This document shows, piece by piece, positions 1 to 64,000 of a stretch of 64,000 nt of DNA. Position numbers and translations under genes: made by a program. The notes beneath the pieces were generated by a model, which saw only the letters and a list, made by a program, of their open reading frames with translations, was not told the origin of the DNA and did not search any database. The stretch is from Tateyamaria sp. syn59 (GTDB lineage: Bacteria; Pseudomonadota; Alphaproteobacteria; Rhodobacterales; Rhodobacteraceae). The stretch spans positions 186,001 to 250,000 of the forward strand of contig NZ_VCBA01000001.1 of NCBI RefSeq assembly GCF_007995245.1. Reading direction: 5' to 3'. Numbering within the stretch: position 1 is the first letter of the stretch; every line of letters begins with the position of its first letter.

Positions 1-1
1 A

Positions 2-643
2 GTCCTGCAGGCTTGGGCCTACACCAAGGGCGATTTCACCGTCGTCTACCCCGTGGTCCGCGGCACCGGCCCCCTTTTCACAGTCATCGGCGCCTACCTC
101 CTCTTCTCCGAAACCTTCACGATCATCCAATGGCTCGGAGTGGGAGTCCTCCTAGCCGGAATCTACGGCCTCGCCCTTTACAACCTCCGCCACCTCGAAA
201 CCAACCGCGACACGCTGCCGATGGCCCTCGGCCTCGCCGTGATCACGGGGCTTTTCGTCGCCCTCTACACCACCTATGACGCCTATGGGATCCGGGCGAC
301 CGAGAATCCTTTCACCTTCCTCGCGTGGTTTTTCATGATCGACGGCATCTTCATGCCGCCCGTCGCTTACATGCGCTGGAAACGGATGAAGAACCCACCC
401 GCATTGCCGCCGCTGATGCTCAAAGGCGTGATCGGCGGCATCGTTGCCTTCCTTTCCTTCGGCTCCATTATGATGGCGACCCGGCTGGACAAGGTGGGGG
501 AGGCGGCGGTGCTGCGGGAAACATCCACCGTATTTGCCGCAATCATCGGTTGGCTGGTGCTGAAAGAAACGGTAGGACCGCGCAGAATTGCCCTGATGGC
601 GCTGATCGCCGCTGGGGCTGTGATCGTCGAGATGGGCGGGTAA
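2..643 (+). CDS. EamA/DMT-family inner-membrane transporter, 5' end outside window
   Basis: The reading frame is open from base 2, so the N-terminus lies upstream of the window; 213 codons remain. The product is a chain of hydrophobic helices with the YPVVRGTGPLF segment typical of the end of the first EamA repeat, followed by a complete second repeat (TTYDAYGIRAT, then KVGEAAVLRETSTVFAAIIG). EamA proteins are about 10-TM drug/metabolite exporters; the substrate cannot be read from the sequence. The stop lies 14 bp before yciB, so the two are probably co-transcribed. Confidence 0.85.
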   Translation, partial: VLQAWAYTKGDFTVVYPVVRGTGPLFTVIGAYLLFSETFTIIQWLGVGVLLAGIYGLALYNLRHLETNRDTLPMALGLAVITGLFVALYTTYDAYGIRATENPFTFLAWFFMIDGIFMPPVAYMRWKRMKNPPALPPLMLKGVIGGIVAFLSFGSIMMATRLDKVGEAAVLRETSTVFAAIIGWLVLKETVGPRRIALMALIAAGAVIVEMGG

Positions 644-656
644 CAAGAGGCAGAAC

Positions 657-1277
657 ATGGCAGAGGCACGCGAGATCAACCCCTTGCTCAAACAGGTGCT
701 GGAACTGGGCCCGCCCTTGGTCTTTTTCCTCATCTACCTGCGGATCCGCGATGAAACCTATGAATTCGCGGGCACCGAATACTCCGGCTTCATCGTCGCC
801 ACGCTGATCTTCGTGCCCATCATGCTGACGGCAATGGGTGTCCTCTGGGCGCTGACACGACAGCTGAGCCGGATGCAGGTCTTTACCGCGTTCATGCTGA
901 TCTTCTTCGGCGCGCTCACGGCGTGGTTCAATGACGAACGGTTCTTCAAAATGAAAACCAGCATCGTCTACGGCTTCTTTGCCGTGCTGCTCGGGATCGG
1001 CCTGCTGCGCGGGCAAAGCTGGCTGGCCTATGTGCTGGCCGACGCTGTGCCCATGCGGCATGAGGGATGGATGATCCTCACCCGCAGACTATGCGCGATG
1101 TTTGCCACGCTCGCGGTTGCGAATGAGATCATTTGGCGCACCATGTCGACCGATACGTGGGTGAAGATCGAAACCTTCGGCTTTCCAATTGCTATGATCG
1201 CCTTCATCTTCCTGCAATTCGCAGCGTTGCAAGAGCACTTGATTTCCGAAGAAGACGACGAAAGCTCCAAGGCCTAG
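657..1277 (+). CDS. yciB: YciB/IspZ-family inner-membrane protein
   Basis: 206 aa, the usual length for the septation protein A (IspZ/YciB) family. It has about six hydrophobic segments and the family-like patterns NPLLKQVLELGPPLVFF near the N-terminus, TAWFNDERFFKMKTSIVY in the middle and ANEIIWRTMSTDTWV in the fifth segment. The family is linked to cell-envelope and division-plane integrity in enterobacteria, but the biochemical role is not settled. It follows the EamA gene closely on the same strand and overlaps the end of the convergent cNMP-binding gene by four bases. Confidence 0.88.
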   Translation: MAEAREINPLLKQVLELGPPLVFFLIYLRIRDETYEFAGTEYSGFIVATLIFVPIMLTAMGVLWALTRQLSRMQVFTAFMLIFFGALTAWFNDERFFKMKTSIVYGFFAVLLGIGLLRGQSWLAYVLADAVPMRHEGWMILTRRLCAMFATLAVANEIIWRTMSTDTWVKIETFGFPIAMIAFIFLQFAALQEHLISEEDDESSKA

Positions 1278-1984
1278 GCGCGCGCGCTACGGATCTTTTC
1301 CGCGTCATGTTGCCAATTCCCCTGACGGGGCGCGACGGCAAACGCGACCTTGAGCGCAAGATCACGCGAGATCATCGCCTCCAACGCCAGCTTGAACCGC
1401 GACTTGCGCGCGGCGCGGGCGCGCAAGTCTGCCACGTCCCATTCCAGCACCTCTGCACCCGCCTCCAGCCGGGTCGTGGCGGCGCTGGGTTGATGTGACA
1501 GATACGCCACCTCACCCACGAACAGGCGGGGCGGCATTACAAAACGCTCGCCGCGTTTCTCGATCTGGATTGCGCCGGAGATGACATAGAACAGCGACGT
1601 CATGGCCGAACCTTCGGTCGAGATGTCCCGATCCGCGTCCAGGGTGTAGCGGCGGGCGCGCACGACCAGTTCCCGGAAATCGCCGGGTGGCAGACCTTCG
1701 AACTGTGGATAGATGTCGCGATGTGCTATCGGGACGGCCAGCGGCGAGTTCCGCCAGAACAGGCTGCTCAGTCCGATCACATTGGCGACGCCCATCACGA
1801 TGGAGGTATAGATTGCCTCCCAAAGCGGGACATCGGCAGCCACCGCGTAGTACCAGATATACAGCAACGTGCCGGTCAGGATCATCAGCCGCAGAATGAC
1901 CTGATTGATGATCAGATAGCCCAGCGTGAACACAACACCTGCCGCCAGCACGATCCACTCTGGCGGCACCACATCGTTCAGCAT
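1274..1984 (-). CDS. Membrane protein with cyclic-nucleotide-binding (Popeye-like) domain
   Basis: 236 aa from the start chosen here, MLNDVVPPEW, which has a GGGAAG-type Shine-Dalgarno; a longer frame begins 48 bases upstream. Residues about 8-75 form three hydrophobic helices. The rest is a cNMP-binding beta-roll (GSAMTSLFYVISGAIQIEKRG, then PRLFVGEVAYLSHQ). This three-helix plus cNMP-fold arrangement resembles Popeye-domain proteins. No HTH is present, so it is not a Crp-type regulator. Ligand and function are unknown. It converges on yciB. Confidence 0.72.
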   Translation of the reverse strand: MLNDVVPPEWIVLAAGVVFTLGYLIINQVILRLMILTGTLLYIWYYAVAADVPLWEAIYTSIVMGVANVIGLSSLFWRNSPLAVPIAHRDIYPQFEGLPPGDFRELVVRARRYTLDADRDISTEGSAMTSLFYVISGAIQIEKRGERFVMPPRLFVGEVAYLSHQPSAATTRLEAGAEVLEWDVADLRARAARKSRFKLALEAMISRDLALKVAFAVAPRQGNWQHDAEKIRSARA

Positions 1985-2074
1985 TTTCGTCTTCCCGTTT
2001 CCCCGCCGCGCAGGGTGGACCGGAAGGCGCAATTTTCAAAGCACTTTTTGAGACGTCAGGCGTCAATAGTGGCG

Positions 2075-2764
2075 TCAGGCTTTGCGACCGAACAGGTTTT
2101 CTTGTGATGTCTTGTTCTGCTTGGCGGTCCGCAGATCGAGGTGCAGGGCATGGCCCCGCTGCACGGCTGGGCGGCTGCCCACCAGATCAAGCCAGCGGGC
2201 GAGGTTGGGTTTGTCGTCGAGGGTCTGTTCCTGTCCTTCCCACAAAGACGCCCACGGCCAGATCGCCATGTCGGCGATGGAATAGTCACCCGCGACATAC
2301 TCATTCTCGGCCAGCTGCCGGTCCAGCACGCCGTAAAGCCGCGCGGTTTCACTGCGGTAGCGGTCCTTGGCATAGGGGATGTCGTGCCCCATTTGCGGTG
2401 CGTATTTCAGAAAGTGGTGTGTTTGTCCGGCCATCGGGCCGACGCCGCCCATCTGCCACATCAGCCATTGGTCGACGGCGATACGTTCCCGTTCAGTCTT
2501 ACCCCCGAAGCGGCCGGTCTTTCGGGCGAGGTATTGGAGGATCGCGCCGCTTTCAAAAATCGAGATCGGTTCGGCGTCCGGCCCATCCGGGTCGGTGATT
2601 GCTGGCATCCGGTTGTTGGGCGCGATTTTCAGGAAGTCCGGCTTGAACTGATCTCCGGCGCGGATGTCGATCAAGTGAACCTTGTATGGCAGGCCGAATT
2701 CCTCAAGCGCTATGGAAACCTTCCAGCCGTTGGGCGTGGGCCAATAGTACAGGTCGATCATCAT
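2075..2764 (-). CDS. Glutathione S-transferase family protein (YfcG/YghU-like)
   Basis: 229 aa, standard GST length. The thioredoxin-like N-domain carries WPTPNGWKVSIALEE, the cis-proline motif NNRMPAI and the glutathione gamma-glutamyl contact FESGAILQYLA. The C-terminal helical domain has YSIADMAIWPW. The T-P-N-G-W-K pattern resembles YfcG/Ure2p-type disulfide-bond oxidoreductases, which are cytoplasmic and use GSH/GSSG. Two adjacent ATGs are possible; the one three bases downstream has better spacing to the upstream GGAGG. It stands alone between two minus-strand genes. Confidence 0.85.
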   Translation of the reverse strand: MMIDLYYWPTPNGWKVSIALEEFGLPYKVHLIDIRAGDQFKPDFLKIAPNNRMPAITDPDGPDAEPISIFESGAILQYLARKTGRFGGKTERERIAVDQWLMWQMGGVGPMAGQTHHFLKYAPQMGHDIPYAKDRYRSETARLYGVLDRQLAENEYVAGDYSIADMAIWPWASLWEGQEQTLDDKPNLARWLDLVGSRPAVQRGHALHLDLRTAKQNKTSQENLFGRKA

Positions 2765-2785
2765 GTCCTCCGGGCAGTCCGGGGC

Positions 2786-3721
2786 TCATGTTGCGGTTTT
2801 CTGACCGGCGGGCAAGTAAGAGGGCAGGTGCGGCGCTGCAAAGATACGTGACCAGCGCGGTGCTGCGTGATCGGGAAGGGCATCTTGCAGGGCATCAAGA
2901 GGCACGGCATCCGCATGGCGCAGGGCGCGGGCGTAGAACCGGAGCGCGCCCGCGCGGGTGTAGCCGGACCAGTGGCAGATGCGCCGCTGCGGCGCGTCTA
3001 TATGGCCCCCGAACCGGGTGAGGGCTGCGAGGGTGCGGGTGCAGTCGAGTTGAATATTGACGATATGAGGCAGGGACAGGCCGCTGCCCATAGCGCGATC
3101 CTGCGCGACATCGGGCGCAATCAGGCGTTCAAACATTAGGTCGAACAGGTCGTTTTCGCGGCTGGTGATGTTGAGCAATTCGACCGTGCGTCCCGCGACG
3201 GTCTCAAGTGCGGTTTCGGCCACGCTGGCATAGCTGGCCCCGGTGATCGCGATGATCCGCTGGAGCGCGTGGGGCGGCAGGTGGTGCAGCGCCTCAAAGA
3301 TCACTTCGGAGCCCATGGAATGCGTGATGGCGTGGATGGGCCGATCTGGTGCAGTGGCGCGGAGGATGCGGATGGTCTGGGACAGCGCCACGCCCGCTGC
3401 GCGCGCCGACCGCTGCGCGCGCCACAGGTTGCCGCGTGCGCGCCAGCCGAAGGCGATCGCCAGCCCTTCATCGGCATGGCCACAGCCAAATCCCAGGGGC
3501 CGCAGCCATTGGCGGTGCGTGCTGTCCAGGTGTCGAGTGCGGCCAAAGATGCGGGCGTGCGGGCAGAACCTTGTGTCGCTGGGGTCGTATTTGAAGCCGT
3601 GGATCAGGATGATGATCGGGCCCGTACCGCGGGCCGCGTGGCGCAGGGCGGGCAGAGCAGGCACAGGAGAGCCGTGCAAAGCCAATCCGCCCGCACCGGC
3701 ATTCAGTCTCAGGATGGGCAT
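2786..3721 (-). CDS. Alpha/beta-hydrolase fold protein
   Basis: 311 aa starting at MPILRLNAG; a start six codons upstream is also open. The oxyanion-region motif IILIHGFKY (about residues 41-49) and the nucleophile elbow THSMGSEV fit an esterase/lipase-like alpha/beta hydrolase, with Asp and His late in the chain. The substrate is unknown. It shares a divergent intergenic region with the metZ riboswitch. The function call is at fold level only. Confidence 0.68.
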   Translation of the reverse strand: MPILRLNAGAGGLALHGSPVPALPALRHAARGTGPIIILIHGFKYDPSDTRFCPHARIFGRTRHLDSTHRQWLRPLGFGCGHADEGLAIAFGWRARGNLWRAQRSARAAGVALSQTIRILRATAPDRPIHAITHSMGSEVIFEALHHLPPHALQRIIAITGASYASVAETALETVAGRTVELLNITSRENDLFDLMFERLIAPDVAQDRAMGSGLSLPHIVNIQLDCTRTLAALTRFGGHIDAPQRRICHWSGYTRAGALRFYARALRHADAVPLDALQDALPDHAAPRWSRIFAAPHLPSYLPAGQKTAT

Positions 3722-3842
3722 GTCCGCGCCTCCTACCACATGTTGTGGGGCTCCTATGGCGCAGGCATATGACGCGGCGATGAATTTTAGGTTACAGCAC
3801 CGTGACGGTGTTGACGCTGCGATGCGGCAGGCGTACTCCCTG

Positions 3843-3898
3843 AAATGTGGCGATTTGTTACCGGATTGCGGGCCACGTTAAACACTTCCGCTAAAAGG
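3843..3898 (+). promoter_or_regulatory. SAM-II riboswitch (metA motif) upstream of metZ
   Basis: P1 is formed by 3845-3851 (ATGTGGC) pairing with 3872-3878 (GCCACGT). The loop contains GATTTGTTACCGGATTGC, and the 3' part reads GTTAAACACTTCCGCTAAAAGG. This follows the SAM-II pattern: a single stem, a U-rich loop, an AUUGC-type element and a terminal GCUAAAAAGG, with CGGA (3862-3865) able to pair with TCCG (3887-3890) as the pseudoknot. SAM-II elements precede methionine-biosynthesis genes in alphaproteobacteria, which matches metZ immediately downstream. Confidence 0.88.
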
Positions 3899-3909
3899 TC
3901 AGGATGAAA

Positions 3910-3946
3910 GCCCCCCTTTCGCTTGACCCGCGTCTGGGGGTTTTTT
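3910..3946 (+). terminator. Candidate transcription terminator after the SAM-II aptamer
   Basis: CCCCCC at 3911-3916 can pair with GGGGG at 3936-3940, directly followed by TTTTTT. It sits between the aptamer and the metZ start at 3987 and is a plausible expression platform. The loop is long (about 20 nt), so its strength is uncertain. Confidence 0.55.
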
Positions 3947-3986
3947 GTGGCCTGACCCCATTCCAGGCCCGCGATGGAGACTGAAC

Positions 3987-5174
3987 ATGTCCGACACATG
4001 GAATGCGCGCACCCGTGCTGTCCACGGCGGTACCCGCCGCAGCCAGTATGGCGAGGTGAGCGAGGCGATTTTTCTGACCCAGGGGTTTGTTTACCCGACC
4101 GCCGAAGCGGCGGCGCAGCGGTTTGAAACGTTGGGTGAAGACGAGTTCATCTATGCCCGCTACGGAAACCCGACCGTGCGCATGTTCGAAGAGCGGATCG
4201 CGATGCTGGAAGGGGCCGAGGACGGCTTTGCGACCGCTTCGGGCATGGCTGCGGTGTCGGGGGCGCTGACTTCGATGCTCAAGGCTGGGGACCGGGTTGT
4301 GTCGGCCCGCGCGCTGTTCGGGTCCTGCCTGTATGTGCTGGAAGAGGTGCTGAACCGCTACGGGGTCGAGGTTGAGTTCGTGGACGGCACCGACATCGAG
4401 GCATGGCGCGCTGCGATCACGCCCGGCACCACGGCGGTGTTTTTCGAAAGCATCTCGAACCCGACACTAGAAGTCGTTGACATCCAAGCGGTGTCTGACT
4501 TGGCCCATGCGGTCGGCGCGATGGTCCTGGTCGACAACGTCTTCGCTACGCCCGTGTTCTCTGACGCCATAGCGCAGGGCGCGGACGTGGTCATTTACTC
4601 CACCACCAAACACGTGGACGGGCAGGGGCGCGCGCTGGGCGGTGTGATCCTTGGCACCCAAGAATTCATCCGCAAAACGGTCGAACCCTACATGAAGCAC
4701 ACGGGCGCGGCCATGTCGCCGTTCACCGCTTGGGTCATGCTCAAGGGGCTGGAAACGATGGAGCTGCGAGTGCGGGCCCAGGCGGCGTCGGCTCTGCAAC
4801 TGGCCGAAGCCCTTCAGGGCCATGCGGCGCTTGCCCGCGTGATCTATCCCGGCCACCCAAGCCACGCGCAGCACGATCTGATCAGCCGCCAGATGGGCGG
4901 CGCGGGGGGCACCGTTCTGTCACTGGATCTGTCAGGTGGGCAGGATGCGGCGTTCAAGTTCCTGAACGCGCTGACGATCCCGGTTATCTCGAACAACCTG
5001 GGCGATGCGAAGTCGATTCTGACCCACCCGGCTACCACGACGCACCAGCGTTTGCCACAGGATCAGAAGGATGTCTTGGGCATCACACCGGGCCTCGTGC
5101 GCATGTCCGTGGGCATCGAACACGGCGACGATCTGGTGGCGGACATCCTGCAAGCCTTGGAAAAGGCACAATAA
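3987..5174 (+). CDS. metZ: O-succinylhomoserine sulfhydrylase
   Basis: 395 aa PLP enzyme of the Cys/Met metabolism family. It makes homocysteine from O-succinylhomoserine (or an acyl analogue) and sulfide, bypassing cystathionine. Seen in sequence: YARYGNPTVRMFEERIA for cofactor phosphate binding, ESISNPTLEV, LVDNVFATP, the PLP lysine in STTKHVDGQG (Lys208) and SVGIEHGDDL near the C-terminus. The start at MSDTWNART has GGAGA upstream; an in-frame extension would run into the leader. The SAM-II aptamer directly upstream supports a methionine role and predicts repression at high SAM. Sulfide use links it thematically to the sox island. Confidence 0.93.
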   Translation: MSDTWNARTRAVHGGTRRSQYGEVSEAIFLTQGFVYPTAEAAAQRFETLGEDEFIYARYGNPTVRMFEERIAMLEGAEDGFATASGMAAVSGALTSMLKAGDRVVSARALFGSCLYVLEEVLNRYGVEVEFVDGTDIEAWRAAITPGTTAVFFESISNPTLEVVDIQAVSDLAHAVGAMVLVDNVFATPVFSDAIAQGADVVIYSTTKHVDGQGRALGGVILGTQEFIRKTVEPYMKHTGAAMSPFTAWVMLKGLETMELRVRAQAASALQLAEALQGHAALARVIYPGHPSHAQHDLISRQMGGAGGTVLSLDLSGGQDAAFKFLNALTIPVISNNLGDAKSILTHPATTTHQRLPQDQKDVLGITPGLVRMSVGIEHGDDLVADILQALEKAQ

Positions 5175-5186
5175 TGCACAATGTGA

Positions 5187-5210
5187 CCCTGCCGCGAAAA
5201 AGCGGCAGGG
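5187..5210 (+). terminator. Stem-loop after metZ
   Basis: CCCTGCCGC (5187-5195) pairs with GCGGCAGGG (5202-5210) around a GAAAAA loop, 12 bases after the metZ stop. No U-tract follows, so it may be a weak terminator or an mRNA 3'-end stabiliser. Confidence 0.6.
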
Positions 5211-5326
5211 GCCCCATCTAAATGTCATCCATGTTGCAGGATCACACGTATCTGTAGGCAATATTGGAAAAGTGCTGCGCGGGGCATACCTCTAAGCGGC
5301 ACGCAGACAGAAAGGGGGGCTACTTT

Positions 5327-6430
5327 ATGAACATTCATACGCCCGACATCACCGCAATACCCGAGCGCGACGAGGCCGAAGCAGCACTGGAACTACTCCG
5401 CCGCTGGGCCCAAAACGCCACAACCACAGATATTATCGAGCTTGATCCGTCGGTCGCACGGCTTGTGCCGGGCAGCGATGGCGTCGATTATCCGTCCTTT
5501 GCGCGAGACTACCCGGATGAGTTCCGAGTCGATGCCGATTACAAGGACACGCTGCCAGACCTGCAAAACGGCCCATCGAGCCTGATCCGGGGCGCCAAGA
5601 CGCGCATCCAGCACGTGGGCATCTCGAATTTCCGTCTGCCGCTGCGGATTGAAAGCCGCGATGGCGCGCCCCTGACGCTGGAAACCTCCGTGACCGGTAC
5701 TGTCAGCCTTGAGGCGGACAAGAAGGGCATCAACATGTCCCGCATCATGCGGTCCTTCTACAAACATGCGGAAGAGACGTTTTCCTTTGGCGTGATCGAG
5801 GCGGCTCTGGACGACTACAAGGCGGACCTCGACAGCTTTGATGCGCGCATCCAGATGCGCTTTTCCATGCCTGTGCGGGTAGATAGCCTGCGCTCTGGTC
5901 TGTCGGGCTATCAGTACTACGACATTGCGCTGGAACTGGTGGAGCAGGCGGGTGTGCGCAAGCGCATCGTACACCTTGACTACGTCTATTCTTCGACGTG
6001 CCCTTGTTCGCTGGAACTGAGCGAACATGCGCGCGCCGTTCGTGGCCAGTTGGCAACTCCGCATTCGCAACGCTCGGTCGCACGGATTTCCGTGGCACTC
6101 GAAGACGATGCGGATACCATGTGGTTCGAAGACCTGATCGACGCCTGCCGCCGCGCTGTGCCGACCGAAACGCAGGTGATGGTGAAGCGCGAGGATGAAC
6201 AGGCCTTTGCCGAGTTGAACGCCGCCAATCCGATCTTTGTCGAGGATGCCGCGCGGCTCTTCAGCGAACAGCTTTTGGCAGATGTGCGCATCGGCGACTT
6301 CCGCGTGGTTGCAAGCCATCAGGAAAGCCTGCACAGCCACGACGCCGTGTCGGTCCTGACTGAAGGTGAGACGTTCGAAGCGGACAGCATCGACCCGCGG
6401 ATGTTCCAGACCCTGTTTCACACAGGGTAA
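5327..6430 (+). CDS. folE2: GTP cyclohydrolase IB (FolE2)
   Basis: 367 aa, matching the FolE2/COG1469 type. It converts GTP to 7,8-dihydroneopterin triphosphate, the entry step for tetrahydrofolate (and queuosine precursors). Diagnostic features are the cysteine motif STCPCSLELSEHA in mid-protein and IQHVGISNFRLPL with FEDLIDACRRAVPTETQ. FolE2 is known for flexible metal use, unlike zinc-dependent FolE. The start at MNIHTPDI follows a GGGGGG purine run; upstream in-frame codons look non-coding. folB and folP, later steps of the pathway, lie about 13 kb downstream on the same strand. Confidence 0.92.
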   Translation: MNIHTPDITAIPERDEAEAALELLRRWAQNATTTDIIELDPSVARLVPGSDGVDYPSFARDYPDEFRVDADYKDTLPDLQNGPSSLIRGAKTRIQHVGISNFRLPLRIESRDGAPLTLETSVTGTVSLEADKKGINMSRIMRSFYKHAEETFSFGVIEAALDDYKADLDSFDARIQMRFSMPVRVDSLRSGLSGYQYYDIALELVEQAGVRKRIVHLDYVYSSTCPCSLELSEHARAVRGQLATPHSQRSVARISVALEDDADTMWFEDLIDACRRAVPTETQVMVKREDEQAFAELNAANPIFVEDAARLFSEQLLADVRIGDFRVVASHQESLHSHDAVSVLTEGETFEADSIDPRMFQTLFHTG

Positions 6431-6463
6431 GACGGGCGGAGAGCACATCCGACCTGCGAAATG

Positions 6464-6491
6464 AAAGCGCGCCTGACCCGGCGCGCTTTTT
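6464..6491 (+). terminator. Rho-independent terminator after folE2
   Basis: AAAGCGCGCC / GGCGCGCTTTTT stem with a TGACCC loop and a T-run, 33 bases after the folE2 stop. Confidence 0.88.
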
Positions 6492-6612
6492 CTTTTGCGG
6501 GCACGCATGCAACCCGGCCATGCAGTATCAGCATTGGTAAGTTGCGGTAATAAAGCCTATGTATGCGTCAACGGGAGGAAACAGATTTACGCAAGATTTG
6601 CGAGGTACTCCA

Positions 6613-6840
6613 ATGGCTTACGTCTCCCACTCGAACACTTCCATCCTGAGCAGCTTGCTGGATCGCGTCACCGCGTTCTTTGCCGCTCTTGGCCACTCCG
6701 CGGCCATGTCGGCCGCCGCCGAAAGCCGCTTTCGCCGCATCGAAGCGCTGCGCGCCAAGTCGGATGAGGAACTGGCTGCCATGAACCTGCGGCGCGAAGA
6801 CATCGCGGCCTATGTGTTCCGGGACATGATGCACCTGTGA
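6613..6840 (+). CDS. Small DUF1127-like protein
   Basis: 75 aa starting at MAYVSHSNT with GAGG seven bases upstream. The C-terminal half, RRIEALRAKSDEELAAMNL then REDIAAYVFRDM, matches the pattern of Rhodobacteraceae DUF1127-type small proteins (Arg-rich helix, SDEELAxMGLxRxDI). Members of this class have been tied to RNA or phosphate-linked regulation in other alphaproteobacteria, but the function here is not known. It is monocistronic, between the folE2 terminator and trkH. Confidence 0.7.
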   Translation: MAYVSHSNTSILSSLLDRVTAFFAALGHSAAMSAAAESRFRRIEALRAKSDEELAAMNLRREDIAAYVFRDMMHL

Positions 6841-6938
6841 CCCGTTTGCGGCGCTTCTGGCGCGTGCAAACAGACTGACCTGACGGCGCGGTTCCAGTTG
6901 CTTGACACCGCCCGCGCGGCCCGCCAACGCTGAGCGCA

Positions 6939-8387
6939 ATGATCGACCTGCGCCCCGTTGGATATGTGATCGGCCTGCTTGTGGCCGTCCTTGGACTGGC
7001 CATGATCCTGCCGATGCTCGTCGATGTGGCGGAGGGGCGGGGACATTGGCCGGTTTTCCTTGAATGTGCCCTGATCACCGTGTTGACTGGCGGTATGATC
7101 GCGCTCAGCTGTCAGAACGGCGTGCGCGAAGGGCTGACGATCCAGCAGACCTTCCTTCTGACAACTGGCGTGTGGCTGGCGCTGCCCGTTTTTGGCGCGC
7201 TGCCGTTCTTTTTCGGCGTAACCGAGGCGCGCTATGTCGATGCGTTTTTCGAGGCGATGTCGGGCCTCACCACGACTGGTTCCACGGTACTTTCGGGGCT
7301 CGATACATTGCCCAAGGGCCTCTTGCTGTGGCGCGGCATCCTGCAATGGCTTGGCGGCATTGGCATCATCGTTGTCGCCATGGTGTTCCTGCCCGAACTG
7401 CGGGTGGGGGGTATGCAGATCTTCCGCACCGAAGCCTTTGACACGATGGGGAAAATCCTGCCCCGCGCCACAGAGATCGCGAGCCGCATCTCGGTGATCT
7501 ATGTTGCCCTCACGCTGATCTGCGCCTTGTGCTACATCGCGGCGGGCATGAACGCCTTTGACGCGACGGTCCACGCGATGACAACCATCGCGACAGGCGG
7601 GTTCGCAAATTACGACGCCTCCTTTGGCGCGTTTGGTCCGGCGCCGTCCTATGTTGCGACCGTGTTCATGATCCTGGCCGCCTTGCCTTTTGTCCGCTTT
7701 GTCCAACTCAGCGCAGGTACAGCGCAGCCACTGCTGCAAGACCGGCAGATACACGTCTTCCTGATCACCGCCTTCACCATTGTCGCTCTCATCGCGGGCT
7801 GGAACCTCTGGCAACAGAACGCCGTGAACGAGGGGGCGGTGCGCACCGCCCTGTTCAATACGGTGTCGCTGATGACGGGCACCGGTTACGCGAACGCAGA
7901 TTACGGCCAATGGGGCAGCTTTGCCGTCGCCGTCCTGTTCTTCACTGGCCTTATCGGCGGCTGCGCTGGCTCGACCGCGTGCTCGATCAAAGTATTTCGC
8001 TACCAACTCCTGTTTGCCTCGATCAAGGCGCAACTTCAAAAAACCCGCAGCCCTCACGGTATCTTCACGCCACGCTATGCGGGCCGACCAGTGGGCGAGG
8101 ATGTCCTGAACTCAGTCATGTCCTTCTTCATGTTCTTCGTCGTGACACTTGGTGTGCTGTCCGTGGCCCTCGCCATGACAGGGCTCGACTTCGTTACGTC
8201 GCTGTCGGGCGCCGCAACAGCGCTCGCCAATATCGGCCCCGGCTTCGGCGACCAGATCGGCCCGTCGGGCAACTTCGCGGGCCTCAACGACACCGCCAAA
8301 TGGCTGTTGGCCGCCGCCATGCTGATCGGACGGCTGGAGCTGATGGCCGTGTATGTGATGTTCACCATTCACTTCTGGAGAGCGTGA
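6939..8387 (+). CDS. trkH: TrkH-family potassium uptake protein
   Basis: 482 aa, about 10 TM, with four pore-loop repeats visible as EAMSGLTTTGSTVLSG, MTTIATGGFANYD, LMTGTGYANADYG and ATALANIGPGFG. The selectivity-filter glycines are present in all four. TrkH is the K+-translocating inner-membrane subunit that normally works with cytoplasmic TrkA, which is not in this window. The stop TGA overlaps the ATG of the ThDP-enzyme gene by one base, implying translational coupling, though a functional link is not obvious. Confidence 0.92.
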   Translation: MIDLRPVGYVIGLLVAVLGLAMILPMLVDVAEGRGHWPVFLECALITVLTGGMIALSCQNGVREGLTIQQTFLLTTGVWLALPVFGALPFFFGVTEARYVDAFFEAMSGLTTTGSTVLSGLDTLPKGLLLWRGILQWLGGIGIIVVAMVFLPELRVGGMQIFRTEAFDTMGKILPRATEIASRISVIYVALTLICALCYIAAGMNAFDATVHAMTTIATGGFANYDASFGAFGPAPSYVATVFMILAALPFVRFVQLSAGTAQPLLQDRQIHVFLITAFTIVALIAGWNLWQQNAVNEGAVRTALFNTVSLMTGTGYANADYGQWGSFAVAVLFFTGLIGGCAGSTACSIKVFRYQLLFASIKAQLQKTRSPHGIFTPRYAGRPVGEDVLNSVMSFFMFFVVTLGVLSVALAMTGLDFVTSLSGAATALANIGPGFGDQIGPSGNFAGLNDTAKWLLAAAMLIGRLELMAVYVMFTIHFWRA

Positions 8388-9991
8388 TGACGCAAACTCG
8401 CCCGCTCGGCGCACAGATCTCCCACATGCTCAAGGACCGCGGGGTCGACGTGATCTTTGGTATTCCCGGCGTGCACAATCAGGAAATGTACCGTGGGATC
8501 GAAGAGGCGGGGATCACCCACGTGCTGGCACGGCACGAACAAGGAGCAGGCTTCATGGCCGACGGCTATGCGCGGGCGACGGGTAAGCCGGGGGTGGCTT
8601 ATGTAATCACGGGGCCGGGGCTGACGAACATCATGACGCCGATGGGACAGGCCTACAGCGACAGCGTGCCCATGCTGGTGATTTCAAGCTGCCTCGATGA
8701 AACGGCTTCGACCAACGGCCAGCTGCACCAGATGAAGGATCAGCGCGCGGCGGCGGAAACCGTATGTGACTGGTCGGAAGAGGCGCGGACGGCACAAGCC
8801 GCCTATGCCCTTATTGATCGGGCGCTGATGGAGTTCGACACCAGGCGTGCCCGACCCAAACACGTGCAAGTGCCGATCCATCTGCTCGAAGCGGACGCTG
8901 CAGCGCCACCCCCTGTCGCCAATCAGGAACTTGCAGGCGACATGAAACGCGACGAACTTGCCGTGTCGCGGATCGTGGATGTGCTCAAGTCAGCACAGAA
9001 ACCGGTTATGGTTCTGGGGGGCGGCGCCACAACAGGCGCGTCGCTCTACCCCAAACTGGCCGAAGCGGTGGGCGCAGCCGTCTTCACGAGCTATGCGGGC
9101 CGTGGGATTATGCCGCCCAGGCATCCGCTGTACTTTGGCGCATCGTTGGCCCGACCGGAGTCAGCGCGCGTACTGAACAGTGCCGATCTGGTGCTGGTCG
9201 TAGGGTGCGAGTTGGCCGAAGTCGACATGTGGCGCGCCGAACTTGGCAGCGATGCGCCTGTCATCCGCCTCGACATTGATCCGGTTGTCCTGGCGACGCA
9301 TCAGCGGACACAAGATCGCGTCATACTCGGTGAGGCCTATGAAATCATGAGAGCGGTCCTGGACGATGCGGCGGGGCATGTGCCAGCGACTGGATGGAAA
9401 CCCGAAGACATCGCGCAGACCCGCGACCACTGGCGCGCTGAGGTTGATGCCGAACGTCCCGGCATCGTTCCCGTCTGCGACGCCCTGCGCGATTGCCTGC
9501 CCGACGGCACGATGATCTATTCTGACATGACCCAGTTTGCCTACACCGCGAAAGAGGTTTGGGACATGGACCGCCCCGGCTATTGGCACCACCCCACGGG
9601 CTTCGGCACCCTCGGCTACGCGACCCCAGCCGCCATCGGCGGTGCGGTCGCGCGCAAGGGCAAGCCAACCATGGCCATCATCGGCGACTACGGCTTTCAC
9701 TACACCATGCAGGAACTCGGCGTCGCCGTCGAACTGGGCCTGCCGCTGCCGATCATCCTGTGGGACAACGGCAAACTGAAAGAGATCGAGGAAAGCATGG
9801 TCCGCGCCCAGATCGCGCCAAATGCCATCGTCGCCCGCAATCCCGACTTCTGCAAACTGGCCGAAGCCTTCGGCGCCAACGCCGCCGCACCCAAGACGCT
9901 GTCAGAGATGCAAACCACCGTCCGCACCGCGTTCGACGCAGACGGCCCGACGCTGATCTATCTCACGCCCGAGATCAGCCAGACGACCTGA
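8387..9991 (+). CDS. Thiamine-diphosphate-dependent enzyme, acetolactate synthase/2-oxoacid decarboxylase type
   Basis: 534 aa with the three-domain ThDP layout. The N-terminal Pyr domain has FGIPGVHNQEMYRG and the catalytic Glu in HEQGAGFMADGYARATG. The central domain has VMVLGGGATTGAS. The PP domain carries GDYGFHYTMQELGVAVELG with the Mg-ThDP region. The spacing VHNQEMYRGI and QAYSDSVPMLVISS resemble 5-guanidino-2-oxopentanoate decarboxylase (AruI) and related decarboxylases more than IlvB; there is no small regulatory subunit beside it. The exact oxoacid is inferred, not shown. Confidence 0.8.
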   Translation: MTQTRPLGAQISHMLKDRGVDVIFGIPGVHNQEMYRGIEEAGITHVLARHEQGAGFMADGYARATGKPGVAYVITGPGLTNIMTPMGQAYSDSVPMLVISSCLDETASTNGQLHQMKDQRAAAETVCDWSEEARTAQAAYALIDRALMEFDTRRARPKHVQVPIHLLEADAAAPPPVANQELAGDMKRDELAVSRIVDVLKSAQKPVMVLGGGATTGASLYPKLAEAVGAAVFTSYAGRGIMPPRHPLYFGASLARPESARVLNSADLVLVVGCELAEVDMWRAELGSDAPVIRLDIDPVVLATHQRTQDRVILGEAYEIMRAVLDDAAGHVPATGWKPEDIAQTRDHWRAEVDAERPGIVPVCDALRDCLPDGTMIYSDMTQFAYTAKEVWDMDRPGYWHHPTGFGTLGYATPAAIGGAVARKGKPTMAIIGDYGFHYTMQELGVAVELGLPLPIILWDNGKLKEIEESMVRAQIAPNAIVARNPDFCKLAEAFGANAAAPKTLSEMQTTVRTAFDADGPTLIYLTPEISQTT

Positions 9992-10040
9992 TCTTCTTCT
10001 CTTTTGAAAAATACGGCGGGAGTTTGGGGGCAGCGCCCCC
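9992..10040 (+). repeat. Dispersed GC-rich intergenic repeat, copy 1
   Basis: CTTCTTCT..GAAAAATAC..CGGGAG followed by the stem GGGGGC-AG-CGCCCCC, immediately after the ThDP-enzyme stop. The same arrangement recurs at 15925, 41480 and, inverted, at 22761 and 36529. It can fold into a short strong hairpin and may act as a 3'-end element. Confidence 0.65.
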
Positions 10041-10081
10041 ATTTCACTCAGAAATCATGTCGCCGACAGGCGGCTTTTGGA

Positions 10082-10354
10082 TCACATCTTGGATCCTTGC
10101 GCACGGTAGACACCGCCCCAGGTGTTGCCGGCGATGTACGATGGGCAGCCTTTCTTGCGGGTGTTGACGATCAGAAACCACATCGTCTCGCCGGGACGGC
10201 CCGCGCGACTGTATTCGCAACCGAGGGGATGGGTCCACCACTGGCCCTGGTGGGACGCGGGTGGCTTTGCGACGGCGGTTGCTGCTGTAGCTTCAACAGC
10301 AGGCCCGATAAGAAAGGCGGCGGCCGCCGCAGTAGAGATAAGGGTTTTGAACAT
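10082..10354 (-). CDS. Small secreted protein of unknown function
   Basis: 90 aa with a Sec-type signal peptide (MFKTLISTAAAAAFLIGPAVEA) and GGAG upstream of the ATG. The mature part has two cysteines (HPLGCEYSRAG and KKGCPSYIAG) and a conserved-looking aromatic region GETMWFLIVNTRK. No family was recognised. A periplasmic location is inferred from the signal peptide; the two cysteines could form a disulfide. Confidence 0.62.
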   Translation of the reverse strand: MFKTLISTAAAAAFLIGPAVEATAATAVAKPPASHQGQWWTHPLGCEYSRAGRPGETMWFLIVNTRKKGCPSYIAGNTWGGVYRAQGSKM

Positions 10355-10477
10355 GACACACTCCGTTCACTGAAAAAGGATCAGCGCCCCCACGCCTCGC
10401 CCTGACAGTGAGCTTTCGTGCGTTAACGCGGCACTAACAGCGCGTGTCGAAATGTTGTTGATTTTAACGAATGGCGG

Positions 10478-12214
10478 TCAGTCCCAGCAACTGACGAGAA
10501 CGGTCATACCGGTCGCCGCATCCGACAGATCAACCGGATCAATGGGTGTGGTGCTGTTGGTGCCCGCAGCGGCCATGCCAGCCTGCGACAGCACGTCCTG
10601 CAGCACCGCCCGATCAAGGGCAAAGCGCACGCCGTCCGGCAACGCACGCCCGGTCTGTGCATCGGGCAGAAGCATGCCAAGCACGCCGCCGCCTGCATCT
10701 AGAACCGGGCCGCCCGCATCGCCGGGCAGCGTATTCATCGCCAGCCGCGACAGGTCAGGCTCACCATTTAGACCGCGTACATCGCTGAGCGTGCCGAAGG
10801 TCATGGATGGCGCGCCAAGAACGCCCTCAAAGCTGAAACCAGCCGCGGCGACTTCCGATTGCAGGCGCGGCTGCGCTTCGGAGAAGCGCGCTACTGTTCG
10901 GGGCGCCAGGGCTGTTTCAGGCTTCAGCACCGCCACACCCCGCGCGTCGTCCAGCACTGAGACCTCCGCCTCGATGTCTGAATCAAGGGTGACGCGGGTG
11001 CAGCTGTCAACTGCTTCTGCCGTGGTCAGGACGGTCCCGCGCCGATCCACGAAAAAGCCCGAGCGCGAGAGCCGTGGCTTGCGGATTTCCAAGCCCGAGA
11101 CAAGGTCGATGGCCTGCTCCGAGGTGCCAGCGCTGGCCGGAATGACCCCGTCGATCCGGGCAAAGCTCTGCTCCATCTCCTCGATCAAACGCGTGCGTCG
11201 CTCTTCGTCACCGGCGGGCCAGACAACGGTAAAGCCTTTGATCTGCCCATTTTCAAGCGCCACGCGGGTCTCGGAAACGCGCGTTGCGTCTTTACCCACC
11301 AGCGTGAACGACCGGTCCTTGCGCTCGCGCGGCCCGTCCAGGGGGACGATGTCCAGCGTCTGCATGATGTCATAGAGACCAAACAGCGTTGTCTGATCGC
11401 CCTCCTGGCTGATCAACAAAACAGTCGCCTCGATATCGCTCGTGGCCGTGTAATGCGCAAACGGATACTCATACTTCTCAAAGGACACGACATCCGTGGG
11501 TATCAGCATCTCGATCCCGGCGGTCTCGTCCCGCACGACATCCAAACCCAGCCCGTCCAGCACGGAATTGTAGTCCTGCAAGAGCACCGCGCGCTGGCTT
11601 GTGGTCAGAATTCCGGTGGCCTCAAAGCCCTTGCGCTCTTGCCACTGAGCCATCGCATTGCGTGTGCCACGGCCAAAGGCGCCGTCGATGGCCCCCTGAT
11701 AAGTGCCTGCCCATTGCAGGGCGATTTGCAGGTCTTCGCGCTCGGCGCGGCTCAGTTGCCGCTCACTGCGCTGTGCCTGTGCCGGCGTTTCGTCGGCGGG
11801 TGCGGGGGCTGGTGCTTCCACCGTGGGGGTCGGCGCCGCAGGTGTGGCGGGCAGTGGCGCATCGACGACACCACGGTTCAGAACATTCGCCCCGACGGGC
11901 CAGAACTGCTGCCGGAAGGCAGAACTGAGCGCGATGTAGCTGTCGCGGGGGATCACACCTTCGGACCGATAGACACGCAGCACTTGCTGCGCATCGGACC
12001 GCGCATAGGGGCCAAGCGCGATGCCGTACCAGCCACCACCAAGCGCAAAACCATTCACATCCGGCAGTTCGGCGGCGTAGGCGCGCGCGCGGTCCGTGGC
12101 CGCCGTCAGGTTCGGCTGCGCTTCGATCTGGATCCAGACGGGATCTTCCTGAGCCGCCGCCCCGGCAACCGATGCAAGCATCACCACCCACGCCAGAATC
12201 ACACGCTTTAACAT
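10478..12214 (-). CDS. Secreted SPOR / peptidoglycan-binding / inactive trypsin-fold protein
   Basis: 578 aa starting at MLKRVILAWV; the upstream extension is unlikely. Order: signal peptide 1-21; SPOR-like segment about 25-95; Pro/Ala-rich linker about 118-145; PG_binding_1 domain about 157-215 (GAIDGAFGRGTRNAMAQWQ); C-terminal trypsin-like domain about 375-545. In the last, the usual TAHVV histidine is Glu400 (VLTTAEAVDSC), the DLAVL aspartate is Gly426 (DDARGVAVLK), and GDSGGP is GDAGGP (Ala500). It is therefore probably a proteolytically dead, envelope-located binding protein. It is divergent from glyQ. Confidence 0.8.
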   Translation of the reverse strand: MLKRVILAWVVMLASVAGAAAQEDPVWIQIEAQPNLTAATDRARAYAAELPDVNGFALGGGWYGIALGPYARSDAQQVLRVYRSEGVIPRDSYIALSSAFRQQFWPVGANVLNRGVVDAPLPATPAAPTPTVEAPAPAPADETPAQAQRSERQLSRAEREDLQIALQWAGTYQGAIDGAFGRGTRNAMAQWQERKGFEATGILTTSQRAVLLQDYNSVLDGLGLDVVRDETAGIEMLIPTDVVSFEKYEYPFAHYTATSDIEATVLLISQEGDQTTLFGLYDIMQTLDIVPLDGPRERKDRSFTLVGKDATRVSETRVALENGQIKGFTVVWPAGDEERRTRLIEEMEQSFARIDGVIPASAGTSEQAIDLVSGLEIRKPRLSRSGFFVDRRGTVLTTAEAVDSCTRVTLDSDIEAEVSVLDDARGVAVLKPETALAPRTVARFSEAQPRLQSEVAAAGFSFEGVLGAPSMTFGTLSDVRGLNGEPDLSRLAMNTLPGDAGGPVLDAGGGVLGMLLPDAQTGRALPDGVRFALDRAVLQDVLSQAGMAAAGTNSTTPIDPVDLSDAATGMTVLVSCWD

Positions 12215-12378
12215 CCGCCCATATCCCCTTGGTTGGTCTTGGTGCCATTCTTGTACTGCGGCGCAGATTAAGCAGGAATTCGCCACAATGGAAATGGTGG
12301 AATACCCGCAAAAAGCCTCCTCGCGCGCAATTGACCATTCGGGGGGCGGGCCGTAGGTAAGGCACGCAGAATTAACCG

Positions 12379-13332
12379 ATGGCAGCCCCCATGTCCGACA
12401 CCGTGACCACGCCTAAATCCTTTCAGGAGATCATCCTGCGCCTGCAAAATTACTGGGCGGCAAAGGGCTGCGCCGTGCTGCAACCCTACGACATGGAAGT
12501 CGGGGCAGGGACGTTCCACCCGGCCACCACGCTGCGTAGCCTCGGCACCCAGCCCTGGGCCGCCGCCTATGTCCAACCCTCGCGCCGTCCCACCGATGGG
12601 CGCTATGGCGAGAACCCCAACCGGCTCCAGCACTACTACCAGTACCAGGTGCTGATCAAACCCAGCCCGCCGGACCTGCAGGACCTCTACCTCGGCTCCC
12701 TGCGTGCCATCGGCATCGACATGGACCTGCACGACATCCGCTTTGTCGAGGACGACTGGGAAAGCCCCACGCTCGGCGCCTGGGGTCTCGGGTGGGAGGT
12801 CTGGTGCGACGGCATGGAAGTGTCGCAATTCACCTATTTTCAACAGGTTGGCGGCCATGACTGCCACCCGGTGTCCGGGGAGTTGACCTACGGCCTCGAA
12901 CGGCTGGCGATGTATATCCTCGGTGTCGATCACGTCATGGACATGCCGTTCAACGACCCGCAAACGCCCATCGCGCTGACTTACGGCGACATCTTCAAGC
13001 AGACCGAAGAGGAATACGCTCGCTGGAACTTCGACACCGCGAACACCGAGGTACTGCTCGATCACTTCGTCGAGGCCGAAAACGAGTGCAAGGCGATCCT
13101 TGCCGCCGAACACGACGACCCCAAGACGGGCAAGCGCATCATCATGGCTCACCCGGCCTATGACCAGTGCATCAAGGCGTCCCACATCTTCAACCTGCTC
13201 GACGCAAGGGGCGTGATCTCGGTTACCGAACGGCAAGCCTATATCGGCCGCGTCCGTGCACTGGCCAAGCAATGCGCCGACGCCTTCGTCCAGACCCGCG
13301 CCGGCGGCTGGCAGCCCGAGGACGCAGCGTGA
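12379..13332 (+). CDS. glyQ: Glycyl-tRNA synthetase alpha subunit
   Basis: 317 aa, family length. It forms an alpha2beta2 enzyme with GlyS and holds the aminoacylation site for glycine and ATP. Diagnostic runs are [38 protein letters not shown] and [19 protein letters not shown]. The start at MAAPMSDT is tentative; MSDTVTTPK four codons later is also possible. Its stop overlaps the GTG of the next gene by three bases, and glyS follows, so the three form one translation-coupled unit. Confidence 0.96.
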
Positions 13333-13844
13333 GCGGAAAAATCATTGGAATTGTCATCGTGCTGAGTGGGATCATCGCGGGCGCGGCCCTCTACTACCTG
13401 CAAGTCTATGGCTTCTACGACGAGGTGGTCGAGGCGGACGTCCAGCTCGTCTCGGTCGTCACGGACGCACCTGAACCCATCCCCTTCGACAACTTCCAAG
13501 CCATTGACGCCGACAGTTCGCCCATCCGCTACCGGGCCTGCTTTACCACCGACATGTCGCTGGCACTCCTAACGGAAACCTACGTGGGGCTCGACGACGC
13601 CACCCCCCGCAACGCGCCAGGCTGGTTCGACTGCTTCGACGCCGCCGCCATCGCCGCCGAGCTTGACGCAGGCACGGCGCTCCCCTTTCTGGGCCAGAAA
13701 AACGTCGATTTCGGCGTCGACCGCATCGTCGCCATCACCGAAGACGGCCGCGGCTATGTCTGGCACGAACTCAACGATTGCGGCGAAAAAGCCTATGACG
13801 GGACCATCGTCGGCGAAGAATGCCCGGAACGAGAAACGAACTAA
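13329..13844 (+). CDS. Conserved membrane-anchored protein between glyQ and glyS (DUF6446-like)
   Basis: 171 aa with a GTG start overlapping the glyQ stop (GTGA) and a TAA overlapping the glyS ATG (TAATG). An N-terminal TM helix ([20 protein letters not shown]) anchors a periplasmic domain with three cysteines ([17 protein letters not shown] and NDCGEKAY). I recall an uncharacterised family at this position in Rhodobacterales; the family name is given with caution. The function is unknown. Strict overlap with both synthetase genes implies stable co-inheritance. Confidence 0.75.
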
Positions 13845-15922
13845 TGCCTGACCTCCTGATCGAACTCTTCTCCGAAGAAATCCCAGCGCGCATGCAGAAA
13901 CGCGCGGGCGAAGACCTGCAAAAACTGGTCACGAACGGTTTGGTCGAGGCGGGTCTGACCTACGCCTCCGCCGCCGCCTTTACTACGCCCCGCCGCCTGA
14001 CACTGACGGTCGAGGGGCTGCTGACCGAAAGCCCCTCCACCCGCGAAGAGCGTAAGGGCCCCAAGGCAGACGCGCCCGAAAAGGCGATCGAAGGGTTCCT
14101 GCGCGGCGCGGGCCTGACCCGCGATCAGGTCGAGGAGCGCGAAACACCCAAGGGCAACGTCCTTTTCGCCGTGATCGAAAAACCCGGTCGCCCGGCTGCT
14201 GAGATCATTGCCGAGGTGCTGTCCCAAACCGTCCGCACCTTCCCCTGGCCCAAATCCATGCGCTGGGGGTCGGGGTCGCTCAAATGGGTGCGCCCGCTGC
14301 ACTCGATCCTCTGCATCCTGACCGACGAGGCCGGGACCGAAGTGGTGCCGGGAGAGGTTGACGGCATCGCCTTCACCGACACGACCGAAGGCCACCGCTT
14401 CATGGCGCCAGGCCGCTTTTCTGTAACCTCTTTCGAGGATTACGAGAAGAAGCTCAAGCGCGCTCATGTGGTGCTGAACGCCGCTGACCGGTCTGAGGCC
14501 ATCTGGCACGACGCCACCAACGCGGCCTTCGCCAGCGGCCTCGAAGTGGTCGAGGACAAGGGCCTCTTGGCGGAGGTTGCGGGCCTCGTCGAATGGCCCG
14601 TGGTCTTGATGGGCAAGATCGGCGACGACTTCCTCGACCTGCCGCCCGAGGTGCTGCAAACCTCGATGAAGGAGCATCAGAAGTTCTTTTCCGTCCGCAA
14701 TCCCAAAACGGGCCGCATCGAACGTTTCATCACCGTCGCCAACCGCGAAACGGCAGACAACGGCGCGACGATCCTCGCAGGCAACGAAAAGGTGCTGAGC
14801 GCCCGGCTGGCCGACGCCAAGTTCTTCTGGGAAAACGACCTGCGCGTCGCCAAGTCCGACATGAGCGTTTGGACGCAAGCCCTTGAAAATGTGACGTTCC
14901 ACAACAAACTGGGCAGCCAAGCCGACCGCATTAACCGCATCGCTGCACTGGCCAAGGAACTGGCCCCCATCGTCGGCGCCGATGAGGCCCAAGCCGAAGA
15001 GGCCGCCCGCCTGGCCAAAGCCGACCTCAGCTCCGAAATGGTCTACGAATTCCCAGAACTTCAAGGGCTTATGGGGCGGTATTACATCACAGCCTCTGGC
15101 CGGAACACGGCTATGGCTGCTGCTGCAGAAGAGCACTACTCGCCGCTAGGGCCGTCCGACGATGTGCCCACCGCGCCGGTGTCGGTCGCGGTAGCATTGG
15201 CGGACAAGCTGGACACGCTGACGGGTTTCTGGGCGATTGATGAGAAGCCGACCGGGTCAAAGGATCCGTTTGCACTTCGGCGCGCGGCGTTAGGGATTAT
15301 ACGACTAGTTCTCGACAACAACTTGAGCGCTGATTTGCTCGGATTATGCCGAAAGCATATGCAGACGTTTGAAGGTTTCGAACAGGAAAAGCCGTTTGAC
15401 TTGCTCGGCTTCACGCATGATCGCCTCAAGGTTCTTCTGCGAGATCAAGAGATCAGACACGATATTGTGGATGCAATTCTTGCAATGAAGAAAGGCAACA
15501 ACGACCTGAAATTTGTGGTTGATCGCGCCCGCGCCCTCTCCGAAACCCTCGCCACCGACGATGGCGAAAATCTGATCCAGGGCTTCAAACGCGCCAACAA
15601 CATCCTCACGCAAGCCGAGGATGCAGACGGCGTCGAATACTCTTACGGCGCCGACATTAAATTCGCCGAGGAAGCTGAAGAAAAGGCGCTTTTCGAAGCG
15701 CTGGACGCCGCCGAAGCCAAAATCGCCCCGGCGATGGAGGCACAGGATTTCGCATCGGCCATGCAGGCCATGGCCACCCTGCGCGGCCCCATCGACGCCT
15801 TCTTCGAAGCGGTGCAGATCAACGCGGACAACCAGACCGTCCGTCGCAACCGGCTCAACCTGCTCAGCCGCATCCGCACCCTGTGCCTATCCGTCGCGGA
15901 CCTCACCAAGATCGAGGGCTAA
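13844..15922 (+). CDS. glyS: Glycyl-tRNA synthetase beta subunit
   Basis: 692 aa, normal length. It supplies tRNA recognition in the alpha2beta2 enzyme. It begins [18 protein letters not shown], the family's N-terminal signature; SVRNPKTGRIERFITVANRE and the C-terminal anticodon-binding-like helices are intact. The start overlaps the preceding stop by one base. Codon use between roughly 15,055 and 15,520 differs from the rest of the gene (ATA, CGA, CTA, TTA, GGA, AGA codons cluster there) although the protein stays conserved, suggesting an imported allele segment. Confidence 0.96.
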   Translation: MPDLLIELFSEEIPARMQKRAGEDLQKLVTNGLVEAGLTYASAAAFTTPRRLTLTVEGLLTESPSTREERKGPKADAPEKAIEGFLRGAGLTRDQVEERETPKGNVLFAVIEKPGRPAAEIIAEVLSQTVRTFPWPKSMRWGSGSLKWVRPLHSILCILTDEAGTEVVPGEVDGIAFTDTTEGHRFMAPGRFSVTSFEDYEKKLKRAHVVLNAADRSEAIWHDATNAAFASGLEVVEDKGLLAEVAGLVEWPVVLMGKIGDDFLDLPPEVLQTSMKEHQKFFSVRNPKTGRIERFITVANRETADNGATILAGNEKVLSARLADAKFFWENDLRVAKSDMSVWTQALENVTFHNKLGSQADRINRIAALAKELAPIVGADEAQAEEAARLAKADLSSEMVYEFPELQGLMGRYYITASGRNTAMAAAAEEHYSPLGPSDDVPTAPVSVAVALADKLDTLTGFWAIDEKPTGSKDPFALRRAALGIIRLVLDNNLSADLLGLCRKHMQTFEGFEQEKPFDLLGFTHDRLKVLLRDQEIRHDIVDAILAMKKGNNDLKFVVDRARALSETLATDDGENLIQGFKRANNILTQAEDADGVEYSYGADIKFAEEAEEKALFEALDAAEAKIAPAMEAQDFASAMQAMATLRGPIDAFFEAVQINADNQTVRRNRLNLLSRIRTLCLSVADLTKIEG

Positions 15923-15924
15923 CA

Positions 15925-15983
15925 CCTTCTTCTGACTGAAAATACGACTGGGGTGAGGGCGCAGCCCGAGGGGGCTGGCCCCT
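15925..15983 (+). repeat. Dispersed GC-rich intergenic repeat, copy 2
   Basis: CCTTCTTCTGACTGAAAATACGACTGGGG.. then GGGCGCAGCCCGAGGGGGC, starting two bases after the glyS stop. Same layout as the copies at 9992 and 41480. Confidence 0.65.
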
Positions 15984-16032
15984 TCATAGCGCCTAAACAT
16001 CTGCACTGACGCTCAAAATCCTTGTCACACCT

Positions 16033-18609
16033 ATGTCACAAGGTATGGTGCGCGGCGAAAGGATCGCCGCAGTGCAGAATAATCCCAACACAACGCTGGT
16101 CACGCCCAACGCTCCTATCGCAAACGACACGCATGGCGGGCGCGCAAAGTGCTTGCAGCGCCTCAAGCGGCTGGACCTGCCGGTGCCGACAACGGTCGCG
16201 CTGTCCTTCAGCGCGGTCCACGACATTGCCAGCGGTCACTTGCCGGACATCCCGGCGATCCTCGACCAATTCCCGAACGACGCGCTTTTGTGCGTGCGCC
16301 CCTCGTCCGAGGACCCCGATTGGGGTGGTCCATCGGCCATTCTCAACATCGGCATGAATGACGCGCGGTTCGAGACGCTATGCGGCACGCTTGGCGTGGA
16401 TGCCGTCTCGGCGCTCTACACCCGCTTTGTGCAAAGCTACGCGATCCACGTGGATCGGCTGGACCCCGACATGTTTGATGATGTGACGGGTGAGGGGCCA
16501 CAGGCCCTGTTGCAAACGCTTGAAGCTTACGAAAGCGAAACCGAAACCCCGTTCCCGGCCACACGGGCCGAGCAGTTGGCGGGCGTTCTGAAATCCATGG
16601 CCCGCGCGTGGGAGGGGACATCGGCTCGCCTTTTGCGTCAGGCCAAGGGCGCGCCTGCGGACGCGGGGCTCGGCCTCGTGGTCCAGCAGATGGCGTTCGG
16701 AGTGGGGCAATGCGAAAGCGGATCCGGAGTGCTGCAGCTTGTGTCCTCCAAGACGGGCATGCCTCAGATCACCGGGCGCTACCTGCGCCAGAGCCAGGGG
16801 CGCGACGCGCTGCGCGGTGATGCCAACAGCCTGTTTATCACCCGCGACCCGCGTGGTCCCTCGCTCGAGGATCAGGTGCCCGACGGCTTTGCCCAATTGG
16901 TCGACCATGCCCGCCTGATGCGGGTCAAACTGCGCGAAGAGATGCAGGTCGAATTCACCATCGAAAACGGGCACTTGCATATTCTAGACGGCGTTCGTGT
17001 GGCTCGGTCATCCCGCGCAGCGGTTCGCATCGCGGTCCAGCTGGCCCGTGACGGCGTCATCCCCCGGCAAGAGGCTCTGATGCGGATCGAACCGCGCACG
17101 CTCAACGAGCTTCTGCACAGGCAAGTGGACCGCCACGCCAAGCGTGACATTCTCGGCACCGGCATTGCCGCCAGTCCGGGCGCGGCCACCGGTCGTTTGG
17201 TCTTTTCATCGAATGAGGCCCAGGCCAGTGCCGCCCGACGCGAGGATTGCATCCTCGTGCGTCGCGAAACCTCGCCCGAGGACATCCGCGGCATGCATGC
17301 CGCCAGCGCTGTCATCACCGAACGCGGCGGCATCACCAGCCACGCCGCCGTGATCGGGCGGGGGATTGGCCTGCCCTGCGTGGTGGGTGTCAGCGACATG
17401 CGCTTTCAGACGCGCAAGGGGCAATTGACGACGCAGGATGGTCGCGTCCTTTCTGCGGGCGACATCGTGACGGTGGACGGCACGAACGGCACCATCCTGC
17501 TTGGCGCGCCTGAGATGCAGGAGGCAGCGCTCGACGATGCCTTTACCGACCTGATGGACTGGGCCGATGCGGAACGCGATATCGGCATTCGCGCCAATGC
17601 CGACACACCTGCCGACGCGCAAACGGCACGCAATTTCAATGCGCAGGGCATCGGCCTTTGTCGCACGGAGCATATGTTCTTTGAACCCGGTCGCCTGACC
17701 GTCATGCGCGAGATGATCTTTGCAGCCACCAGCGACGACCGTCGCGCGGTGTTGGCGCGGCTGCTGCCCATGCAGCGGGCCGATTTCATCCAGCTGTTCA
17801 AGATCATGCAGGGCAAACCGGTCTGCATCCGACTGTTCGATCCGCCCCTGCACGAGTTCCTGCCCACGGACCGGAACGGCCAGCGCGAGCTGGCGGATGC
17901 GCTGAACCTGCCGCTGTCGGACGTGACCCGTCGGATCGAGGCGATGATGGAATACAACCCTATGCTCGGCCTGCGCGGAGTGCGTCTGGGCGTGACCGTG
18001 CCCGAAATCTACGAAATGCAGGCCCGTGCGATCTTTGAAGCGACAATCGAGGCGAGCCGCGACGGCGATCCGGTCGTACCGGAGATCATGATCCCCCTCG
18101 TCAGCGCCAAACGCGAGGTCGAGCTGGTGCGCGCACGTGTCGATGCCGTGGCCACGACCGTTGCGATGACTGCGGGGGCCGCCTTCGACTACAAGCTGGG
18201 TGTGATGGTCGAAACGCCCCGCGCTGCTTTGCGGGCTGGCGACATCGCGCAGCATTGCAGCTTTCTGTCTTTCGGCACCAACGACCTGACCCAGATGACC
18301 TATGGTCTGTCGCGGGACGATGCGGGGCGGTTCATGTCCGACTACGTGCGCCAGGAGGTGTTCGTGGAGGATCCGTTCCATTCCCTCGACATCGACGGGG
18401 TGGGCGAGCTTTTGCAGCTTGGATCGGAGCGTGGACGTGCCGCGCGTCCGGAGGTGACACTGTCACTCTGCGGCGAGCACGGCGGCAATCCCGAATCAAT
18501 TGCGTTCTGCCGCAACGCGGGATTCGACTATGTTTCATGCTCTCCGTTCCGGGTTCCAGTGGCTCGGCTGGCTTCCGCTCAACTGGCAATTTCCCACAAA
18601 ATCAAGTAG
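16033..18609 (+). CDS. Pyruvate phosphate dikinase-like PEP-utilising protein with altered ATP site
   Basis: 858 aa, near full PPDK length. The swivelling phosphohistidine domain is intact (GGITSHAAVIGRGIGLPC, His437). The PEP/pyruvate barrel is intact (IGLCRTEHMFF, EYNPMLGLRGVR, LSFGTNDLTQMTYGLSRDD, catalytic Cys in LCGEHGG). The N-terminal ATP-grasp half is eroded: the usual GGKGANL lysine is Arg (HGGRAKC), the SMPGMMDT loop is replaced by DWGGPSAIL, the GV.FTRNP.TG segment reads GVLQLVSSKTG, and the LQTR motif after EFTIE is LDGV. It may not use ATP as classical PPDK does; a second phosphoryl donor or a regulatory role is possible. Confidence 0.78.
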   Translation: MSQGMVRGERIAAVQNNPNTTLVTPNAPIANDTHGGRAKCLQRLKRLDLPVPTTVALSFSAVHDIASGHLPDIPAILDQFPNDALLCVRPSSEDPDWGGPSAILNIGMNDARFETLCGTLGVDAVSALYTRFVQSYAIHVDRLDPDMFDDVTGEGPQALLQTLEAYESETETPFPATRAEQLAGVLKSMARAWEGTSARLLRQAKGAPADAGLGLVVQQMAFGVGQCESGSGVLQLVSSKTGMPQITGRYLRQSQGRDALRGDANSLFITRDPRGPSLEDQVPDGFAQLVDHARLMRVKLREEMQVEFTIENGHLHILDGVRVARSSRAAVRIAVQLARDGVIPRQEALMRIEPRTLNELLHRQVDRHAKRDILGTGIAASPGAATGRLVFSSNEAQASAARREDCILVRRETSPEDIRGMHAASAVITERGGITSHAAVIGRGIGLPCVVGVSDMRFQTRKGQLTTQDGRVLSAGDIVTVDGTNGTILLGAPEMQEAALDDAFTDLMDWADAERDIGIRANADTPADAQTARNFNAQGIGLCRTEHMFFEPGRLTVMREMIFAATSDDRRAVLARLLPMQRADFIQLFKIMQGKPVCIRLFDPPLHEFLPTDRNGQRELADALNLPLSDVTRRIEAMMEYNPMLGLRGVRLGVTVPEIYEMQARAIFEATIEASRDGDPVVPEIMIPLVSAKREVELVRARVDAVATTVAMTAGAAFDYKLGVMVETPRAALRAGDIAQHCSFLSFGTNDLTQMTYGLSRDDAGRFMSDYVRQEVFVEDPFHSLDIDGVGELLQLGSERGRAARPEVTLSLCGEHGGNPESIAFCRNAGFDYVSCSPFRVPVARLASAQLAISHKIK

Positions 18610-18764
18610 CCGAGTTCAGGCCGATCCTCAGCATTCTGTGCTGGGTAACAAGCCATATTACGCTGATGCATAGCGGCCATGTGCGACCAAATCGCCCCAA
18701 AACTGGACGTAAAGGTCAATTTTTACTAAATGCCGCGGGTCAAGAATGATCCTGGGGTTGATCA

Positions 18765-19406
18765 ATGCGAAGTTTGGTGAAGGCGCTTCTGGCGTGCTGC
18801 ATGCTCGTGGGCACTCCGCTTGCTGCATCGGAAGCCGATGAAGCGGCGGCAACGGGCGAAGTGCTGCGCGCGGCCGAGGCGCGTGGCTTGCGCGGTGTAT
18901 CGCAAGCGCTGTTAAGCGATCTGCTCACACCGCCGGCACAGGCAACGAATGTTTCTTTTTCCCGCAGTTGGCTGGACGGCCAGCCCAAGGCCAAAGGTGG
19001 CGCCCACTGGAAGTGCCTGAGCGAAGCGCTGTATTTCGAAGCGCGCGGTGAGACGGTCAAGGGTCAGTTTGCCGTGGCCGAGGTGATCATGAACCGCGTA
19101 CGCAGCGCGCGTTTTCCTGACAATGTGTGCGGTGTGATCAACCAGGGGACAGGCAAGCGCTACCAGTGCCAGTTTACCTATACCTGCGACGGCAATCCCG
19201 AAACCATCCGCGAACCGCGCGCTTTCGAGCGTGTGTCAAAAGTGGCCCGAGCGGTGCTTGACGGTCGAGCCCCCGACCTGACCAAAGGCGCCACGCACTA
19301 CCACACCACGGCCGTGCGCCCACGGTGGGCCCGGGTCTACACCAAGACGGCGTCCATCGGCGTGCACGTCTTTTACCGCCACACCTTCCGTACCGCGTCG
19401 AATTGA
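18765..19406 (+). CDS. SleB/CwlJ-type cell wall hydrolase
   Basis: 213 aa with a signal peptide (MRSLVKALLACCMLVGTPLAA). The C-terminal domain matches the Hydrolase_2 family of lytic transglycosylase-like enzymes: CLSEALYFEARGE, VKGQFAVAEVIMNRV, CGVINQG, CQFTYTCDG and GATHYHTT. In non-sporulating alphaproteobacteria such proteins act on peptidoglycan in the periplasm. The Glu of YFEARGE is the expected catalytic acid. It is preceded by about 155 bp of non-coding sequence and followed by a palindrome. Confidence 0.87.
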   Translation: MRSLVKALLACCMLVGTPLAASEADEAAATGEVLRAAEARGLRGVSQALLSDLLTPPAQATNVSFSRSWLDGQPKAKGGAHWKCLSEALYFEARGETVKGQFAVAEVIMNRVRSARFPDNVCGVINQGTGKRYQCQFTYTCDGNPETIREPRAFERVSKVARAVLDGRAPDLTKGATHYHTTAVRPRWARVYTKTASIGVHVFYRHTFRTASN

Positions 19407-19439
19407 CGTTTTCTGGCGCCGGGGCGGCGTCTTTGCCCC

Positions 19440-19455
19440 TGTCCCCGCGGGGACA
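19440..19455. repeat. 16-bp perfect palindrome TGTCCCCGCGGGGACA, copy 1
   Basis: Intergenic, between the cell wall hydrolase and folB. The same 16-mer occurs inside glmM at 21825. Confidence 0.6.
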
Positions 19456-19500
19456 GCTTGTCTAGAAGGGCGCGAGTTCTTCTGCAAAGGCCGCGCACCC

Positions 19501-20430
19501 ATGGCATCCGAAATCCGCCTCGCCTTCTCCCACCCGTCTGAACGGTCCGAGGCAACGGCAACCTCCGCCCCGCTCGACCGCATCTCGGTCCGCGATCACA
19601 CCGTCGAGGTCGAGATCGGGGCCTTCCAGGCCGAGCGTGGCGTAACCCAGCGCATCTGCTTCAACATCGTGGTCGAGGTGCGCCCGCTGACAGGCCCCAT
19701 TGATGACGACGTGGACCGCATCCTGTCCTATGACAAGGTGACCGAGGCCATCACCTATGAACTGGCAGCCGAGCGTCTGAACCTGTTGGAAACCCTTGCT
19801 GAGCGTGTCGCCGACCGCATCCTGATGGAACCGCAGGCGATGCGCGTCTTTGTCCGTATTGAAAAGCTGGACCGGGGGCCGGGCGCCCTGGGGGTTGAGA
19901 TTGTGCGCAGCCGGGGCACGACACGGCCCGTCGCCGCCGAAGATCTGGAAGAGGACGTGATGCACCCCGAACTGGTGTATCTGTCGAACGCGGCCATCGC
20001 TTCGGATCACCTGAGCGGGTGGATCGACCAGTTGGCAGCGATGGGCCGACCGGTGATTTTTTGTGTGGGGCCCGCCGACATCGCAGCACCTGAGGCCAGC
20101 CATCCGCTCGCACAACGGCGCATCGACCTTCTGGCCATTGAACAGAACGCGTGGGTGCTGGCCGCGCGCGATGCGCGCTGCAAGGTTGTGGACACGCGCA
20201 CCGAACTCGATTGGGCCATGCGCAACGGGCAGGCCTGTGTCTGGGCGCCGTCCAAGATTGTGCTCGATGCAGTTGATGGTCCCTCGGCGAAAGGGGCAGA
20301 TGCAGTGGCGCTCGCCTCCTGGTTTGCCGCAACTTTCGACGTGCGCGAGATGCTGGTCATTGGAGACGATGGTCCCACCGATGCGCCTGTTGCCTTGCGC
20401 GCAATCCCGGTGGATCAGGCGACGCTCTGA
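19501..20430 (+). CDS. folB: Dihydroneopterin aldolase with extra C-terminal kinase-like domain
   Basis: 309 aa against about 120 aa for a plain FolB. Residues about 24-140 are the aldolase: RISVRDHTVEVEIGAFQ with the pterin-binding Glu, ILSYDKVTEAI, and LLETLAERVADRIL. It converts 7,8-dihydroneopterin to 6-hydroxymethyl-7,8-dihydropterin. Residues about 155-305 form a second alpha/beta domain (LVYLSNAAIASDHLSGWI, VIFCVGPADIA, GADAVALASWFAATFDV) that resembles amino-acid-kinase-fold proteins. Its TGA overlaps the folP ATG by one base. The enzyme role of the C-terminal domain is unknown. Confidence 0.86.
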   Translation: MASEIRLAFSHPSERSEATATSAPLDRISVRDHTVEVEIGAFQAERGVTQRICFNIVVEVRPLTGPIDDDVDRILSYDKVTEAITYELAAERLNLLETLAERVADRILMEPQAMRVFVRIEKLDRGPGALGVEIVRSRGTTRPVAAEDLEEDVMHPELVYLSNAAIASDHLSGWIDQLAAMGRPVIFCVGPADIAAPEASHPLAQRRIDLLAIEQNAWVLAARDARCKVVDTRTELDWAMRNGQACVWAPSKIVLDAVDGPSAKGADAVALASWFAATFDVREMLVIGDDGPTDAPVALRAIPVDQATL

Positions 20431-21407
20431 TGCGTTATATCCGTCCGTTGATGCAGGTTGGACCAGCCCGGCCGGATGGGGCGGTGGACTGTGGCCCGTG
20501 CTGGTTCACGCATGCCGAGGTTCTGTCAGGCGATGCAGCTCCCTACGTCGTCAATGCCGCCGACCTCACCGACAGTGAATGCGCGCGCTTCGACCGTGAG
20601 TGGGATGCGCCGCAGATCATGGGCATTCTGAACACCACGCCCGACAGTTTCTCGGATGGCGGCCAATACACCGCGCGCACCAATGCCGTCGCGCATGGGC
20701 AGGCGTTGATCGCGCAGGGAGCCGAAATCCTAGACATCGGCGGAGAAAGCACCCGGCCCGGTGCGCACAACGTGAATACGGACGAGGAAATCGAGCGCAC
20801 TGAACCCGTGATCCGTGACCTGCGCGCGGCAGGCGTGACCACACCCATCTCCATCGACACGCGCAAAGCAGCTGTGGCCGAGGCAGCACTCGACGCCGGA
20901 GCGAGCATCGTCAACGATGTCTCCGGCTTCACCTACGATCCCGACCTGGCGCCTCTGTGCGCGGCACGCGGCGTGCCGGTCTGCGTCATGCACGCCCAGG
21001 GCGATCCACAGACCATGCAGGACAATCCGACCTATGACGATGTGCTGCTGGATGTGTACGACTTCCTCGCGAAGCGGATCGAAGCTTTGCAGGCTGCAGG
21101 CATCGACAAGGACAAGATCATCGCCGATCCCGGCATCGGCTTTGGCAAGACCCTTGACCACAATCTGGCGCTTCTGAACCGGATCAGCCTGTTTCACAGT
21201 CTCGGCGTACCAATCCTGTTAGGCGCGTCGCGCAAGCGGTTCATCGGCACCCTTGGCAACGCGCCGGAGGCATCGGCGCGTGCGCCCGGTTCTGTCGGAG
21301 TGGCGTTGGTTGCCATCGCCCAAGGCGTGCAGATCATCCGTGCGCATGACGTCGCCGACCATGCGCAGGCCATTGCGCTGTGGCGCGCATCCGTGGCACA
21401 TCGCTGA
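20430..21407 (+). CDS. folP: Dihydropteroate synthase
   Basis: 325 aa TIM-barrel enzyme joining 6-hydroxymethyl-dihydropterin diphosphate and p-aminobenzoate. Signatures: [63 protein letters not shown] and the SRKRFIG lysine-arginine motif. About 60 N-terminal residues precede the barrel, as is common in Rhodobacteraceae. It overlaps folB and ends one base before glmM, forming a three-gene unit. It is the sulfonamide target. Confidence 0.95.
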
Positions 21408-21408
21408 C

Positions 21409-22755
21409 ATGACAAAACTCTTCGGGACGGACGGCGTCCGGGGCACGGCCAACGTTGCCCCAATGACGGCCGAGATGGCGCTGCGCATTGGCGCGGCTGT
21501 GGGGCGGTATTTTCGCAGGGACGGTGACAGCGTGCACCGTGTGGTCATCGGCAAGGACACGCGCCTGTCTGGTTACATGTTCGAAAACGCGCTGACGGCT
21601 GGGCTGACCAGTACGGGCATGAATGTTCTGCTGCTCGGGCCGGTGCCGACCCCCGCCGTTGGTTTGCTAACCCGCTCCATGCGCGCTGATCTTGGCGTGA
21701 TGATCTCGGCCAGCCACAACCCGGCGCATGACAATGGCATCAAGTTCTTTGGCCCCGATGGTTATAAGCTGAGTGACGCGGCCGAAGTTGAAATAGAAAG
21801 CCTTGTGTCTCAAGGGGTTGAGCCTGTCCCCGCGGGGACAATCGGGCGGGCCAAGCGGATTGACGACGGCCGGTTCCGCTACGTCGAGCGGGTCAAATCC
21901 TCGTTTCCCCGGCAAATGCGGCTGGATGGACTGAAGGTGGTGGTGGACTGCGCCAACGGTGCGTCCTACCGCGTGGCACCCGAGGCGTTGTGGGAATTGG
22001 GCGCAACCGTAATCCCGGTGGGCACGTCGCCAAACGGGCATAACATCAACGAGGGCTGCGGCTCCATGCACCCGCAAACCGCCGCCGAAGCGGTGGTCGC
22101 CCATGGCGCAGATGTGGGCATTTGCCTTGATGGAGACGCGGACCGGGTGATCCTGCTGGATGAAAAGGGGCGCGTCGGGAACGGGGACCAGTTCATGGGG
22201 CTGATGGCCGCCCGCTGGGCCTCCGAAGGGCGGCTGCGCAACAACGCGCTGGTGGCGACGGTGATGTCGAATCTTGGTCTTGAGCGCTACTTGCAAGGCC
22301 ACGGCGTGCGGTTGGAGCGCACGGGTGTCGGCGACCGCTACGTGGTTGAGCGGATGCGGCAGGGGGACTTCAACCTGGGTGGCGAGCAGTCGGGTCACAT
22401 CGTAATGACGGACTACGCCACCACCGGTGACGGGCTGATGGCAGGTCTGCAATTCCTCGCGGAGCTGGTGCAATCCGGCAAAAAAGCGAGCGAGGTGCTG
22501 CACGTCTTTGACCCGGTGCCTCAGCTTTTGAAGAATGTGCGCTTTGCCGCAGGGCAAACCCCGCTTGAGGTGGAGAGTGTGAAAGCCGCGATTTCCGAAG
22601 CGGAAGGGCAGTTGAATGGAAATGGTCGTCTCCTGATCCGCAAGTCCGGGACCGAGCCACTGATCCGCGTTATGGCGGAAAGCGAGGATGAGGCCGTGTT
22701 GACCGCGAGTGTTGATCATGTGGTCAGCGCGGTAGAAGCGGCGGTCGCGACCTGA
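21409..22755 (+). CDS. glmM: Phosphoglucosamine mutase
   Basis: 448 aa. It interconverts glucosamine-6-phosphate and glucosamine-1-phosphate for UDP-GlcNAc, peptidoglycan and LPS. It shows [16 protein letters not shown] at the N-terminus, the phosphoserine loop [15 protein letters not shown], the metal loop [11 protein letters not shown] and the sugar-binding GGEQSGHI, with [12 protein letters not shown] binding phosphate near the C-terminus. The start at MTKLFGTDG lies one base after the folP stop; longer in-frame starts overlap folP. folP-glmM adjacency is common in bacteria. Confidence 0.96.
21825..21840. repeat. 16-bp perfect palindrome TGTCCCCGCGGGGACA, copy 2 (inside glmM)
   Basis: Identical to the intergenic copy at 19440; here it encodes VPAGT in a surface-like segment of GlmM. 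Confidence 0.6.
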
Positions 22756-22760
22756 GGCTG

Positions 22761-22800
22761 CCCGGCCCTCCGGGGGCGGTTTATCTGGCGAAATGAAGCG
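22761..22800 (-). repeat. Dispersed GC-rich intergenic repeat, copy 3 (inverted)
   Basis: Read on the minus strand: CTTCATTTCGCCAGATAAAC then a C/G-rich hairpin CCGCCCCCGGAGGG, just after the stop of the minus-strand EamA gene and between convergent genes. Confidence 0.55.
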
Positions 22801-22805
22801 CGGGA

Positions 22806-23723
22806 TCAGCGCTGAAAGAGCCGGCGCAAAGCGCCATATTGGCTGAGGCCGACACCGGCAAGGATCAGCGCCATCGCCGACAGCAAGCTGGGCGGTAGTG
22901 GTTCGTTCAGGATCAGGGCACCCATGACCACGGACCAGACAGGCACCTGGTAATTCGTGATCGACATGAACACCGGGCCTGCGCTGCGGATCACCAAGAC
23001 GCGCAGCATGTTGGCCGCTGCTGTGGGGATCAGGCCAAGGCAGGCGATGACGATCAGGGTTTGTGTGTCGGGTAGGGGTGGCGGCCCCTCGACGATCCAT
23101 GCCGCTGGCAGAGTGATGCAGGCGGCGATCAGAAGCAGTACAGCAGAGAGGCCGATGGGGTCCACCGCAGGCAGGCGCCGCATTAGGATGGATGAGATGC
23201 CATAGCAGCAGGCTGCACTGATGCAGGCGATGCGGCCCGCTGTTTCAAGCTGCGCGCCGCTGGTTTCGAACGCTTGTCCGCCGATCAGGATGCAGACGCC
23301 GACAAAGCCGATGATGAAGCCGAGGCTGCGCCGCCACGTCATCCGTTCGCCCGGTACAAAGAAATGCGAGAGTGGCAGAACAATCAGCGCGACGGATGCC
23401 ATTGAGACGCCTGCGAAGCCCGAGGTGACGTATTGTTGGCCCCAGGCAAGCAACATGAAGGGGATGGCGGAGCTGAAGGCGCCGATGGCCACAACTTGAA
23501 GCCGGGTGATCGGCTGTGTCGCGTCGTGGAACAGTTTTCCGCCCAAGCTCTGCCAGATGGCCACCATCAACACAGCGGCAAAGCAGATGCGCCCGGCAGC
23601 TAACCAGAACGGCGTGATGCCCCGCAGCGCGATTTCCGTCACAAGGAAGGTGCCACCCCAGGTAAATCCCAGGATGGCAACCATCAGCCAACTTGTGCCC
23701 GTGATCTTTGGGCTATCGATCAT
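22806..23723 (-). CDS. EamA/DMT-family transporter
   Basis: 305 aa, about 10 TM helices in two EamA repeats. Repeat 1 has GFTWGGTFLVTEIALRGI and SMASVALIVLPLSHFFVPGE. Repeat 2 has CCYGISSILMRRL and ITNYQVPVWSVVMGALILNE. Such proteins export metabolites, amino acids or drugs; the substrate is unknown. Its start overlaps the end of the ABM-domain gene by 11 bases, so it is the last gene of a three-gene unit read from 24380. Confidence 0.88.
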   Translation of the reverse strand: MIDSPKITGTSWLMVAILGFTWGGTFLVTEIALRGITPFWLAAGRICFAAVLMVAIWQSLGGKLFHDATQPITRLQVVAIGAFSSAIPFMLLAWGQQYVTSGFAGVSMASVALIVLPLSHFFVPGERMTWRRSLGFIIGFVGVCILIGGQAFETSGAQLETAGRIACISAACCYGISSILMRRLPAVDPIGLSAVLLLIAACITLPAAWIVEGPPPLPDTQTLIVIACLGLIPTAAANMLRVLVIRSAGPVFMSITNYQVPVWSVVMGALILNEPLPPSLLSAMALILAGVGLSQYGALRRLFQR

Positions 23724-24060
23724 GCAGCGCCTTGCTGTCGGTGGGTGCCTCGTCCCGTTCTGTCATGCCGTAGTCGCGGATGACGCCAGCGACGCGCAGG
23801 CGGTAGTTGTCGAAGTGGATCTCGCGGCCCGCGCTTTGGGCGTCCCGGTGTTCGGGCAGCTTGCGCCAATGCTCGAGGGCGGCCTCGTCTTCCCAAAAAG
23901 ACAGGGACAGGAGCTTGCCCGGCTCAACGAGGCTTTCGAACCGCTCGACCGAGATGACGCCGGGGATGTCGCTCAGGTGGTCCTTGAGGGCTGCGGCCCG
24001 GTTCAGATAGGGCGTGCGATGGCCGTCTTTCGGCCAGACCTCGAAGATGACAGCAATCAT
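23713..24060 (-). CDS. Antibiotic biosynthesis monooxygenase (ABM)-domain protein
   Basis: 115 aa starting at MIAVIFEVWP. It has a ferredoxin-like ABM fold: FEVWPKDGHRTPYL, then PGVISVERFESL, and the LLSLSFWEDEAALEHWRK segment typical of ABM dimers. Such small proteins act as quinol-type monooxygenases or haem/reactive-species handling proteins; the substrate is not known. It overlaps the NIPSNAP gene by four bases and the EamA gene by 11, indicating one translation-coupled operon. Confidence 0.8.
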   Translation of the reverse strand: MIAVIFEVWPKDGHRTPYLNRAAALKDHLSDIPGVISVERFESLVEPGKLLSLSFWEDEAALEHWRKLPEHRDAQSAGREIHFDNYRLRVAGVIRDYGMTERDEAPTDSKALHDR

Positions 24061-24380
24061 GTGGAGCCTCCCTGTGGTGCGGACACGTTTTGCAGCCATG
24101 TCCTGTCTTCCTTGAGAATGAATTTCTCGGATTGTGCAAACAGGTAATTTTCACGTCCTTGTGGGTCGGCTGCGAGGCGGGCGCGATACTGTTCATAAGC
24201 GGCAAGGTTTTCAATGTGATAAATGCCGTAGGCAAGGGTGGAGGAGCCTTCGTGCGGTGCAAAATATCCCACGAGGCCCGCGCCGCAGCGGGGGATGCAC
24301 TGGCCCCAGCGTTGCCCATATTCGGCGAATGCTGCGCGTTTGGTGGGGTCGATCTGGTACTGGATGATGCAGGTCAGCAT
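24057..24380 (-). CDS. NIPSNAP-family protein
   Basis: 107 aa dimeric alpha/beta-barrel type. NIPSNAP features are MLTCIIQYQIDPTKRAAFAE, GYFAPHEGSSTLAYGIYHIE and LAAYEQYRARLAADPQG. The family's molecular role in bacteria is undefined. It is first gene of the unit NIPSNAP-ABM-EamA, divergent from an ArsR-type regulator across a 71-bp gap. Confidence 0.82.
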   Translation of the reverse strand: MLTCIIQYQIDPTKRAAFAEYGQRWGQCIPRCGAGLVGYFAPHEGSSTLAYGIYHIENLAAYEQYRARLAADPQGRENYLFAQSEKFILKEDRTWLQNVSAPQGGST

Positions 24381-24415
24381 GATTGGTCCTTTCGTTGCTG
24401 CGCTTGGCCTAGCAC

Positions 24416-24449
24416 TTTGACGGACCGGAATGCTTCGGCTACGGTCAAA
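24416..24449. promoter_or_regulatory. Inverted repeat TTTGAC-N22-GTCAAA in divergent promoter region
   Basis: Half-sites at 24416-24421 and 24444-24449 flank the only promoter space between the NIPSNAP operon and the ArsR-type gene. It is a candidate autoregulatory operator; the spacing is long for ArsR proteins, so it could also be coincidental. Confidence 0.3.
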
Positions 24450-24451
24450 CT

Positions 24452-25135
24452 ATGAAGGAAGGTCCAGACATCTCTCACATCGCAGCGCTGATCGGTGATC
24501 CGGCGCGGGCGAATATCCTGACGGCGCTGATGGATGGGCGTGCGCTGACGGCGTCTGAACTGGCGGAGGAGGCGGGCGTTGGTCTGTCGACGGCCAGTGG
24601 GCATTTGTCGAAACTGGCCGAGGCGGAGTTGATCGCACCGCGCAAGTCGGGGCGGCACAAGTACTTCAATTTGGCGGATGCCGAGGTCGCGGGTGTGCTT
24701 GAGGCGCTGATGGGCCTTGCGGCACGGAAGGGTGCCACGCGGGTGCGGACGGGGCCGAAAGATGCGCAGATGCAGGTGGCGCGGGTGTGCTACAACCATC
24801 TGGCCGGGCGGATGGGCGTGCAGATGTATCGGAGTATGATCGGGCGCGGTTTGCTGGTCGAAGACGGCGAGGACGTCGCACTGACTGGCGCGGGCCGCGA
24901 CTTTGTGACGGGGTTCGGGATTGATGTCGCCGGTCTGGAAGCTGGTCGGGCGCTTGTGTGCCGGACCTGTCTGGACTGGTCAGAGCGGCGGAACCATCTG
25001 GCAGGATCGCTTGGCCGTGCCATGCTGACGCGGATGGAGGATCAGGGCTGGATGCGCCGAGATCCGAAAAGTCGCGCAATTCTTGTCATGGAAAAAGGAA
25101 AGGCCGCCTTTGCGGCGGCCTTTCCCGAAACATGA
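24452..25135 (+). CDS. ArsR-type winged-helix transcriptional regulator
   Basis: 227 aa. Residues about 8-80 are an ArsR-like winged helix: ALIGDPARANILTALMDG, ELAEEAGVGLSTASGHLSKL (recognition helix) and GRHKYFNLAD. The C-terminal half is longer than in typical ArsR proteins and ends with VCRTCLDWSERRNHLAGSLG, a paired-cysteine segment common in this subgroup. The effector is unknown. Divergence from the NIPSNAP-ABM-EamA unit suggests that unit is its target. Confidence 0.84.
   Translation: MKEGPDISHIAALIGDPARANILTALMDGRALTASELAEEAGVGLSTASGHLSKLAEAELIAPRKSGRHKYFNLADAEVAGVLEALMGLAARKGATRVRTGPKDAQMQVARVCYNHLAGRMGVQMYRSMIGRGLLVEDGEDVALTGAGRDFVTGFGIDVAGLEAGRALVCRTCLDWSERRNHLAGSLGRAMLTRMEDQGWMRRDPKSRAILVMEKGKAAFAAAFPET
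25098..25124. terminator. Bidirectional hairpin at the convergent ArsR/ilvC junction
   Basis: GAAAGGCCGCC / GGCGGCCTTTC stem lying in the last codons of the ArsR-type gene, 22 bases before the ilvC stop on the other strand. The A and T runs flanking it can serve both directions. Confidence 0.65.
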
Positions 25136-25145
25136 AGAGCCTGAT

Positions 25146-26186
<1,041 letters not shown>

Positions 26187-26302
26187 TCAAGTCTGGGCCG
26201 CGTTATAGGGAAGGGTTCGCCACTGGTCAGCGTTGCAATTTGCATATTTTTGGAACAATGAGGTTATGATCATTCGTCCTTTTAAGAATATGCGAGGAAA
26301 TC

Positions 26303-26758
26303 ATGCTTGATGATATGGATCGTCGCATTCTACGCCAGTGGCAGGCTGATCCTTCCTTGGCACCGGCGGAATTGGCCGAGCGGGCGCGGGTCAGCCCGGG
26401 GCAATTGGCGCGGCGTCAAGCCAGGCTGCGTGATGCTGGCTTGGTCAAGGGGGTGCAGGCGGTGATTGATTGGGCCGCACTTGGCTATGCGGTCGAGGTA
26501 TCGTTGCGGGTGACGCTAGACAAGACGCAGGCGCGGGCCTTTGACGAATTCATTCGGGCCGCGCGCGAGGTGCCGGAAGTCATCGAGATCCAGACCTTTC
26601 TTGGCCGGGTTGATGTACGCCTGTCGGTGATTGCGCGAGACATGGCGCATTATCAGCACCTCTATCGCTCGCGCATCCTCACCCTGCCGCATATCGCAGA
26701 TATTGAGGCGTTGATGCATGTGGCCCGGATCAAAAGCGATGAGGCGTTGCCGCTGTGA
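26303..26758 (+). CDS. Lrp/AsnC-family transcriptional regulator 1
   Basis: 151 aa. The N-terminal HTH reads LDDMDRRILRQWQADPSLA then AELAERARVSPGQLARRQARL; the C-terminal RAM domain includes VIEIQTFLGRVDVRLSVIARD. GAGGAAAT precedes the ATG. Four-base overlap with a second Lrp gene means the two are co-translated and might form hetero-oligomers. Divergence from ilvC suggests branched-chain amino-acid control, as for Lrp generally, but this is inference. Confidence 0.85.
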   Translation: MLDDMDRRILRQWQADPSLAPAELAERARVSPGQLARRQARLRDAGLVKGVQAVIDWAALGYAVEVSLRVTLDKTQARAFDEFIRAAREVPEVIEIQTFLGRVDVRLSVIARDMAHYQHLYRSRILTLPHIADIEALMHVARIKSDEALPL

Positions 26759-27213
26759 TCGATCTCGACAATACGGATTTTGCCATACTCCGCCTGCTGG
26801 CCGAGGATGCGGGGCAAGGGGCGGGGGCGATTGGCCGGGCGTGTGGCCTGTCGCAACCCGCCGCGTGGCGGCGCATCAAGCGGTTGCGCGAGGCAGGTGT
26901 CATCCGGGGGCAGCGATTGGCTTTGGATGCCGAGAAGTTGGGATTTGGCGTGACCGTCTTTCTGGGCGTGAAGCTGGCAACGAAAGGTCGCGTGAGCCTT
27001 GAGGACTTTGAGCGTGCCGTCGCCGCCATTCCCGAAGTGCAGACGGTGGAGCACGTGCTGGGCCTCTATGACTACCGTTTGCGTGTTGTCGCGCGCGACC
27101 TGCCGGATTTCGAGCGCGTCTTGCGCCGTCGCATCATGACGCTACCCGGAGCGGGCGAGGTAGAGGCCAATGTTTTGTTGAGTGAAGAGCGCCGTCCGGG
27201 GCCGATTGGCTGA
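26755..27213 (+). CDS. Lrp/AsnC-family transcriptional regulator 2
   Basis: 152 aa with a GTG start overlapping the preceding stop. HTH region LDNTDFAILRLLAEDAGQG and ACGLSQPAAWRRIKRLREAG; RAM domain VQTVEHVLGLYDYRLRVVARD. It is closer to the canonical Lrp recognition helix than its upstream partner, whose helix reads PGQLARRQARL. The tandem arrangement suggests divergence of DNA-binding roles. Confidence 0.87.
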   Translation: MIDLDNTDFAILRLLAEDAGQGAGAIGRACGLSQPAAWRRIKRLREAGVIRGQRLALDAEKLGFGVTVFLGVKLATKGRVSLEDFERAVAAIPEVQTVEHVLGLYDYRLRVVARDLPDFERVLRRRIMTLPGAGEVEANVLLSEERRPGPIG

Positions 27214-27330
27214 CAAGGTTTCCCATTGGCGACGGGCCATGCCGCACTGCCGCGAATGTATACCGTGATAGGCTTTGTTTGCCGCGGCGCGACCCGCTAT
27301 GTCGTGTCGAAAAGAGAAAAGGACACCACT

Positions 27331-28458
27331 ATGGCCGCTTTGCTTGATACCGTTGACCCTCAGGGGCTTGAGGAGTTTTCCGTCGTCTTCACCGACCGGT
27401 CGCTGAACCATATGAGTGCAGCATTTCAGGGCGTGATGAATGACATCTCTGCCATGTTGAAAGAGGTGTATGCCGCCGACGCCGTGGTCGTCGTGCCCGG
27501 TGGCGGTACGTTCGGGATGGAAGCCGTGGCGCGGCAGTTTGGGCGCGGCGCCGACGTGCTTGTCGTGCGCAACGGCTGGTTCTCCTATCGCTGGAGCCAG
27601 ATTTTCGAGACGGGCGGGCTGACAGCCAACACGACCGTATTGAAAGCGCGCCAGACCGGAAATGCGTCGCCGTCTCCTTTTGCGCCAGCACCCATCGATA
27701 CCGTGGTGGATGCGATCCGCGAGCAGAAGCCGGATGTCGTCTTTGCCCCGCATGTGGAGACGAGCGCGGGTGTGATCCTGCCGGACGGCTACATTGCCGC
27801 GATGGCGGCTGCTGCGCATGAGGTAGGTGCGCTGATGGTGCTGGATTGCATCGCGTCAGGTTGCGCCTGGGTCGATATGCGCGCCCTTGGCGTCGACGTG
27901 CTTATCTCGGCCCCGCAAAAGGGATGGAGCGCGTCGCCCTGTGCCGGACTTGTGATGCTATCGGACCGGGCTATGGCCCGGATGGAAGAGACGACATCCG
28001 ACAGCTTTGCCATCGATCTTAAGAAATGGCATCAGATCATGGCGGCCTATGAAGGTGGCGGGCATGCCTATCACGCGACGATGCCCACCGATGCGCTGCG
28101 GGATTTCCGTGACACGATGAAGGAGACGCAGGCGTATGGTTTTGGCAAGCTGAAGGATGCTCAGTGGGCGTTGGGCGGTGCCGTGCGTACGATGTTGGCC
28201 GAAAAGGGCGTGACGTCAGTAGCGGCGGATGGTTTTGGCGCCCCCGGCGTTGTTGTCAGCTATACGGCCGATCCCGATATACAGACTGGCAAGCGGTTCG
28301 CAGCAGAGGGCATGCAAATTGCGGCCGGGGTGCCCCTGCAATGTGATGAGCCTACCGATTTCAGGACCTTCCGGCTGGGACTGTTTGGCCTCGACAAGCT
28401 CTATGATGTCGACGGCACCGTTGCGCGGCTGAAGCGGGTTGTTGACCAGGTGTTGTAA
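27331..28458 (+). CDS. Class V PLP aminotransferase (alanine-glyoxylate / serine-pyruvate type)
   Basis: 375 aa starting at MAALLDTVDP after an AGAGAAAAGGA purine stretch; the longer frame is unlikely. PLP-fold landmarks: VVPGGGTFGMEAVARQF (phosphate loop), APHVETSAGVILP, LDCIASGC and the Schiff-base lysine in SAPQKGWSASP (Lys197), the class V pattern seen in serine-glyoxylate and alanine-glyoxylate aminotransferases. It lacks the usual GPG start motif, having FTDRSLNHMS instead. Substrate pair is inferred only. Confidence 0.83.
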   Translation: MAALLDTVDPQGLEEFSVVFTDRSLNHMSAAFQGVMNDISAMLKEVYAADAVVVVPGGGTFGMEAVARQFGRGADVLVVRNGWFSYRWSQIFETGGLTANTTVLKARQTGNASPSPFAPAPIDTVVDAIREQKPDVVFAPHVETSAGVILPDGYIAAMAAAAHEVGALMVLDCIASGCAWVDMRALGVDVLISAPQKGWSASPCAGLVMLSDRAMARMEETTSDSFAIDLKKWHQIMAAYEGGGHAYHATMPTDALRDFRDTMKETQAYGFGKLKDAQWALGGAVRTMLAEKGVTSVAADGFGAPGVVVSYTADPDIQTGKRFAAEGMQIAAGVPLQCDEPTDFRTFRLGLFGLDKLYDVDGTVARLKRVVDQVL

Positions 28459-28467
28459 GGTGCTCGT

Positions 28468-28490
28468 AAGGCGGAGGTGTCCTCTGCCTT
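28468..28490. terminator. Bidirectional hairpin between aminotransferase and UbiH-type gene
   Basis: AAGGCGGAGG / CCTCTGCCTT with a TGT loop, between convergent stops at 28458 and 28489. It has a G-T pair and no long U-run. Confidence 0.55.
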
Positions 28491-29694
28491 AGCCCGCTGC
28501 CTGAACGCCGAGGCCCAGTTTCATAAGGGTTTTACGCACGGGCGCGACCTCGTGCAGTGCTTTCAGCCCCATGGCGCGCGCGTCGCGCATCATGGGCGAC
28601 GTTGCCTGGCTCGTGCGGTTCAGCAGATCAATACCAGTCACCCGCATCCGGATGTCGCGATAGCGGGCGGCGTGATACGCGCCCAGCATCTTCGCATCGC
28701 CCATCGTGTCGGGCGATGCAACGGCCAGATCCAGCAGGGTGGACGTGTCGGCCAGCGACATGTTCAGTCCCTGTGCACCGATCGGGGGCACCACATGTGC
28801 CGCCTCTGCAATCAGGGCCAGCCGGGTGCCATTCAGACGCTCCGCGATTTGGCTGATGATGGGCCAGATAGACCGGCGCGATGCAAGCTTGAGTGGGCCG
28901 AGGATGTGGCAACTGCGCTCGGTCATCTCAGCCTCGAACACCTCTGTCTCAAGCGCCATCCGCGCCACGGATTTTGGCCCCTCATCCATCCAGACAACGG
29001 CAGAGCAGGGCATGCCATCCCGGTCGGGCAGCGGCACAAGCGTGAACGGGCCGCCGCTGCGGTGCACCTCGGTCGAGACGTTGTCGTGCGGGATCGGGTG
29101 CGTGACGGCGAAGGCAAGTGCCTTTTGACCGTAGCGCCGTGTGGTGACGCCGATCCCGGCCGCCTGCCGCATGGGCGAATTGCGCCCGTCGGCCGCAATG
29201 ACGAGGCGGGCCTTCACGGATGTGCCATCGCTCAGCCCGACGCGCGCCTCTGCCGTGCGGCCCAGAAATCGTGTGGTGCCGGTGCCGGGGCGAAAGTCCA
29301 CGGTGTCAAGCGCGTTCAACCGTGCCATCAATTCACGCCGCAGGCGCCAGTTCGGGAAATTCCAGCCGAAGGGCAGGTCGGATACGTCCGATGCCCGAAA
29401 TGCTTTGACCTCGCGCACGGCACCGGTTTCGGTCGCGGCATCCGCAATCTGCATCACATCGAGGGCGGCGGCATGGGGTGCAAGTGCATCCCATACGCCG
29501 GCCCGGTCCAACAGCCCCCGTGCGGGTTGCAGCATCGCCGTCGTGCGCATGTCGGCGCCGTCCGCATCGCTATCAGTGATGGGCGGTGTTGGATCGACGC
29601 ACATCACGTCGAAACCGGCTGTGCCAAAGGCTGCAGCCGCCGTCAGCCCGGCAATGCCGCCGCCGGAAATCAGAATGTCACATGTCTGGGTCAT
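28489..29694 (-). CDS. UbiH/UbiF-family FAD-dependent ring hydroxylase
   Basis: 401 aa. FAD-binding Rossmann motif ISGGGIAGLTAAAAFG at the N-terminus, the ARLVIAADGRNSPMRQ motif in the middle, and LIAEAAHVVPPIGAQGLNMSL, the second FAD motif, near residue 300. Family members hydroxylate the ubiquinone benzene ring at C4, C5 or C6 in aerobic Q biosynthesis. Which carbon cannot be assigned from sequence, as alphaproteobacteria use UbiL/UbiM-type enzymes of mixed specificity. The catalytic landmarks are present and the length is normal. Confidence 0.88.
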   Translation of the reverse strand: MTQTCDILISGGGIAGLTAAAAFGTAGFDVMCVDPTPPITDSDADGADMRTTAMLQPARGLLDRAGVWDALAPHAAALDVMQIADAATETGAVREVKAFRASDVSDLPFGWNFPNWRLRRELMARLNALDTVDFRPGTGTTRFLGRTAEARVGLSDGTSVKARLVIAADGRNSPMRQAAGIGVTTRRYGQKALAFAVTHPIPHDNVSTEVHRSGGPFTLVPLPDRDGMPCSAVVWMDEGPKSVARMALETEVFEAEMTERSCHILGPLKLASRRSIWPIISQIAERLNGTRLALIAEAAHVVPPIGAQGLNMSLADTSTLLDLAVASPDTMGDAKMLGAYHAARYRDIRMRVTGIDLLNRTSQATSPMMRDARAMGLKALHEVAPVRKTLMKLGLGVQAAG

Positions 29695-29754
29695 GTCGCG
29701 CCTCCAGAGCCAAACTTATGCTGCCATGTCGCGCGGCCAAGGCGGCATCCTGTC

Positions 29755-30438
29755 CTACCCTGTCAGCCGCGCGAGGAAGTCGCCAAGGTCATCGGTATGG
29801 TGATGGATGTGGTCACCGTCCGCGCGCGCGGGCGCCACATGGACGGTGCGCATGCCCATGTCGTGCGGCACGGCGAGGTTGCGGGGCTCATCTTCGAACA
29901 TCGCCGCTTCTTCCGGTGCCAGCCCGTCGCGGTCAAAGACACGGACAAATGCAGCGCGCTGAGGCTTGGGTTGGAAATCTGCATGCTCCACGCCGTAGGT
30001 CGCATCGAAAAGGCCGCTCAGCCCGCGCGCCTCAATCACCCGTTGGGCATAGGGTGCAGAGCCGTTGGTGTAGACGATCTTGCGCCCCGGGAGATCGCGA
30101 ATCCGGGCGGCGAGGTTGGTGTCGGGCGTCAGCTGATCGAATGAGATGTCATGCACGTCATCGAGGAACGGGAGCGGGTCGAGGTCATGTTCGCGCATCA
30201 GCCCGGCGAGCGTCGTGCCATGGGTGTGCCAGTAGTGGACGCGCAGACGGTCGGCCTCGGCTCGTGTCACGTTCAGGGCGTCCATGACATAGGCTCGCAT
30301 TCTCTCCTCTATCTGGTCGAACAGACGCACGGACGGCGGGTAGAGGGTATTGTCGAGGTCAAAGACCCAGGTGCGGACATGTGTGAAATCGGCGGCTGGC
30401 ATGGGTTCGGGCATAGGCCGTGGCGCCTGCATCTGCAA
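29755..30438 (-). CDS. HAD-superfamily pyrimidine 5'-nucleotidase (SDT1-like)
   Basis: 227 aa. HAD motif I is FDLDNTLYPP (two catalytic Asp), motif II IVYTNGS, motif III lysine in FQPKPQR and motif IV MFEDEPRNL. The C1 cap (SVRLFDQIEERMRAYV, then LRVHYWHTHGTTL) matches the SDT1/pyrimidine 5'-nucleotidase subgroup, which removes phosphate from UMP/CMP-type nucleotides. The start is uncertain: several Met codons occur in the Pro-rich leader before ADFTHVRTW. Confidence 0.85.
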   Translation of the reverse strand: MQMQAPRPMPEPMPAADFTHVRTWVFDLDNTLYPPSVRLFDQIEERMRAYVMDALNVTRAEADRLRVHYWHTHGTTLAGLMREHDLDPLPFLDDVHDISFDQLTPDTNLAARIRDLPGRKIVYTNGSAPYAQRVIEARGLSGLFDATYGVEHADFQPKPQRAAFVRVFDRDGLAPEEAAMFEDEPRNLAVPHDMGMRTVHVAPARADGDHIHHHTDDLGDFLARLTG

Positions 30439-30507
30439 GCCGTTGGGGTTGCGCCGGGCGGGGTGCCCGCACTACGGTATTGAAAAACAACGACTTGCGA
30501 AGATGCC

Positions 30508-31161
30508 ATGCCTGCCCCACGCCCCAACAATACCGATGCATATTCCATGATCCTCGAGGCTATCGACATCGGCACCTATCGCCCCGGTGACCGGCTGGTG
30601 GAGAGCGAGTTGGCCGAACGCTTCGGCGTGTCCCGCACGCCGGTGCGCGAGGCGTTGCAGCGCCTGGAAACGCAATCGCTGTTGTCGCGTGACGGGCGCA
30701 GTCTGATCGTGGCGTCGCTGGATCACAACCAGATGTCCGAGCTTTATGTCGTGCGCCGCGAACTGGAAGGGCTCGCCGCGTCGCTTGCTGCGCAGCACGC
30801 GACGGCAGAAGAGGTCCGTATCCTGCGCGAGATGGTCGAGGCCGACAACGCACTGGTCAACGACCCGCCTGCGCTGGCGCGCGCCAATCGGCGGTTTCAC
30901 ACGCAGATCCACCTCGCCTCTCACAACCGCTATCTGGTGCAACAATTGGACCTGGTGCACCGGACGATGGCGCTGATGGCGACGACGTCGCTGGCTGCTG
31001 ACGGACGGACCCGTATTGCACAAGAAGAGCATGACCGGATTGTCCGGGCCATTGAGGCCAAGGATGAAGCGGCAGCGGGCAAAGCGTTGCGAGACCATAT
31101 CTCGGTGGCCTTCATGACGCGGCTGAAACAGGATGCCGAAACGCGGCGAGACGAGGCCTAG
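30508..31161 (+). CDS. GntR-family (FadR C-terminal) transcriptional regulator
   Basis: 217 aa. The winged helix at the N-terminus reads IGTYRPGDRLVESELAERFG then SRTPVREALQRLETQSLL, the GntR hallmark. The C-terminal FCD helical domain carries His/Asp positions (NRRFHTQIHLASHN and IRALEAKDEAA-like segment near residue 175) that usually bind metal and a carboxylate ligand. Target and ligand are unknown. It ends overlapping the convergent glycosyltransferase gene by four bases and lies divergent from the nucleotidase. Confidence 0.88.
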   Translation: MPAPRPNNTDAYSMILEAIDIGTYRPGDRLVESELAERFGVSRTPVREALQRLETQSLLSRDGRSLIVASLDHNQMSELYVVRRELEGLAASLAAQHATAEEVRILREMVEADNALVNDPPALARANRRFHTQIHLASHNRYLVQQLDLVHRTMALMATTSLAADGRTRIAQEEHDRIVRAIEAKDEAAAGKALRDHISVAFMTRLKQDAETRRDEA

Positions 31162-33068
31162 GGCATCTTTCCATCTTCGGACCCCAGGGGCCGCACAATG
31201 TCGCCCGTGGCCGTGCCGTGTTGGGTCTTGTCCCAGTAAAACGGTGCGCAAACCATCTCGTACAGGGCCTTGTAGCTGGCAACGGCGGCCAGCGGAAAGT
31301 AGAATGGCAGCGTCAGAACCCAAGGCACAAGGTGCCGGTGGTTCCGATCTGAGACGGCCATGATGCCTATGGTCAGGTTCAATATCTCAGCGAAAATAAA
31401 GAAAATGGTGATGGGCAAGATCACCGCCTGACCGAGTGTCGCGACCACCGGGTGCGGCAACCCGGCGGCTGGCAGCCAAAAGCTCCACAAGATGGGCAGG
31501 GCTGCAAATTGCGAGACGGTGGCGAAGAACATCGCCTGCACGCCACAGAACCGTTTGAACCCCAGATCGCGTAGCAGGTCGCCAGGCTTGCGCATGTGCA
31601 CGCAATAGGTGATCAGGTACCCCTTCAGCCAGCGCGAGCGCTGCTTGATCCAGGGCCAGGCCCGGCAATTGGCCTCTTCGTAGGTGACTGTGCGGATCAG
31701 TTGGGTGCGGTACCCACGCCGGGCAAGACGGAGGCCAAGATCGGCATCCTCGGTCACGTTGTGGGCGTCCCATCCCCCTAACTCCTCAAGGATGTCACGG
31801 CGAAAGAACAGGGTCGTGCCGCCCAGCGGCAGCACCATGCCAAGCTGCTCTACTCCCGGCAGGACAAGGCGCCACCAGCTCGCATATTCGATGGTGAAAC
31901 AGCGCGCCATCCAGTTGTGCCGCGCGTTATAATAGTCGAGCATTCCCTGCAGACACACCACATCCGGTGGCGCTCCTGCAAATTTCGCGACGATCTTTTC
32001 GATCTGGTCCGGCTCTGGCGCGTCTTCAGCATCCCAGACGCCGATGATGTCGCCCTTGCAGAAGTCGAGCGCATAGTTCAAAGCGCGCGGCTTGGTGGTA
32101 ATGGTGCCGTCATCCGGCACTTCGATCACCCGCATCCACTGGGGCAATTGCGTGCGGGCCAGTGTGGCGCGGGTCACATTGTCCTTGGCTTCGAGGACCA
32201 GCACGACATCCAGCAGAGCCTTTGGGTAGGTCAGCCGGGACAGGCGTTTGATCAGCGCGTCGGCAATGCGCTCCTCCTTGAAGAGCGGCACCAGTACAGA
32301 GACGCGCGGCAACCGTTCGGGCAGCTGCGGTGGCATCGGCTCGGTCTGTGCCGGGATGTGGTGGGTCAATCGCGCGACCAAGGCGGCCAGTTTCAGCGCT
32401 GTTGTCATCATGAGTGTCAGAACGGCCCAGCCGATGGCCAGTGTCGCGACCCAGGCAGGGTACAGGACGCTGACCAACAGCACCGCTATGAGGATGCAGA
32501 TCGCCAGACCGCGCGCATGTCTGCGCGGCGTCCAGTTTCGGCAGCTTAGCGCCTCGGGCACCTTATACGCGGCGTTGTGCGCCAGTGCGGCCCCGTAAAT
32601 CGCGGTGATCTGGTCATGGATCTGGTCGATCGGCGCAAGCACGGGCAGCACGGCCCATGCAGGTTGATCGAGGGCGCGCGCCAGATCGGGCAAGCGGTCC
32701 GGACGTGTCGTGGCCACAAGCAGCGTGTTGCCGATCCACCGCCACGGGACCACGCCGAAACTTTGGCACAGATGCACCGGAACGGCCTGCGCCATCAGCG
32801 GGTTTGGCGGATCAACGGTCAGATCCACGCGGTCAGCATCGTGTTGAACCGCCAGCGCGTTCAGCACGTCGTCCGGGGCAACATGGCCATCTGCCACCAG
32901 GATCTCGCCCAGCGGCGCGTCGAGCCTGTGCTGTTTGCTGAGCGCATCAAGCAGCGTTGTCTGATTGATCAGCCCCGCGTTCACCAACTGCCGCCCCACA
33001 GGGACTGCGGGACGTGGCCGCCGCGCGACAGGCTGCGGCGATGACAAACGTAAGAGCGGATCACTCAT
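31158..33068 (-). CDS. Processive GT2 glycosyltransferase with N-terminal MshEN-like domain
   Basis: 636 aa. Residues about 20-160 hold tandem GRQLVNAGLI..LLDALSKQ and LGEILVADGHV..DVLNALAVQ motifs, the MshEN (type II secretion ATPase N-domain) pattern known to bind c-di-GMP. TM helices follow at about 185-225. The GT-A core has VSVLVPLFKEE, DxD in VWDAEDAPEPDQ, TEDADLGLRL and QRSRWLKGY (QxxRW), all BcsA-like. Three or more TM helices end the protein. It resembles NfrB in having GT2 and MshEN parts but with the MshEN part at the N-terminus. Probable role: membrane polysaccharide synthesis switched by c-di-GMP. Confidence 0.85.
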   Translation of the reverse strand: MSDPLLRLSSPQPVARRPRPAVPVGRQLVNAGLINQTTLLDALSKQHRLDAPLGEILVADGHVAPDDVLNALAVQHDADRVDLTVDPPNPLMAQAVPVHLCQSFGVVPWRWIGNTLLVATTRPDRLPDLARALDQPAWAVLPVLAPIDQIHDQITAIYGAALAHNAAYKVPEALSCRNWTPRRHARGLAICILIAVLLVSVLYPAWVATLAIGWAVLTLMMTTALKLAALVARLTHHIPAQTEPMPPQLPERLPRVSVLVPLFKEERIADALIKRLSRLTYPKALLDVVLVLEAKDNVTRATLARTQLPQWMRVIEVPDDGTITTKPRALNYALDFCKGDIIGVWDAEDAPEPDQIEKIVAKFAGAPPDVVCLQGMLDYYNARHNWMARCFTIEYASWWRLVLPGVEQLGMVLPLGGTTLFFRRDILEELGGWDAHNVTEDADLGLRLARRGYRTQLIRTVTYEEANCRAWPWIKQRSRWLKGYLITYCVHMRKPGDLLRDLGFKRFCGVQAMFFATVSQFAALPILWSFWLPAAGLPHPVVATLGQAVILPITIFFIFAEILNLTIGIMAVSDRNHRHLVPWVLTLPFYFPLAAVASYKALYEMVCAPFYWDKTQHGTATGDIVRPLGSEDGKMP

Positions 33069-33151
33069 GAACGGGTCCTGAAATCAGGGCCCTTCACCCA
33101 TGGCAATCCATGGTTAACAAGCGGTTAAAGTTGTGCTTTTACCGCGAGTAT

Positions 33152-34300
33152 TCAACCTGTTCGGGAGGCCATCGCCTCTGCGAAGCGCTCAAACAGGTAA
33201 TAGCTGTCCTGAGGGCCGGGGCTGGCCTCGGGGTGGTACTGGACGGAATAGACCGGTTTGCCCTCGACCCGGATGCCGCAATTCGAGCCGTCAAAGAGGG
33301 AAGTGTGCGTCTCAATCACACCGTCAGGCAGGGTTTGTGCATCCACGGCAAAGCCATGGTTCATCGACGTGATTTCGACCTTCCCGGTCTCCAGATCCTT
33401 GACCGGATGGTTGGCGCCGTGGTGGCCGTGGTTCATCTTGACCGTTCTGGCGCCAAGGGCGAGGGCCAGCATCTGGTGACCCAGACAGATGCCGAAAACG
33501 GGTAGGTCTTTTTCCAGCACGTCGCGGATCATCGGAACCGCATATTCACCGGTCGCGGCTGGGTCGCCGGGGCCATTTGACAGGAACACCCCGTCCGGGT
33601 CGTGGGCCATCACCTCGTCCGCCGTCGCGGTGGCGGGCAGGACGGTGACATCGCAACCGGCCGAGGCGAGGCAGCGCAAGATGTTACGCTTGGCGCCGTA
33701 GTCCACGGCGACCACTTTGAACTTTGGGTCCGTCTGTGGCGTGTAGCCCTCTGGCCAGGCCCAGCGTTTTTCGTTCCAACGATAGGACTGGGCGCAGGTG
33801 ACGTCCTTGGCGAGGTCCATGCCTTCCAGCCCGGCGAAATCGCGGGCCGCCGCGACGAGCGCTTCGATGTCAAACGTGCCGTCTGGGTTGTGCGCGAGGG
33901 CTACGTGCGGTGCGCCCGCCTGGCGAATGGCGCGGGTCAGGCGGCGCGTGTCGACCCCACCGATCGCGATGCGCCCCCGTGCCGCGAGCCAGCTGGACAG
34001 GTCTTGTGCGGCGCGCCAGTTCGACGGGTCGGTCGGCATCCACTTGACAACCATGCCCGAAGCGACCGGATCGCCGGTTTCGTCATCTTCAGGGTTCACG
34101 CCGACATTGCCGATATGAGGGAAGGTGAAGGTCACGACCTGACCGGCGTAGGAGGGATCGGTCATGATCTCCTGGTAACCGGTCATGGCGGTGTTGAAAC
34201 ACAGTTCAGCCTCGGTCTGTCCTGTGGCGCCAAACCCTTGACCGTAAAAGAGAGTTCCGTCGGCGAGGGCGAGGCAAGCGGTCGGTTCGGCAGGCGTCAT
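33152..34300 (-). CDS. carA: Carbamoyl-phosphate synthase small (glutaminase) subunit
   Basis: 382 aa starting at MTPAEPTACL with AGGAAA upstream. It hydrolyses glutamine and channels ammonia to CarB for arginine and pyrimidine synthesis. N-domain: FNTAMTGYQEIMTDPSYAGQ. Class I amidotransferase domain: VFLSNGPGDPAAT, nucleophile Cys in VFGICLGHQMLALALG, and the His/Glu pair in YSVQYHPEASPGP. carB is not in the window. It is divergent from yqeY, as often seen in alphaproteobacteria. Confidence 0.96.
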   Translation of the reverse strand: MTPAEPTACLALADGTLFYGQGFGATGQTEAELCFNTAMTGYQEIMTDPSYAGQVVTFTFPHIGNVGVNPEDDETGDPVASGMVVKWMPTDPSNWRAAQDLSSWLAARGRIAIGGVDTRRLTRAIRQAGAPHVALAHNPDGTFDIEALVAAARDFAGLEGMDLAKDVTCAQSYRWNEKRWAWPEGYTPQTDPKFKVVAVDYGAKRNILRCLASAGCDVTVLPATATADEVMAHDPDGVFLSNGPGDPAATGEYAVPMIRDVLEKDLPVFGICLGHQMLALALGARTVKMNHGHHGANHPVKDLETGKVEITSMNHGFAVDAQTLPDGVIETHTSLFDGSNCGIRVEGKPVYSVQYHPEASPGPQDSYYLFERFAEAMASRTG

Positions 34301-34505
34301 GGCAGGGTTTCCTGGTGCAGGCAAAAGCGGATGGGTGCAGGCAAATTGCGCGGAAACTAGTGTGGGCGTGAGCGTTGGTCAAGTCTGTTCATCAATTTAC
34401 TTTGTGCAGTGAAAACAAGTGTTTAGGTGATTACCATGCACTTGCCACAACCGTGCGTATGACCTAGTTTGGTCATTCAACACGTGCCATGGGGATGGAC
34501 ATCAA

Positions 34506-34973
34506 ATGGATTTGCGCACCAAGATTTCGGCCGCGCTCAAGCAGGCCATGAAAGACAAGGATGCAGACCGACTATCCACGCTGCGCCTGATCAATGCCGC
34601 CATCAAGGACAAGGATATCGACGCCCGTGCTGCCGGTCAGGACGACGGCGTGGGCGAGGGCGAACTTCTTACGATCCTTGGGAAAATGGTCAAGCAGCGT
34701 AAAGAAAGCGCCAAGACCTATGAGGAGGGCGGGCGGCTGGACCTGGCCGAACGCGAGATGGCCGAGACTGAGGTCATCGAGGAGTTCCTGCCGCAGAAAC
34801 TGGACGATGCAGCCTCCGCCAAGGCAGTCGATGATGCTATTGCCGAAGTGGGTGCCGACAGCATCCGTGACATGGGCAAGGTGATGGGTGTTCTGAAGTC
34901 CAAATATACCGGTCAGATGGATTTCGGCGCGGTGGGGCCGATGGTCAAGGATAGGCTATGCGCAGCGTCCTGA
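34506..34973 (+). CDS. yqeY: GatB/YqeY-domain protein
   Basis: 155 aa, full YqeY length: MDLRTKISAALKQAMKDKD, RLSTLRLINAAIKDKDID, GMVKQRKES-like helix (LGKMVKQRKESAKTYEEGGR), EEFLPQKLD and DMGKVMGVLKSKYTGQMD. The fold matches the tRNA-binding tail of GatB, and a role in tRNA or amidotransferase handling is assumed; no catalytic residues are known. Expressed away from carA across a 205-bp AT-richer spacer. Confidence 0.9.
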   Translation: MDLRTKISAALKQAMKDKDADRLSTLRLINAAIKDKDIDARAAGQDDGVGEGELLTILGKMVKQRKESAKTYEEGGRLDLAEREMAETEVIEEFLPQKLDDAASAKAVDDAIAEVGADSIRDMGKVMGVLKSKYTGQMDFGAVGPMVKDRLCAAS

Positions 34974-35091
34974 GTTGGGGGCGCTCGGCCTTGATACTGG
35001 CGGTGGATGTATGAGGTAGCGCCGGGCTAACTGCTGCGTTTGAAAGGTAGCACCCCATGCTTAATGGGTGGGCCAGTCGCCTTTGCACCGT

Positions 35092-35583
35092 TCATTCCGA
35101 TGTGCGCCGAAACGCGCGCTGCAGCTCATCGTAGAGCGCTATGCGCTCCTCTTCGCTCAGGAACGCGCCAATCTCGACCTCGCGGCCCTTGCCTTTGAGC
35201 GTGACGTAATGCGGCACTGGGCCCTGGTCGTCGTATTTTGTCACCTGCGTCCAGTAGCGGTTGCAGTCCCATTCCTGCACCTGCCCGTTGGCTTCGGTCC
35301 GAGTGAGGTGCGTTGCGTCGGCGTCCAGCGTCAGCACCTCGATGATCTGGCGCGCGCGGCGGTTGCGGCGAAGCGCGAAATACATCGCCCACACAGCCCC
35401 AAGCACGAAGGGCAGAAGACCCCACAGGACAACAGAGCCCAGAAGCGGCAGGGCGGGAATCAGGATCAGGGTAAAGGTCGCCAGCACGAAAGCTGCCATG
35501 CCGTGTTGCGGCAGGGAGTTGTGCGGCCAGAGGTGCAGTTCCTGCACCTGTGCGTCGGGCGGTGAAGTCCAGCGATAGGGCAT
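35092..35583 (-). CDS. DUF2244-domain membrane protein
   Basis: 163 aa. Two TM helices at about 28-70 (GMAAFVLATFTLILIPALPL, GLLPFVLGAVWAMYFALRR), followed by a cytosolic domain with NRRARQIIEVLTLDAD, EWDCNRYWTQV and KGREVEIGAFLSEEER. DUF2244 genes sit near cytochrome oxidase genes in many alphaproteobacteria, and ctaD lies 1.4 kb away on the same strand. Role unknown; an oxidase-assembly link is inferred from context. Confidence 0.78.
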   Translation of the reverse strand: MPYRWTSPPDAQVQELHLWPHNSLPQHGMAAFVLATFTLILIPALPLLGSVVLWGLLPFVLGAVWAMYFALRRNRRARQIIEVLTLDADATHLTRTEANGQVQEWDCNRYWTQVTKYDDQGPVPHYVTLKGKGREVEIGAFLSEEERIALYDELQRAFRRTSE

Positions 35584-35673
35584 GTGATCGTTATATGCCG
35601 GACATGCGCGAAGTCGAAGGGCAGGATGTCGCGGGGCGGCATCGCTGTGCCGCCTCGCCTGCTCGGTGCTCGT

Positions 35674-36291
35674 TTAAAGGTCGGTGAAGGCCGACGAGGA
35701 CGACGACGACGGCTCTGGGCGCAGTGTGCGCTCACGGGTGCTGCCTGCGGCCAGATCGTCGCGGTAGATTTTGAGCAGTCCGCGTGTGCCATCGGGATGC
35801 GAGGCGATGTCTTGGAAGGTCCGGTTGCCGCCCGCTTCGGCGCGGAAATAGGCCGAGGTTAGCAGGTGCTGCTGAAAGCTGGTGAGCGTGCCGGTACCCT
35901 CGTAACCCATGTAGCGCTGGTAGTCGGCGATGGCGTCGCGGGTGCGTGATCCGACCTTGCCGTCAATCGTTCCAGCGTCAAAGCCGAAATAGTTGAGCGA
36001 GGATTGGATCTCGCGCCCTTCGGGGGTCGCCGGGATCGAGGGACGGTAAGTCTTTTGCGCTGGCGCCCGGTAGGCGCGTTGGGTCGTGGTGGTGGTGCGT
36101 GGCGCAACGGCGCGGCTTCGTGCGGCTTGCCGTGCTTTGTTCTTGCGCACTTCGTTGTTGATGATCGCGCCACCGATTCCGCCGATGATGGCGCCAGCGA
36201 TAAAGTCGCGGGTGTCCGCTTCGGCACGGGTGGTAGGCACGAGGGCGAGCGAGGCCGCGATGGCGGCTGAGACAAGAATTTTGGACAGCAT
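35674..36291 (-). CDS. Secreted peptidoglycan-binding-domain protein (small paralogue)
   Basis: 205 aa. Signal peptide MLSKILVSAAIAASLALVPT; then RDFIAGAIIGGIGGAIINNE, a glycine-zipper-like helix; a basic Thr/Arg linker; and a PG_binding_1 domain (GREIQSSLNYFGFDAGTIDG, SRTRDAIADYQRYMGYE). It ends in a Ser-rich tail. It shares this whole layout with the protein at 43063-44757. A periplasmic or outer-membrane-associated role is inferred. Confidence 0.76.
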   Translation of the reverse strand: MLSKILVSAAIAASLALVPTTRAEADTRDFIAGAIIGGIGGAIINNEVRKNKARQAARSRAVAPRTTTTTQRAYRAPAQKTYRPSIPATPEGREIQSSLNYFGFDAGTIDGKVGSRTRDAIADYQRYMGYEGTGTLTSFQQHLLTSAYFRAEAGGNRTFQDIASHPDGTRGLLKIYRDDLAAGSTRERTLRPEPSSSSSSAFTDL

Positions 36292-36528
36292 GACTGCTCC
36301 TTTCGTTCGTATCGCCTGGTTCCGGGTTGTTCGGGCAGCACGGTGGTCAGGCAGCTATATGATCGGCATATGGGGCAGGGGAGTGGTCGTGGAAGATGGT
36401 TTGAGAGCCTCGCGCGCGCGTGGGCGGCGGTTCGCGCGTTTTGGTTGGGTCTTGGGCGGGAGATGGCCCAGTTTTGTTACGTGATATTGCATAACAACGG
36501 GGGTGGGGGTGCGGTTTTACATTGTTTC

Positions 36529-36573
36529 TTGGGGCGCTGCCCCGAATTCCGGAGTTTATCTGGCAAGATGAAG
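36529..36573 (-). repeat. Dispersed GC-rich intergenic repeat, copy 4 (inverted)
   Basis: On the minus strand: CTTCATCTTGCCAGATAAAC then TCCGGAATTC and the stem GGGGC-AG-CGCCCC. The first 20 bases differ from copy 3 at only two positions. Confidence 0.6.
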
Positions 36574-36888
36574 GTGGATCAGGTGCGCCCATCGACTGGC
36601 GGCCCAATGCAGAACAAAGGTATCGCGAACAAGAGCGCTTCGCTGATGATCCAATGTCCGTGTGCGTAGCAACGCAGTAGGTGTCGCGATACACCTCATC
36701 TCTTGGCTGTGACATTAGAACAGACGGCGTTGTGATCGCGGCACTCAGCCTGCCGGCAACAACAAGTGCCAAAGCTTTTGTGGCAAGAATTCCGTGCAAC
36801 TGTAGTTTGTGCAACGTGCCGACGGTCAGTGGGAGAAGCGTTATGAGTGCTGCGGCTGCTTAGACAATCTGCATTAAGACAGCCTCAA

Positions 36889-36926
36889 TAAAAAAGGGCC
36901 CCAGTCGCCACCGGAGCCCTTTGGTT
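36889..36926 (-). terminator. Rho-independent terminator after ctaD
   Basis: On the minus strand: AAAGGGCTCC pairs with GG.GCCCTTT followed by a run of T, 20 bases past the ctaD stop. Confidence 0.85.
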
Positions 36927-36945
36927 TTTTTACATCAGACCGCGC

Positions 36946-38619
36946 TTAGTGCGAGGGCTGCTTGTCCCAGTCTTCCTGCTTGGGCAGGATTTCGAACGTG
37001 TGTTCCGGCGGCGGGCTGGGCAGGGTCCATTCCAGCGTGTCCGCGTATTCGTTCCACGGGTTGTTTTCTGTCACCTTGGCACCGCGCAGCAGCGAGTAGG
37101 CGATCACCCCGAAGAAGAACAGGAACGAGGCGAAGGACAGGAACGCACCCCAGGACGACCAGGCGTTCCAGTAGGCGAACTGCTCCGGGTAGTCGATGTA
37201 GCGGCGCGGCATGCCCTGACGGCCCAGGAAGTGCTGCGGGAAGAAGGTGATGTTGGCACCGACGAACATGGTCCAGAAGTGAACTTTACCAGCCCATTCG
37301 GGGTACATGCGGCCCGTCATCTTGGGGAAGTAGAAGTAGATCCCTGCGAAGATGGCGAAGACAGCACCCAACGACATCACGTAGTGGAAGTGTGCCACCA
37401 CGTAGTACGTGTCGTGGTAGTAGCGGTCCACGGCGGCCTGCGACAGCACGATGCCTGTCACCCCACCCACGGTGAAGAGGAACAGGAAGCCGAAGGCCCA
37501 GAGCATCGGTGTCTTGAACTCGACCGAGCCGCCCCACATCGTGGCGATCCACGAAAAGACTTTCACCCCTGTGGGTACGGCGATGACCATCGTGGCCAGC
37601 ATAAAGTAGGCCTGCTGGTTCAGCGACATGCCGACCGTGTACATGTGGTGTGCCCACACGACAAAGCCCAGTGCACCGATCGCGATGATCGCCCAGACCA
37701 TCGGCAGGTAGCCGAAGACAGGCTTGCGCGAGAAGGTGGCAATCACGTGGGAGATGATGCCGAAGCCGGGCAGGATGATGATGTAGACCTCGGGGTGGCC
37801 GAAGAACCACAGGATGTGCTGGTAGAGCACAGGGTCACCGCCGCCTGCCGGATCAAAAAAGGTGAAGCCGAAGTTGCGGTCCATCAGCAGCATGGTGATC
37901 GCGCCAGCCAGAACCGGCAGAGACAGCAGGATCAGCCACGAAGTGACAAAGATTGACCACGAGAACAGCGGCACCTTGAAAAGCGTCATGCCCGGCGCAC
38001 GCATGTTCAGGAAGGTGGTGATCATGTTGATCGCACCCAGGATCGAGGACGCGCCCGAGACGTGGACCGCGAAGATCGCGAGGTCCATCGACATGCCCTG
38101 TTCGTTGGTCGACAGCGGCGGGTAGAGCACCCAGCCTACGCCAGAGCCAAGCTGGCCATTACCGCCCGGCGCCAGAACCGAGCAGACCGCGAGGGTAGTG
38201 CCCGCAACGTAAAGCCAGAAGGACAGGTTGTTCATGCGCGGGAATGCCATGTCCGGCGCGCCGATCTGCAAGGGCATGAAATAGTTGCCAAAACCGCCAA
38301 ACAAGGCGGGGATCACGACGAAGAACATCATGAGGATGCCGTGGCCGGTGATCAGCACGTTCCACAAGTGCCCGTTGGGCGTACACTCACCCGCGGCAGC
38401 GGCTGTCAGGCGTGCGCCTTCCATACACATGTACTGAACGCCCGGATCCATCAGTTCGAGGCGCATGTACACGGTGAACGCGACAGAGATGAAGCCGACG
38501 AGGGCCGAGGTGATCAGGTACAGGATCCCGATGTCTTTGTGGTTGGTGGACATGAACCAACGGGTGAAAAAGCCCCGTTCGTCTTCGTGCTCTTGCCCGT
38601 GAATGGCTGCGTCTGCCAT
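36946..38619 (-). CDS. ctaD: Cytochrome c oxidase subunit I (aa3-type)
   Basis: 557 aa starting at [10 protein letters not shown] with AGGAGG upstream. This 12-TM core subunit carries low-spin haem a, haem a3 and CuB. Seen: [17 protein letters not shown], the CuB histidine and cross-linked Tyr in [27 protein letters not shown], and the haem histidines in [12 protein letters not shown]. It is an electron sink for cytochromes reduced by Sox. Oxidase subunits II and III are not in the window, so ctaD is a single-gene unit here, as in Paracoccus and relatives. Confidence 0.96.
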
Positions 38620-38997
38620 GCGGTGCCTCCTGGCTGTTGGTTTAGTTCGCACACGGGGTTCCCGCTCCGCGCACGGATTCTTGAGTGGTTCTAAAGTTTT
38701 GGCCCGCGCGCATCAATGGAAGATAAGCGCCAAAGCCGGGATGAATTGTCGCGTGTGAATCATGCTGCACATGACACGTGACGTGCCGTCGTGACCTCAC
38801 TCTGGTCGTGCAGGCGCATCGGAGCGGTGATACAATCCCTGCGTGTATCGCGGCACCGTGTCCAAATCCGCGGCAAAGACATCGAAACGTCACATTTTCG
38901 GACCAGCAAGGGCAATATTCATCCCTCGTACGGCCCGAATTTTCGGCCATTGCTGGCCCAAACGCGCCCACGCGCCTCAAGAACCGAGTGCAGGATA
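38620..38997. other. 378-bp divergent promoter region between ctaD and the RTX/Hint gene
   Basis: No gene seen. It holds the ctaD Shine-Dalgarno at its left edge, and CACGTGACGTGCCGTCGTGA-like GC-rich palindromic stretches near 38775. Both flanking genes must start transcription here. Confidence 0.5.
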
Positions 38998-41478
38998 ATG
39001 GCAACGAACGACAACACGAACCCCGGGACCGAGGGTGATCAGGCCATCTCGGGCAGCAGCGGCGCAGATACGCTGACCGGCGCCTTCGGGAGCGACACGA
39101 TCACCGGTGGCGGGGGGGCCGATGTCCTGCGCGGTGATGGTCCGGTCGAGGGTGCGTGGCACTTCGAGACGTTCGACTTCAACTTTTCCTCGTCCGCCGG
39201 GCAGGCGTTCGATATCGAAAGCGGCACGCGCACCGGGTCGGGCTATGTCACTGACTTCAATGAAGGCGGTCTGACCAATACGGTGCGGGGCACCTCGAAC
39301 AACCCGGCGGATTTCGGGGTCATTTACACCAGCACCCTCAATGTCACAGCGGGTGGCACTTACCGCCTGACCACATCATCCGATGACGGGTCCACCATTC
39401 AAATCTTTGATTCCAATGGAAATCCCGTCCAGTTCGCGAACCAAACCGGCGGTACGCTCGACTATCTGAACAATGACTTTCACCAGGCGACGACAACCCG
39501 CTTTGGCGATGTGACGCTGGATCCAAACGAAACCTACACGATCCAGATTCGCTATTGGGAGAACCAGGGTGGAGATACCCTGTCGGCGACGATCAGCGGG
39601 CCGGACACCGGCAATGCGACCCAGAACCTGCTGACCTCCCCCATGATCGGGACACCACCGGGGCCGGAATATTCGGTCACGGGCACGCCTGCGGGCGTCG
39701 AAGGCGATGACGTCATCGCCGGGGGCGGAGGTGACGACACCATCTTTGGTGATGGCGGCAATGACACTCTGTCGGGTGGAGCCAACAATGACAGCGTCGA
39801 TGGCGGCACCGGCGATGACGTCCTTGCGGGCAACGGTGGCGCAGACACGCTGATCGGTGGGTCTGGCGATGATTCCATGTCGGGCGATGGCGGCAGCGAC
39901 AGCCTGACCGGTGGAACCGGGGACGACACGCTGGAAGGAGGCAACGGCGCCGACACTCTGGAGGGCGAACAGGGTGCCGACAGCCTCTTGGGTGGTGGTG
40001 GCGCGGATGTGCTGGTGGGCGACGACGGCTCGGACAGCACAACGCTGTACGAGGACGATTTTGAATCGGGCGCCAGCGGCTGGTCCAACGGCACAACCGA
40101 AACCGATCCCGACCTCGGAACGTCTTTGGGCCGCTTCGGTGCAGGCGACGGGGTCGTGGCGACCGAGCGCACTTTCGAATTGGGCTCTGATTCCGAAGAG
40201 GTGCAGGTCGAATTCGACGCCTTGCTGCTCGACAGCTGGGATGGCGAAGACTTTGTGATCACACTCAACGGTGAAGAGGTACGCTTCTCGCACCTGGCGG
40301 GTGATACGTCGTCTCCAGCCAGCCAGAGTTTTGTCGGCGCAGACGGCGCGACCTACACGATCGACTTCACCAACGTGCAGACAGGTGAACTGGGTTACAC
40401 AAACGGCGGATCGGTGTCCAACTCCCAAGACACGATCATGAATGTCGTGATCACGATCACGGACGCGCCCGAAGAATTGACGGTCGGCTTCGGCAGCACA
40501 CTCAACTCGAGCATCGCGAACGAGAGCTTTGCCATCGACAACTTCTCGGTCGTGCGGGTGGATGCAGTCAACGACACGCTCGAGGGCGGGACGGGCGACG
40601 ACACGCTGACAGGCGGGGCAGGGGATGACACCTATGTGTTCAATCCCGGCGATGGTGATGACGTCATAACCGATTTTAACGCGGGCAACACTGGCAGTAT
40701 CAACGACGGCGACCAGACCAACAACGATTTCATCGACCTGAGCGCCTATTACACCAATATCTTCGAGTTACGCGACGATATGGCCGATGACGGGGTCCTG
40801 AATCAGTCCGTCGGTGACTTTAGTGACAACACGAGCCTCGGCGGGTCGCTGACCTTCACAGGAGCCAATACCGGGGACCTGACCTTTGACAATACCAATG
40901 TCGCCTGTTTCACCGCTGGCGCACTGATCGATACGACCGAAGGACCGGTTCCGATTGAAAAGCTGCGCCGTGGCATGCGTCTGCGCACCTGGGACAATGG
41001 CGACCGGCCCGTGCGTGCCGTGTTGCGGCGATCCGTGGATGCGCGGACCACGTTTGCGCCGGTCCATATCTCGGCCGGTGCACTGGGCAACATGCGGGAT
41101 TTGCTCGTCTCGCCAGCCCACCGGATGCTTATCTCTGACTGGCGGACTCAAATGCTCTTTGGTGCAGATGAAGTGCTGGTGAGTGCGGTCAATCTGGTGC
41201 GCGGCGACCTGATCTATCGCGCGCCGCGGCCACGGGTCACGTACTACCACATCCTGATGGATCGGCACGAGGTCATCTATGCAGAGGGCGCACCTACCGA
41301 AAGCTTCCACCTCACCCGAGAAGCGGTTGAAGCCGCGGAATTCGGCGACTGCGAAGAGGGCGCTGTCGCCACCGAAATCGCACGGCTGTTTCCCGAGCTA
41401 CTGATTTGCGCAAGCCGCTGCGTCCGCCCGGTGATGAAGGGCTACGAAGCCAGGGCATTGGCCGGTATGCTAGGCTAG
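38998..41478 (+). CDS. RTX-repeat protein with PA14-like and Hint domains
   Basis: 826 aa, acidic. Short RTX block at about 17-48; PA14-like carbohydrate-binding domain about 50-215 (GVIYTSTLNVTAGGTYRLTT, SDDGSTIQIFD); main RTX calcium-binding block about 235-345 (GGxGxDxL nonapeptides); a lectin-like beta domain about 350-520; a further RTX pair; C-terminal Hint domain from Cys637 (ACFTAGALIDTTEG) through SPAHRMLISDW to HEVIYAEGAPTESF. No N-terminal signal, so type I secretion is likely. Start MATNDNTN chosen; the longer frame lacks protein-like sequence. Probably secreted, perhaps self-cleaving. Confidence 0.86.
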   Translation: MATNDNTNPGTEGDQAISGSSGADTLTGAFGSDTITGGGGADVLRGDGPVEGAWHFETFDFNFSSSAGQAFDIESGTRTGSGYVTDFNEGGLTNTVRGTSNNPADFGVIYTSTLNVTAGGTYRLTTSSDDGSTIQIFDSNGNPVQFANQTGGTLDYLNNDFHQATTTRFGDVTLDPNETYTIQIRYWENQGGDTLSATISGPDTGNATQNLLTSPMIGTPPGPEYSVTGTPAGVEGDDVIAGGGGDDTIFGDGGNDTLSGGANNDSVDGGTGDDVLAGNGGADTLIGGSGDDSMSGDGGSDSLTGGTGDDTLEGGNGADTLEGEQGADSLLGGGGADVLVGDDGSDSTTLYEDDFESGASGWSNGTTETDPDLGTSLGRFGAGDGVVATERTFELGSDSEEVQVEFDALLLDSWDGEDFVITLNGEEVRFSHLAGDTSSPASQSFVGADGATYTIDFTNVQTGELGYTNGGSVSNSQDTIMNVVITITDAPEELTVGFGSTLNSSIANESFAIDNFSVVRVDAVNDTLEGGTGDDTLTGGAGDDTYVFNPGDGDDVITDFNAGNTGSINDGDQTNNDFIDLSAYYTNIFELRDDMADDGVLNQSVGDFSDNTSLGGSLTFTGANTGDLTFDNTNVACFTAGALIDTTEGPVPIEKLRRGMRLRTWDNGDRPVRAVLRRSVDARTTFAPVHISAGALGNMRDLLVSPAHRMLISDWRTQMLFGADEVLVSAVNLVRGDLIYRAPRPRVTYYHILMDRHEVIYAEGAPTESFHLTREAVEAAEFGDCEEGAVATEIARLFPELLICASRCVRPVMKGYEARALAGMLG

Positions 41479-41479
41479 G

Positions 41480-41540
41480 TCTTTCTTCTGACCGAACATA
41501 CGTCGGGGGAGACTGCAAGGCGAGGGCAGAGCCCCCAAAA
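41480..41540 (+). repeat. Dispersed GC-rich intergenic repeat, copy 5
   Basis: CTTTCTTCTGACCGAACATACGTCGGGGG.. then GAGGGCAGAGCCCCC, beginning directly after the RTX/Hint stop and before the convergent lipB stop. Confidence 0.65.
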
Positions 41541-41569
41541 GAATGGCGTCGCGGCACGCGGCCTTGGTA

Positions 41570-42226
41570 CTACGGCTGCGGAGAGAACACGGTGTCGAAT
41601 GTCTGACGCAGCGCCACGTCCACATCTTCCATTGTCACCGGCAGGCCAAGATCGACCAGTGATGTCACCTCATGCTCTGCAATCCCGCAGGGAACGATGC
41701 CATCGAAATGGGACAGGTCCGGTTCCACGTTGATGCTCAGCCCGTGAAAGCTGACCCATTTGCGCAACCGGATGCCGATGGCAGCAATCTTGTTCTCGGC
41801 CACAGCCCCGTCAGGTTGGCGCGGTTTTTCGGGGCGCTGTACCCAGACACCGACGCGCCCTTCGCGGATCTCGCCCGTGACGTTGAAGGTCTCGAGCGTC
41901 GCGATCACCCAGGTTTCCAGCTGCTGGACAAAGGCGCGGACATCCCGCCCGCGTTTGCCTACGTCAAGCAGGGTGTAGGCCACGCGCTGGCCGGGTCCAT
42001 GATAGGTGTATTGCCCGCCGCGCCGCGTGTCGAACACCGGGAACCGGTCGGGATCGGTCAGGTCCTCCGGCTTGGCTGATGTCCCCGCCGTGTAAAGCGG
42101 TGGATGCTCGACCAGCCATATGCATTCGTCTGCGGTTCCGGCTGCGATGGCCGTGGCACGTGCTTCCATCCACGCCTCCGCCTCGCGATAGTCCGTAAGA
42201 CCCGGTGTCGTGATCCATTCAACCAT
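41570..42226 (-). CDS. lipB: Octanoyltransferase (lipoate biosynthesis)
   Basis: 218 aa starting at [10 protein letters not shown]. It moves octanoate from ACP to lipoyl-domain lysines. [21 protein letters not shown] is the family signature. The catalytic lysine is in [10 protein letters not shown] (Lys146) and the cysteine in [13 protein letters not shown] (Cys180). It follows the DsbA-family gene with a four-base gap, so both are likely co-transcribed. It converges on the RTX/Hint gene. Confidence 0.95.
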
Positions 42227-42230
42227 CGTT

Positions 42231-42923
42231 TCAGGCGGCCTCTTGCGCGACCTTGCGCAGAACGTGGGCATAGGTGTCGGCCCCTTGGGCGCCGGTGGTC
42301 AGGTAAGTGCCGCCAAAGATTATCGACGGCACGCCGGTGATGCCGTGCCCCGCCCAGAACGCTTGCTGTTCGCGCACCCGATCTTGGTGCGACCCGGTTG
42401 TGAGGACGTCATGGGCGGCATTTCGGTCCAGCCCCACCTGTTCAGCCACATCCAACAGTACCGCGTGGTCCGACACGTCACGCGCCTGGGTGAAATGCGC
42501 ATCGAACAGCGCCAGCTTGAGCGGGTGTTGCCTGCCGTGGGCAAGCGCGAAGTCCAGCAATTGATGCGCAGCGAAGGTGTTGACGATTCGGCTGTCTGGG
42601 GAAAATAAGAAGTCGATCCGAAGGCTCGCGCCAAGTTTTTGCAAATGCGCGCGGGTCTCTTCGGATTGCGCGGCGGTGGCCCCGTACTTTTCGGCAATGT
42701 GTTCGGTCAGGTTTTGACCTTCCGGTGGCATGTCGGGGTTCAGCTCAAACGGATGCCAGCGGACGCGCGCGCCTATACCTGTGATGGCAAGTGCTTGTTC
42801 CAGTTGACGAAATCCGACGATACACCACGGGCACATCACGTCCGAAACGATGTCGACGTCAATCACGGCGGAGGCGCCTTGAGGTGTGGTATCGGGTGCG
42901 TTCATCTGCGTGCTCTTGTTCAT
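42231..42923 (-). CDS. DsbA-family (FrnE-like) thiol oxidoreductase
   Basis: 230 aa starting at [10 protein letters not shown] with GAGG upstream. The thioredoxin fold starts with [19 protein letters not shown] (CPWC redox pair near residue 33); cis-Pro segment [11 protein letters not shown] near the end; helical insert between. No signal peptide, so it acts in the cytoplasm, as FrnE/2-hydroxychromene-2-carboxylate isomerase-type proteins do. Its partner is unknown. lipB follows immediately. Confidence 0.88.
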
Positions 42924-43062
42924 TTTCAGCACTTTGCCTCTGTCCAATTCCCGGTTTGCGCGAATTTACCAATATCGCAACGGGCGAATTGGTCTGGAAT
43001 TAATGACTTCGCGAATCCCAATTCGCTGTTACAGTCAGTATATAGTCTTTGGAGATTTAACC

Positions 43063-44757
43063 ATGTTCAGAAAGCCGATTGTCGCTTCCGTCCTTGCCTT
43101 GTCCGTTGCTGTTGTTCCTGCCTCACGTGTTGCCGCCGATGCGGGTGATTTCGTGGCTGGTGCTATTATTGGCGGTATCGTGGGTGCGGCTGCAAATCAA
43201 AACCGCAAGAAATCGACGGTCAAACGATCGTATTCGAAGAAAACCTACAAGCCGCGTATTCCCTCCACGCAGGAAGGGAGGCAGATTCAGACCTCTCTTA
43301 ACTATTTCGGGTTCAACGCGGGTGGTGTCGATGGCCAGCTTGGTCAACGGTCGCGCAACGCCATCTCAGCTTATCAGAGTTTTCTTGGCTATCCAGCAAC
43401 CGGCCAGCTGACCCCGTATGAGCAAAGCCTGCTGATCGGTGCCTATAACAAGGCGCAGGCAGATCCGCTTGGCGCCTCACAGCAGATTGCGTCGCTGGGG
43501 CAGGGCAGCCGCGGGCTGCTGATCGCTTATCGGTCCGACCTCGCCGGAGGCACCCACACATCGCCCATCGGTGACACCTATGGGTTGCCGCGCGAAGTGG
43601 CCGCATCCGTCAATGAAATCGCGCGCAGTTCGGACCCAAGCGCCCGGCAGCTCGTGCAGCGGTCAGGTTTCATCCAATTGTCCGACATCAACGGCGATGG
43701 CCAGACCGACTATGTCATCGACACATCGGTCACCGGCAGCGCATTCTGGTGTAACGCCCAAAGCTGTGCAGTTCGCGTGTTTGCGTCCACCCCGGAAGGG
43801 TACGAGCGGAACGATTTCCAGGCGTTCAACGTGACACCGGCCATGTTCACCTGCCAGCGCGGCAATTGTTCGAAGACGGACGGCGCGACCGTCGCCGTCG
43901 CTGCGCCAGCACCTGCGCCGGCCCAGCCTGCGCCAACATTGCCCGAGGTGCAGTCGGCTTCTGCCGCGACACTACCCGTGGCCACGGCCATCCCGGCCTC
44001 GCCGGGTACGACGGCAGCCGCCGCTGCGGCCCCGTCGGCCTTGCCAAATTTCTTGGGAGGCACCGGATCGGCGCAATCGCTGGCGTCGCATTGCAACACC
44101 GTGTCGTTGCTGACCAACACCAATGGCGGCTTTACCACGGCGGACAAGATGACTGACCCGAACGTCGCGCTGAACGAACAGTTCTGCCTGGCGCGCACAT
44201 ACGCCATCGCCAAAAGCGAGGACATGATTGCCAAGGTTCAGGGTTTTACCCCCGACCAGATCGCAGCGCAGTGCGAACAGTTCGGTCCGGCCATGCAGCC
44301 CTATGTGGCAGCCCTTGCCCTGAAATCGCAGCCCGAGGTTGTGCAGGATGTCACCAGCTTCATCCTGACCACCGGCATGTCGCCTGCGCAGTTGAAGGGC
44401 ACGGCCCAGATTTGCATGGGTGTCGGCTACCGCACCGACAACATGGATGTGGCGCTGGGATCCGCGCTGATGATGTATGCCATGGGTGACCATGTGTATG
44501 GCGAGATCATGGGCCACCACCTGGCACAGGGCTTCGGCACCGCGCCGCGCGTGGACAATGCGCGCGTCTGGTATGCCGAGGGGCTGAAAGCCATCGATGC
44601 AGGGGCCAAGGCGGAGTTTGCGCCCGGCCAGCCCGAGCGTGTTGAGCTGCTGCGCAAGGCATCGCTGCAACTGGGTGTGTCCAATTCGGGCGTCGCACCT
44701 GCGCAGCCGACCGTGCAGCCCGTGGCCCTGCCCACATTCGGGATTGCGTCTGAGTGA
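43063..44757 (+). CDS. Large secreted peptidoglycan-binding-domain protein
   Basis: 564 aa with GGAG upstream of ATG. Signal peptide MFRKPIVASVLALSVAVVPA; glycine-zipper helix GDFVAGAIIGGIVGAAANQN; basic linker; PG_binding_1 domain about 70-130 (GRQIQTSLNYFGFNAGGVDG, RNAISAYQSFLGYP); a beta region with DINGDGQTDYVIDT (FG-GAP-like calcium motif) about 205-260; Ala/Pro-rich linker about 285-335; then a helical C-terminal domain with cysteines. Its first 150 residues parallel the protein at 35674-36291. Probable periplasmic or cell-wall role. Confidence 0.8.
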   Translation: MFRKPIVASVLALSVAVVPASRVAADAGDFVAGAIIGGIVGAAANQNRKKSTVKRSYSKKTYKPRIPSTQEGRQIQTSLNYFGFNAGGVDGQLGQRSRNAISAYQSFLGYPATGQLTPYEQSLLIGAYNKAQADPLGASQQIASLGQGSRGLLIAYRSDLAGGTHTSPIGDTYGLPREVAASVNEIARSSDPSARQLVQRSGFIQLSDINGDGQTDYVIDTSVTGSAFWCNAQSCAVRVFASTPEGYERNDFQAFNVTPAMFTCQRGNCSKTDGATVAVAAPAPAPAQPAPTLPEVQSASAATLPVATAIPASPGTTAAAAAAPSALPNFLGGTGSAQSLASHCNTVSLLTNTNGGFTTADKMTDPNVALNEQFCLARTYAIAKSEDMIAKVQGFTPDQIAAQCEQFGPAMQPYVAALALKSQPEVVQDVTSFILTTGMSPAQLKGTAQICMGVGYRTDNMDVALGSALMMYAMGDHVYGEIMGHHLAQGFGTAPRVDNARVWYAEGLKAIDAGAKAEFAPGQPERVELLRKASLQLGVSNSGVAPAQPTVQPVALPTFGIASE

Positions 44758-44783
44758 TCCATTCGGATCAGCGTTGAGTGATG

Positions 44784-44814
44784 AAACCGGGGCCTTTTGC
44801 GGGCCCCGGTTTTT
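44784..44814 (+). terminator. Rho-independent terminator
   Basis: AAACCGGGGCC / GGCCCCGGTTTTT, strong GC stem plus T-run, 26 bases after the peptidoglycan-binding-domain gene and before the tRNA. Confidence 0.92.
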
Positions 44815-44879
44815 CTTTGAGTTTTCGGCTTGGCAAGGGGCGCGTTCGTCGCTAAACCCCGCTCACCAAGTCAAGGCGT

Positions 44880-44966
44880 GCGGCCGTGGCGGAATTGGTA
44901 GACGCGCAGCGTTGAGGTCGCTGTGAGGTAACACTCGTGCGAGTTCGAGTCTCGCCGGCCGCACCA
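44880..44966 (+). tRNA. tRNA-Leu (anticodon GAG)
   Basis: 87 nt including encoded CCA. Acceptor stem GCGGCCG / CGGCCGC with discriminator A; anticodon loop TTGAGGT with GAG at 44914-44916; long type II variable arm; T-arm GAGTTCGAGTCTC. GAG reads CUC and CUU leucine codons. No integrase lies next to it. Confidence 0.96.
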
Positions 44967-45056
44967 CTTCTTCCCCTTCTCTTAAGGTTTTCGCGTGTTC
45001 CTGCGGTTTTGCGTCGTTGCGGGAAACATCTTGATTTATGAATTTGTTTGAGAAAC

Positions 45057-45072
45057 ATTCAGATATGAGAAT
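45057..45072. promoter_or_regulatory. ATTC-N8-GAAT inverted repeat upstream of the MBL operon
   Basis: ATTC (45057-45060), spacer AGATATGA, GAAT (45069-45072), 21 bases before the chosen start at 45093. The same motif lies before soxX. It matches the operator form I recall for SqrR/SoxR/BigR-type persulfide-sensing ArsR repressors. Its closeness to the start codon suits repression. Confidence 0.6.
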
Positions 45073-45092
45073 TTGAATGTGGGGGGATGCAG

Positions 45093-45998
45093 ATGGATCG
45101 GCGATCTTTTCTGGCGCAAAGCGGTGCGGCTGCGGGGTGTGTGGGCCTGTCGCCTTTGGTCGCGCGGGCGGAGTTGGGGGCGGCGTCGCTCACCACTGTG
45201 AGCGACGGGAGCCTGACCCTGCCGGGCAGCTTTATCTTTGAGCCGATGCCGCAGGATGCGTTGCAGCCGATCCTTGCGTCTTATGACCTGTCGCCCACGC
45301 AATTGACGCCGGAATGCAATCTGGCGCTTTACCGGGATGAGGAGCGGACGGTGCTGTTCGATGTGGGCTCTGGTCCCGATTTCATGCCGACGGCGGGGAG
45401 CGTTGTGGACAGTCTGAACGCCCTTGGTCTGGCACCCGACGACGTCACCCATGTGGTGTTCACCCACGCGCACCCGGATCACATCTGGGGTCTGCTCGAC
45501 GATTTCGATGAACCGGTGTTTGCCGATGCGACCTATATGATGGGCCGCGCGGAGTGGGAGTATTGGTGGAACCCAGAGACGGTTGACACCATTGGCGAGG
45601 CGCGGGCGGCCTTTGCCGTTGGGGCGAAGCGGCGGATGGAGATGATTGAGGACAGCGTTGTGCTGTTTGAGGGCGGGCAGGAGGTGCTGCCGGGGATCGC
45701 TGCCGTTGCCACCCATGGCCACACGCCGGGGCATATGAGTTTTGAGGTGCGCAACGGGCCTGACGCCGCCCTGATCCTGGGCGATGCGATTGGCAATCAT
45801 CATGTGGCCTTTCACAAGCCGGAATGGATCAGCGGGTCGGATCAGGATGGCGCGCAGGCCGCAGCAACGCGCGCGATGCTGTTTGATCGTATCATCTCGG
45901 AGCAGATGCAGATCGTCGGCTTTCATCTGCCGCAGGGCGGGATGGGGCGCGTGGATCGGACATCGGAGGGGTACGTGTTTGTGCCGGAGGGCGCATGA
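45093..45998 (+). CDS. Tat-exported metallo-beta-lactamase-fold hydrolase
   Basis: 301 aa starting at MDRRSFLAQSG; the ATG six bases earlier sits right on the GGGGGG ribosome site. Twin-arginine signal 1-28. The MBL zinc motif is complete: FTHAHPDHIWG (His125, His127, Asp129, His130), then ATHGHTPGHMSFE and LGDAIGNHH. It is a periplasmic hydrolase of unknown substrate; MBL proteins next to sulfur genes include persulfide dioxygenases and SoxH-like proteins, but this one lacks a rhodanese part. First gene of a tightly packed chain, four-base overlap with the next. Confidence 0.85.
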   Translation: MDRRSFLAQSGAAAGCVGLSPLVARAELGAASLTTVSDGSLTLPGSFIFEPMPQDALQPILASYDLSPTQLTPECNLALYRDEERTVLFDVGSGPDFMPTAGSVVDSLNALGLAPDDVTHVVFTHAHPDHIWGLLDDFDEPVFADATYMMGRAEWEYWWNPETVDTIGEARAAFAVGAKRRMEMIEDSVVLFEGGQEVLPGIAAVATHGHTPGHMSFEVRNGPDAALILGDAIGNHHVAFHKPEWISGSDQDGAQAAATRAMLFDRIISEQMQIVGFHLPQGGMGRVDRTSEGYVFVPEGA

Positions 45999-46939
45999 TG
46001 CGGGGTGCTGTGGCTTTGGCGCTGTTTGCGGCGCCCGTTTTCGCCAGCGAGGATATTGCGGATCAGTATCCGGGCTCAGTTCTTTATTCCAAACCGGTCG
46101 AGGTGATCCCGCATGTGTGGTCCGCCATCGGCGCCACCGCGCCCCCGACCTATGAAAACAGCGGGCACAACAACAACCTGAGCTTCATCGTGACCGGCGA
46201 CGGGGTGGTCGTGATCAATGGCGGGGCGGCCTATCTGCTGGCCAAGGCGCTGCATGATGAGATCAGTGCCGTCACCGATCAGCCGGTGAAGCTGGTCATT
46301 GATGAGAATGGGCAGGGGCACGCGATGCTGGGCAACTCCTATTGGGCGGAGCAGGGCGTGCCAATCCTGGCCCATGTGGATGCGGCACATGAGATTGATG
46401 AGCGGGGCAACCGCATTCTTGAGAACATGAAGACGTATAATCGCGACAAGGCCGAGGGGACTTTTGTTGCGCCGCCCACGCGGACCTTTGAGGACAAGGA
46501 AGTCATCGAGATGGGCGACTTCCGGATCGAGGTGCTGCACCTTGGTCCCGCCCATGGACCTGGTGACACGCAGGTGTGGCTGCCCGAGCAGGGCATGGTC
46601 ATTGCGGGTGACATGGCCTTTCACGAGCGGATGTTGCCGATTTTCGAGGATACCATCGCGCTCGATTGGATTGAGACGTGGGATTGTTGTTTTGAGGCGT
46701 TGAACGCCACCTATGTCATTCCGGGGCACGGCCATCCGACGAATATGGCGCAGGTGCGGCGGTACACGCGCGACTACCTTGTTCATCTGCGCGAGGTTGT
46801 CGGTACGCATCTGGAGGACGGCGGTGATCTGGCAGAGGCTTACTATGTCGATCAAAGTCCCTATGTTCATCTCGATACCTATGAAGAGCTGGCCACGCGG
46901 AATGCGGGGCGGGTCTATGAGCAGATGGAATTCGAGTGA
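45995..46939 (+). CDS. Secreted MBL-fold protein with degenerate metal motif (SoxH-like context)
   Basis: 314 aa. Signal peptide MMRGAVALALFAAPVFA. The fold is recognisable: GHNNNLSFIVTGDGVVVIN, LHLGPAHGPGDTQVWLP, IAGDMAFHERM and VIPGHGHPT. The canonical HxHxDH is replaced by ENGQGH (residues 104-109), keeping only the last His. It may bind one metal, use different ligands, or be non-hydrolytic. SoxH of Paracoccus is also an MBL-type protein beside sox, but identity is not claimed. Overlaps neighbours by four bases at both ends. Confidence 0.82.
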   Translation: MMRGAVALALFAAPVFASEDIADQYPGSVLYSKPVEVIPHVWSAIGATAPPTYENSGHNNNLSFIVTGDGVVVINGGAAYLLAKALHDEISAVTDQPVKLVIDENGQGHAMLGNSYWAEQGVPILAHVDAAHEIDERGNRILENMKTYNRDKAEGTFVAPPTRTFEDKEVIEMGDFRIEVLHLGPAHGPGDTQVWLPEQGMVIAGDMAFHERMLPIFEDTIALDWIETWDCCFEALNATYVIPGHGHPTNMAQVRRYTRDYLVHLREVVGTHLEDGGDLAEAYYVDQSPYVHLDTYEELATRNAGRVYEQMEFE

Positions 46940-47553
46940 CGCAGCAAAGCCTTGCGGACTACGCAGATCAGGGTGATCCGATTGCCGCCCCGGATGGCGC
47001 GTGCCTGTTTCGGCCCGGTGATGAGGGGCGGGCGTTTCTGATCGTGCAGTCCGGTGTGGTCCGGGTGGAGCAGACGAATGCGGCGGGGCGCACCGTGGTG
47101 CTGTACCGCGTGCATGCAGGTGACAGTTGCGTGCTGACGACCACCTGTCTTTTGTCCGGGCGACCCTATTCCGGGTATGGCTATGCGGAGGGGGCCGTGA
47201 CCGCCGTGGCGATCAGCGCGGCGCGGTTTCAGGCGTTGATGGCGCGGGATGCGGGCTTTCGCGAGCTGGTGTTTCGCGGCTTTGCCCAGCGGGTGGGCGA
47301 GTTGACGGATGTGATTGATGCGTTGCTGCTGCACCGCACGGATCTGAAGCTGGCGCGGTGGCTGAGTGGGCAACCGGCGACGGTTGCGCGGACGCAGCAG
47401 GACATTGCGCAGGAGTTGGGGACGGCGCGCGAGGTGGTCTCGCGGACGCTCAAGTCGTTTGAACGGCAGGGGTGGATTGCGGTGGAACGTGGCACGATCA
47501 CCGTTCTGGACCGGGCGGCGTTGGAAAATCACGGATTGCAGGACGGCGTGTGA
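46936..47553 (+). CDS. Crp/Fnr-family transcriptional regulator with cysteine pair
   Basis: 205 aa with GTG start overlapping the previous stop. cNMP-fold sensor domain: CLFRPGDEGRAFLIVQSG and TVVLYRVHAGDSCVLTTTCL. C-terminal HTH: RTQQDIAQELGTAREVVSRT, LKSFERQGWI. There is no Fnr-type N-terminal cysteine cluster. Cys65 and Cys71 lie where effectors bind in Crp proteins, hinting at thiol or persulfide sensing, but this is inference. Third gene of the MBL chain. Confidence 0.86.
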   Translation: MTQQSLADYADQGDPIAAPDGACLFRPGDEGRAFLIVQSGVVRVEQTNAAGRTVVLYRVHAGDSCVLTTTCLLSGRPYSGYGYAEGAVTAVAISAARFQALMARDAGFRELVFRGFAQRVGELTDVIDALLLHRTDLKLARWLSGQPATVARTQQDIAQELGTAREVVSRTLKSFERQGWIAVERGTITVLDRAALENHGLQDGV

Positions 47554-47621
47554 CGAAGTCACAGACGGCTGCGGTGGATCGGGGCAGGGTGCGCGCGTAA
47601 CCGCAGAATGGAGAGCTTCAC

Positions 47622-47810
47622 ATGACCCGCAACCTTGGACAGATTGACCGTATCGCCCGTTTTGTCATTGGCGCGCTTTTGATCGTGCTGGCGGCCGTTG
47701 GCACCATCGGTGTCTGGGGCTTTGTCGGTGCGATCCTCGTCGGCACCGCGTTTGTCAACTTTTGCCCGATCTACCGGGTGCTTGGCCTGAAGACGTGCCA
47801 AGACTGCTGA
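47622..47810 (+). CDS. DUF2892 (YgaP-type transmembrane) protein
   Basis: 62 aa with two TM helices. It carries IDRIARFVIGALLIVLAA and FVNFCPIYRVLGLKTC, the DUF2892 signature, which is the membrane part of YgaP rhodanese. Three cysteines (48, 59, 62) face the C-terminal end. Stand-alone DUF2892 proteins are frequent beside sulfurtransferases and persulfide dioxygenases, supporting a sulfur role for this chain. Confidence 0.9.
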   Translation: MTRNLGQIDRIARFVIGALLIVLAAVGTIGVWGFVGAILVGTAFVNFCPIYRVLGLKTCQDC

Positions 47811-47890
47811 CGCGCCTCTTTTGGATCATCGCGGCGGTTGGGTTTGCCGCGATGATCTTTCTGATTGGGACATTGGTTGTCTTTGCTTGA
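47795..47890 (+). CDS. Candidate 31-aa single-TM protein
   Basis: GTG start at 47795 within the last codons of the DUF2892 gene; sequence begins VPRLLTRLFW, followed by a hydrophobic helix IIAAVGFAAMIFLIGTLVVF and a final Ala. Basic N-terminus predicts N-in orientation. It ends two bases before the convergent hemA stop. The overlap and clean TM composition support translation; no family is known. Confidence 0.45.
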   Translation: MPRLLTRLFWIIAAVGFAAMIFLIGTLVVFA

Positions 47891-47892
47891 GG

Positions 47893-49110
47893 TCACTGCG
47901 CCGCGATAGGACGGCGCGCAAGTTGGCATTGGGTCCAGAGGGTTTCCAAGGCCGAGACGAGATGGTCCACGTCTGCCGCCGAGTGTACAGGCGACGGTGT
48001 GATGCGCAGCCGTTCGGTGCCTTTGGGCACGGTGGGGTAGTTGATCGGCTGGATGTATATCCTGTGGTCGCGCAGCAGCGTGTCCGAGATGAATTTGCAC
48101 TTCACCGGGTCGCCCACCATCACCGGGATGATGTGGCCGGGGTTGTCGATATGCGGCAGGCCGATGGCGTCTAGGCGCGCGCGGACTTCAGCCACGCGGG
48201 TCTGATGGCCGGTGCGTTCGGTGGTGCTGGATTTGAGGTGCCGCACCGCTGCGGCTGCGCCTGCCGCGACGGTCGGGGGCAGAGCGGTGGTGAAGATGAA
48301 GCCGCTCGCGAAGGAGCGGATGAAGTCGCAGAGTGTTGCGTCTGCCGCAATGTAGCCGCCCATGACGCCGAAGGCTTTGCCAAGCGTCCCTTCGATCACC
48401 GTCAAGCGGTCCATCAGCCCCTCGCGTTCGGCGATGCCGCCGCCGCGTGGGCCGTAGAGGCCGACGGCGTGCACCTCATCGAGATAGGTCATGGCGTTGT
48501 AGCGGTCGGCGAGGTCGCAGATCTGAGCGATTGGGGCGATGTCGCCATCCATGGAGTAGACGGATTCGAAGGCGATCAGCTTGGGCGCGTTGAGAGGCAG
48601 GGCAGCGAGTTTTGCTTCGAGATCGGCGAGGTCGTTGTGCTTCCAGATTTGCCGCGCGGTCTTCGAATGCCGGATGCCTTCGATCATGGAGGCGTGGTTG
48701 AGTGCATCGGACAGGATCGTGAGGCCCGGGATGCGGGCACCGAGCGTGCCGAGCGTAGCCCAGTTCGCGACGTAGCCGGAGGTGAAGAGGAGCGCGCTGT
48801 CCTTGCCATGCAGGTCGGCGAGTTCGGCCTCAAGCTGCACATGATCATGCGTCGTGCCGGAGATGTTGCGCGTGCCGCCTGCGCCCGCGCCGGTGCGGTC
48901 GAGTGCGTTGTGCATGGCGGTGAGCACGTCGGGGTGCTGGCCCATGCCGAGGTAGTCGTTGGAGCACCAGATGGTGACCTCGCCCGGCCCGTTGTGGCAG
49001 GTGGCGTTGGGGAAGGTGCCGCGGTGGCGTTCCAGTTCTGCGAATTCGCGGTAGTTGCCGCTGTCGCGCAGGGTGTCCAGTTCGGTTTTGAAGAAGTCGG
49101 TGTAGTTCAC
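47893..49110 (-). CDS. hemA: 5-Aminolevulinate synthase (C4 pathway)
   Basis: 405 aa with GTG start. It condenses glycine and succinyl-CoA to 5-aminolevulinate, the first haem step in alphaproteobacteria. [49 protein letters not shown] and the PLP lysine in [15 protein letters not shown] are intact. It lies one base after the DUF302 gene and downstream of soxF on the same strand, so haem supply may be read with the cytochrome-rich Sox proteins. Confidence 0.96.
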
Positions 49111-49111
49111 G

Positions 49112-49537
49112 TCAGAAATCCGTTGCCTCGGCCACGATGTCTTTCAGCAGGTCTTCGACCACCTGCATGGGGCCGTCGGGGTAGTCGCGGTGGCCGATCA
49201 TCACGCCATCAGCGTTTTCGGCCACGAAGATGCCATAGGGACAGTGGACGATGTTCATCGGATCAGCCTCCATCACCTGGCGTGAGATCACGGCGGAGCA
49301 GAAGATGAAGATGTCGGCATTGGTGAAGATCACCGTGTCGCTGCCGACATCTGCGCCCGTACGGTTGAGCATGTCGCCCACGTGGCTGACATAATCGATG
49401 ACCAGCCCGCGGTTCACGATGGCGGTTTCGACCGCGAAGGTCGCGTCGTCGAAGGTGCCGTCATAGGGGGTGACGTGCGCTTCCTCCGCCCATGTGGGCG
49501 TCGTCAGCAGTGCCAGTGCGAACACGGATCGCAGCAT
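49112..49537 (-). CDS. Secreted DUF302-family protein
   Basis: 141 aa. Signal peptide [20 protein letters not shown]302 patterns [51 protein letters not shown] and [14 protein letters not shown]. The two cysteines in FIFCSA and VHCPY are conserved-looking. DUF302 proteins have no assigned activity. It is placed between soxF and hemA with tight spacing, suggesting a periplasmic accessory role in the Sox system. Confidence 0.82.
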
Positions 49538-49558
49538 CGTTTCCCCCTATGTGGTGCT

Positions 49559-50827
49559 TTATGCCTTGGCCCCGAACATGTCAGCGGTGATCCCCGCGTA
49601 CCAGCCTTCGGATTCCTCGTAGGTGGCTTTGCGCACATCCGCGCTTTCGCCGGTTTTCGAGATGAAGCCGTCGACCTTGGCGATCTTTTCTGCTGTCGCC
49701 TCGTAGGTGGCGCCGACTTTGACCCCGTCATTGGTCTCTATCAGCGACCAGCAGGTGTTGGAGAACTTGGCCGGGAAGACCTTGGACCCCGTCAGCGCAC
49801 CGCGCACGGCGTTGGCGCAGACCTTGGCCTGGCTGTTGGCCGAGAAGCCGGATTTGGGCATGTCGCCCTGTTGGCTGGCGTCGCCCAGCACGTAGACATC
49901 TGGGTCAGCCTTGGTTGACATATCAGCGGCGTTGACCGGAGCCCAGTTGCCGTCCGTCACGCCCGCGATGTCCGCGATGCGGCCCGCTTTCATGGCGGGG
50001 ATGACATTGGCGACATCGACCTTGGTTTCTTCGCCGTCGATGGAGACCGTCATGGCCGCAGGGTCCACGGTCACATTGCCGCCGCCGAAGTCTTCACCGA
50101 CCCAGTCGACCATGCCCTCGTAGTGGTTGTTCCAGCCTTCTTGGAACAGCGCCATTTTGGAGAATTTGGGCTTGGGGTCGGCCACGATGATCTTGGCCGT
50201 CGGGTTGTTGAGTTTGAGGTAGTGGGCCACCATCGACACACGCTCGTACGGGCCGGGCGGGCAGCGGTAGGGGTTGGGCGGGGCGACCATGGCGAAGGTG
50301 CCGCCTTCGGGCATGGCTTTGAGCTGCGCCTTGAGGAGTTCGGTTTGCGAGCCTGCTTTGTAGGCGTGGGGCATGGCGTTTTGCGCTGAGATGTCCCAGC
50401 CGGGGACGGCCATGTCGACAAAGTCGATGCCGGGGCTGAGGATCAGCTTGTCGTATTGCAGCGTGCCGCCGCCTGCGAGGGTAACCGTCTTAGTGTCGCG
50501 GTCCACGCCCACGGCCCAGTCGTGCACGACGTTCACGCCTGCGGCGGCGAGGCCGCCATAGCTGTGCCCGATCTCGTCAATCGTTTTGAAACCGCCGAGA
50601 TAGAGGTTCGAGAAGAAGCAGGTGTAGTAGGTGCGCGTGGGCTCGATCAGCTTGACGTCGATGTCGCCCTTGCTGTCCTTGGCGATGTAGCGCGCGGCCG
50701 TGGCGCCACCTGCGCCGCCGCCGATCACAACCACGCGCGGTTTGCCCTGCGCGCGCACCATGGGGGCGGCGAGGGTTGCTGCCGCTACGGCGGATGTTCC
50801 TAAGAATGTCCTTCTGTTCAATGTCAT
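49559..50827 (-). CDS. soxF: Flavocytochrome c sulfide dehydrogenase flavoprotein SoxF
   Basis: 422 aa with Tat signal (NRRTFLGTSAVAAATLAAP) and GGAGGAG upstream. FAD motif VVVIGGGAGGATAARYI; redox cysteines in TYYTCFFSNLYLGG and NPYRCPPGPYER; C-terminal NTCWSLIETNDGVKVG, as in FccB. It oxidises sulfide to sulfur in the periplasm and passes electrons to the dihaem SoxE next to it. Last sox gene of the block. Confidence 0.93.
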   Translation of the reverse strand: MTLNRRTFLGTSAVAAATLAAPMVRAQGKPRVVVIGGGAGGATAARYIAKDSKGDIDVKLIEPTRTYYTCFFSNLYLGGFKTIDEIGHSYGGLAAAGVNVVHDWAVGVDRDTKTVTLAGGGTLQYDKLILSPGIDFVDMAVPGWDISAQNAMPHAYKAGSQTELLKAQLKAMPEGGTFAMVAPPNPYRCPPGPYERVSMVAHYLKLNNPTAKIIVADPKPKFSKMALFQEGWNNHYEGMVDWVGEDFGGGNVTVDPAAMTVSIDGEETKVDVANVIPAMKAGRIADIAGVTDGNWAPVNAADMSTKADPDVYVLGDASQQGDMPKSGFSANSQAKVCANAVRGALTGSKVFPAKFSNTCWSLIETNDGVKVGATYEATAEKIAKVDGFISKTGESADVRKATYEESEGWYAGITADMFGAKA

Positions 50828-50851
50828 TTTAATCTCCTCCCTAGTGTCGCC

Positions 50852-51550
50852 TCAGTTTTCGAGGTCTTTGAAATACGCGGCCAATGCCGCGATTTCTTCA
50901 TCGCCCAGCCGTCCGGCGATCATCTGCATGACCGGGTGGTTGCGCTGTTTGCTTTTGTAGGCGTGCATGGCAACGACGAACTGATCCTCGGGCCAGAGCG
51001 TGATGGACGGGATGCCGTCATCGCCGCCCGCCGCCTGGTGGCAGGTGGTGCATTCGCCGCTCAGGTATTCGCCATATTCCGGATCACCCACGAGGGCGAG
51101 GATGGCCGGGTCAAGGTCGTGGTCGATGCCTTGGGCGGTGGGGTCGGCCTCGGGGATGTTGGCGGGGTCGTCGGAGTATTGCCGCAAGAAGGCGATGAGA
51201 TGTGTGCGATCCTCTGGGTTCTTCACACCGCGAAAGCTCATCCGTGTGCCGCTGGTCATCGCGCGGGGATTTTCAAGAAAGACGTCGAGTGTTTCGGCGT
51301 GCCATTCGAGGCCGCCTGCGCCTGCGCGCTGGAAGCTTTTGGAGTAGCGGAAGCCGTCGAGGCCCGCCGCCTTGCGTCCGAAAAGACCGTTGAGATGCGG
51401 GCCGCTGCGGTTCGTGGCGCCTGCGCCGATCTGGTGGCAGCCCTTGCACTGCTGGAACAGCTTTTCGCCCTTTTCGACGTCACCCGGGTCGGCAAGCGCG
51501 GGCAGGGCGGCGAGAGCCGCCGCTGCCAGATATGCGGCCAGTGCCCTCAC
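50852..51550 (-). CDS. soxE: Dihaem cytochrome c SoxE
   Basis: 232 aa. Signal peptide [20 protein letters not shown]; haem motifs CKGCH (35-39) and CTTCH (167-171). The N-terminal half resembles cytochrome c550 ([28 protein letters not shown]); the C-terminal half resembles class I c4-type. It partners SoxF as in flavocytochrome c. Start overlaps the soxD stop by four bases. Confidence 0.92.
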
Positions 51551-52857
51551 TCGGTGAAGCTTTCAAGATAGGCGGTGATGGCGGTCAGGTCCTCTTCCTT
51601 TTTCAGACCGGCGAAGGCCATCTTGGTGCCTTTCATGTACGCCTTGGGCTTGGCGAGGAAGGCGGCGAGGTCTTCGGGCGTCCACGTGCGGCCTGCGGCG
51701 TTCGCCTCTTGAAACACGTCGGAGTATTTGAAGCCATCGGCGGAGCCCATGGCGCGGCCCATCACGCCGTTGAGTTGGGGGCCGGACTTGTGCTTGGCCC
51801 CGTCGCCGACCGCGTGGCAGGCGGAGCATTTGCGGAAGACCTTTTTGCCATGAGTGAGCAGGGCGTCGTCATCGCTGACTGCCGCCTTTGTCACGGTCGG
51901 GGCAGGGGCGTCGGGCCTGGGCGCCGCCTCGGGGATGAAGGACGGGCCGTTGGCCGAGAAGGTGGGCAGGTCTTCGACCGTTCGCGCGTGGTTCATGACC
52001 GAATTGGACCCACCCTCTGGCGGGGTTTCCACGAGGAAGACGGAGCGCATGGTGACTGCGACCTCTTCTTTGCAGTTCTCCATGCAGGGTTCGGTCCGCC
52101 ACTTGGCGTATTCCTGTTCGGCCCTGTCATCCACGATAAAGCCGTCCGCGTTATGCATAGGTACGTCGAGGAAAGTGTCGCGGCTGAGGACGAAATCATC
52201 GTCCACAAGGTCGTTGGAATAGAGGATGTAGGCGACGATGGCGTAGGTGTCGTCGGGTGTCAGTGTGCCCGCCGCGCCAAAGGGCATGGAGCGGTGGACG
52301 TAGTCCCAAACGGTCGAGAGGTACGGCCAGTAGCTGCCCACCGTCTTGACCGGATCCTTGTCGCCCAGCGTGTCAAAGCCGCCCGCCAGCACGGGCCAGT
52401 TGTCGACCCCTTCGGCAAAGTCGCCGTGGCAGGAGGCGCAGTTTTCGACATAGACCTCTTCGCCCGTCCAGACATCGCCGCTGCCTTCGGGCAGGCCACG
52501 CCCGTCGGGCAAGACGTCGACATCCCATGCGGCGATTTCTTCCGGCAGGGCGGCGCGGCCGAGTCCAAGGCGACCGTCAATCTTCGGTGCGGGTTGGTTA
52601 GCACTGGCGGTCAGGAGCTGCGCCTGTGCGTTGGCTTGGATCTCGGCCACCTTGGCTTCCAGTTCGGCGGCGCGGATCGCTTCGGCTTTGGCCTTGTCCG
52701 ACGCGGCAGTCGCTTGCGCGCTTATCTGATCCACCCGCGTCTCAAGCGTGTCGATCTTGTCGGCGGCGTAGTCGCGGTTCATCACGCCGAATGCGACGCC
52801 CAGAACCAGTGCCGTGCCCCCAAGCGCGGGGAGGAGGAGGTTAGGAGACTTCGACAT
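51547..52857 (-). CDS. soxD: Sulfur dehydrogenase cytochrome subunit SoxD
   Basis: 436 aa. N-terminal hydrophobic anchor or signal ([20 protein letters not shown]); alanine-rich coiled-coil about 37-85; haem domains with CASCH (about residue 140) and CSACH (about residue 357). SoxCD takes six electrons from the sulfane sulfur bound to SoxYZ, so its presence predicts full oxidation of thiosulfate to sulfate without sulfur globules. Overlaps soxC by 17 bases. Confidence 0.94.
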
Positions 52858-54103
52858 TCTCGGCGATCCCTTCTGCGTTCACGTACCAGGTCTGGATACA
52901 GTTGTTGTGGTAGACGGAGTTCTCGCCCCGCATGTCGCGCAGCTGCGCCTTGGTCGGCTGGACATATCCGGTGTCGTCCATCGCGCGGGATTGCAGCAGC
53001 ATCGGCGCGCCGTCCCAATCCATGTCGAGGTAGAAGCGGGTAAGCGCCTTGGTGTCGCCCTGCTTGCCCAGACGGGCGGTTTCCCAGGTGATGCCGCCAT
53101 CCTTGGAGACGTCAACGCGGGTGATTTTGCCATGGCCGGACCAGGCAAGGCCCGAGATGACAAGCGGCCCCTTGCCATGGGTGATCGGCATTTGCGGGCT
53201 GGGGGAGGTGATGACGGATTTGGCGTCCATCTCCCACGTCCATTTGCGCGCGGTGCCGTCTTCGAGCACGTCGGTGTATTTCGAGGTTTCCTCGCGGGAC
53301 TCGACCGCCATGTCGGTCACTTCGATGCGGCGTAGCCACTTGACCCACATGTTGCCTTCCCATCCCGGCACGACGAGGCGGACGGGGTAGCCATGCTCCA
53401 TCCGCAGCGCCTCGCCATTGGCCTTGAAGGCGACGAGCACGTCGTCCAGTGCCTTTGCCATCGGGATGGAACGACCGTTGGAGGAGGCGTCGGCCCCCTC
53501 GACATAGACCCACTTGTCGGCGCTGATGTCCGCGCCCGCCTCTTGCAGCAAGGTGCGCAGGGGGACGCCAGTGTATTCCATGTTGTGGATCATGCCGTGG
53601 GTGAACTGCACGCCGTTCAACTGCGCGCCTGCCCACTCCATGCCGGTGTTCGCCGCGCATTCGCAGAAATAGACGTGGTTTTCGCGCGGGAAGCGCATCA
53701 GGTCGTCATAGGTGAAGACCAGCGGCTGATCGACGAGGCCGTTGATCATCAGGCGGTAGTCGGGCTTTGATAGCTCAATCGCGCCCGAGTGGTGCCGTTC
53801 GAACGCGCAGCCTTGGGGCGTGATCGTGCCGTCAAGCGCGTGGATGGGCGTGAAGTTGATCGACGAGATGGGGGAGGCCGTGAGCCATTCGACGTTGCGG
53901 CGAACGACGTGGGACTCAAAACTGATCGGCATGCCGTAAGGTGTCTCGTCGACGCCGACGCCGGTGTAGCTGGCCCAGTCCTGCAATTCGGTGATCAGAG
54001 GGTCCGGGCCGTTGGCGCTGGCGGCACCTGCCACGGTGCCCGCGGCGACGGCGGCGGAGCCGCGTAGAAATGCACGCCGAGAAGGTTTAAACATGTCATC
54101 CAT
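52841..54103 (-). CDS. soxC: Sulfur dehydrogenase molybdenum subunit SoxC
   Basis: 420 aa starting at [17 protein letters not shown] with a Tat signal (SRRAFLRG). Sulfite-oxidase fold: molybdopterin cysteine in [13 protein letters not shown] region, [19 protein letters not shown], and the dimerisation domain with [20 protein letters not shown]. It binds Mo-cofactor and works with SoxD. The start was taken after AAGG; upstream in-frame codons lie inside soxB and are shadow. Confidence 0.95.
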
Positions 54104-54120
54104 GGTGTTGAATCCCTTGG

Positions 54121-55821
54121 TCAAACGCCTGTGACGGTTACGCTGTTGTTGTCGGGTTGGACGGTGACGGTGCCCATTTTGCGGATGTGGCTTTCGACCA
54201 CGTCCCAGATCTGCGGCCCTTCGGTCCCTTCGTTGACCGAGGCCCAGCCAGCGACCACGTAGCTGCGCGCCGGGTCGATGGCTTCGCCGGTCGAGAGCAA
54301 TGTCATGTCGCTGATCCGGCTGCCCTGCGGTTCGCGTACGTCGATGTGGTAGCCGAGGCCACCGGTGCGCACCATATCGCCGCCCTGTTGATAGTACGGG
54401 TCGGGGTTGAAGATGTTGTCGGCCACATCCTCCAGAACGACCTTCAGGAATTCGCCCGTCATTTCCGTGCGATAGGCTTTGCCATAGGTCATGGAGGTGA
54501 CGTTGAAGATATCCTCGCGTGTGATGTCCTGACCGGGGATCAGGGACGGCCCCCAGCGGACGCCGGGGCTCAGCGCGATTTCTGCGTCCCGTTCGGACAG
54601 CAGCGCGTCGCAGATCAGGTCGTCCCACGTGCCGTTGAAGTTTCCGCGACGGTAGAGAAGGCTGTCGGTTTGGCCGATCACCTCTGACAAGTCGGCCGCG
54701 AACGGCGCGCGCTGTTCGTCGATCAGCGCGGCCATGTCGGCATCGGGAGAGATGACGTCGGAGAAGATCGGGATCAGTTTGGACCGGTAGCCCATCATCC
54801 GACCGTCGCGGATATCGAGGTCAATGCGCGTCACGAACTTCCCGTTCGAGCCGGAGGGGAAGATCAGTGTTTCGCCTGACAAAACGGGTTCGGGCAGGGC
54901 GTCATGGGTGTGGCCCGACAGGATCACGTCGATACCGCTGACGACCGTCGCCATCTTCTTGTCGACGTCAAAGCCGTTGTGGCTGAGCACGACGACGCAT
55001 TCGGCACCGGCGGCGCGGACCTCGTCCACCATGGCCTGCATGTTTTCGTCCCGGATGCCGAACGCGTATTCGGGGAACATCCAGCCGGGGTTGGCGATGG
55101 GCATGTAGGGGAAGGCCTGGCCGATCACGGCGATCTTGGTGCCGCCGCGTTCGAACATCTTGTAGGGTGGGAAAAGGTCGGTCGGTTCGTCCCATTCGAC
55201 GTCAAAGATGTTCTGGCCGAGCGCTGCGAAGGGCAGGCCTTCGACCAGTTCGTTCACGCGGTCGGAGCCGAGGGTGAATTCCCAGTGAAAGGTCATCGCG
55301 TCCGGTTCCAGCGCGTTCATGACGTTGACCATGTCTTGGCCTTTGGTCTTGAGGCAGGTGTAGGAGCCGTGCCACGTGTCGCCGCCGTCGAGCAGGATGG
55401 CGTCGGGGCGGTCGGCGCGGATCGCCTTGATCACGGTTGCAACCCTGTCCATGCCGCCGACGCGTCCGTAGCCCTGGGCGAGGGCGGAGAAGTCGCCAGA
55501 AGACAGAGCGTAGTGGCTGGGGCTGCCGTCTTCGATGCCGTAGAGCTTGCGGAACTCGGCGCCTGTGACATGAGGCACGGCCCCCTTGTTGCCGCCAACG
55601 CCGATATTGATCGACGGTTCTCGGAAATAGATTGGTTTCAGCTGGGCGTGGATGTCCGTGACGTGGATCAGGGAGACATTGCCGAATGTATCGAACTGCA
55701 AAAGCTGGTCCTGCGTCAGCTTTTGTTGCGCCGCGAGCCGCGCCCAATTGCCGAAACCGGATGTGCCCAGAAGGGCCGAGGCCGCCATGCCCACCTGCAA
55801 AAAGTCACGCCGCGAGATCAT
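54121..55821 (-). CDS. soxB: Thiosulfohydrolase SoxB
   Basis: 566 aa with Tat signal (SRRDFLQVGMAASALLG). Calcineurin-type phosphoesterase fold with dimanganese site: IHVTDIHAQLKP, LDGGDTWHGSYT, VVLSHNGFDVD and LSGHTHDALPEP; 5'-nucleotidase-like C-terminal domain from about 370. It releases sulfate from the SoxY-bound thiosulfonate. SoxB is the standard marker for this pathway. First gene of the soxBCDEF unit. Confidence 0.96.
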   Translation of the reverse strand: MISRRDFLQVGMAASALLGTSGFGNWARLAAQQKLTQDQLLQFDTFGNVSLIHVTDIHAQLKPIYFREPSINIGVGGNKGAVPHVTGAEFRKLYGIEDGSPSHYALSSGDFSALAQGYGRVGGMDRVATVIKAIRADRPDAILLDGGDTWHGSYTCLKTKGQDMVNVMNALEPDAMTFHWEFTLGSDRVNELVEGLPFAALGQNIFDVEWDEPTDLFPPYKMFERGGTKIAVIGQAFPYMPIANPGWMFPEYAFGIRDENMQAMVDEVRAAGAECVVVLSHNGFDVDKKMATVVSGIDVILSGHTHDALPEPVLSGETLIFPSGSNGKFVTRIDLDIRDGRMMGYRSKLIPIFSDVISPDADMAALIDEQRAPFAADLSEVIGQTDSLLYRRGNFNGTWDDLICDALLSERDAEIALSPGVRWGPSLIPGQDITREDIFNVTSMTYGKAYRTEMTGEFLKVVLEDVADNIFNPDPYYQQGGDMVRTGGLGYHIDVREPQGSRISDMTLLSTGEAIDPARSYVVAGWASVNEGTEGPQIWDVVESHIRKMGTVTVQPDNNSVTVTGV

Positions 55822-55844
55822 GTGTGATCTATCCTTTTATACAT

Positions 55845-55860
55845 ATGCGTATGTTTGAAT
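55845..55860. promoter_or_regulatory. ATTC-N8-GAAT-like site upstream of soxB (one mismatch)
   Basis: ATGC-N8-GAAT at 55845-55860, inside a region that also holds the palindrome ACATA-N4-TATGT (55841-55854), 24-39 bases before the soxB start. A weaker copy of the soxX operator. Confidence 0.4.
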
Positions 55861-55871
55861 TTATACGCGAA

Positions 55872-55904
55872 GAAAAGGCCCCGCGCTGGAAAACGCGAGG
55901 CCCT
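55872..55904 (-). terminator. Terminator between soxA and soxB
   Basis: On the minus strand GGGCC.CGCG / CGCG.GGCC with a TTTTCC-containing loop, then TTTTCTT; 9 bases after the soxA stop. It separates soxXYZA from soxBCDEF. Confidence 0.78.
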
Positions 55905-55912
55905 TGGATTGG

Positions 55913-56743
55913 TTAGTTGCGCACCGACGGTGTTTCGACCGACAGGCCCTGACCGCGCGAGGCAAGGTACAGTTCCAGCGCCTTGAACTCGTCACCGCCC
56001 TCGGCAAAGGGGGTGGCGCGGATGTTCTTCATGCAGCCCTTGAAGCGCCCGTGGATCGAGTTCAGCTTGGCGTTTTTCAGACGGTAGGTTGGAAAGCCGT
56101 TGATCTGGCCTTGGCTGAGGTGGTCGGCCCGGATCATCATGCCGTAGTTGTCCTCGTGACAATTCGAGCATGACATGTCGAGCTGACCGACGCGGGTGTA
56201 ATAAAGTTCCTTGCCCTGTTCCCAGAAGGGGGCAGCCTCACCATCAATCGCCACGTCCATGGGCATCCCGCGCGATTGCAGACCGATCAGAGCAGTGACG
56301 GCTGTCATCTGGCCGCCCGACCACTTCCACGGCTCGGCACCCATACGTTCAGTCCGGCAGCTGTTCACGAGGTCTTCCATCGCGAGAAGCTGGCCGTCCT
56401 GAACCTTGGGCAGTTGCGTGCGCAGACCTGCGAAATCTTCAACATTCTCATGGCAGGAGGAACAGGCCTTGCCCTCGGTTCCGTCGACCTTGTCAAAAAG
56501 GTCAATGCCCTGATCCACAAAGACAAAGGCGGGGTTGTCGAAATCGTCGGTTTCCAACGCCTGCGTCTCGCCCGAGCGGAAGCGCCAGCCGGAGTAGATG
56601 GTGTCGAGATTCTCCATATGGGCCGGGGCCGCGGCCTCGGTCACCATATCCTCACCCTCGATGCTCAGTCTATTGTCGTCCTGGGCCGCGGCGGCGCTGG
56701 CAAATCCAGCAACCACCACTGCAATCCATGGTTTCATGTTCAT
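55913..56743 (-). CDS. soxA: Dihaem L-cysteine S-thiosulfotransferase subunit SoxA
   Basis: 276 aa starting at MNMKPWIAVV with GGGAGGG upstream. Signal peptide 1-20. Two haem motifs, CSSCH (94-98) and CSNCH (192-196), and the active-site cysteine ligand Cys237 in FKGCMKN. With SoxX it couples thiosulfate to SoxY. The dihaem form matches Paracoccus-type SoxAX. Confidence 0.95.
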   Translation of the reverse strand: MNMKPWIAVVVAGFASAAAAQDDNRLSIEGEDMVTEAAAPAHMENLDTIYSGWRFRSGETQALETDDFDNPAFVFVDQGIDLFDKVDGTEGKACSSCHENVEDFAGLRTQLPKVQDGQLLAMEDLVNSCRTERMGAEPWKWSGGQMTAVTALIGLQSRGMPMDVAIDGEAAPFWEQGKELYYTRVGQLDMSCSNCHEDNYGMMIRADHLSQGQINGFPTYRLKNAKLNSIHGRFKGCMKNIRATPFAEGGDEFKALELYLASRGQGLSVETPSVRN

Positions 56744-56798
56744 GTTGTCCCTCCCTGGCTGACCCGTCCGGGCCTGGCTGGATCGTGTCCCTTGTTGA

Positions 56799-57128
56799 TC
56801 AGGAGACTTCGATCTTCTTCGATGTGTCGTAGACGTCGCCGTCGTCGTCGTACCAGGTGAAGGTGAACTCACCGGACTCCGGCACGACCGCTTCGAACTG
56901 GAAATACGGGTTGGTCGAGATCGCCGGTTCGAGCGTCACGTCGATCACGTTCTGGCCGTTAAAGTCAGCAGTGAAGCGGTTGATGATCGAGCGGGGGATT
57001 ATGTTGCCATCATCGTCCTTGCGCTGACCGCTTTCCATTTTGTGGCTGATCAGGGTCTTGATGGTGATCGTTTCGCCAGCCGAGGCTGTTTTCGGGACTT
57101 TAACGCGGGGTTTTACGCCGGATGCCAT
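56799..57128 (-). CDS. soxZ: Sulfur carrier complex subunit SoxZ
   Basis: 109 aa immunoglobulin-like protein: KVPKTASAGETITIKTLISH, GQRKDDDGNIIPRSIINRF and FTFTWYDDDGD are family landmarks. No signal peptide; it is exported bound to the Tat substrate SoxY in Paracoccus. It lies 25 bases after soxY. Confidence 0.95.
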   Translation of the reverse strand: MASGVKPRVKVPKTASAGETITIKTLISHKMESGQRKDDDGNIIPRSIINRFTADFNGQNVIDVTLEPAISTNPYFQFEAVVPESGEFTFTWYDDDGDVYDTSKKIEVS

Positions 57129-57153
57129 ATTCTTACTCCTCGTGTCTCTGAGA

Positions 57154-57576
57154 TCAGCCGCCGCAGCCGCCGATGGTCACTTTGATGTTGGCCGATGCCT
57201 TCTGGAACGACCCGTCTTCCATCTGTGCGATGGCGACGACGTTCTGGGTTGTGGCCAGACGGATGCGTGTGGAGGCGCTGCGCGAGGCGCTGAGCGGTCC
57301 GAACTTGAAGGTCGCCACGTTGGGCACTGGATTGCCGTCGGCAAAAAGCGTGATGGCCACCGCACCCGGGGCGTCGACCTCGATCGGGACGGTGTTTCCG
57401 TTCTCGGCAATCTCGGGTGCGGTCAGGGTGATCGCCCCTTCGCCCAGGGCCGCACCACCGGTCAGTTCGGTAATGGCGTCATCGGTCAGCGAGGCGAAGG
57501 CGGGCAGGGAGCCCATGGCCGTCGCAGCCACCCCGGCAGAGCTGAGGATCAGCAGGTTGCGCCGTGTCAGTTTCAT
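57154..57576 (-). CDS. soxY: Sulfur carrier protein SoxY
   Basis: 140 aa starting at MKLTRRNLLI with GAGGAG upstream. Tat signal, then a beta domain ending in the carrier arm VTIGGCGG, whose cysteine holds the thiosulfate-derived sulfur during the cycle. The C-terminal GGCGG is diagnostic. Longer in-frame codons upstream fall inside soxX and are not translated. Confidence 0.96.
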   Translation of the reverse strand: MKLTRRNLLILSSAGVAATAMGSLPAFASLTDDAITELTGGAALGEGAITLTAPEIAENGNTVPIEVDAPGAVAITLFADGNPVPNVATFKFGPLSASRSASTRIRLATTQNVVAIAQMEDGSFQKASANIKVTIGGCGG

Positions 57577-57602
57577 GTCATGTCTCCTCGGGTCTCGGGA
57601 AA

Positions 57603-58058
57603 TTACTGCTCTTTGAGCGTCATCAAGTAGGCGACCACATCCTCGACCTGTTGGGCGGTCAGGATGGATTGGCCGGCAAAGTCGTCGAGCGGGCGGGTGT
57701 AGCCTGCGTCGACATAGAAGGCGGGCATGATCGTACCCTCGAACATCATCTTGGAGTTGGTGACGATGCCGCGCAGTTCGGCCACGGTCCAACGATCCGC
57801 AACGCCGTCCATGGGCGGGCCCACCTCACCGTGAAAGCTTTCCTCGGCCAGATCGGCGTTCATGTGGCAGGCGAGGCAATTGCCCTGCTTGCGGTTGGCG
57901 AACACCTTGCGGCCTTCGGCTGGGTCACCGGGCTGGCCGGTCAGCGATTGCTTGACAGTTCCGTCGACGAACGCCACAGCGGTTGGTTTCACGTCTTCTG
58001 CGATGGCGACCGTGCCAGCCATCAGTGCAGCGAAGACCCCTCCAAGAGCATGTTTCAT
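57603..58058 (-). CDS. soxX: Monohaem cytochrome c SoxX
   Basis: 151 aa starting at MKHALGGVFA with GGGAGGG upstream. Signal 1-20; one haem motif CLACH (61-65); distal region KMMFEGTIMPAFY holds the methionine ligand. It partners SoxA. First gene of soxXYZA, behind its own promoter region with a strong palindrome. Confidence 0.95.
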   Translation of the reverse strand: MKHALGGVFAALMAGTVAIAEDVKPTAVAFVDGTVKQSLTGQPGDPAEGRKVFANRKQGNCLACHMNADLAEESFHGEVGPPMDGVADRWTVAELRGIVTNSKMMFEGTIMPAFYVDAGYTRPLDDFAGQSILTAQQVEDVVAYLMTLKEQ

Positions 58059-58130
58059 GCGCCCTCCCTTGGTCGATTCTTGGCTTTGTTGATTGCACAC
58101 TATCGTACACTTTCTCGTGCACGCAACATC

Positions 58131-58150
58131 AAATTCAACTACTTGAATTT
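58131..58150. promoter_or_regulatory. Perfect palindrome with ATTC-N8-GAAT, soxX promoter
   Basis: AAATTCAA-N4-TTGAATTT, centred 82 bases before the soxX start, within the 153-bp soxW-soxX gap. Contains ATTC (58133-58136) and GAAT (58145-58148) spaced by eight. It is the best candidate SoxR operator in the window. Confidence 0.7.
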
Positions 58151-58211
58151 TTATATCTGTTCGCAAGCGCAGCATTTGCCGCAAGATTTTGGCTGCAGGT
58201 GCAGAAAGGGT

Positions 58212-58772
58212 TCAGCCCTTCTGCGCTTCGAATTTGCGCGCGTGGTACTTCTGGAACGGCTCGTCGCTATCGTAGCCTTTCTCGACCACCCAGTTCAGCA
58301 TGTTGAACGTGGTCCAGCGGCCAAAGGCGCCCGGCATGTTGGCGACGGCGGCCTCGCTCGCCTTCTGATCGGCGCTCACCTCTTCGGGAAAGAAATAGAT
58401 GTTTGGAGTAAAAAGCGCGCCCCAGCGTTTCACCATATCCTTTTCCGGCAGGGTGGTGCCGTCGAAATCCGTGACCTCCACATCGCCGAACATATTGATC
58501 TGCACGACAAAGAAGTTGTCTTCGATGTATTGCGCAATCTCGGGGATGACGAACACCTCTTCGTGCATCTTGGTGCAGTAGATACAGCCGCGCTGTTCGA
58601 CCATGATCATCAGGCGCTTGCCCTCGGCGTTTGCCTCTTCCAGATCCTCGGTCAGGTCCTTGAACGTGTCGCGCATCCACGGCGCTTTGTGCAGGCCGTC
58701 ATCGCCCAGTTCGGCAGCGGCGACGGGCAGGGCGAGTGCGATTGTGGTCAGCAGTGCAATCAGGTGTTTCAT
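58212..58772 (-). CDS. soxW: Periplasmic thioredoxin SoxW
   Basis: 186 aa. Signal peptide MKHLIALLTTIALALPVAAA; thioredoxin-like CIYC (63-66) in MIMVEQRGCIYCTKMHEE and a cis-Pro region ALFTPNIYFFPEE. It receives reductant from SoxV and is thought to keep the SoxY thiol reduced. 15 bases downstream of soxV. Confidence 0.93.
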   Translation of the reverse strand: MKHLIALLTTIALALPVAAAELGDDGLHKAPWMRDTFKDLTEDLEEANAEGKRLMIMVEQRGCIYCTKMHEEVFVIPEIAQYIEDNFFVVQINMFGDVEVTDFDGTTLPEKDMVKRWGALFTPNIYFFPEEVSADQKASEAAVANMPGAFGRWTTFNMLNWVVEKGYDSDEPFQKYHARKFEAQKG

Positions 58773-58787
58773 GGTCTCCTCCCAGGA

Positions 58788-59528
58788 TTAACCAATGGCG
58801 CTGAACCACGGGATATGTTCCAGCATCCATTGCGCGATGTAGTTGATGGAATTGGTGGCGATCAGCACGCCGAACAGGATCAGCAGCGCGCCCATTGCCT
58901 TTTCGATGTGCCCCAGATGGCGGCGGAACCGGGCCATCCACGACATGAACGGGCCGATGAAGAGGGCAGCGGCAATGAAGGGCAGAGTCATGCCGAGGCC
59001 GTAGACGAAGAGCAGGCTGGCGCCTTGGCTTGAGGTGTCTTGCCCTGCGGCAGTGAACAGGATGGCGGCCAGCACGGGGCCGACACAGGGCGTCCAGCCA
59101 AAGGCGAAGGCGAGGCCGATGACGAATGCGCCCAGCAGCCCGACATTCGATGTATTCCCCGCTTCAGCCCGGAACTGGCGGTACAGGAACCCGATGCGCA
59201 CCACGCCCAGAAAGTGTAGGCCCATGGCGATGATGATGGCCGCCGCAACCCAGCGCAAGATGTCGAAGTATTCGCGCACCATCTGGCCGAAAGCCGTAGC
59301 CGTTGCGCCAAGCCCCATGAACACGGTGATCACCCCAAGGGCGAAACAACAGGCGGCGAGAAACGCACGCATCCGCACCTCGCGCGAAATCTCCGCCTCG
59401 GCCGAGATCTGGTTCATTCCGACGCCAGCCAGATAGCTGAGGTAAAACGGCACGATGGGCAGGATGCAGGGCGACAAAAAAGACAGCAGACCGGCCAGCA
59501 GGGCGCCCAAAAATGTCACATCAAACAT
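58788..59528 (-). CDS. soxV: CcdA-type thiol-disulfide transporter SoxV
   Basis: 246 aa, six TM helices. The paired cysteines of CcdA proteins are in SFLSPCILPIVPFYLSYL and FAFGWTPCVGPVLAAIL. It moves electrons from cytoplasmic thioredoxin to SoxW. First gene of the large minus-strand block; divergent from soxS. Confidence 0.93.
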   Translation of the reverse strand: MFDVTFLGALLAGLLSFLSPCILPIVPFYLSYLAGVGMNQISAEAEISREVRMRAFLAACCFALGVITVFMGLGATATAFGQMVREYFDILRWVAAAIIIAMGLHFLGVVRIGFLYRQFRAEAGNTSNVGLLGAFVIGLAFAFGWTPCVGPVLAAILFTAAGQDTSSQGASLLFVYGLGMTLPFIAAALFIGPFMSWMARFRRHLGHIEKAMGALLILFGVLIATNSINYIAQWMLEHIPWFSAIG

Positions 59529-59545
59529 CGCCCTTGCGCCCCTTG

Positions 59546-59570
59546 TCTTGAGATATTCAAGAATTAGATT
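59546..59570. promoter_or_regulatory. Inverted repeats in the soxV-soxS divergent region
   Basis: TCTTGA-N5-TCAAGA at 59546-59562, and overlapping it ATTC-N8-GATT at 59555-59570 (one mismatch from ATTC-N8-GAAT), in an AT-rich 80-bp gap. Likely SoxR-controlled for both directions. Confidence 0.55.
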
Positions 59571-59608
59571 ATGATTAATTGTCGAACGGCGTCAATCGGA
59601 GCAGTCTG

Positions 59609-59977
59609 TTGAAACTCTTGCGCATGATGGCGGTGGCGGCCCTCGCGGGCCTGCCGCTGGGGGTTTGGGCGGACACCTATCTGCTGATGGCGGAAGAGGA
59701 TGGATGCTATTGGTGCGGCAAGTGGAACGAAGAGATTGCGCACATCTATCCCAAGACTGCAGAGGGGCAGGCGGCCCCGCTGCACCGCTATGACCTGCAC
59801 AGCGAAACGCCCGATGTGGCGTTTGTGCAGCGGGTGCATTTCACGCCCACTTTCGTCCTGGTGCAAGACGGGGCAGAGGTGGGCCGGATCGAAGGCTATC
59901 CGGGAGAGGATTTCTTTTGGGGCCTTCTCACCATGATGTTCGAGCGCGCGAACATTCCCTTGGAAAACAGAGGTTAA
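59609..59977 (+). CDS. soxS: Periplasmic thioredoxin-like SoxS
   Basis: 122 aa from a TTG start with GGAG eight bases upstream; the ATG at 59624 is an alternative. Signal peptide LLRMMAVAALAGLPLGVWA; redox motif CYWC (33-36) and cis-Pro FTPTFVLVQDG. SoxS in Paracoccus reactivates SoxYZ. Six-base gap to soxR. Confidence 0.88.
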   Translation: MKLLRMMAVAALAGLPLGVWADTYLLMAEEDGCYWCGKWNEEIAHIYPKTAEGQAAPLHRYDLHSETPDVAFVQRVHFTPTFVLVQDGAEVGRIEGYPGEDFFWGLLTMMFERANIPLENRG

Positions 59978-59983
59978 CACGGT

Positions 59984-60367
59984 ATGTCGCTGGATATGTC
60001 AACCGAGCCTGACACACATGGCACCACGCCTTCGCGCCTTCCTGTCTTTGATCCGGACATGTGTCCCGAAGACATAGACAAGATGATGCGCAACGCCCAA
60101 GCCGCATCGAACTTCCTCAAGGCGATCAGTCATGAGGGGCGGTTGATGATCCTGTGCCACCTGGTGTCGGGCGAAAAATCGGTGACCGAGCTTGAGGATC
60201 TGCTGTCGGCCCGACAGGCGGCGGTGTCTCAGCAACTCTCCCGTCTGCGGCTCGAAGGGCTTGTCAAACCCCGCCGCGAGGGCAAGGCGATTTACTACAG
60301 CTTGACAGACGACCGACCCAAGCAAATCATGGAAGTCGTCTATGACCTGTTCTGCAGGGACGACTGA
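59984..60367 (+). CDS. soxR: ArsR-family sulfur-responsive repressor SoxR
   Basis: 127 aa. Winged helix: FLKAISHEGRLMILCHLVSG, EDLLSARQAAVSQQLSRLRL (recognition helix) and GKAIYYSLTDDR. Cys58 (MILCHL) and Cys124 (DLFCRDD) occupy the positions of the BigR/SqrR/SoxR thiol pair that forms polysulfide bridges; a third cysteine, Cys27, is near the N-terminus. It probably represses sox promoters until reactive sulfur is present. Confidence 0.93.
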   Translation: MSLDMSTEPDTHGTTPSRLPVFDPDMCPEDIDKMMRNAQAASNFLKAISHEGRLMILCHLVSGEKSVTELEDLLSARQAAVSQQLSRLRLEGLVKPRREGKAIYYSLTDDRPKQIMEVVYDLFCRDD

Positions 60368-60409
60368 CCGCACGCTTCGCCAGCGTACGGTCCTCGGGAG
60401 GAAGCCGTT

Positions 60410-61465
60410 ATGCTGGACACGCTCGGAGAAGCGAACACCGTTGCTTTGATTGGACTTTTGGGCGGGATCGCCTTGGGGCTTGCCGCCCGGATCGGGCGAT
60501 TTTGCACGCTCGGCGCATTCGAAGATGTCCTCTACGGCTCCGATGACAGACGTTTGCGTATGTGGGCGCTCGCCATCGGTGTGGCGATCATCGGTACACA
60601 TTTGGCCATCGCGACGGGTCTGTTCGAAGCGTCAGAGGCAGCCTATCTCGACCGCGTCTGGAACCCTGCGGGCACAATCGTCGGTGGGCTGATGTTCGGC
60701 TACGGCATGGCGCTCAGCGGTAATTGCGGCTACGGGGCGCTGGCCCGTCTAGGCGGCGGTGATCTGCGGTCCTTTGTCATTGTGATCGTCATGGGCTTGT
60801 CGGCTTATTTCGTCATGTCGGGTCCCTTGGCACATGCCCGCGTGTGGCTTTTCCCGGTTGAGTTGGATGCATCCAGCCCCCAAGGTCTGAGCCAGTTGGT
60901 TGAGGCGCAGTTCGGCCTGTCGGCGGCAACAACCGGGATCGTGATAGGAACCCTTGTGACCGTGGCGGGCCTGTCGAGCGCGCACATGCGCCGCTCGCCC
61001 CGGCATCTGTTCTGGGGCACCGTGGTCGGCCTGGCGGTCGTGTCGGGCTGGATCGGCACCTATTGGGTCACGACCACCGGCTTCGAACCCGAACCGATCG
61101 AAACCCACAGCTTCGTCGCACCCATTGGCGATACGCTGTTTTATGTCATGACGGCATCTGGCAACACGCTGTCCTTCAGCGTCGGCTCCGTCGTGGGTGT
61201 GATGCTCGGCGCGGCGCTCGGGTCCTATTCCAAGGGACATTTTCGATGGGAAGCCTGCGAAGATCCGCGCGAACTCAAGCGGCAGATCGGCGGCGCTGCG
61301 CTGATGGGGCCAGGGGCCATTCTTGCCGTCGGGTGTAGCGTGGGGCAGGGGATTTCTGCATTCTCGACCCTCGCGTTCAGCGCACCCGTTGCGTTTGTCG
61401 CCATGTTCATTGGCGCGAGCGTGGGATTGAAGCAGTTGATTTCCGGCTTCACACCCGCCGAGTAG
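60410..61465 (+). CDS. soxT: YeeE/YedE-family sulfur-compound transporter (SoxT-like)
   Basis: 351 aa, about nine TM helices. The transport cysteines are visible in IGRFCTLGAFED (Cys32), SGNCGYGAL (Cys106) and AVGCSVGQGIS (Cys309), the pattern of TsuA/YeeE thiosulfate channels. GGGAGGAAG precedes the ATG. A weak hairpin follows soxR at 60368-60390. It likely imports thiosulfate or a sulfur signal for SoxR; SoxT naming is by context. Confidence 0.88.
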   Translation: MLDTLGEANTVALIGLLGGIALGLAARIGRFCTLGAFEDVLYGSDDRRLRMWALAIGVAIIGTHLAIATGLFEASEAAYLDRVWNPAGTIVGGLMFGYGMALSGNCGYGALARLGGGDLRSFVIVIVMGLSAYFVMSGPLAHARVWLFPVELDASSPQGLSQLVEAQFGLSAATTGIVIGTLVTVAGLSSAHMRRSPRHLFWGTVVGLAVVSGWIGTYWVTTTGFEPEPIETHSFVAPIGDTLFYVMTASGNTLSFSVGSVVGVMLGAALGSYSKGHFRWEACEDPRELKRQIGGAALMGPGAILAVGCSVGQGISAFSTLAFSAPVAFVAMFIGASVGLKQLISGFTPAE

Positions 61466-61471
61466 GCTGGC

Positions 61472-61858
61472 CTAGGCTGTGGCGGACAGGGGAACAGATC
61501 CCGGAGCAACATGCCCCACCATCGTGATCAGCTCGCGCAGATCGACCGGTTTGCGCAACACCATGCGGGCGTTCTGGGTCATGTTGAACAACTCACCCTT
61601 CGCAAAAAGGCCGCTGCCCGTGACATAGATCACCTCGGCATCGGGCGCCGAATATCCGGCATAGTTCGCAACGTCCGTGGACAGGCCGCCGTCCACCATC
61701 AGGTCAAGCAAGAGCACATCAGGATTGCAGCGGCGCAATTCATTCATGGCTTCCTCGTTGTCGGAGGCGATATGCACCTCGTGCCCCGCGTCTTCCAACG
61801 CTTCGCTGAACGTGAACTGCAGGCCAGGATCGTCTTCAAGCACCAGAACTACAGCCAT
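61472..61858 (-). CDS. Single-domain response regulator (CheY-like)
   Basis: 128 aa starting at MAVVLVLEDD with CGGAG upstream. Acidic pair Asp9/Asp10, phosphoacceptor Asp52 (VLLLDLMVDGG), Thr80 (YVTGSG) and Lys103 (VLRKPVDL). No output domain, so it probably signals by protein contact or in a phosphorelay. It is downstream of a histidine kinase on the same strand, 122 bases apart. Confidence 0.9.
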   Translation of the reverse strand: MAVVLVLEDDPGLQFTFSEALEDAGHEVHIASDNEEAMNELRRCNPDVLLLDLMVDGGLSTDVANYAGYSAPDAEVIYVTGSGLFAKGELFNMTQNARMVLRKPVDLRELITMVGHVAPGSVPLSATA

Positions 61859-61888
61859 GAACAACTCCGCTTTTCTACAAGGATTTCT

Positions 61889-62002
61889 ATGTTTCACAGA
61901 TTAAAAAAAAGTTTAACACGCCGTCCAACCCGTGAAGAAGTCCAACTTGTAAAAAAGTTTAGGAATTTTCACCTCCTGCTTACGAATCACATAAGTTGTT
62001 GA
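61889..62002 (+). CDS. Candidate 37-aa basic ORF antisense to the kinase/regulator gap
   Basis: ATG with AAGGA six bases upstream; begins MFHRLKKSLTRRPTREEVQL. AT-rich, strongly basic, ends inside the antisense end of the kinase gene. It lies opposite the response-regulator promoter space, so it may be a chance frame. No family recognised. Confidence 0.2.
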   Translation: MFHRLKKSLTRRPTREEVQLVKKFRNFHLLLTNHISC

Positions 62003-63203
62003 AAACGATTTGAAATGTAGCGCCCGCTTCGCCGTCTGACGCGGCAGAAATCGTCCAGCCATGGCGTCGACACACCTCCGCACAGGTCGAAAGGCCCATC
62101 CCGGTTCCTTCAACTGACGCGTGCAGACGCCGAAACGGCAGAAATATCGTCTCGGCCTGCTCTGGATCGAATCCGGTGCCGTTGTCGGCAATGGTCAGCG
62201 TGCGGGTGCCATTCGTGTCGGCGTGCAGCGCAATGTCGATATACAGCTTGCGATCAGGGTGCCGGTACTTGATGGCATTGCCCAGCAGGTTAGACAGCAC
62301 CATGCGCAACAATGTGGGTTCCGCCATGACCGTCCAGGTCGGGCAAGTGATCTGCAAGGTGAAGTCTTCTGACATCAGCCCGTTTTGGAGATCCCGCCGC
62401 ACATCTTCCAGCATGGCGCGCAGATTGACGGGTTCCGCCGCGACCTCGGCCGACACTGACCGCGCATGTTCGAGGAAATCACAGGTCAGGTTGTCCATCT
62501 GCTCGGCCGCGCGGCGCATCACGTTCAGGTATTCATGCGCCTTTTCCGGCAACCCGTCGCCAAAGCGGGACGCGAACAGCTGCAGCATGCCTGACATCGT
62601 GCTGAGCGGTGTGCGCAGGTCGTGCGACGCCTTGTGCGCAAAGGCTTCCATCGCCATCAGCGAGGCTTGAAGGTCTACGAACCGTTCCTCGATCTTGGCA
62701 AGATCGTTGCGCGCCGCCACGTTGCGACGGTTCATTTGCCCCAGCGCTTCAGCCGCCGCTTTCAGATGGTCCTGCGTCAAGAGATACAGGCGCCGGCCGA
62801 GCGTGCTTGACCGCAGCAATGCGACCCGGAACAGGGTCGGGCGCACAACGCTTGCGCCGTGCGCCGTGACCATCGGCAATTCCATTGAACTGCTGGCGGC
62901 ACCCTTCCGCAGCGCGGCCATGAGTTCCTCGTGGGTCAGCTGTGTCAGCTTGTGCAGACCAATGTCGCGCAAGCCCCCCTGTGGATCTGCCTGCGGGCGG
63001 CAATACAGCCGCTCGGCGCGTCGGTTGAACACCAGCACGCGGCCGTCCTGATCCACAAGAAAGCACGCATAGGGTGACGCAAGAAAGGCCGCGCTTAGCG
63101 TGTCGCGGTCCACATCCGCATCGTCGGGCAACAGGCTCAGCGCCCGGTCTACATCTTGCGCATATCGGTTTTTCACAAGAGGGGCCGCAGGCATCATGTT
63201 CAT
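61980..63203 (-). CDS. PAS-containing sensor histidine kinase
   Basis: 407 aa, no TM segment. PAS domain about 38-145 (ASPYACFLVDQDGRVLVFNR). Coiled-coil linker about 145-185. HisKA with phospho-His194 in HKASHDLRTPLS. HATPase: LSNLLGNAIKYRHPD (N box), IADNGTGFD (G1), FLPFRRLHASVEGTGMGLST (F/G2). The kinase is cytoplasmic and soluble. Probable partner: the response regulator downstream, and the PAS protein upstream. Confidence 0.9.
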   Translation of the reverse strand: MNMMPAAPLVKNRYAQDVDRALSLLPDDADVDRDTLSAAFLASPYACFLVDQDGRVLVFNRRAERLYCRPQADPQGGLRDIGLHKLTQLTHEELMAALRKGAASSSMELPMVTAHGASVVRPTLFRVALLRSSTLGRRLYLLTQDHLKAAAEALGQMNRRNVAARNDLAKIEERFVDLQASLMAMEAFAHKASHDLRTPLSTMSGMLQLFASRFGDGLPEKAHEYLNVMRRAAEQMDNLTCDFLEHARSVSAEVAAEPVNLRAMLEDVRRDLQNGLMSEDFTLQITCPTWTVMAEPTLLRMVLSNLLGNAIKYRHPDRKLYIDIALHADTNGTRTLTIADNGTGFDPEQAETIFLPFRRLHASVEGTGMGLSTCAEVCRRHGWTISAASDGEAGATFQIVFNNLCDS

Positions 63204-63263
63204 GTTCTATGTTCCGCTCAACTCAGACCCAGGCGATATTGACCCCAGTTGGTGAACGGAGCG

Positions 63264-64000
63264 TTAACCGGTCGAGGTGATTTGGACGGCGTCGTCCTGA
63301 ACACCCACGGCGTTTGCATCGGTCGTGACGCGCAGGCTCCCATAGACGTGACTGATGCGGCCGTCTTCTGTGGATCGCGCGCGACCCAGACAGCTGCAGC
63401 TGACCATCGTGCCCGCGTCATCACTCATCGTCACGGTGCGGTCAAACGGTGTCCCCTGTTCCAGTACGGCCTGGAAATCCTCGGCAAGGGCGTCGCGCTC
63501 GTTCTCGACCACGCGGGTCAGCAGCGCCTCGACGGATGGCGTGCTCCGATCCGGGGTAAACCCGAGGATGTCGTACATTGCCTTGCTCCAGTGCCCGACA
63601 TTGTTTTCGACATCAAACGAGAAGAATCCGATGCCCAGATCGTCCTGCACCGCCTCCAGGCTCGACAACTGAATATCCCGGTCAAGACCCGCAGCATCAT
63701 CCCATGTCACGCCAACAATCTGCACCGGTTCGCCTTCGGAGTCGCGGATGATCGTGATGCTGCCCTTCACCTTCAGGATCCGCCCTTGGGGACCAAAGAC
63801 GCGCGCCTCGTAGGTCTGATACGTCCCCTCCGCCAGAAGCGAGTCAATCATCGTCCGATAAGCACCCCGATCAGCCGGGTGAACCAGGTGAAGCGCGTCG
63901 TCCCATGTCGGCATGTCGCCTGAATCCGAACGTCCATGCATCTCAAACATACCTGGCGACCAGACCAGCTCCTCGGTGTCGAGGTTGTAAGACCAGTGCG
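63264..64000 (-). CDS. PAS-domain sensor protein, 5' end outside window
   Basis: The frame remains open to the right edge, reading WSYNLDTEELVWSPGMFEMHG before the first internal Met. Two PAS/PAC units are seen: about 45-115 of the visible part (ARVFGPQGRILKVKGSITII) and a second from VQDDLGIGFFSFDVENNVGH to SHVYGSLRVTTDANA. There is no kinase or GGDEF domain at the C-terminus, so it may be a sensory partner rather than an enzyme. 60 bases from the kinase gene. Confidence 0.78.
   Translation of the reverse strand, partial: HWSYNLDTEELVWSPGMFEMHGRSDSGDMPTWDDALHLVHPADRGAYRTMIDSLLAEGTYQTYEARVFGPQGRILKVKGSITIIRDSEGEPVQIVGVTWDDAAGLDRDIQLSSLEAVQDDLGIGFFSFDVENNVGHWSKAMYDILGFTPDRSTPSVEALLTRVVENERDALAEDFQAVLEQGTPFDRTVTMSDDAGTMVSCSCLGRARSTEDGRISHVYGSLRVTTDANAVGVQDDAVQITSTG

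Follow-up and report, generated by a model that had tools for sequence, protein, structure and literature searches.

Five closely packed genes next to a sox cluster raise the question of whether they form one undescribed sulfur system, as an earlier note on this DNA had proposed. They lie in a 64-kb stretch from Tateyamaria sp. syn59, called the window below (Table 1). Our analysis answers that the chain is made of two joined things, a soxG-soxH pair and a module consisting of a Crp/Fnr regulator gene, a DUF2892 gene and a small ORF. The pair, judged by its sequences, corresponds to already named sulfur-oxidation genes and is not new, and the Crp-DUF2892 part is separable from it, so that the idea of a single undescribed system had to be abandoned. 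We give a probability of roughly 65% to the reading in which this module is attached to the known pair, with the regulation and the periplasmic roles proposed below.

Layout of the gene chain

The five ORFs are present as first described, with overlaps of four bases at the soxG/soxH (ATGA) and soxH/crp (GTGA) junctions. Their position next to sox is confirmed as well, since SoxA, B, C, X, Y and Z of the window all score above the NCBIfam cut-offs. The span originally given, 45093-47890, contains the five ORFs but begins too late: soxG starts at 45087, position 45093 being its second in-frame ATG, and an operator-like site at 45057-45072 had been left outside. Both MBL products match PF00753 (70.1 bits for MBL1 and 32.1 bits for MBL2, cut-off 22.7), the regulator gene encodes cNMP_binding and HTH_Crp_2 domains, and the DUF2892 product matches YgaP-like_TM (PF11127, 75.3 bits vs a cut-off of 25.3). 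The arrangement is beyond chance because soxGH recurs across genera and because the order crp, DUF2892, small ORF is kept in 7/7 loci that encode a close relative of this Crp, a count that includes the window.

Table 1. Genes and candidate regulatory sites of the chain and of the neighbouring sox region (window coordinates).
Feature	Position	Strand	Description
ATTC-N8-GAAT site, SqrR/BigR/SoxR type	45057..45072	+	ATTCAGATATGAGAAT; before soxG; perfect match
soxG (MBL1)	45087..45998	+	303 aa; predicted TAT-exported MBL-fold hydrolase
soxH (MBL2)	45995..46939	+	314 aa; predicted exported MBL-fold protein
Crp/Fnr-family regulator	46936..47553	+	GTG start, 205 aa; C65-x5-C71
Palindrome TGTGAC-N3-GTCACA	47549..47563		over crp stop codon; proposed operator of Crp for DUF2892
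DUF2892 / YgaP-like_TM membrane protein	47622..47810	+	62 aa; PF11127
Small membrane ORF	47795..47890	+	31 aa, GTG start; overlaps DUF2892 stop by 16 bases
Second ATTC-N8-GAAT site	58133..58148		soxW/soxX intergenic; perfect match
ATTC-N8-GAAT site, one mismatch	59555..59570		soxV/soxS intergenic
soxR (ArsR family)	59984..60367	+	ArsR/SmtB model; proposed reader of ATTC-N8-GAAT sites

The Crp-DUF2892 module

The Crp-DUF2892 part is separable from soxGH and lineage-limited. It is found behind soxH in 2 of 76 genera, a count in which two loci end before this place, a genome search giving no close Crp in these two genomes. Within the window's genus, it occupies this position in five of the ten sox-bearing genomes; the other five lack Crp-DUF2892 and carry in the same slot a second YeeE-type transporter gene. 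One genome, G206, possesses Crp-DUF2892 without SoxB or SoxH, and SoxB is absent from 21 of the 92 genomes with a Crp relative at E up to 1e-20. The earlier note had named a wide occurrence of the chain without sox as the result that would speak against a sulfur role: such an occurrence was observed for the Crp family but not for soxGH.

The regulator is indeed cysteine-bearing, as first noticed: among its relatives Cys65 is invariant (52/52 sequences) and Cys71 is present in 44/52, several genomes per genus being included so that these rows, like those of the palindrome, leader-site and MBL-motif counts given below, are not independent. We rejected an assignment to the cAMP-type CRP or to Fnr, as both NCBIfam cut-offs are missed (32.6 vs 266 bits and 22.8 vs 228 bits, respectively) and as T69 and Y78 take the positions of the cAMP-binding Glu and Arg of structure 4cyd.

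At up to two mismatches, the palindrome that covers the end of crp recurs behind this gene in 7/7 close relatives and in 32/45 others, some of these looser matches lying more than 100 bases away. Its core, GTGAC-N3-GTCAC, is found exactly behind crp in 28/52 loci, vs 0/52 for ten control patterns, and 10/52 loci have no palindrome even at one mismatch. Upstream of crp, no palindrome was found within 200 bases in any of the 52 loci at up to two mismatches. In a search for a wider Crp regulon, the whole genome gave nine sites with the bare core vs four with the reversed control, so that the core alone is not specific.

The neighbourhood of crp was analyzed in 40 loci chosen from 103 Crp matches. 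DUF2892 is near in 32 of them. Genes resembling an MBL that aligns with the dioxygenase part of the Blh model (366.7 bits for a full-length cut-off of 625) are found in 22. Relatives of an SQR-like fusion, which joins a TIGR01244 sulfurtransferase and a flavoprotein and misses the SQR III cut-off (192.1 vs 525), are found in 18. Short paired YeeE-like/DUF6691 genes occur in 17. Altogether, 28 of the 40 loci have one or more of these sulfide-oxidation-type genes, and the remaining 12 have none of them nearby. One could thus wonder whether Crp-DUF2892 responds to redox state, oxygen or NO and is a passenger devoid of any sulfur role, inserted between soxH and hemA, a view that these 12 loci and the 21 genomes without SoxB would favour. 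We consider it unlikely, given the company of dioxygenase, SQR or YeeE-type genes in 28 loci, the invariance of Cys65 and the exchange of the very same slot with a YeeE-type gene.

As for the membrane proteins, YgaP consists of a rhodanese domain and a membrane domain. A domain search of the 62-residue DUF2892 product returned PF11127 alone and no rhodanese domain; the protein is thus not a full YgaP like that of Escherichia coli. The 31-residue ORF keeps its start position and hydrophobic stretch in 7/7 loci, with pS exceeding pN in the three comparable pairs.

A tentative proposal, to which we would give somewhat less than even odds, is that this Crp family, with its C-x5-C in the former cyclic-nucleotide pocket, constitutes an undescribed class of sulfane-sulfur-responsive regulators whose operator, GTGAC-N3-GTCAC, lies behind their own gene. 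Such regulators could govern DUF2892 and cassettes of dioxygenase, SQR-like and YeeE-type genes in many Rhodobacteraceae-type genera. In the lineage of the window, the module would have been wired under SoxR, DUF2892 and the 31-residue protein replacing the second YeeE-type transporter in its job. In the portions of the literature available to us, PMC7315123 and PMC9774590 among them, no Crp/Fnr regulator associated with both DUF2892 and a persulfide dioxygenase was described.

soxG, soxH and the sites that precede them

Among 198 genera, SoxH is present in 76 and SoxG in 68, in all cases within the 129 SoxB genomes (hypergeometric P 5.8e-20 and 3.2e-17, values that are too small because genera share ancestry; partial or interrupted matches, four for SoxB and two for SoxG, were counted as present). 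Within the window's genus, SoxH and SoxB share the same 10 of 20 genomes. SoxG and SoxH need not act together, since 21 genera have SoxG but no SoxH and 29 have SoxH but no SoxG.

Of 75 leaders of soxG or lone soxH, 61 contain a perfect ATTC-N8-GAAT (one leader, missing at a contig end, was left out), nine control patterns giving 0 or 1; the other 14 leaders have no perfect match. With neither gene seen apart from soxB and the site before most of them, the sulfur accessory role suggested in the earlier note is upheld. No perfect site was found in leaders of hemA (0/12) or DUF302 (0/22), and it is also absent from the soxG leader of Paracoccus pantotrophus, which fits the place of this gene behind soxF. 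The motif is not unique to soxG/soxH: soxB leaders carry it in 5/21 cases when perfect and in 18/21 at one mismatch, and the whole genome contains 18 sites vs 5 for a control pattern. The window itself holds two perfect matches, those of Table 1.

The ATTC-N8-GAAT sequence is the recognition motif of SqrR and also lies in the part of ygaVP to which YgaV binds, according to the accessible part of the report (PMC9774250). The window's SoxR passes the ArsR/SmtB model (83.4 bits, cut-off 55) and misses that of BigR (97.5 vs 155). Its Cys58 and Cys124 show the same spacing, 66 residues, as Cys50 and Cys116 of Hyphomicrobium denitrificans SoxR in the available text (PMC10451225). By this kinship SoxR would use the SqrR motif, and its control of soxG-soxH is likely because the SqrR-type site precedes soxG or lone soxH in most leaders. 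The word soxH is absent from PMC10451225 and PMC12423496. Another SqrR/BigR-type ArsR repressor could read the site instead, which would place soxGH in a sulfide-stress regulon. The origin of the motif in SqrR and YgaV work points that way, as do the lone-soxH loci: 37/46 carry it, and none of soxB, D, E or F was seen in 45/47. We nevertheless judge this improbable, as the window sites are placed at soxG, soxW/soxX and soxV/soxS, with soxR beside them.

SoxG is 54% identical to the P. pantotrophus protein encoded between soxF and soxH, and SoxH is 69% identical to the one closing that sox operon, the order being soxE-soxF-soxG-soxH. The record is unannotated, and we take the genes after soxF to be those named soxG and soxH. 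Mentions of soxG and soxH in Sulfitobacter sox clusters agree with these positions, as far as the accessible passages go (PMC11034169, PMC10221251). The literature mentioning these genes, in the parts available, contained no mutant phenotype or tested function for either.

Both products belong to the MBL family, as previously claimed, and the two differ in their metal sites and in the evidence for export. SoxG exceeds the TAT-signal cut-off (18 vs 16.7 bits) and has a complete di-metal motif (H127, H129, D131, H132, H212, D233, H280). Each position of this classical di-zinc motif (HxHxDH plus further His/Asp/His) is kept in 42 or 43 of 43 aligned rows, one of which is a decayed copy with stops. 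The leader of SoxH looks Sec-like by eye, and its AlphaFold model (mean pLDDT 86.2) and fold neighbours support the MBL fold. SoxH is not a classical di-zinc MBL, as HxHxDH is absent: N105-x-Q107-x-H109 replaces it while H187, D206 and H245 are retained. This NxQxH motif is found in 87/87 SoxH sequences (of 91 matching rows, one at 37% from another family and three partial ones were dropped).

SoxH also falls below both curated cut-offs for quinoprotein relay zinc metallohydrolases 1 and 2 (TIGR04558, 129.8 vs 300 bits; TIGR04559, 127.4 vs 280), to which it was therefore not assigned. It shares with them a SoxYZ-type partner, SoxYZ-like carrier genes adjoining SoxH-related MBL genes in two inspected quinoprotein-type loci, but the metal motif differs in two aligned examples. 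In H. denitrificans, pmpA/pmpB beside a SoxH-type gene showed no thiosulfate regulation and were assigned to a PQQ alcohol system, according to the available text (PMC11582611). A lactonase or phosphotriesterase-like SoxG active in quorum quenching, its proximity to sox being incidental, is very unlikely: methyl parathion hydrolase, organophosphorus hydrolase and acylhomoserine lactonase are among its best solved relatives (profile matches to 7y7u, 4le6 and 1p9e), but the AidB lactonase model gives 145 bits for a cut-off of 360 and, unlike that family, SoxG was seen in SoxB genomes only (68/68 in the set examined).

Proposed working and comparison with known systems

We propose that the ArsR-type repressor SoxR sits on the site about 30 bases before soxG and is released when sulfane sulfur is present, which would allow the expression of soxG, soxH and the overlapping crp. 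SoxG and SoxH could then act as periplasmic hydrolases beside the Sox enzymes, SoxG with its complete di-metal site and SoxH probably with one metal on H109/D206/H245; our best guess is that SoxH clears a blocked or wrongly loaded SoxYZ carrier. Crp, with Cys65 and Cys71 in the region of the former cyclic-nucleotide pocket, may sense a thiol-reactive or sulfane-sulfur signal and act on the palindrome behind its own gene, switching DUF2892 as well as the small membrane protein, both of which would handle sulfur at the inner membrane. The sequences themselves establish the gene identities, the nesting in soxB, the conservation of both palindromes and of the cysteines, and the exchange of the slot with a YeeE-type gene; the reading of the sites by SoxR and Crp, the signal, the direction of regulation and all enzyme activities are inferred. 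That all five genes are one new dedicated periplasmic system is hardly probable: overlaps, a shared strand and an order conserved in half of the sox-bearing genomes of the genus favour it, but the rarity of the module behind soxH, its presence in G206 and the YeeE-type gene in the slot of the other half led us to reject it.

The nesting of soxG/soxH in soxB, the SqrR-type site found even at lone soxH and the rebuilt metal site, unchanged across 87 sequences, open the way to direct tests. If Crp sensing is true, a Crp/Fnr-type branch would join bacterial sulfur sensing beside FisR and the ArsR-type SoxR, SqrR and BigR.

A first parallel can be drawn with the sox clusters of P. pantotrophus and Roseobacter, in which soxG and soxH are orthologous to those of the window; soxF, DUF302, hemA and YeeE genes are neighbours in relatives. 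Unlike in these clusters, soxGH of the window are transcribed toward the soxF end, have their own operator-like site and are followed by Crp-DUF2892. With the SqrR/BigR/SoxR operator system, as far as the available texts describe it (PMC9774250, PMC10451225), the window has in common the ATTC-N8-GAAT motif and the two-cysteine spacing of SoxR; what differs is the conservation of the site before soxG and lone soxH, which was measured here. The BigR-controlled yeeE-yedE-pdo2 operon of Acinetobacter baumannii, in the accessible part of its description (PMC7315123), combines YeeE-type genes with a persulfide dioxygenase gene, all controlled by a sulfur-sensing regulator. It resembles in this the cassettes in which the Crp family is often found, but its regulator is of ArsR type and not of Crp/Fnr type. 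Finally, in E. coli the gene of a sulfide-responsive regulator shares one operon with ygaP (PMC9774250, available part), which recalls the pairing of crp with DUF2892; unlike the Crp/Fnr-type regulator of the window, YgaV is an SqrR/BigR homolog.

SoxG and SoxH in the sox locus

The earlier note took five adjoining genes, for two MBL-fold proteins, a Crp/Fnr regulator, a DUF2892 protein and a small ORF, as one candidate sulfur accessory system of no described function. All five ORFs were indeed found at the place and on the strand it proposed (table), with four-base overlaps at soxG/soxH and soxH/crp and a gap of 68 bases between crp and the DUF2892 gene. The link to sulfur also holds, and only the idea of a single undescribed system has to be abandoned. 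By tblastn of the window proteins against the fetched loci, Paracoccus pantotrophus DSM 11072 gave the order soxV, soxW, soxB, soxD, soxE, soxF, soxG, soxH (soxX, Y, Z, A and C being outside the query set), and the two MBL proteins are 54% (MBL1) and 69% (MBL2) identical to the last two. The two MBL genes of Ruegeria run convergent to YeeE, hemA, DUF302 and a SoxF-like gene; in the window, DUF302 and hemA lie beyond soxF and the chain converges on both. Two papers on Sulfitobacter list both genes as part of its sox clusters (PMC11034169, PMC10221251); in one, soxF is separated from soxH by DUF302, 5-aminolevulinate synthase and YeeE (PMC11034169), and the other names soxG and soxH as thiosulfate-induced periplasmic zinc metallohydrolases (PMC10221251). 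The window SoxA, B, C, X, Y and Z score above NCBIfam cut-offs; the remaining sox names are our reading, supported by gene order in relatives and, for SoxF, by FCSD domains.

Features of the window
Feature	Position	Strand	Remark
ORF of 895 aa	38791-41478		GGxGxD-type repeats, Hint-like C-terminus (by eye)
tRNA-Leu (GAG)	44880-44966		immediately precedes soxG
ATTC-N8-GAAT, perfect	45057-45072		in front of soxG
soxG (MBL1)	45087-45998	+
soxH (MBL2)	45995-46939	+
crp	46936-47553	+
TGTGAC-N3-GTCACA	47549-47563		over crp stop codon
DUF2892 gene	47622-47810	+
31-aa ORF	47795-47890	+
soxV through soxF	down to 49.6 kb	-
ATTC-N8-GAAT-like, one mismatch	55845-55860		soxB leader
ATTC-N8-GAAT, perfect	58133-58148		between soxW and soxX
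ATTC-N8-GAAT, one mismatch	59555-59570		between soxV and soxS
soxS-soxR-soxT	59.6-61.5 kb	+

In a family set of 198 genomes, one per genus, orthologs were counted from 345 bits for SoxH (next match 209), from 264 bits for SoxG (next 226) and at E up to 1e-60 for SoxB. All 76 genomes with SoxH and all 68 with SoxG fall inside the 129 with SoxB; 47 have both, 21 SoxG alone and 29 SoxH alone. Across the 20 genomes of the genus, SoxB and SoxH share the identical 10. In 46 of the 76 genera, soxH stands without soxG within the fetched stretch, some stretches being truncated (L037-L099), and among 47 lone-soxH loci soxB, D, E or F was seen only in L037 and L042.

The tRNA-Leu (GAG) before soxG recurs in the related loci L101, L102 and L106; a tRNA-Thr (L108) and a tRNA-Arg (L109) are found near soxG, and a scan of seven other loci gave none. 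This tRNA could flag a genomic-island site for sox.

Every position of the SoxG metal motif is intact in at least 42 of the 43 alignment rows. By profile, its solved relatives are methyl parathion hydrolase, organophosphorus hydrolase and lactonases, with 7y7u as the best match (6.6e-60). The solved relatives of SoxH are 8d2z, then class B beta-lactamases including the mono-zinc CphA. N105-x-Q107-x-H109 is present in all 87 alignment rows used (4 of 91 were dropped), as are H58, N59, N60, H187, D206 and H245. On B1/B2 numbering, the first metal site is altered and a His/Asp/His set is left at the second, so that SoxH is likely to carry one metal. Two aligned quinoprotein-type relatives have HVHPDH and NLHPDY at the motif instead. 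We propose that SoxH could act on the SoxYZ carrier, because both of these relatives adjoin SoxYZ-like carrier genes. On a plasmid, L007 (6326-8834) encodes a SoxH-like MBL (37%) with another metal motif, together with an ArsR regulator, a permease and a thioredoxin, near genes annotated arsenate reductase (azurin).

The Crp-DUF2892 module

Window-type Crp, defined as 64% or more across its length, occurs in 6 of the 20 genomes of the genus. Its gene lies directly behind soxH in the window's genome (G000), G202, G200, G214 and G209; the sixth, G206, is without SoxB and SoxH, and G199 has crp fragments only. The other five sox-bearing genomes carry a YeeE-type gene between soxH and hemA. Searched for genome-wide, this gene (73-100%) turned up in exactly those five, the five Crp genomes yielding only SoxT-like matches (31-33%); with five genomes on each side, complete exclusion is one of 252 arrangements. 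Among the 198 genera, Crp stands behind soxH only in G000 and in G112, from another genus. Since G112 has both Crp and the YeeE-type gene (L025), the exclusion is not a law.

In G199, of the same genus and without SoxB, L106 (7862-9900) holds a stop-bearing soxG, then soxH, crp and soxT pieces in order, behind tRNA-Leu (GAG) as in the window. It looks like a decayed sox remnant; apparently the locus disappeared in situ, together with the chain.

Forty further Crp matches, mostly from the top of 103, were fetched with their surroundings. Nearby were DUF2892 (32/40), a Blh-dioxygenase-like MBL (22/40), SulP (20/40), an SQR-like fusion (18/40) and a pair of short YeeE-like and DUF6691 genes (17/40); 28 loci had at least one of dioxygenase, SQR-like gene and YeeE pair, and sox genes adjoined in one (L145). 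A Crp-DUF2892-YeeE-DUF6691-dioxygenase-SQR-like cassette stands divergent to an adjoining soxG in G197 (L067, 10862-15199) and G208 (L110, 13813-16920). No description of this Crp family was found in the freely available literature searched.

TGTGAC-N3-GTCAC follows crp in 7/7 close loci and, at up to two mismatches, in 32 of 45 other loci versus 0.36 expected from shuffling; at the same tolerance the palindrome was upstream of crp in 0/52 loci over the 200 bases scanned. The core GTGAC-N3-GTCAC was exact behind crp in 28/52 loci and within one mismatch in 42/52, ten control patterns giving no exact match and at most one with a mismatch. The arms are constant around a variable middle in the seven close loci, a pattern that favours protein binding over an RNA hairpin. 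In Crp itself, Cys65 is present in 52/52 loci, Cys71 in 44/52 and Cys23 only in the seven close ones. C-x5-C is also present in 3dv8, and alignment with 4cyd puts T69 and Y78 in place of the nucleotide-pocket Glu and Arg.

The small ORF (31-46 codons) is found in 7/7 loci, starting 16 bases before the DUF2892 end and containing a hydrophobic stretch in each. Three equal-length close pairs, with few changes, gave pS of 0.20-0.45 versus pN of 0.04-0.13. The ORF probably encodes a genuine small membrane protein made by translational coupling. A second DUF2892 gene of the window's genome (L112, 6859-7500, G000:C4) follows a 136-aa ORF resembling, by eye, a cNMP domain without HTH.

ATTC-N8-GAAT sites and SoxR

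Two perfect matches per window were reached by 20 of 100 shuffles, and the 13 matches with at most one mismatch lie under the shuffle mean: the count is unremarkable alone, and it is the conservation across leaders that is remarkable. Across the family set, soxG or lone soxH has a usable leader in 75 cases, and 61 of these contain a perfect site within 120 bases upstream, versus 0 or 1 of 75 for nine control patterns (spacings of 6, 7, 9 and 10, and five other arms). Lone soxH has the site in 37 of 46 loci, a count that includes plasmid L005 (site absent) and omits L098. Elsewhere perfect sites were found in the leaders of hemA (0/12), DUF302 (0/22), soxD (0/23), soxF (1/21), SoxT-like (2/34) and YeeE-type genes (2/34). 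In soxB leaders of relatives the figures are 5/21 perfect and 18/21 at one mismatch, so that soxB may have its own site.

The novelty lies in how these genes are wired: an SqrR/SoxR-type site precedes soxGH in many genera, and where relatives have a YeeE-type transporter there is a Crp-DUF2892 module that has a conserved palindrome of its own. The SqrR recognition site has been deduced to be ATTC-N8-GAAT (PMC9774250), and Hyphomicrobium SoxR, whose Cys50 and Cys116 have the same spacing as Cys58 and Cys124 of the window SoxR, loses DNA binding upon polysulfide treatment (PMC10451225).
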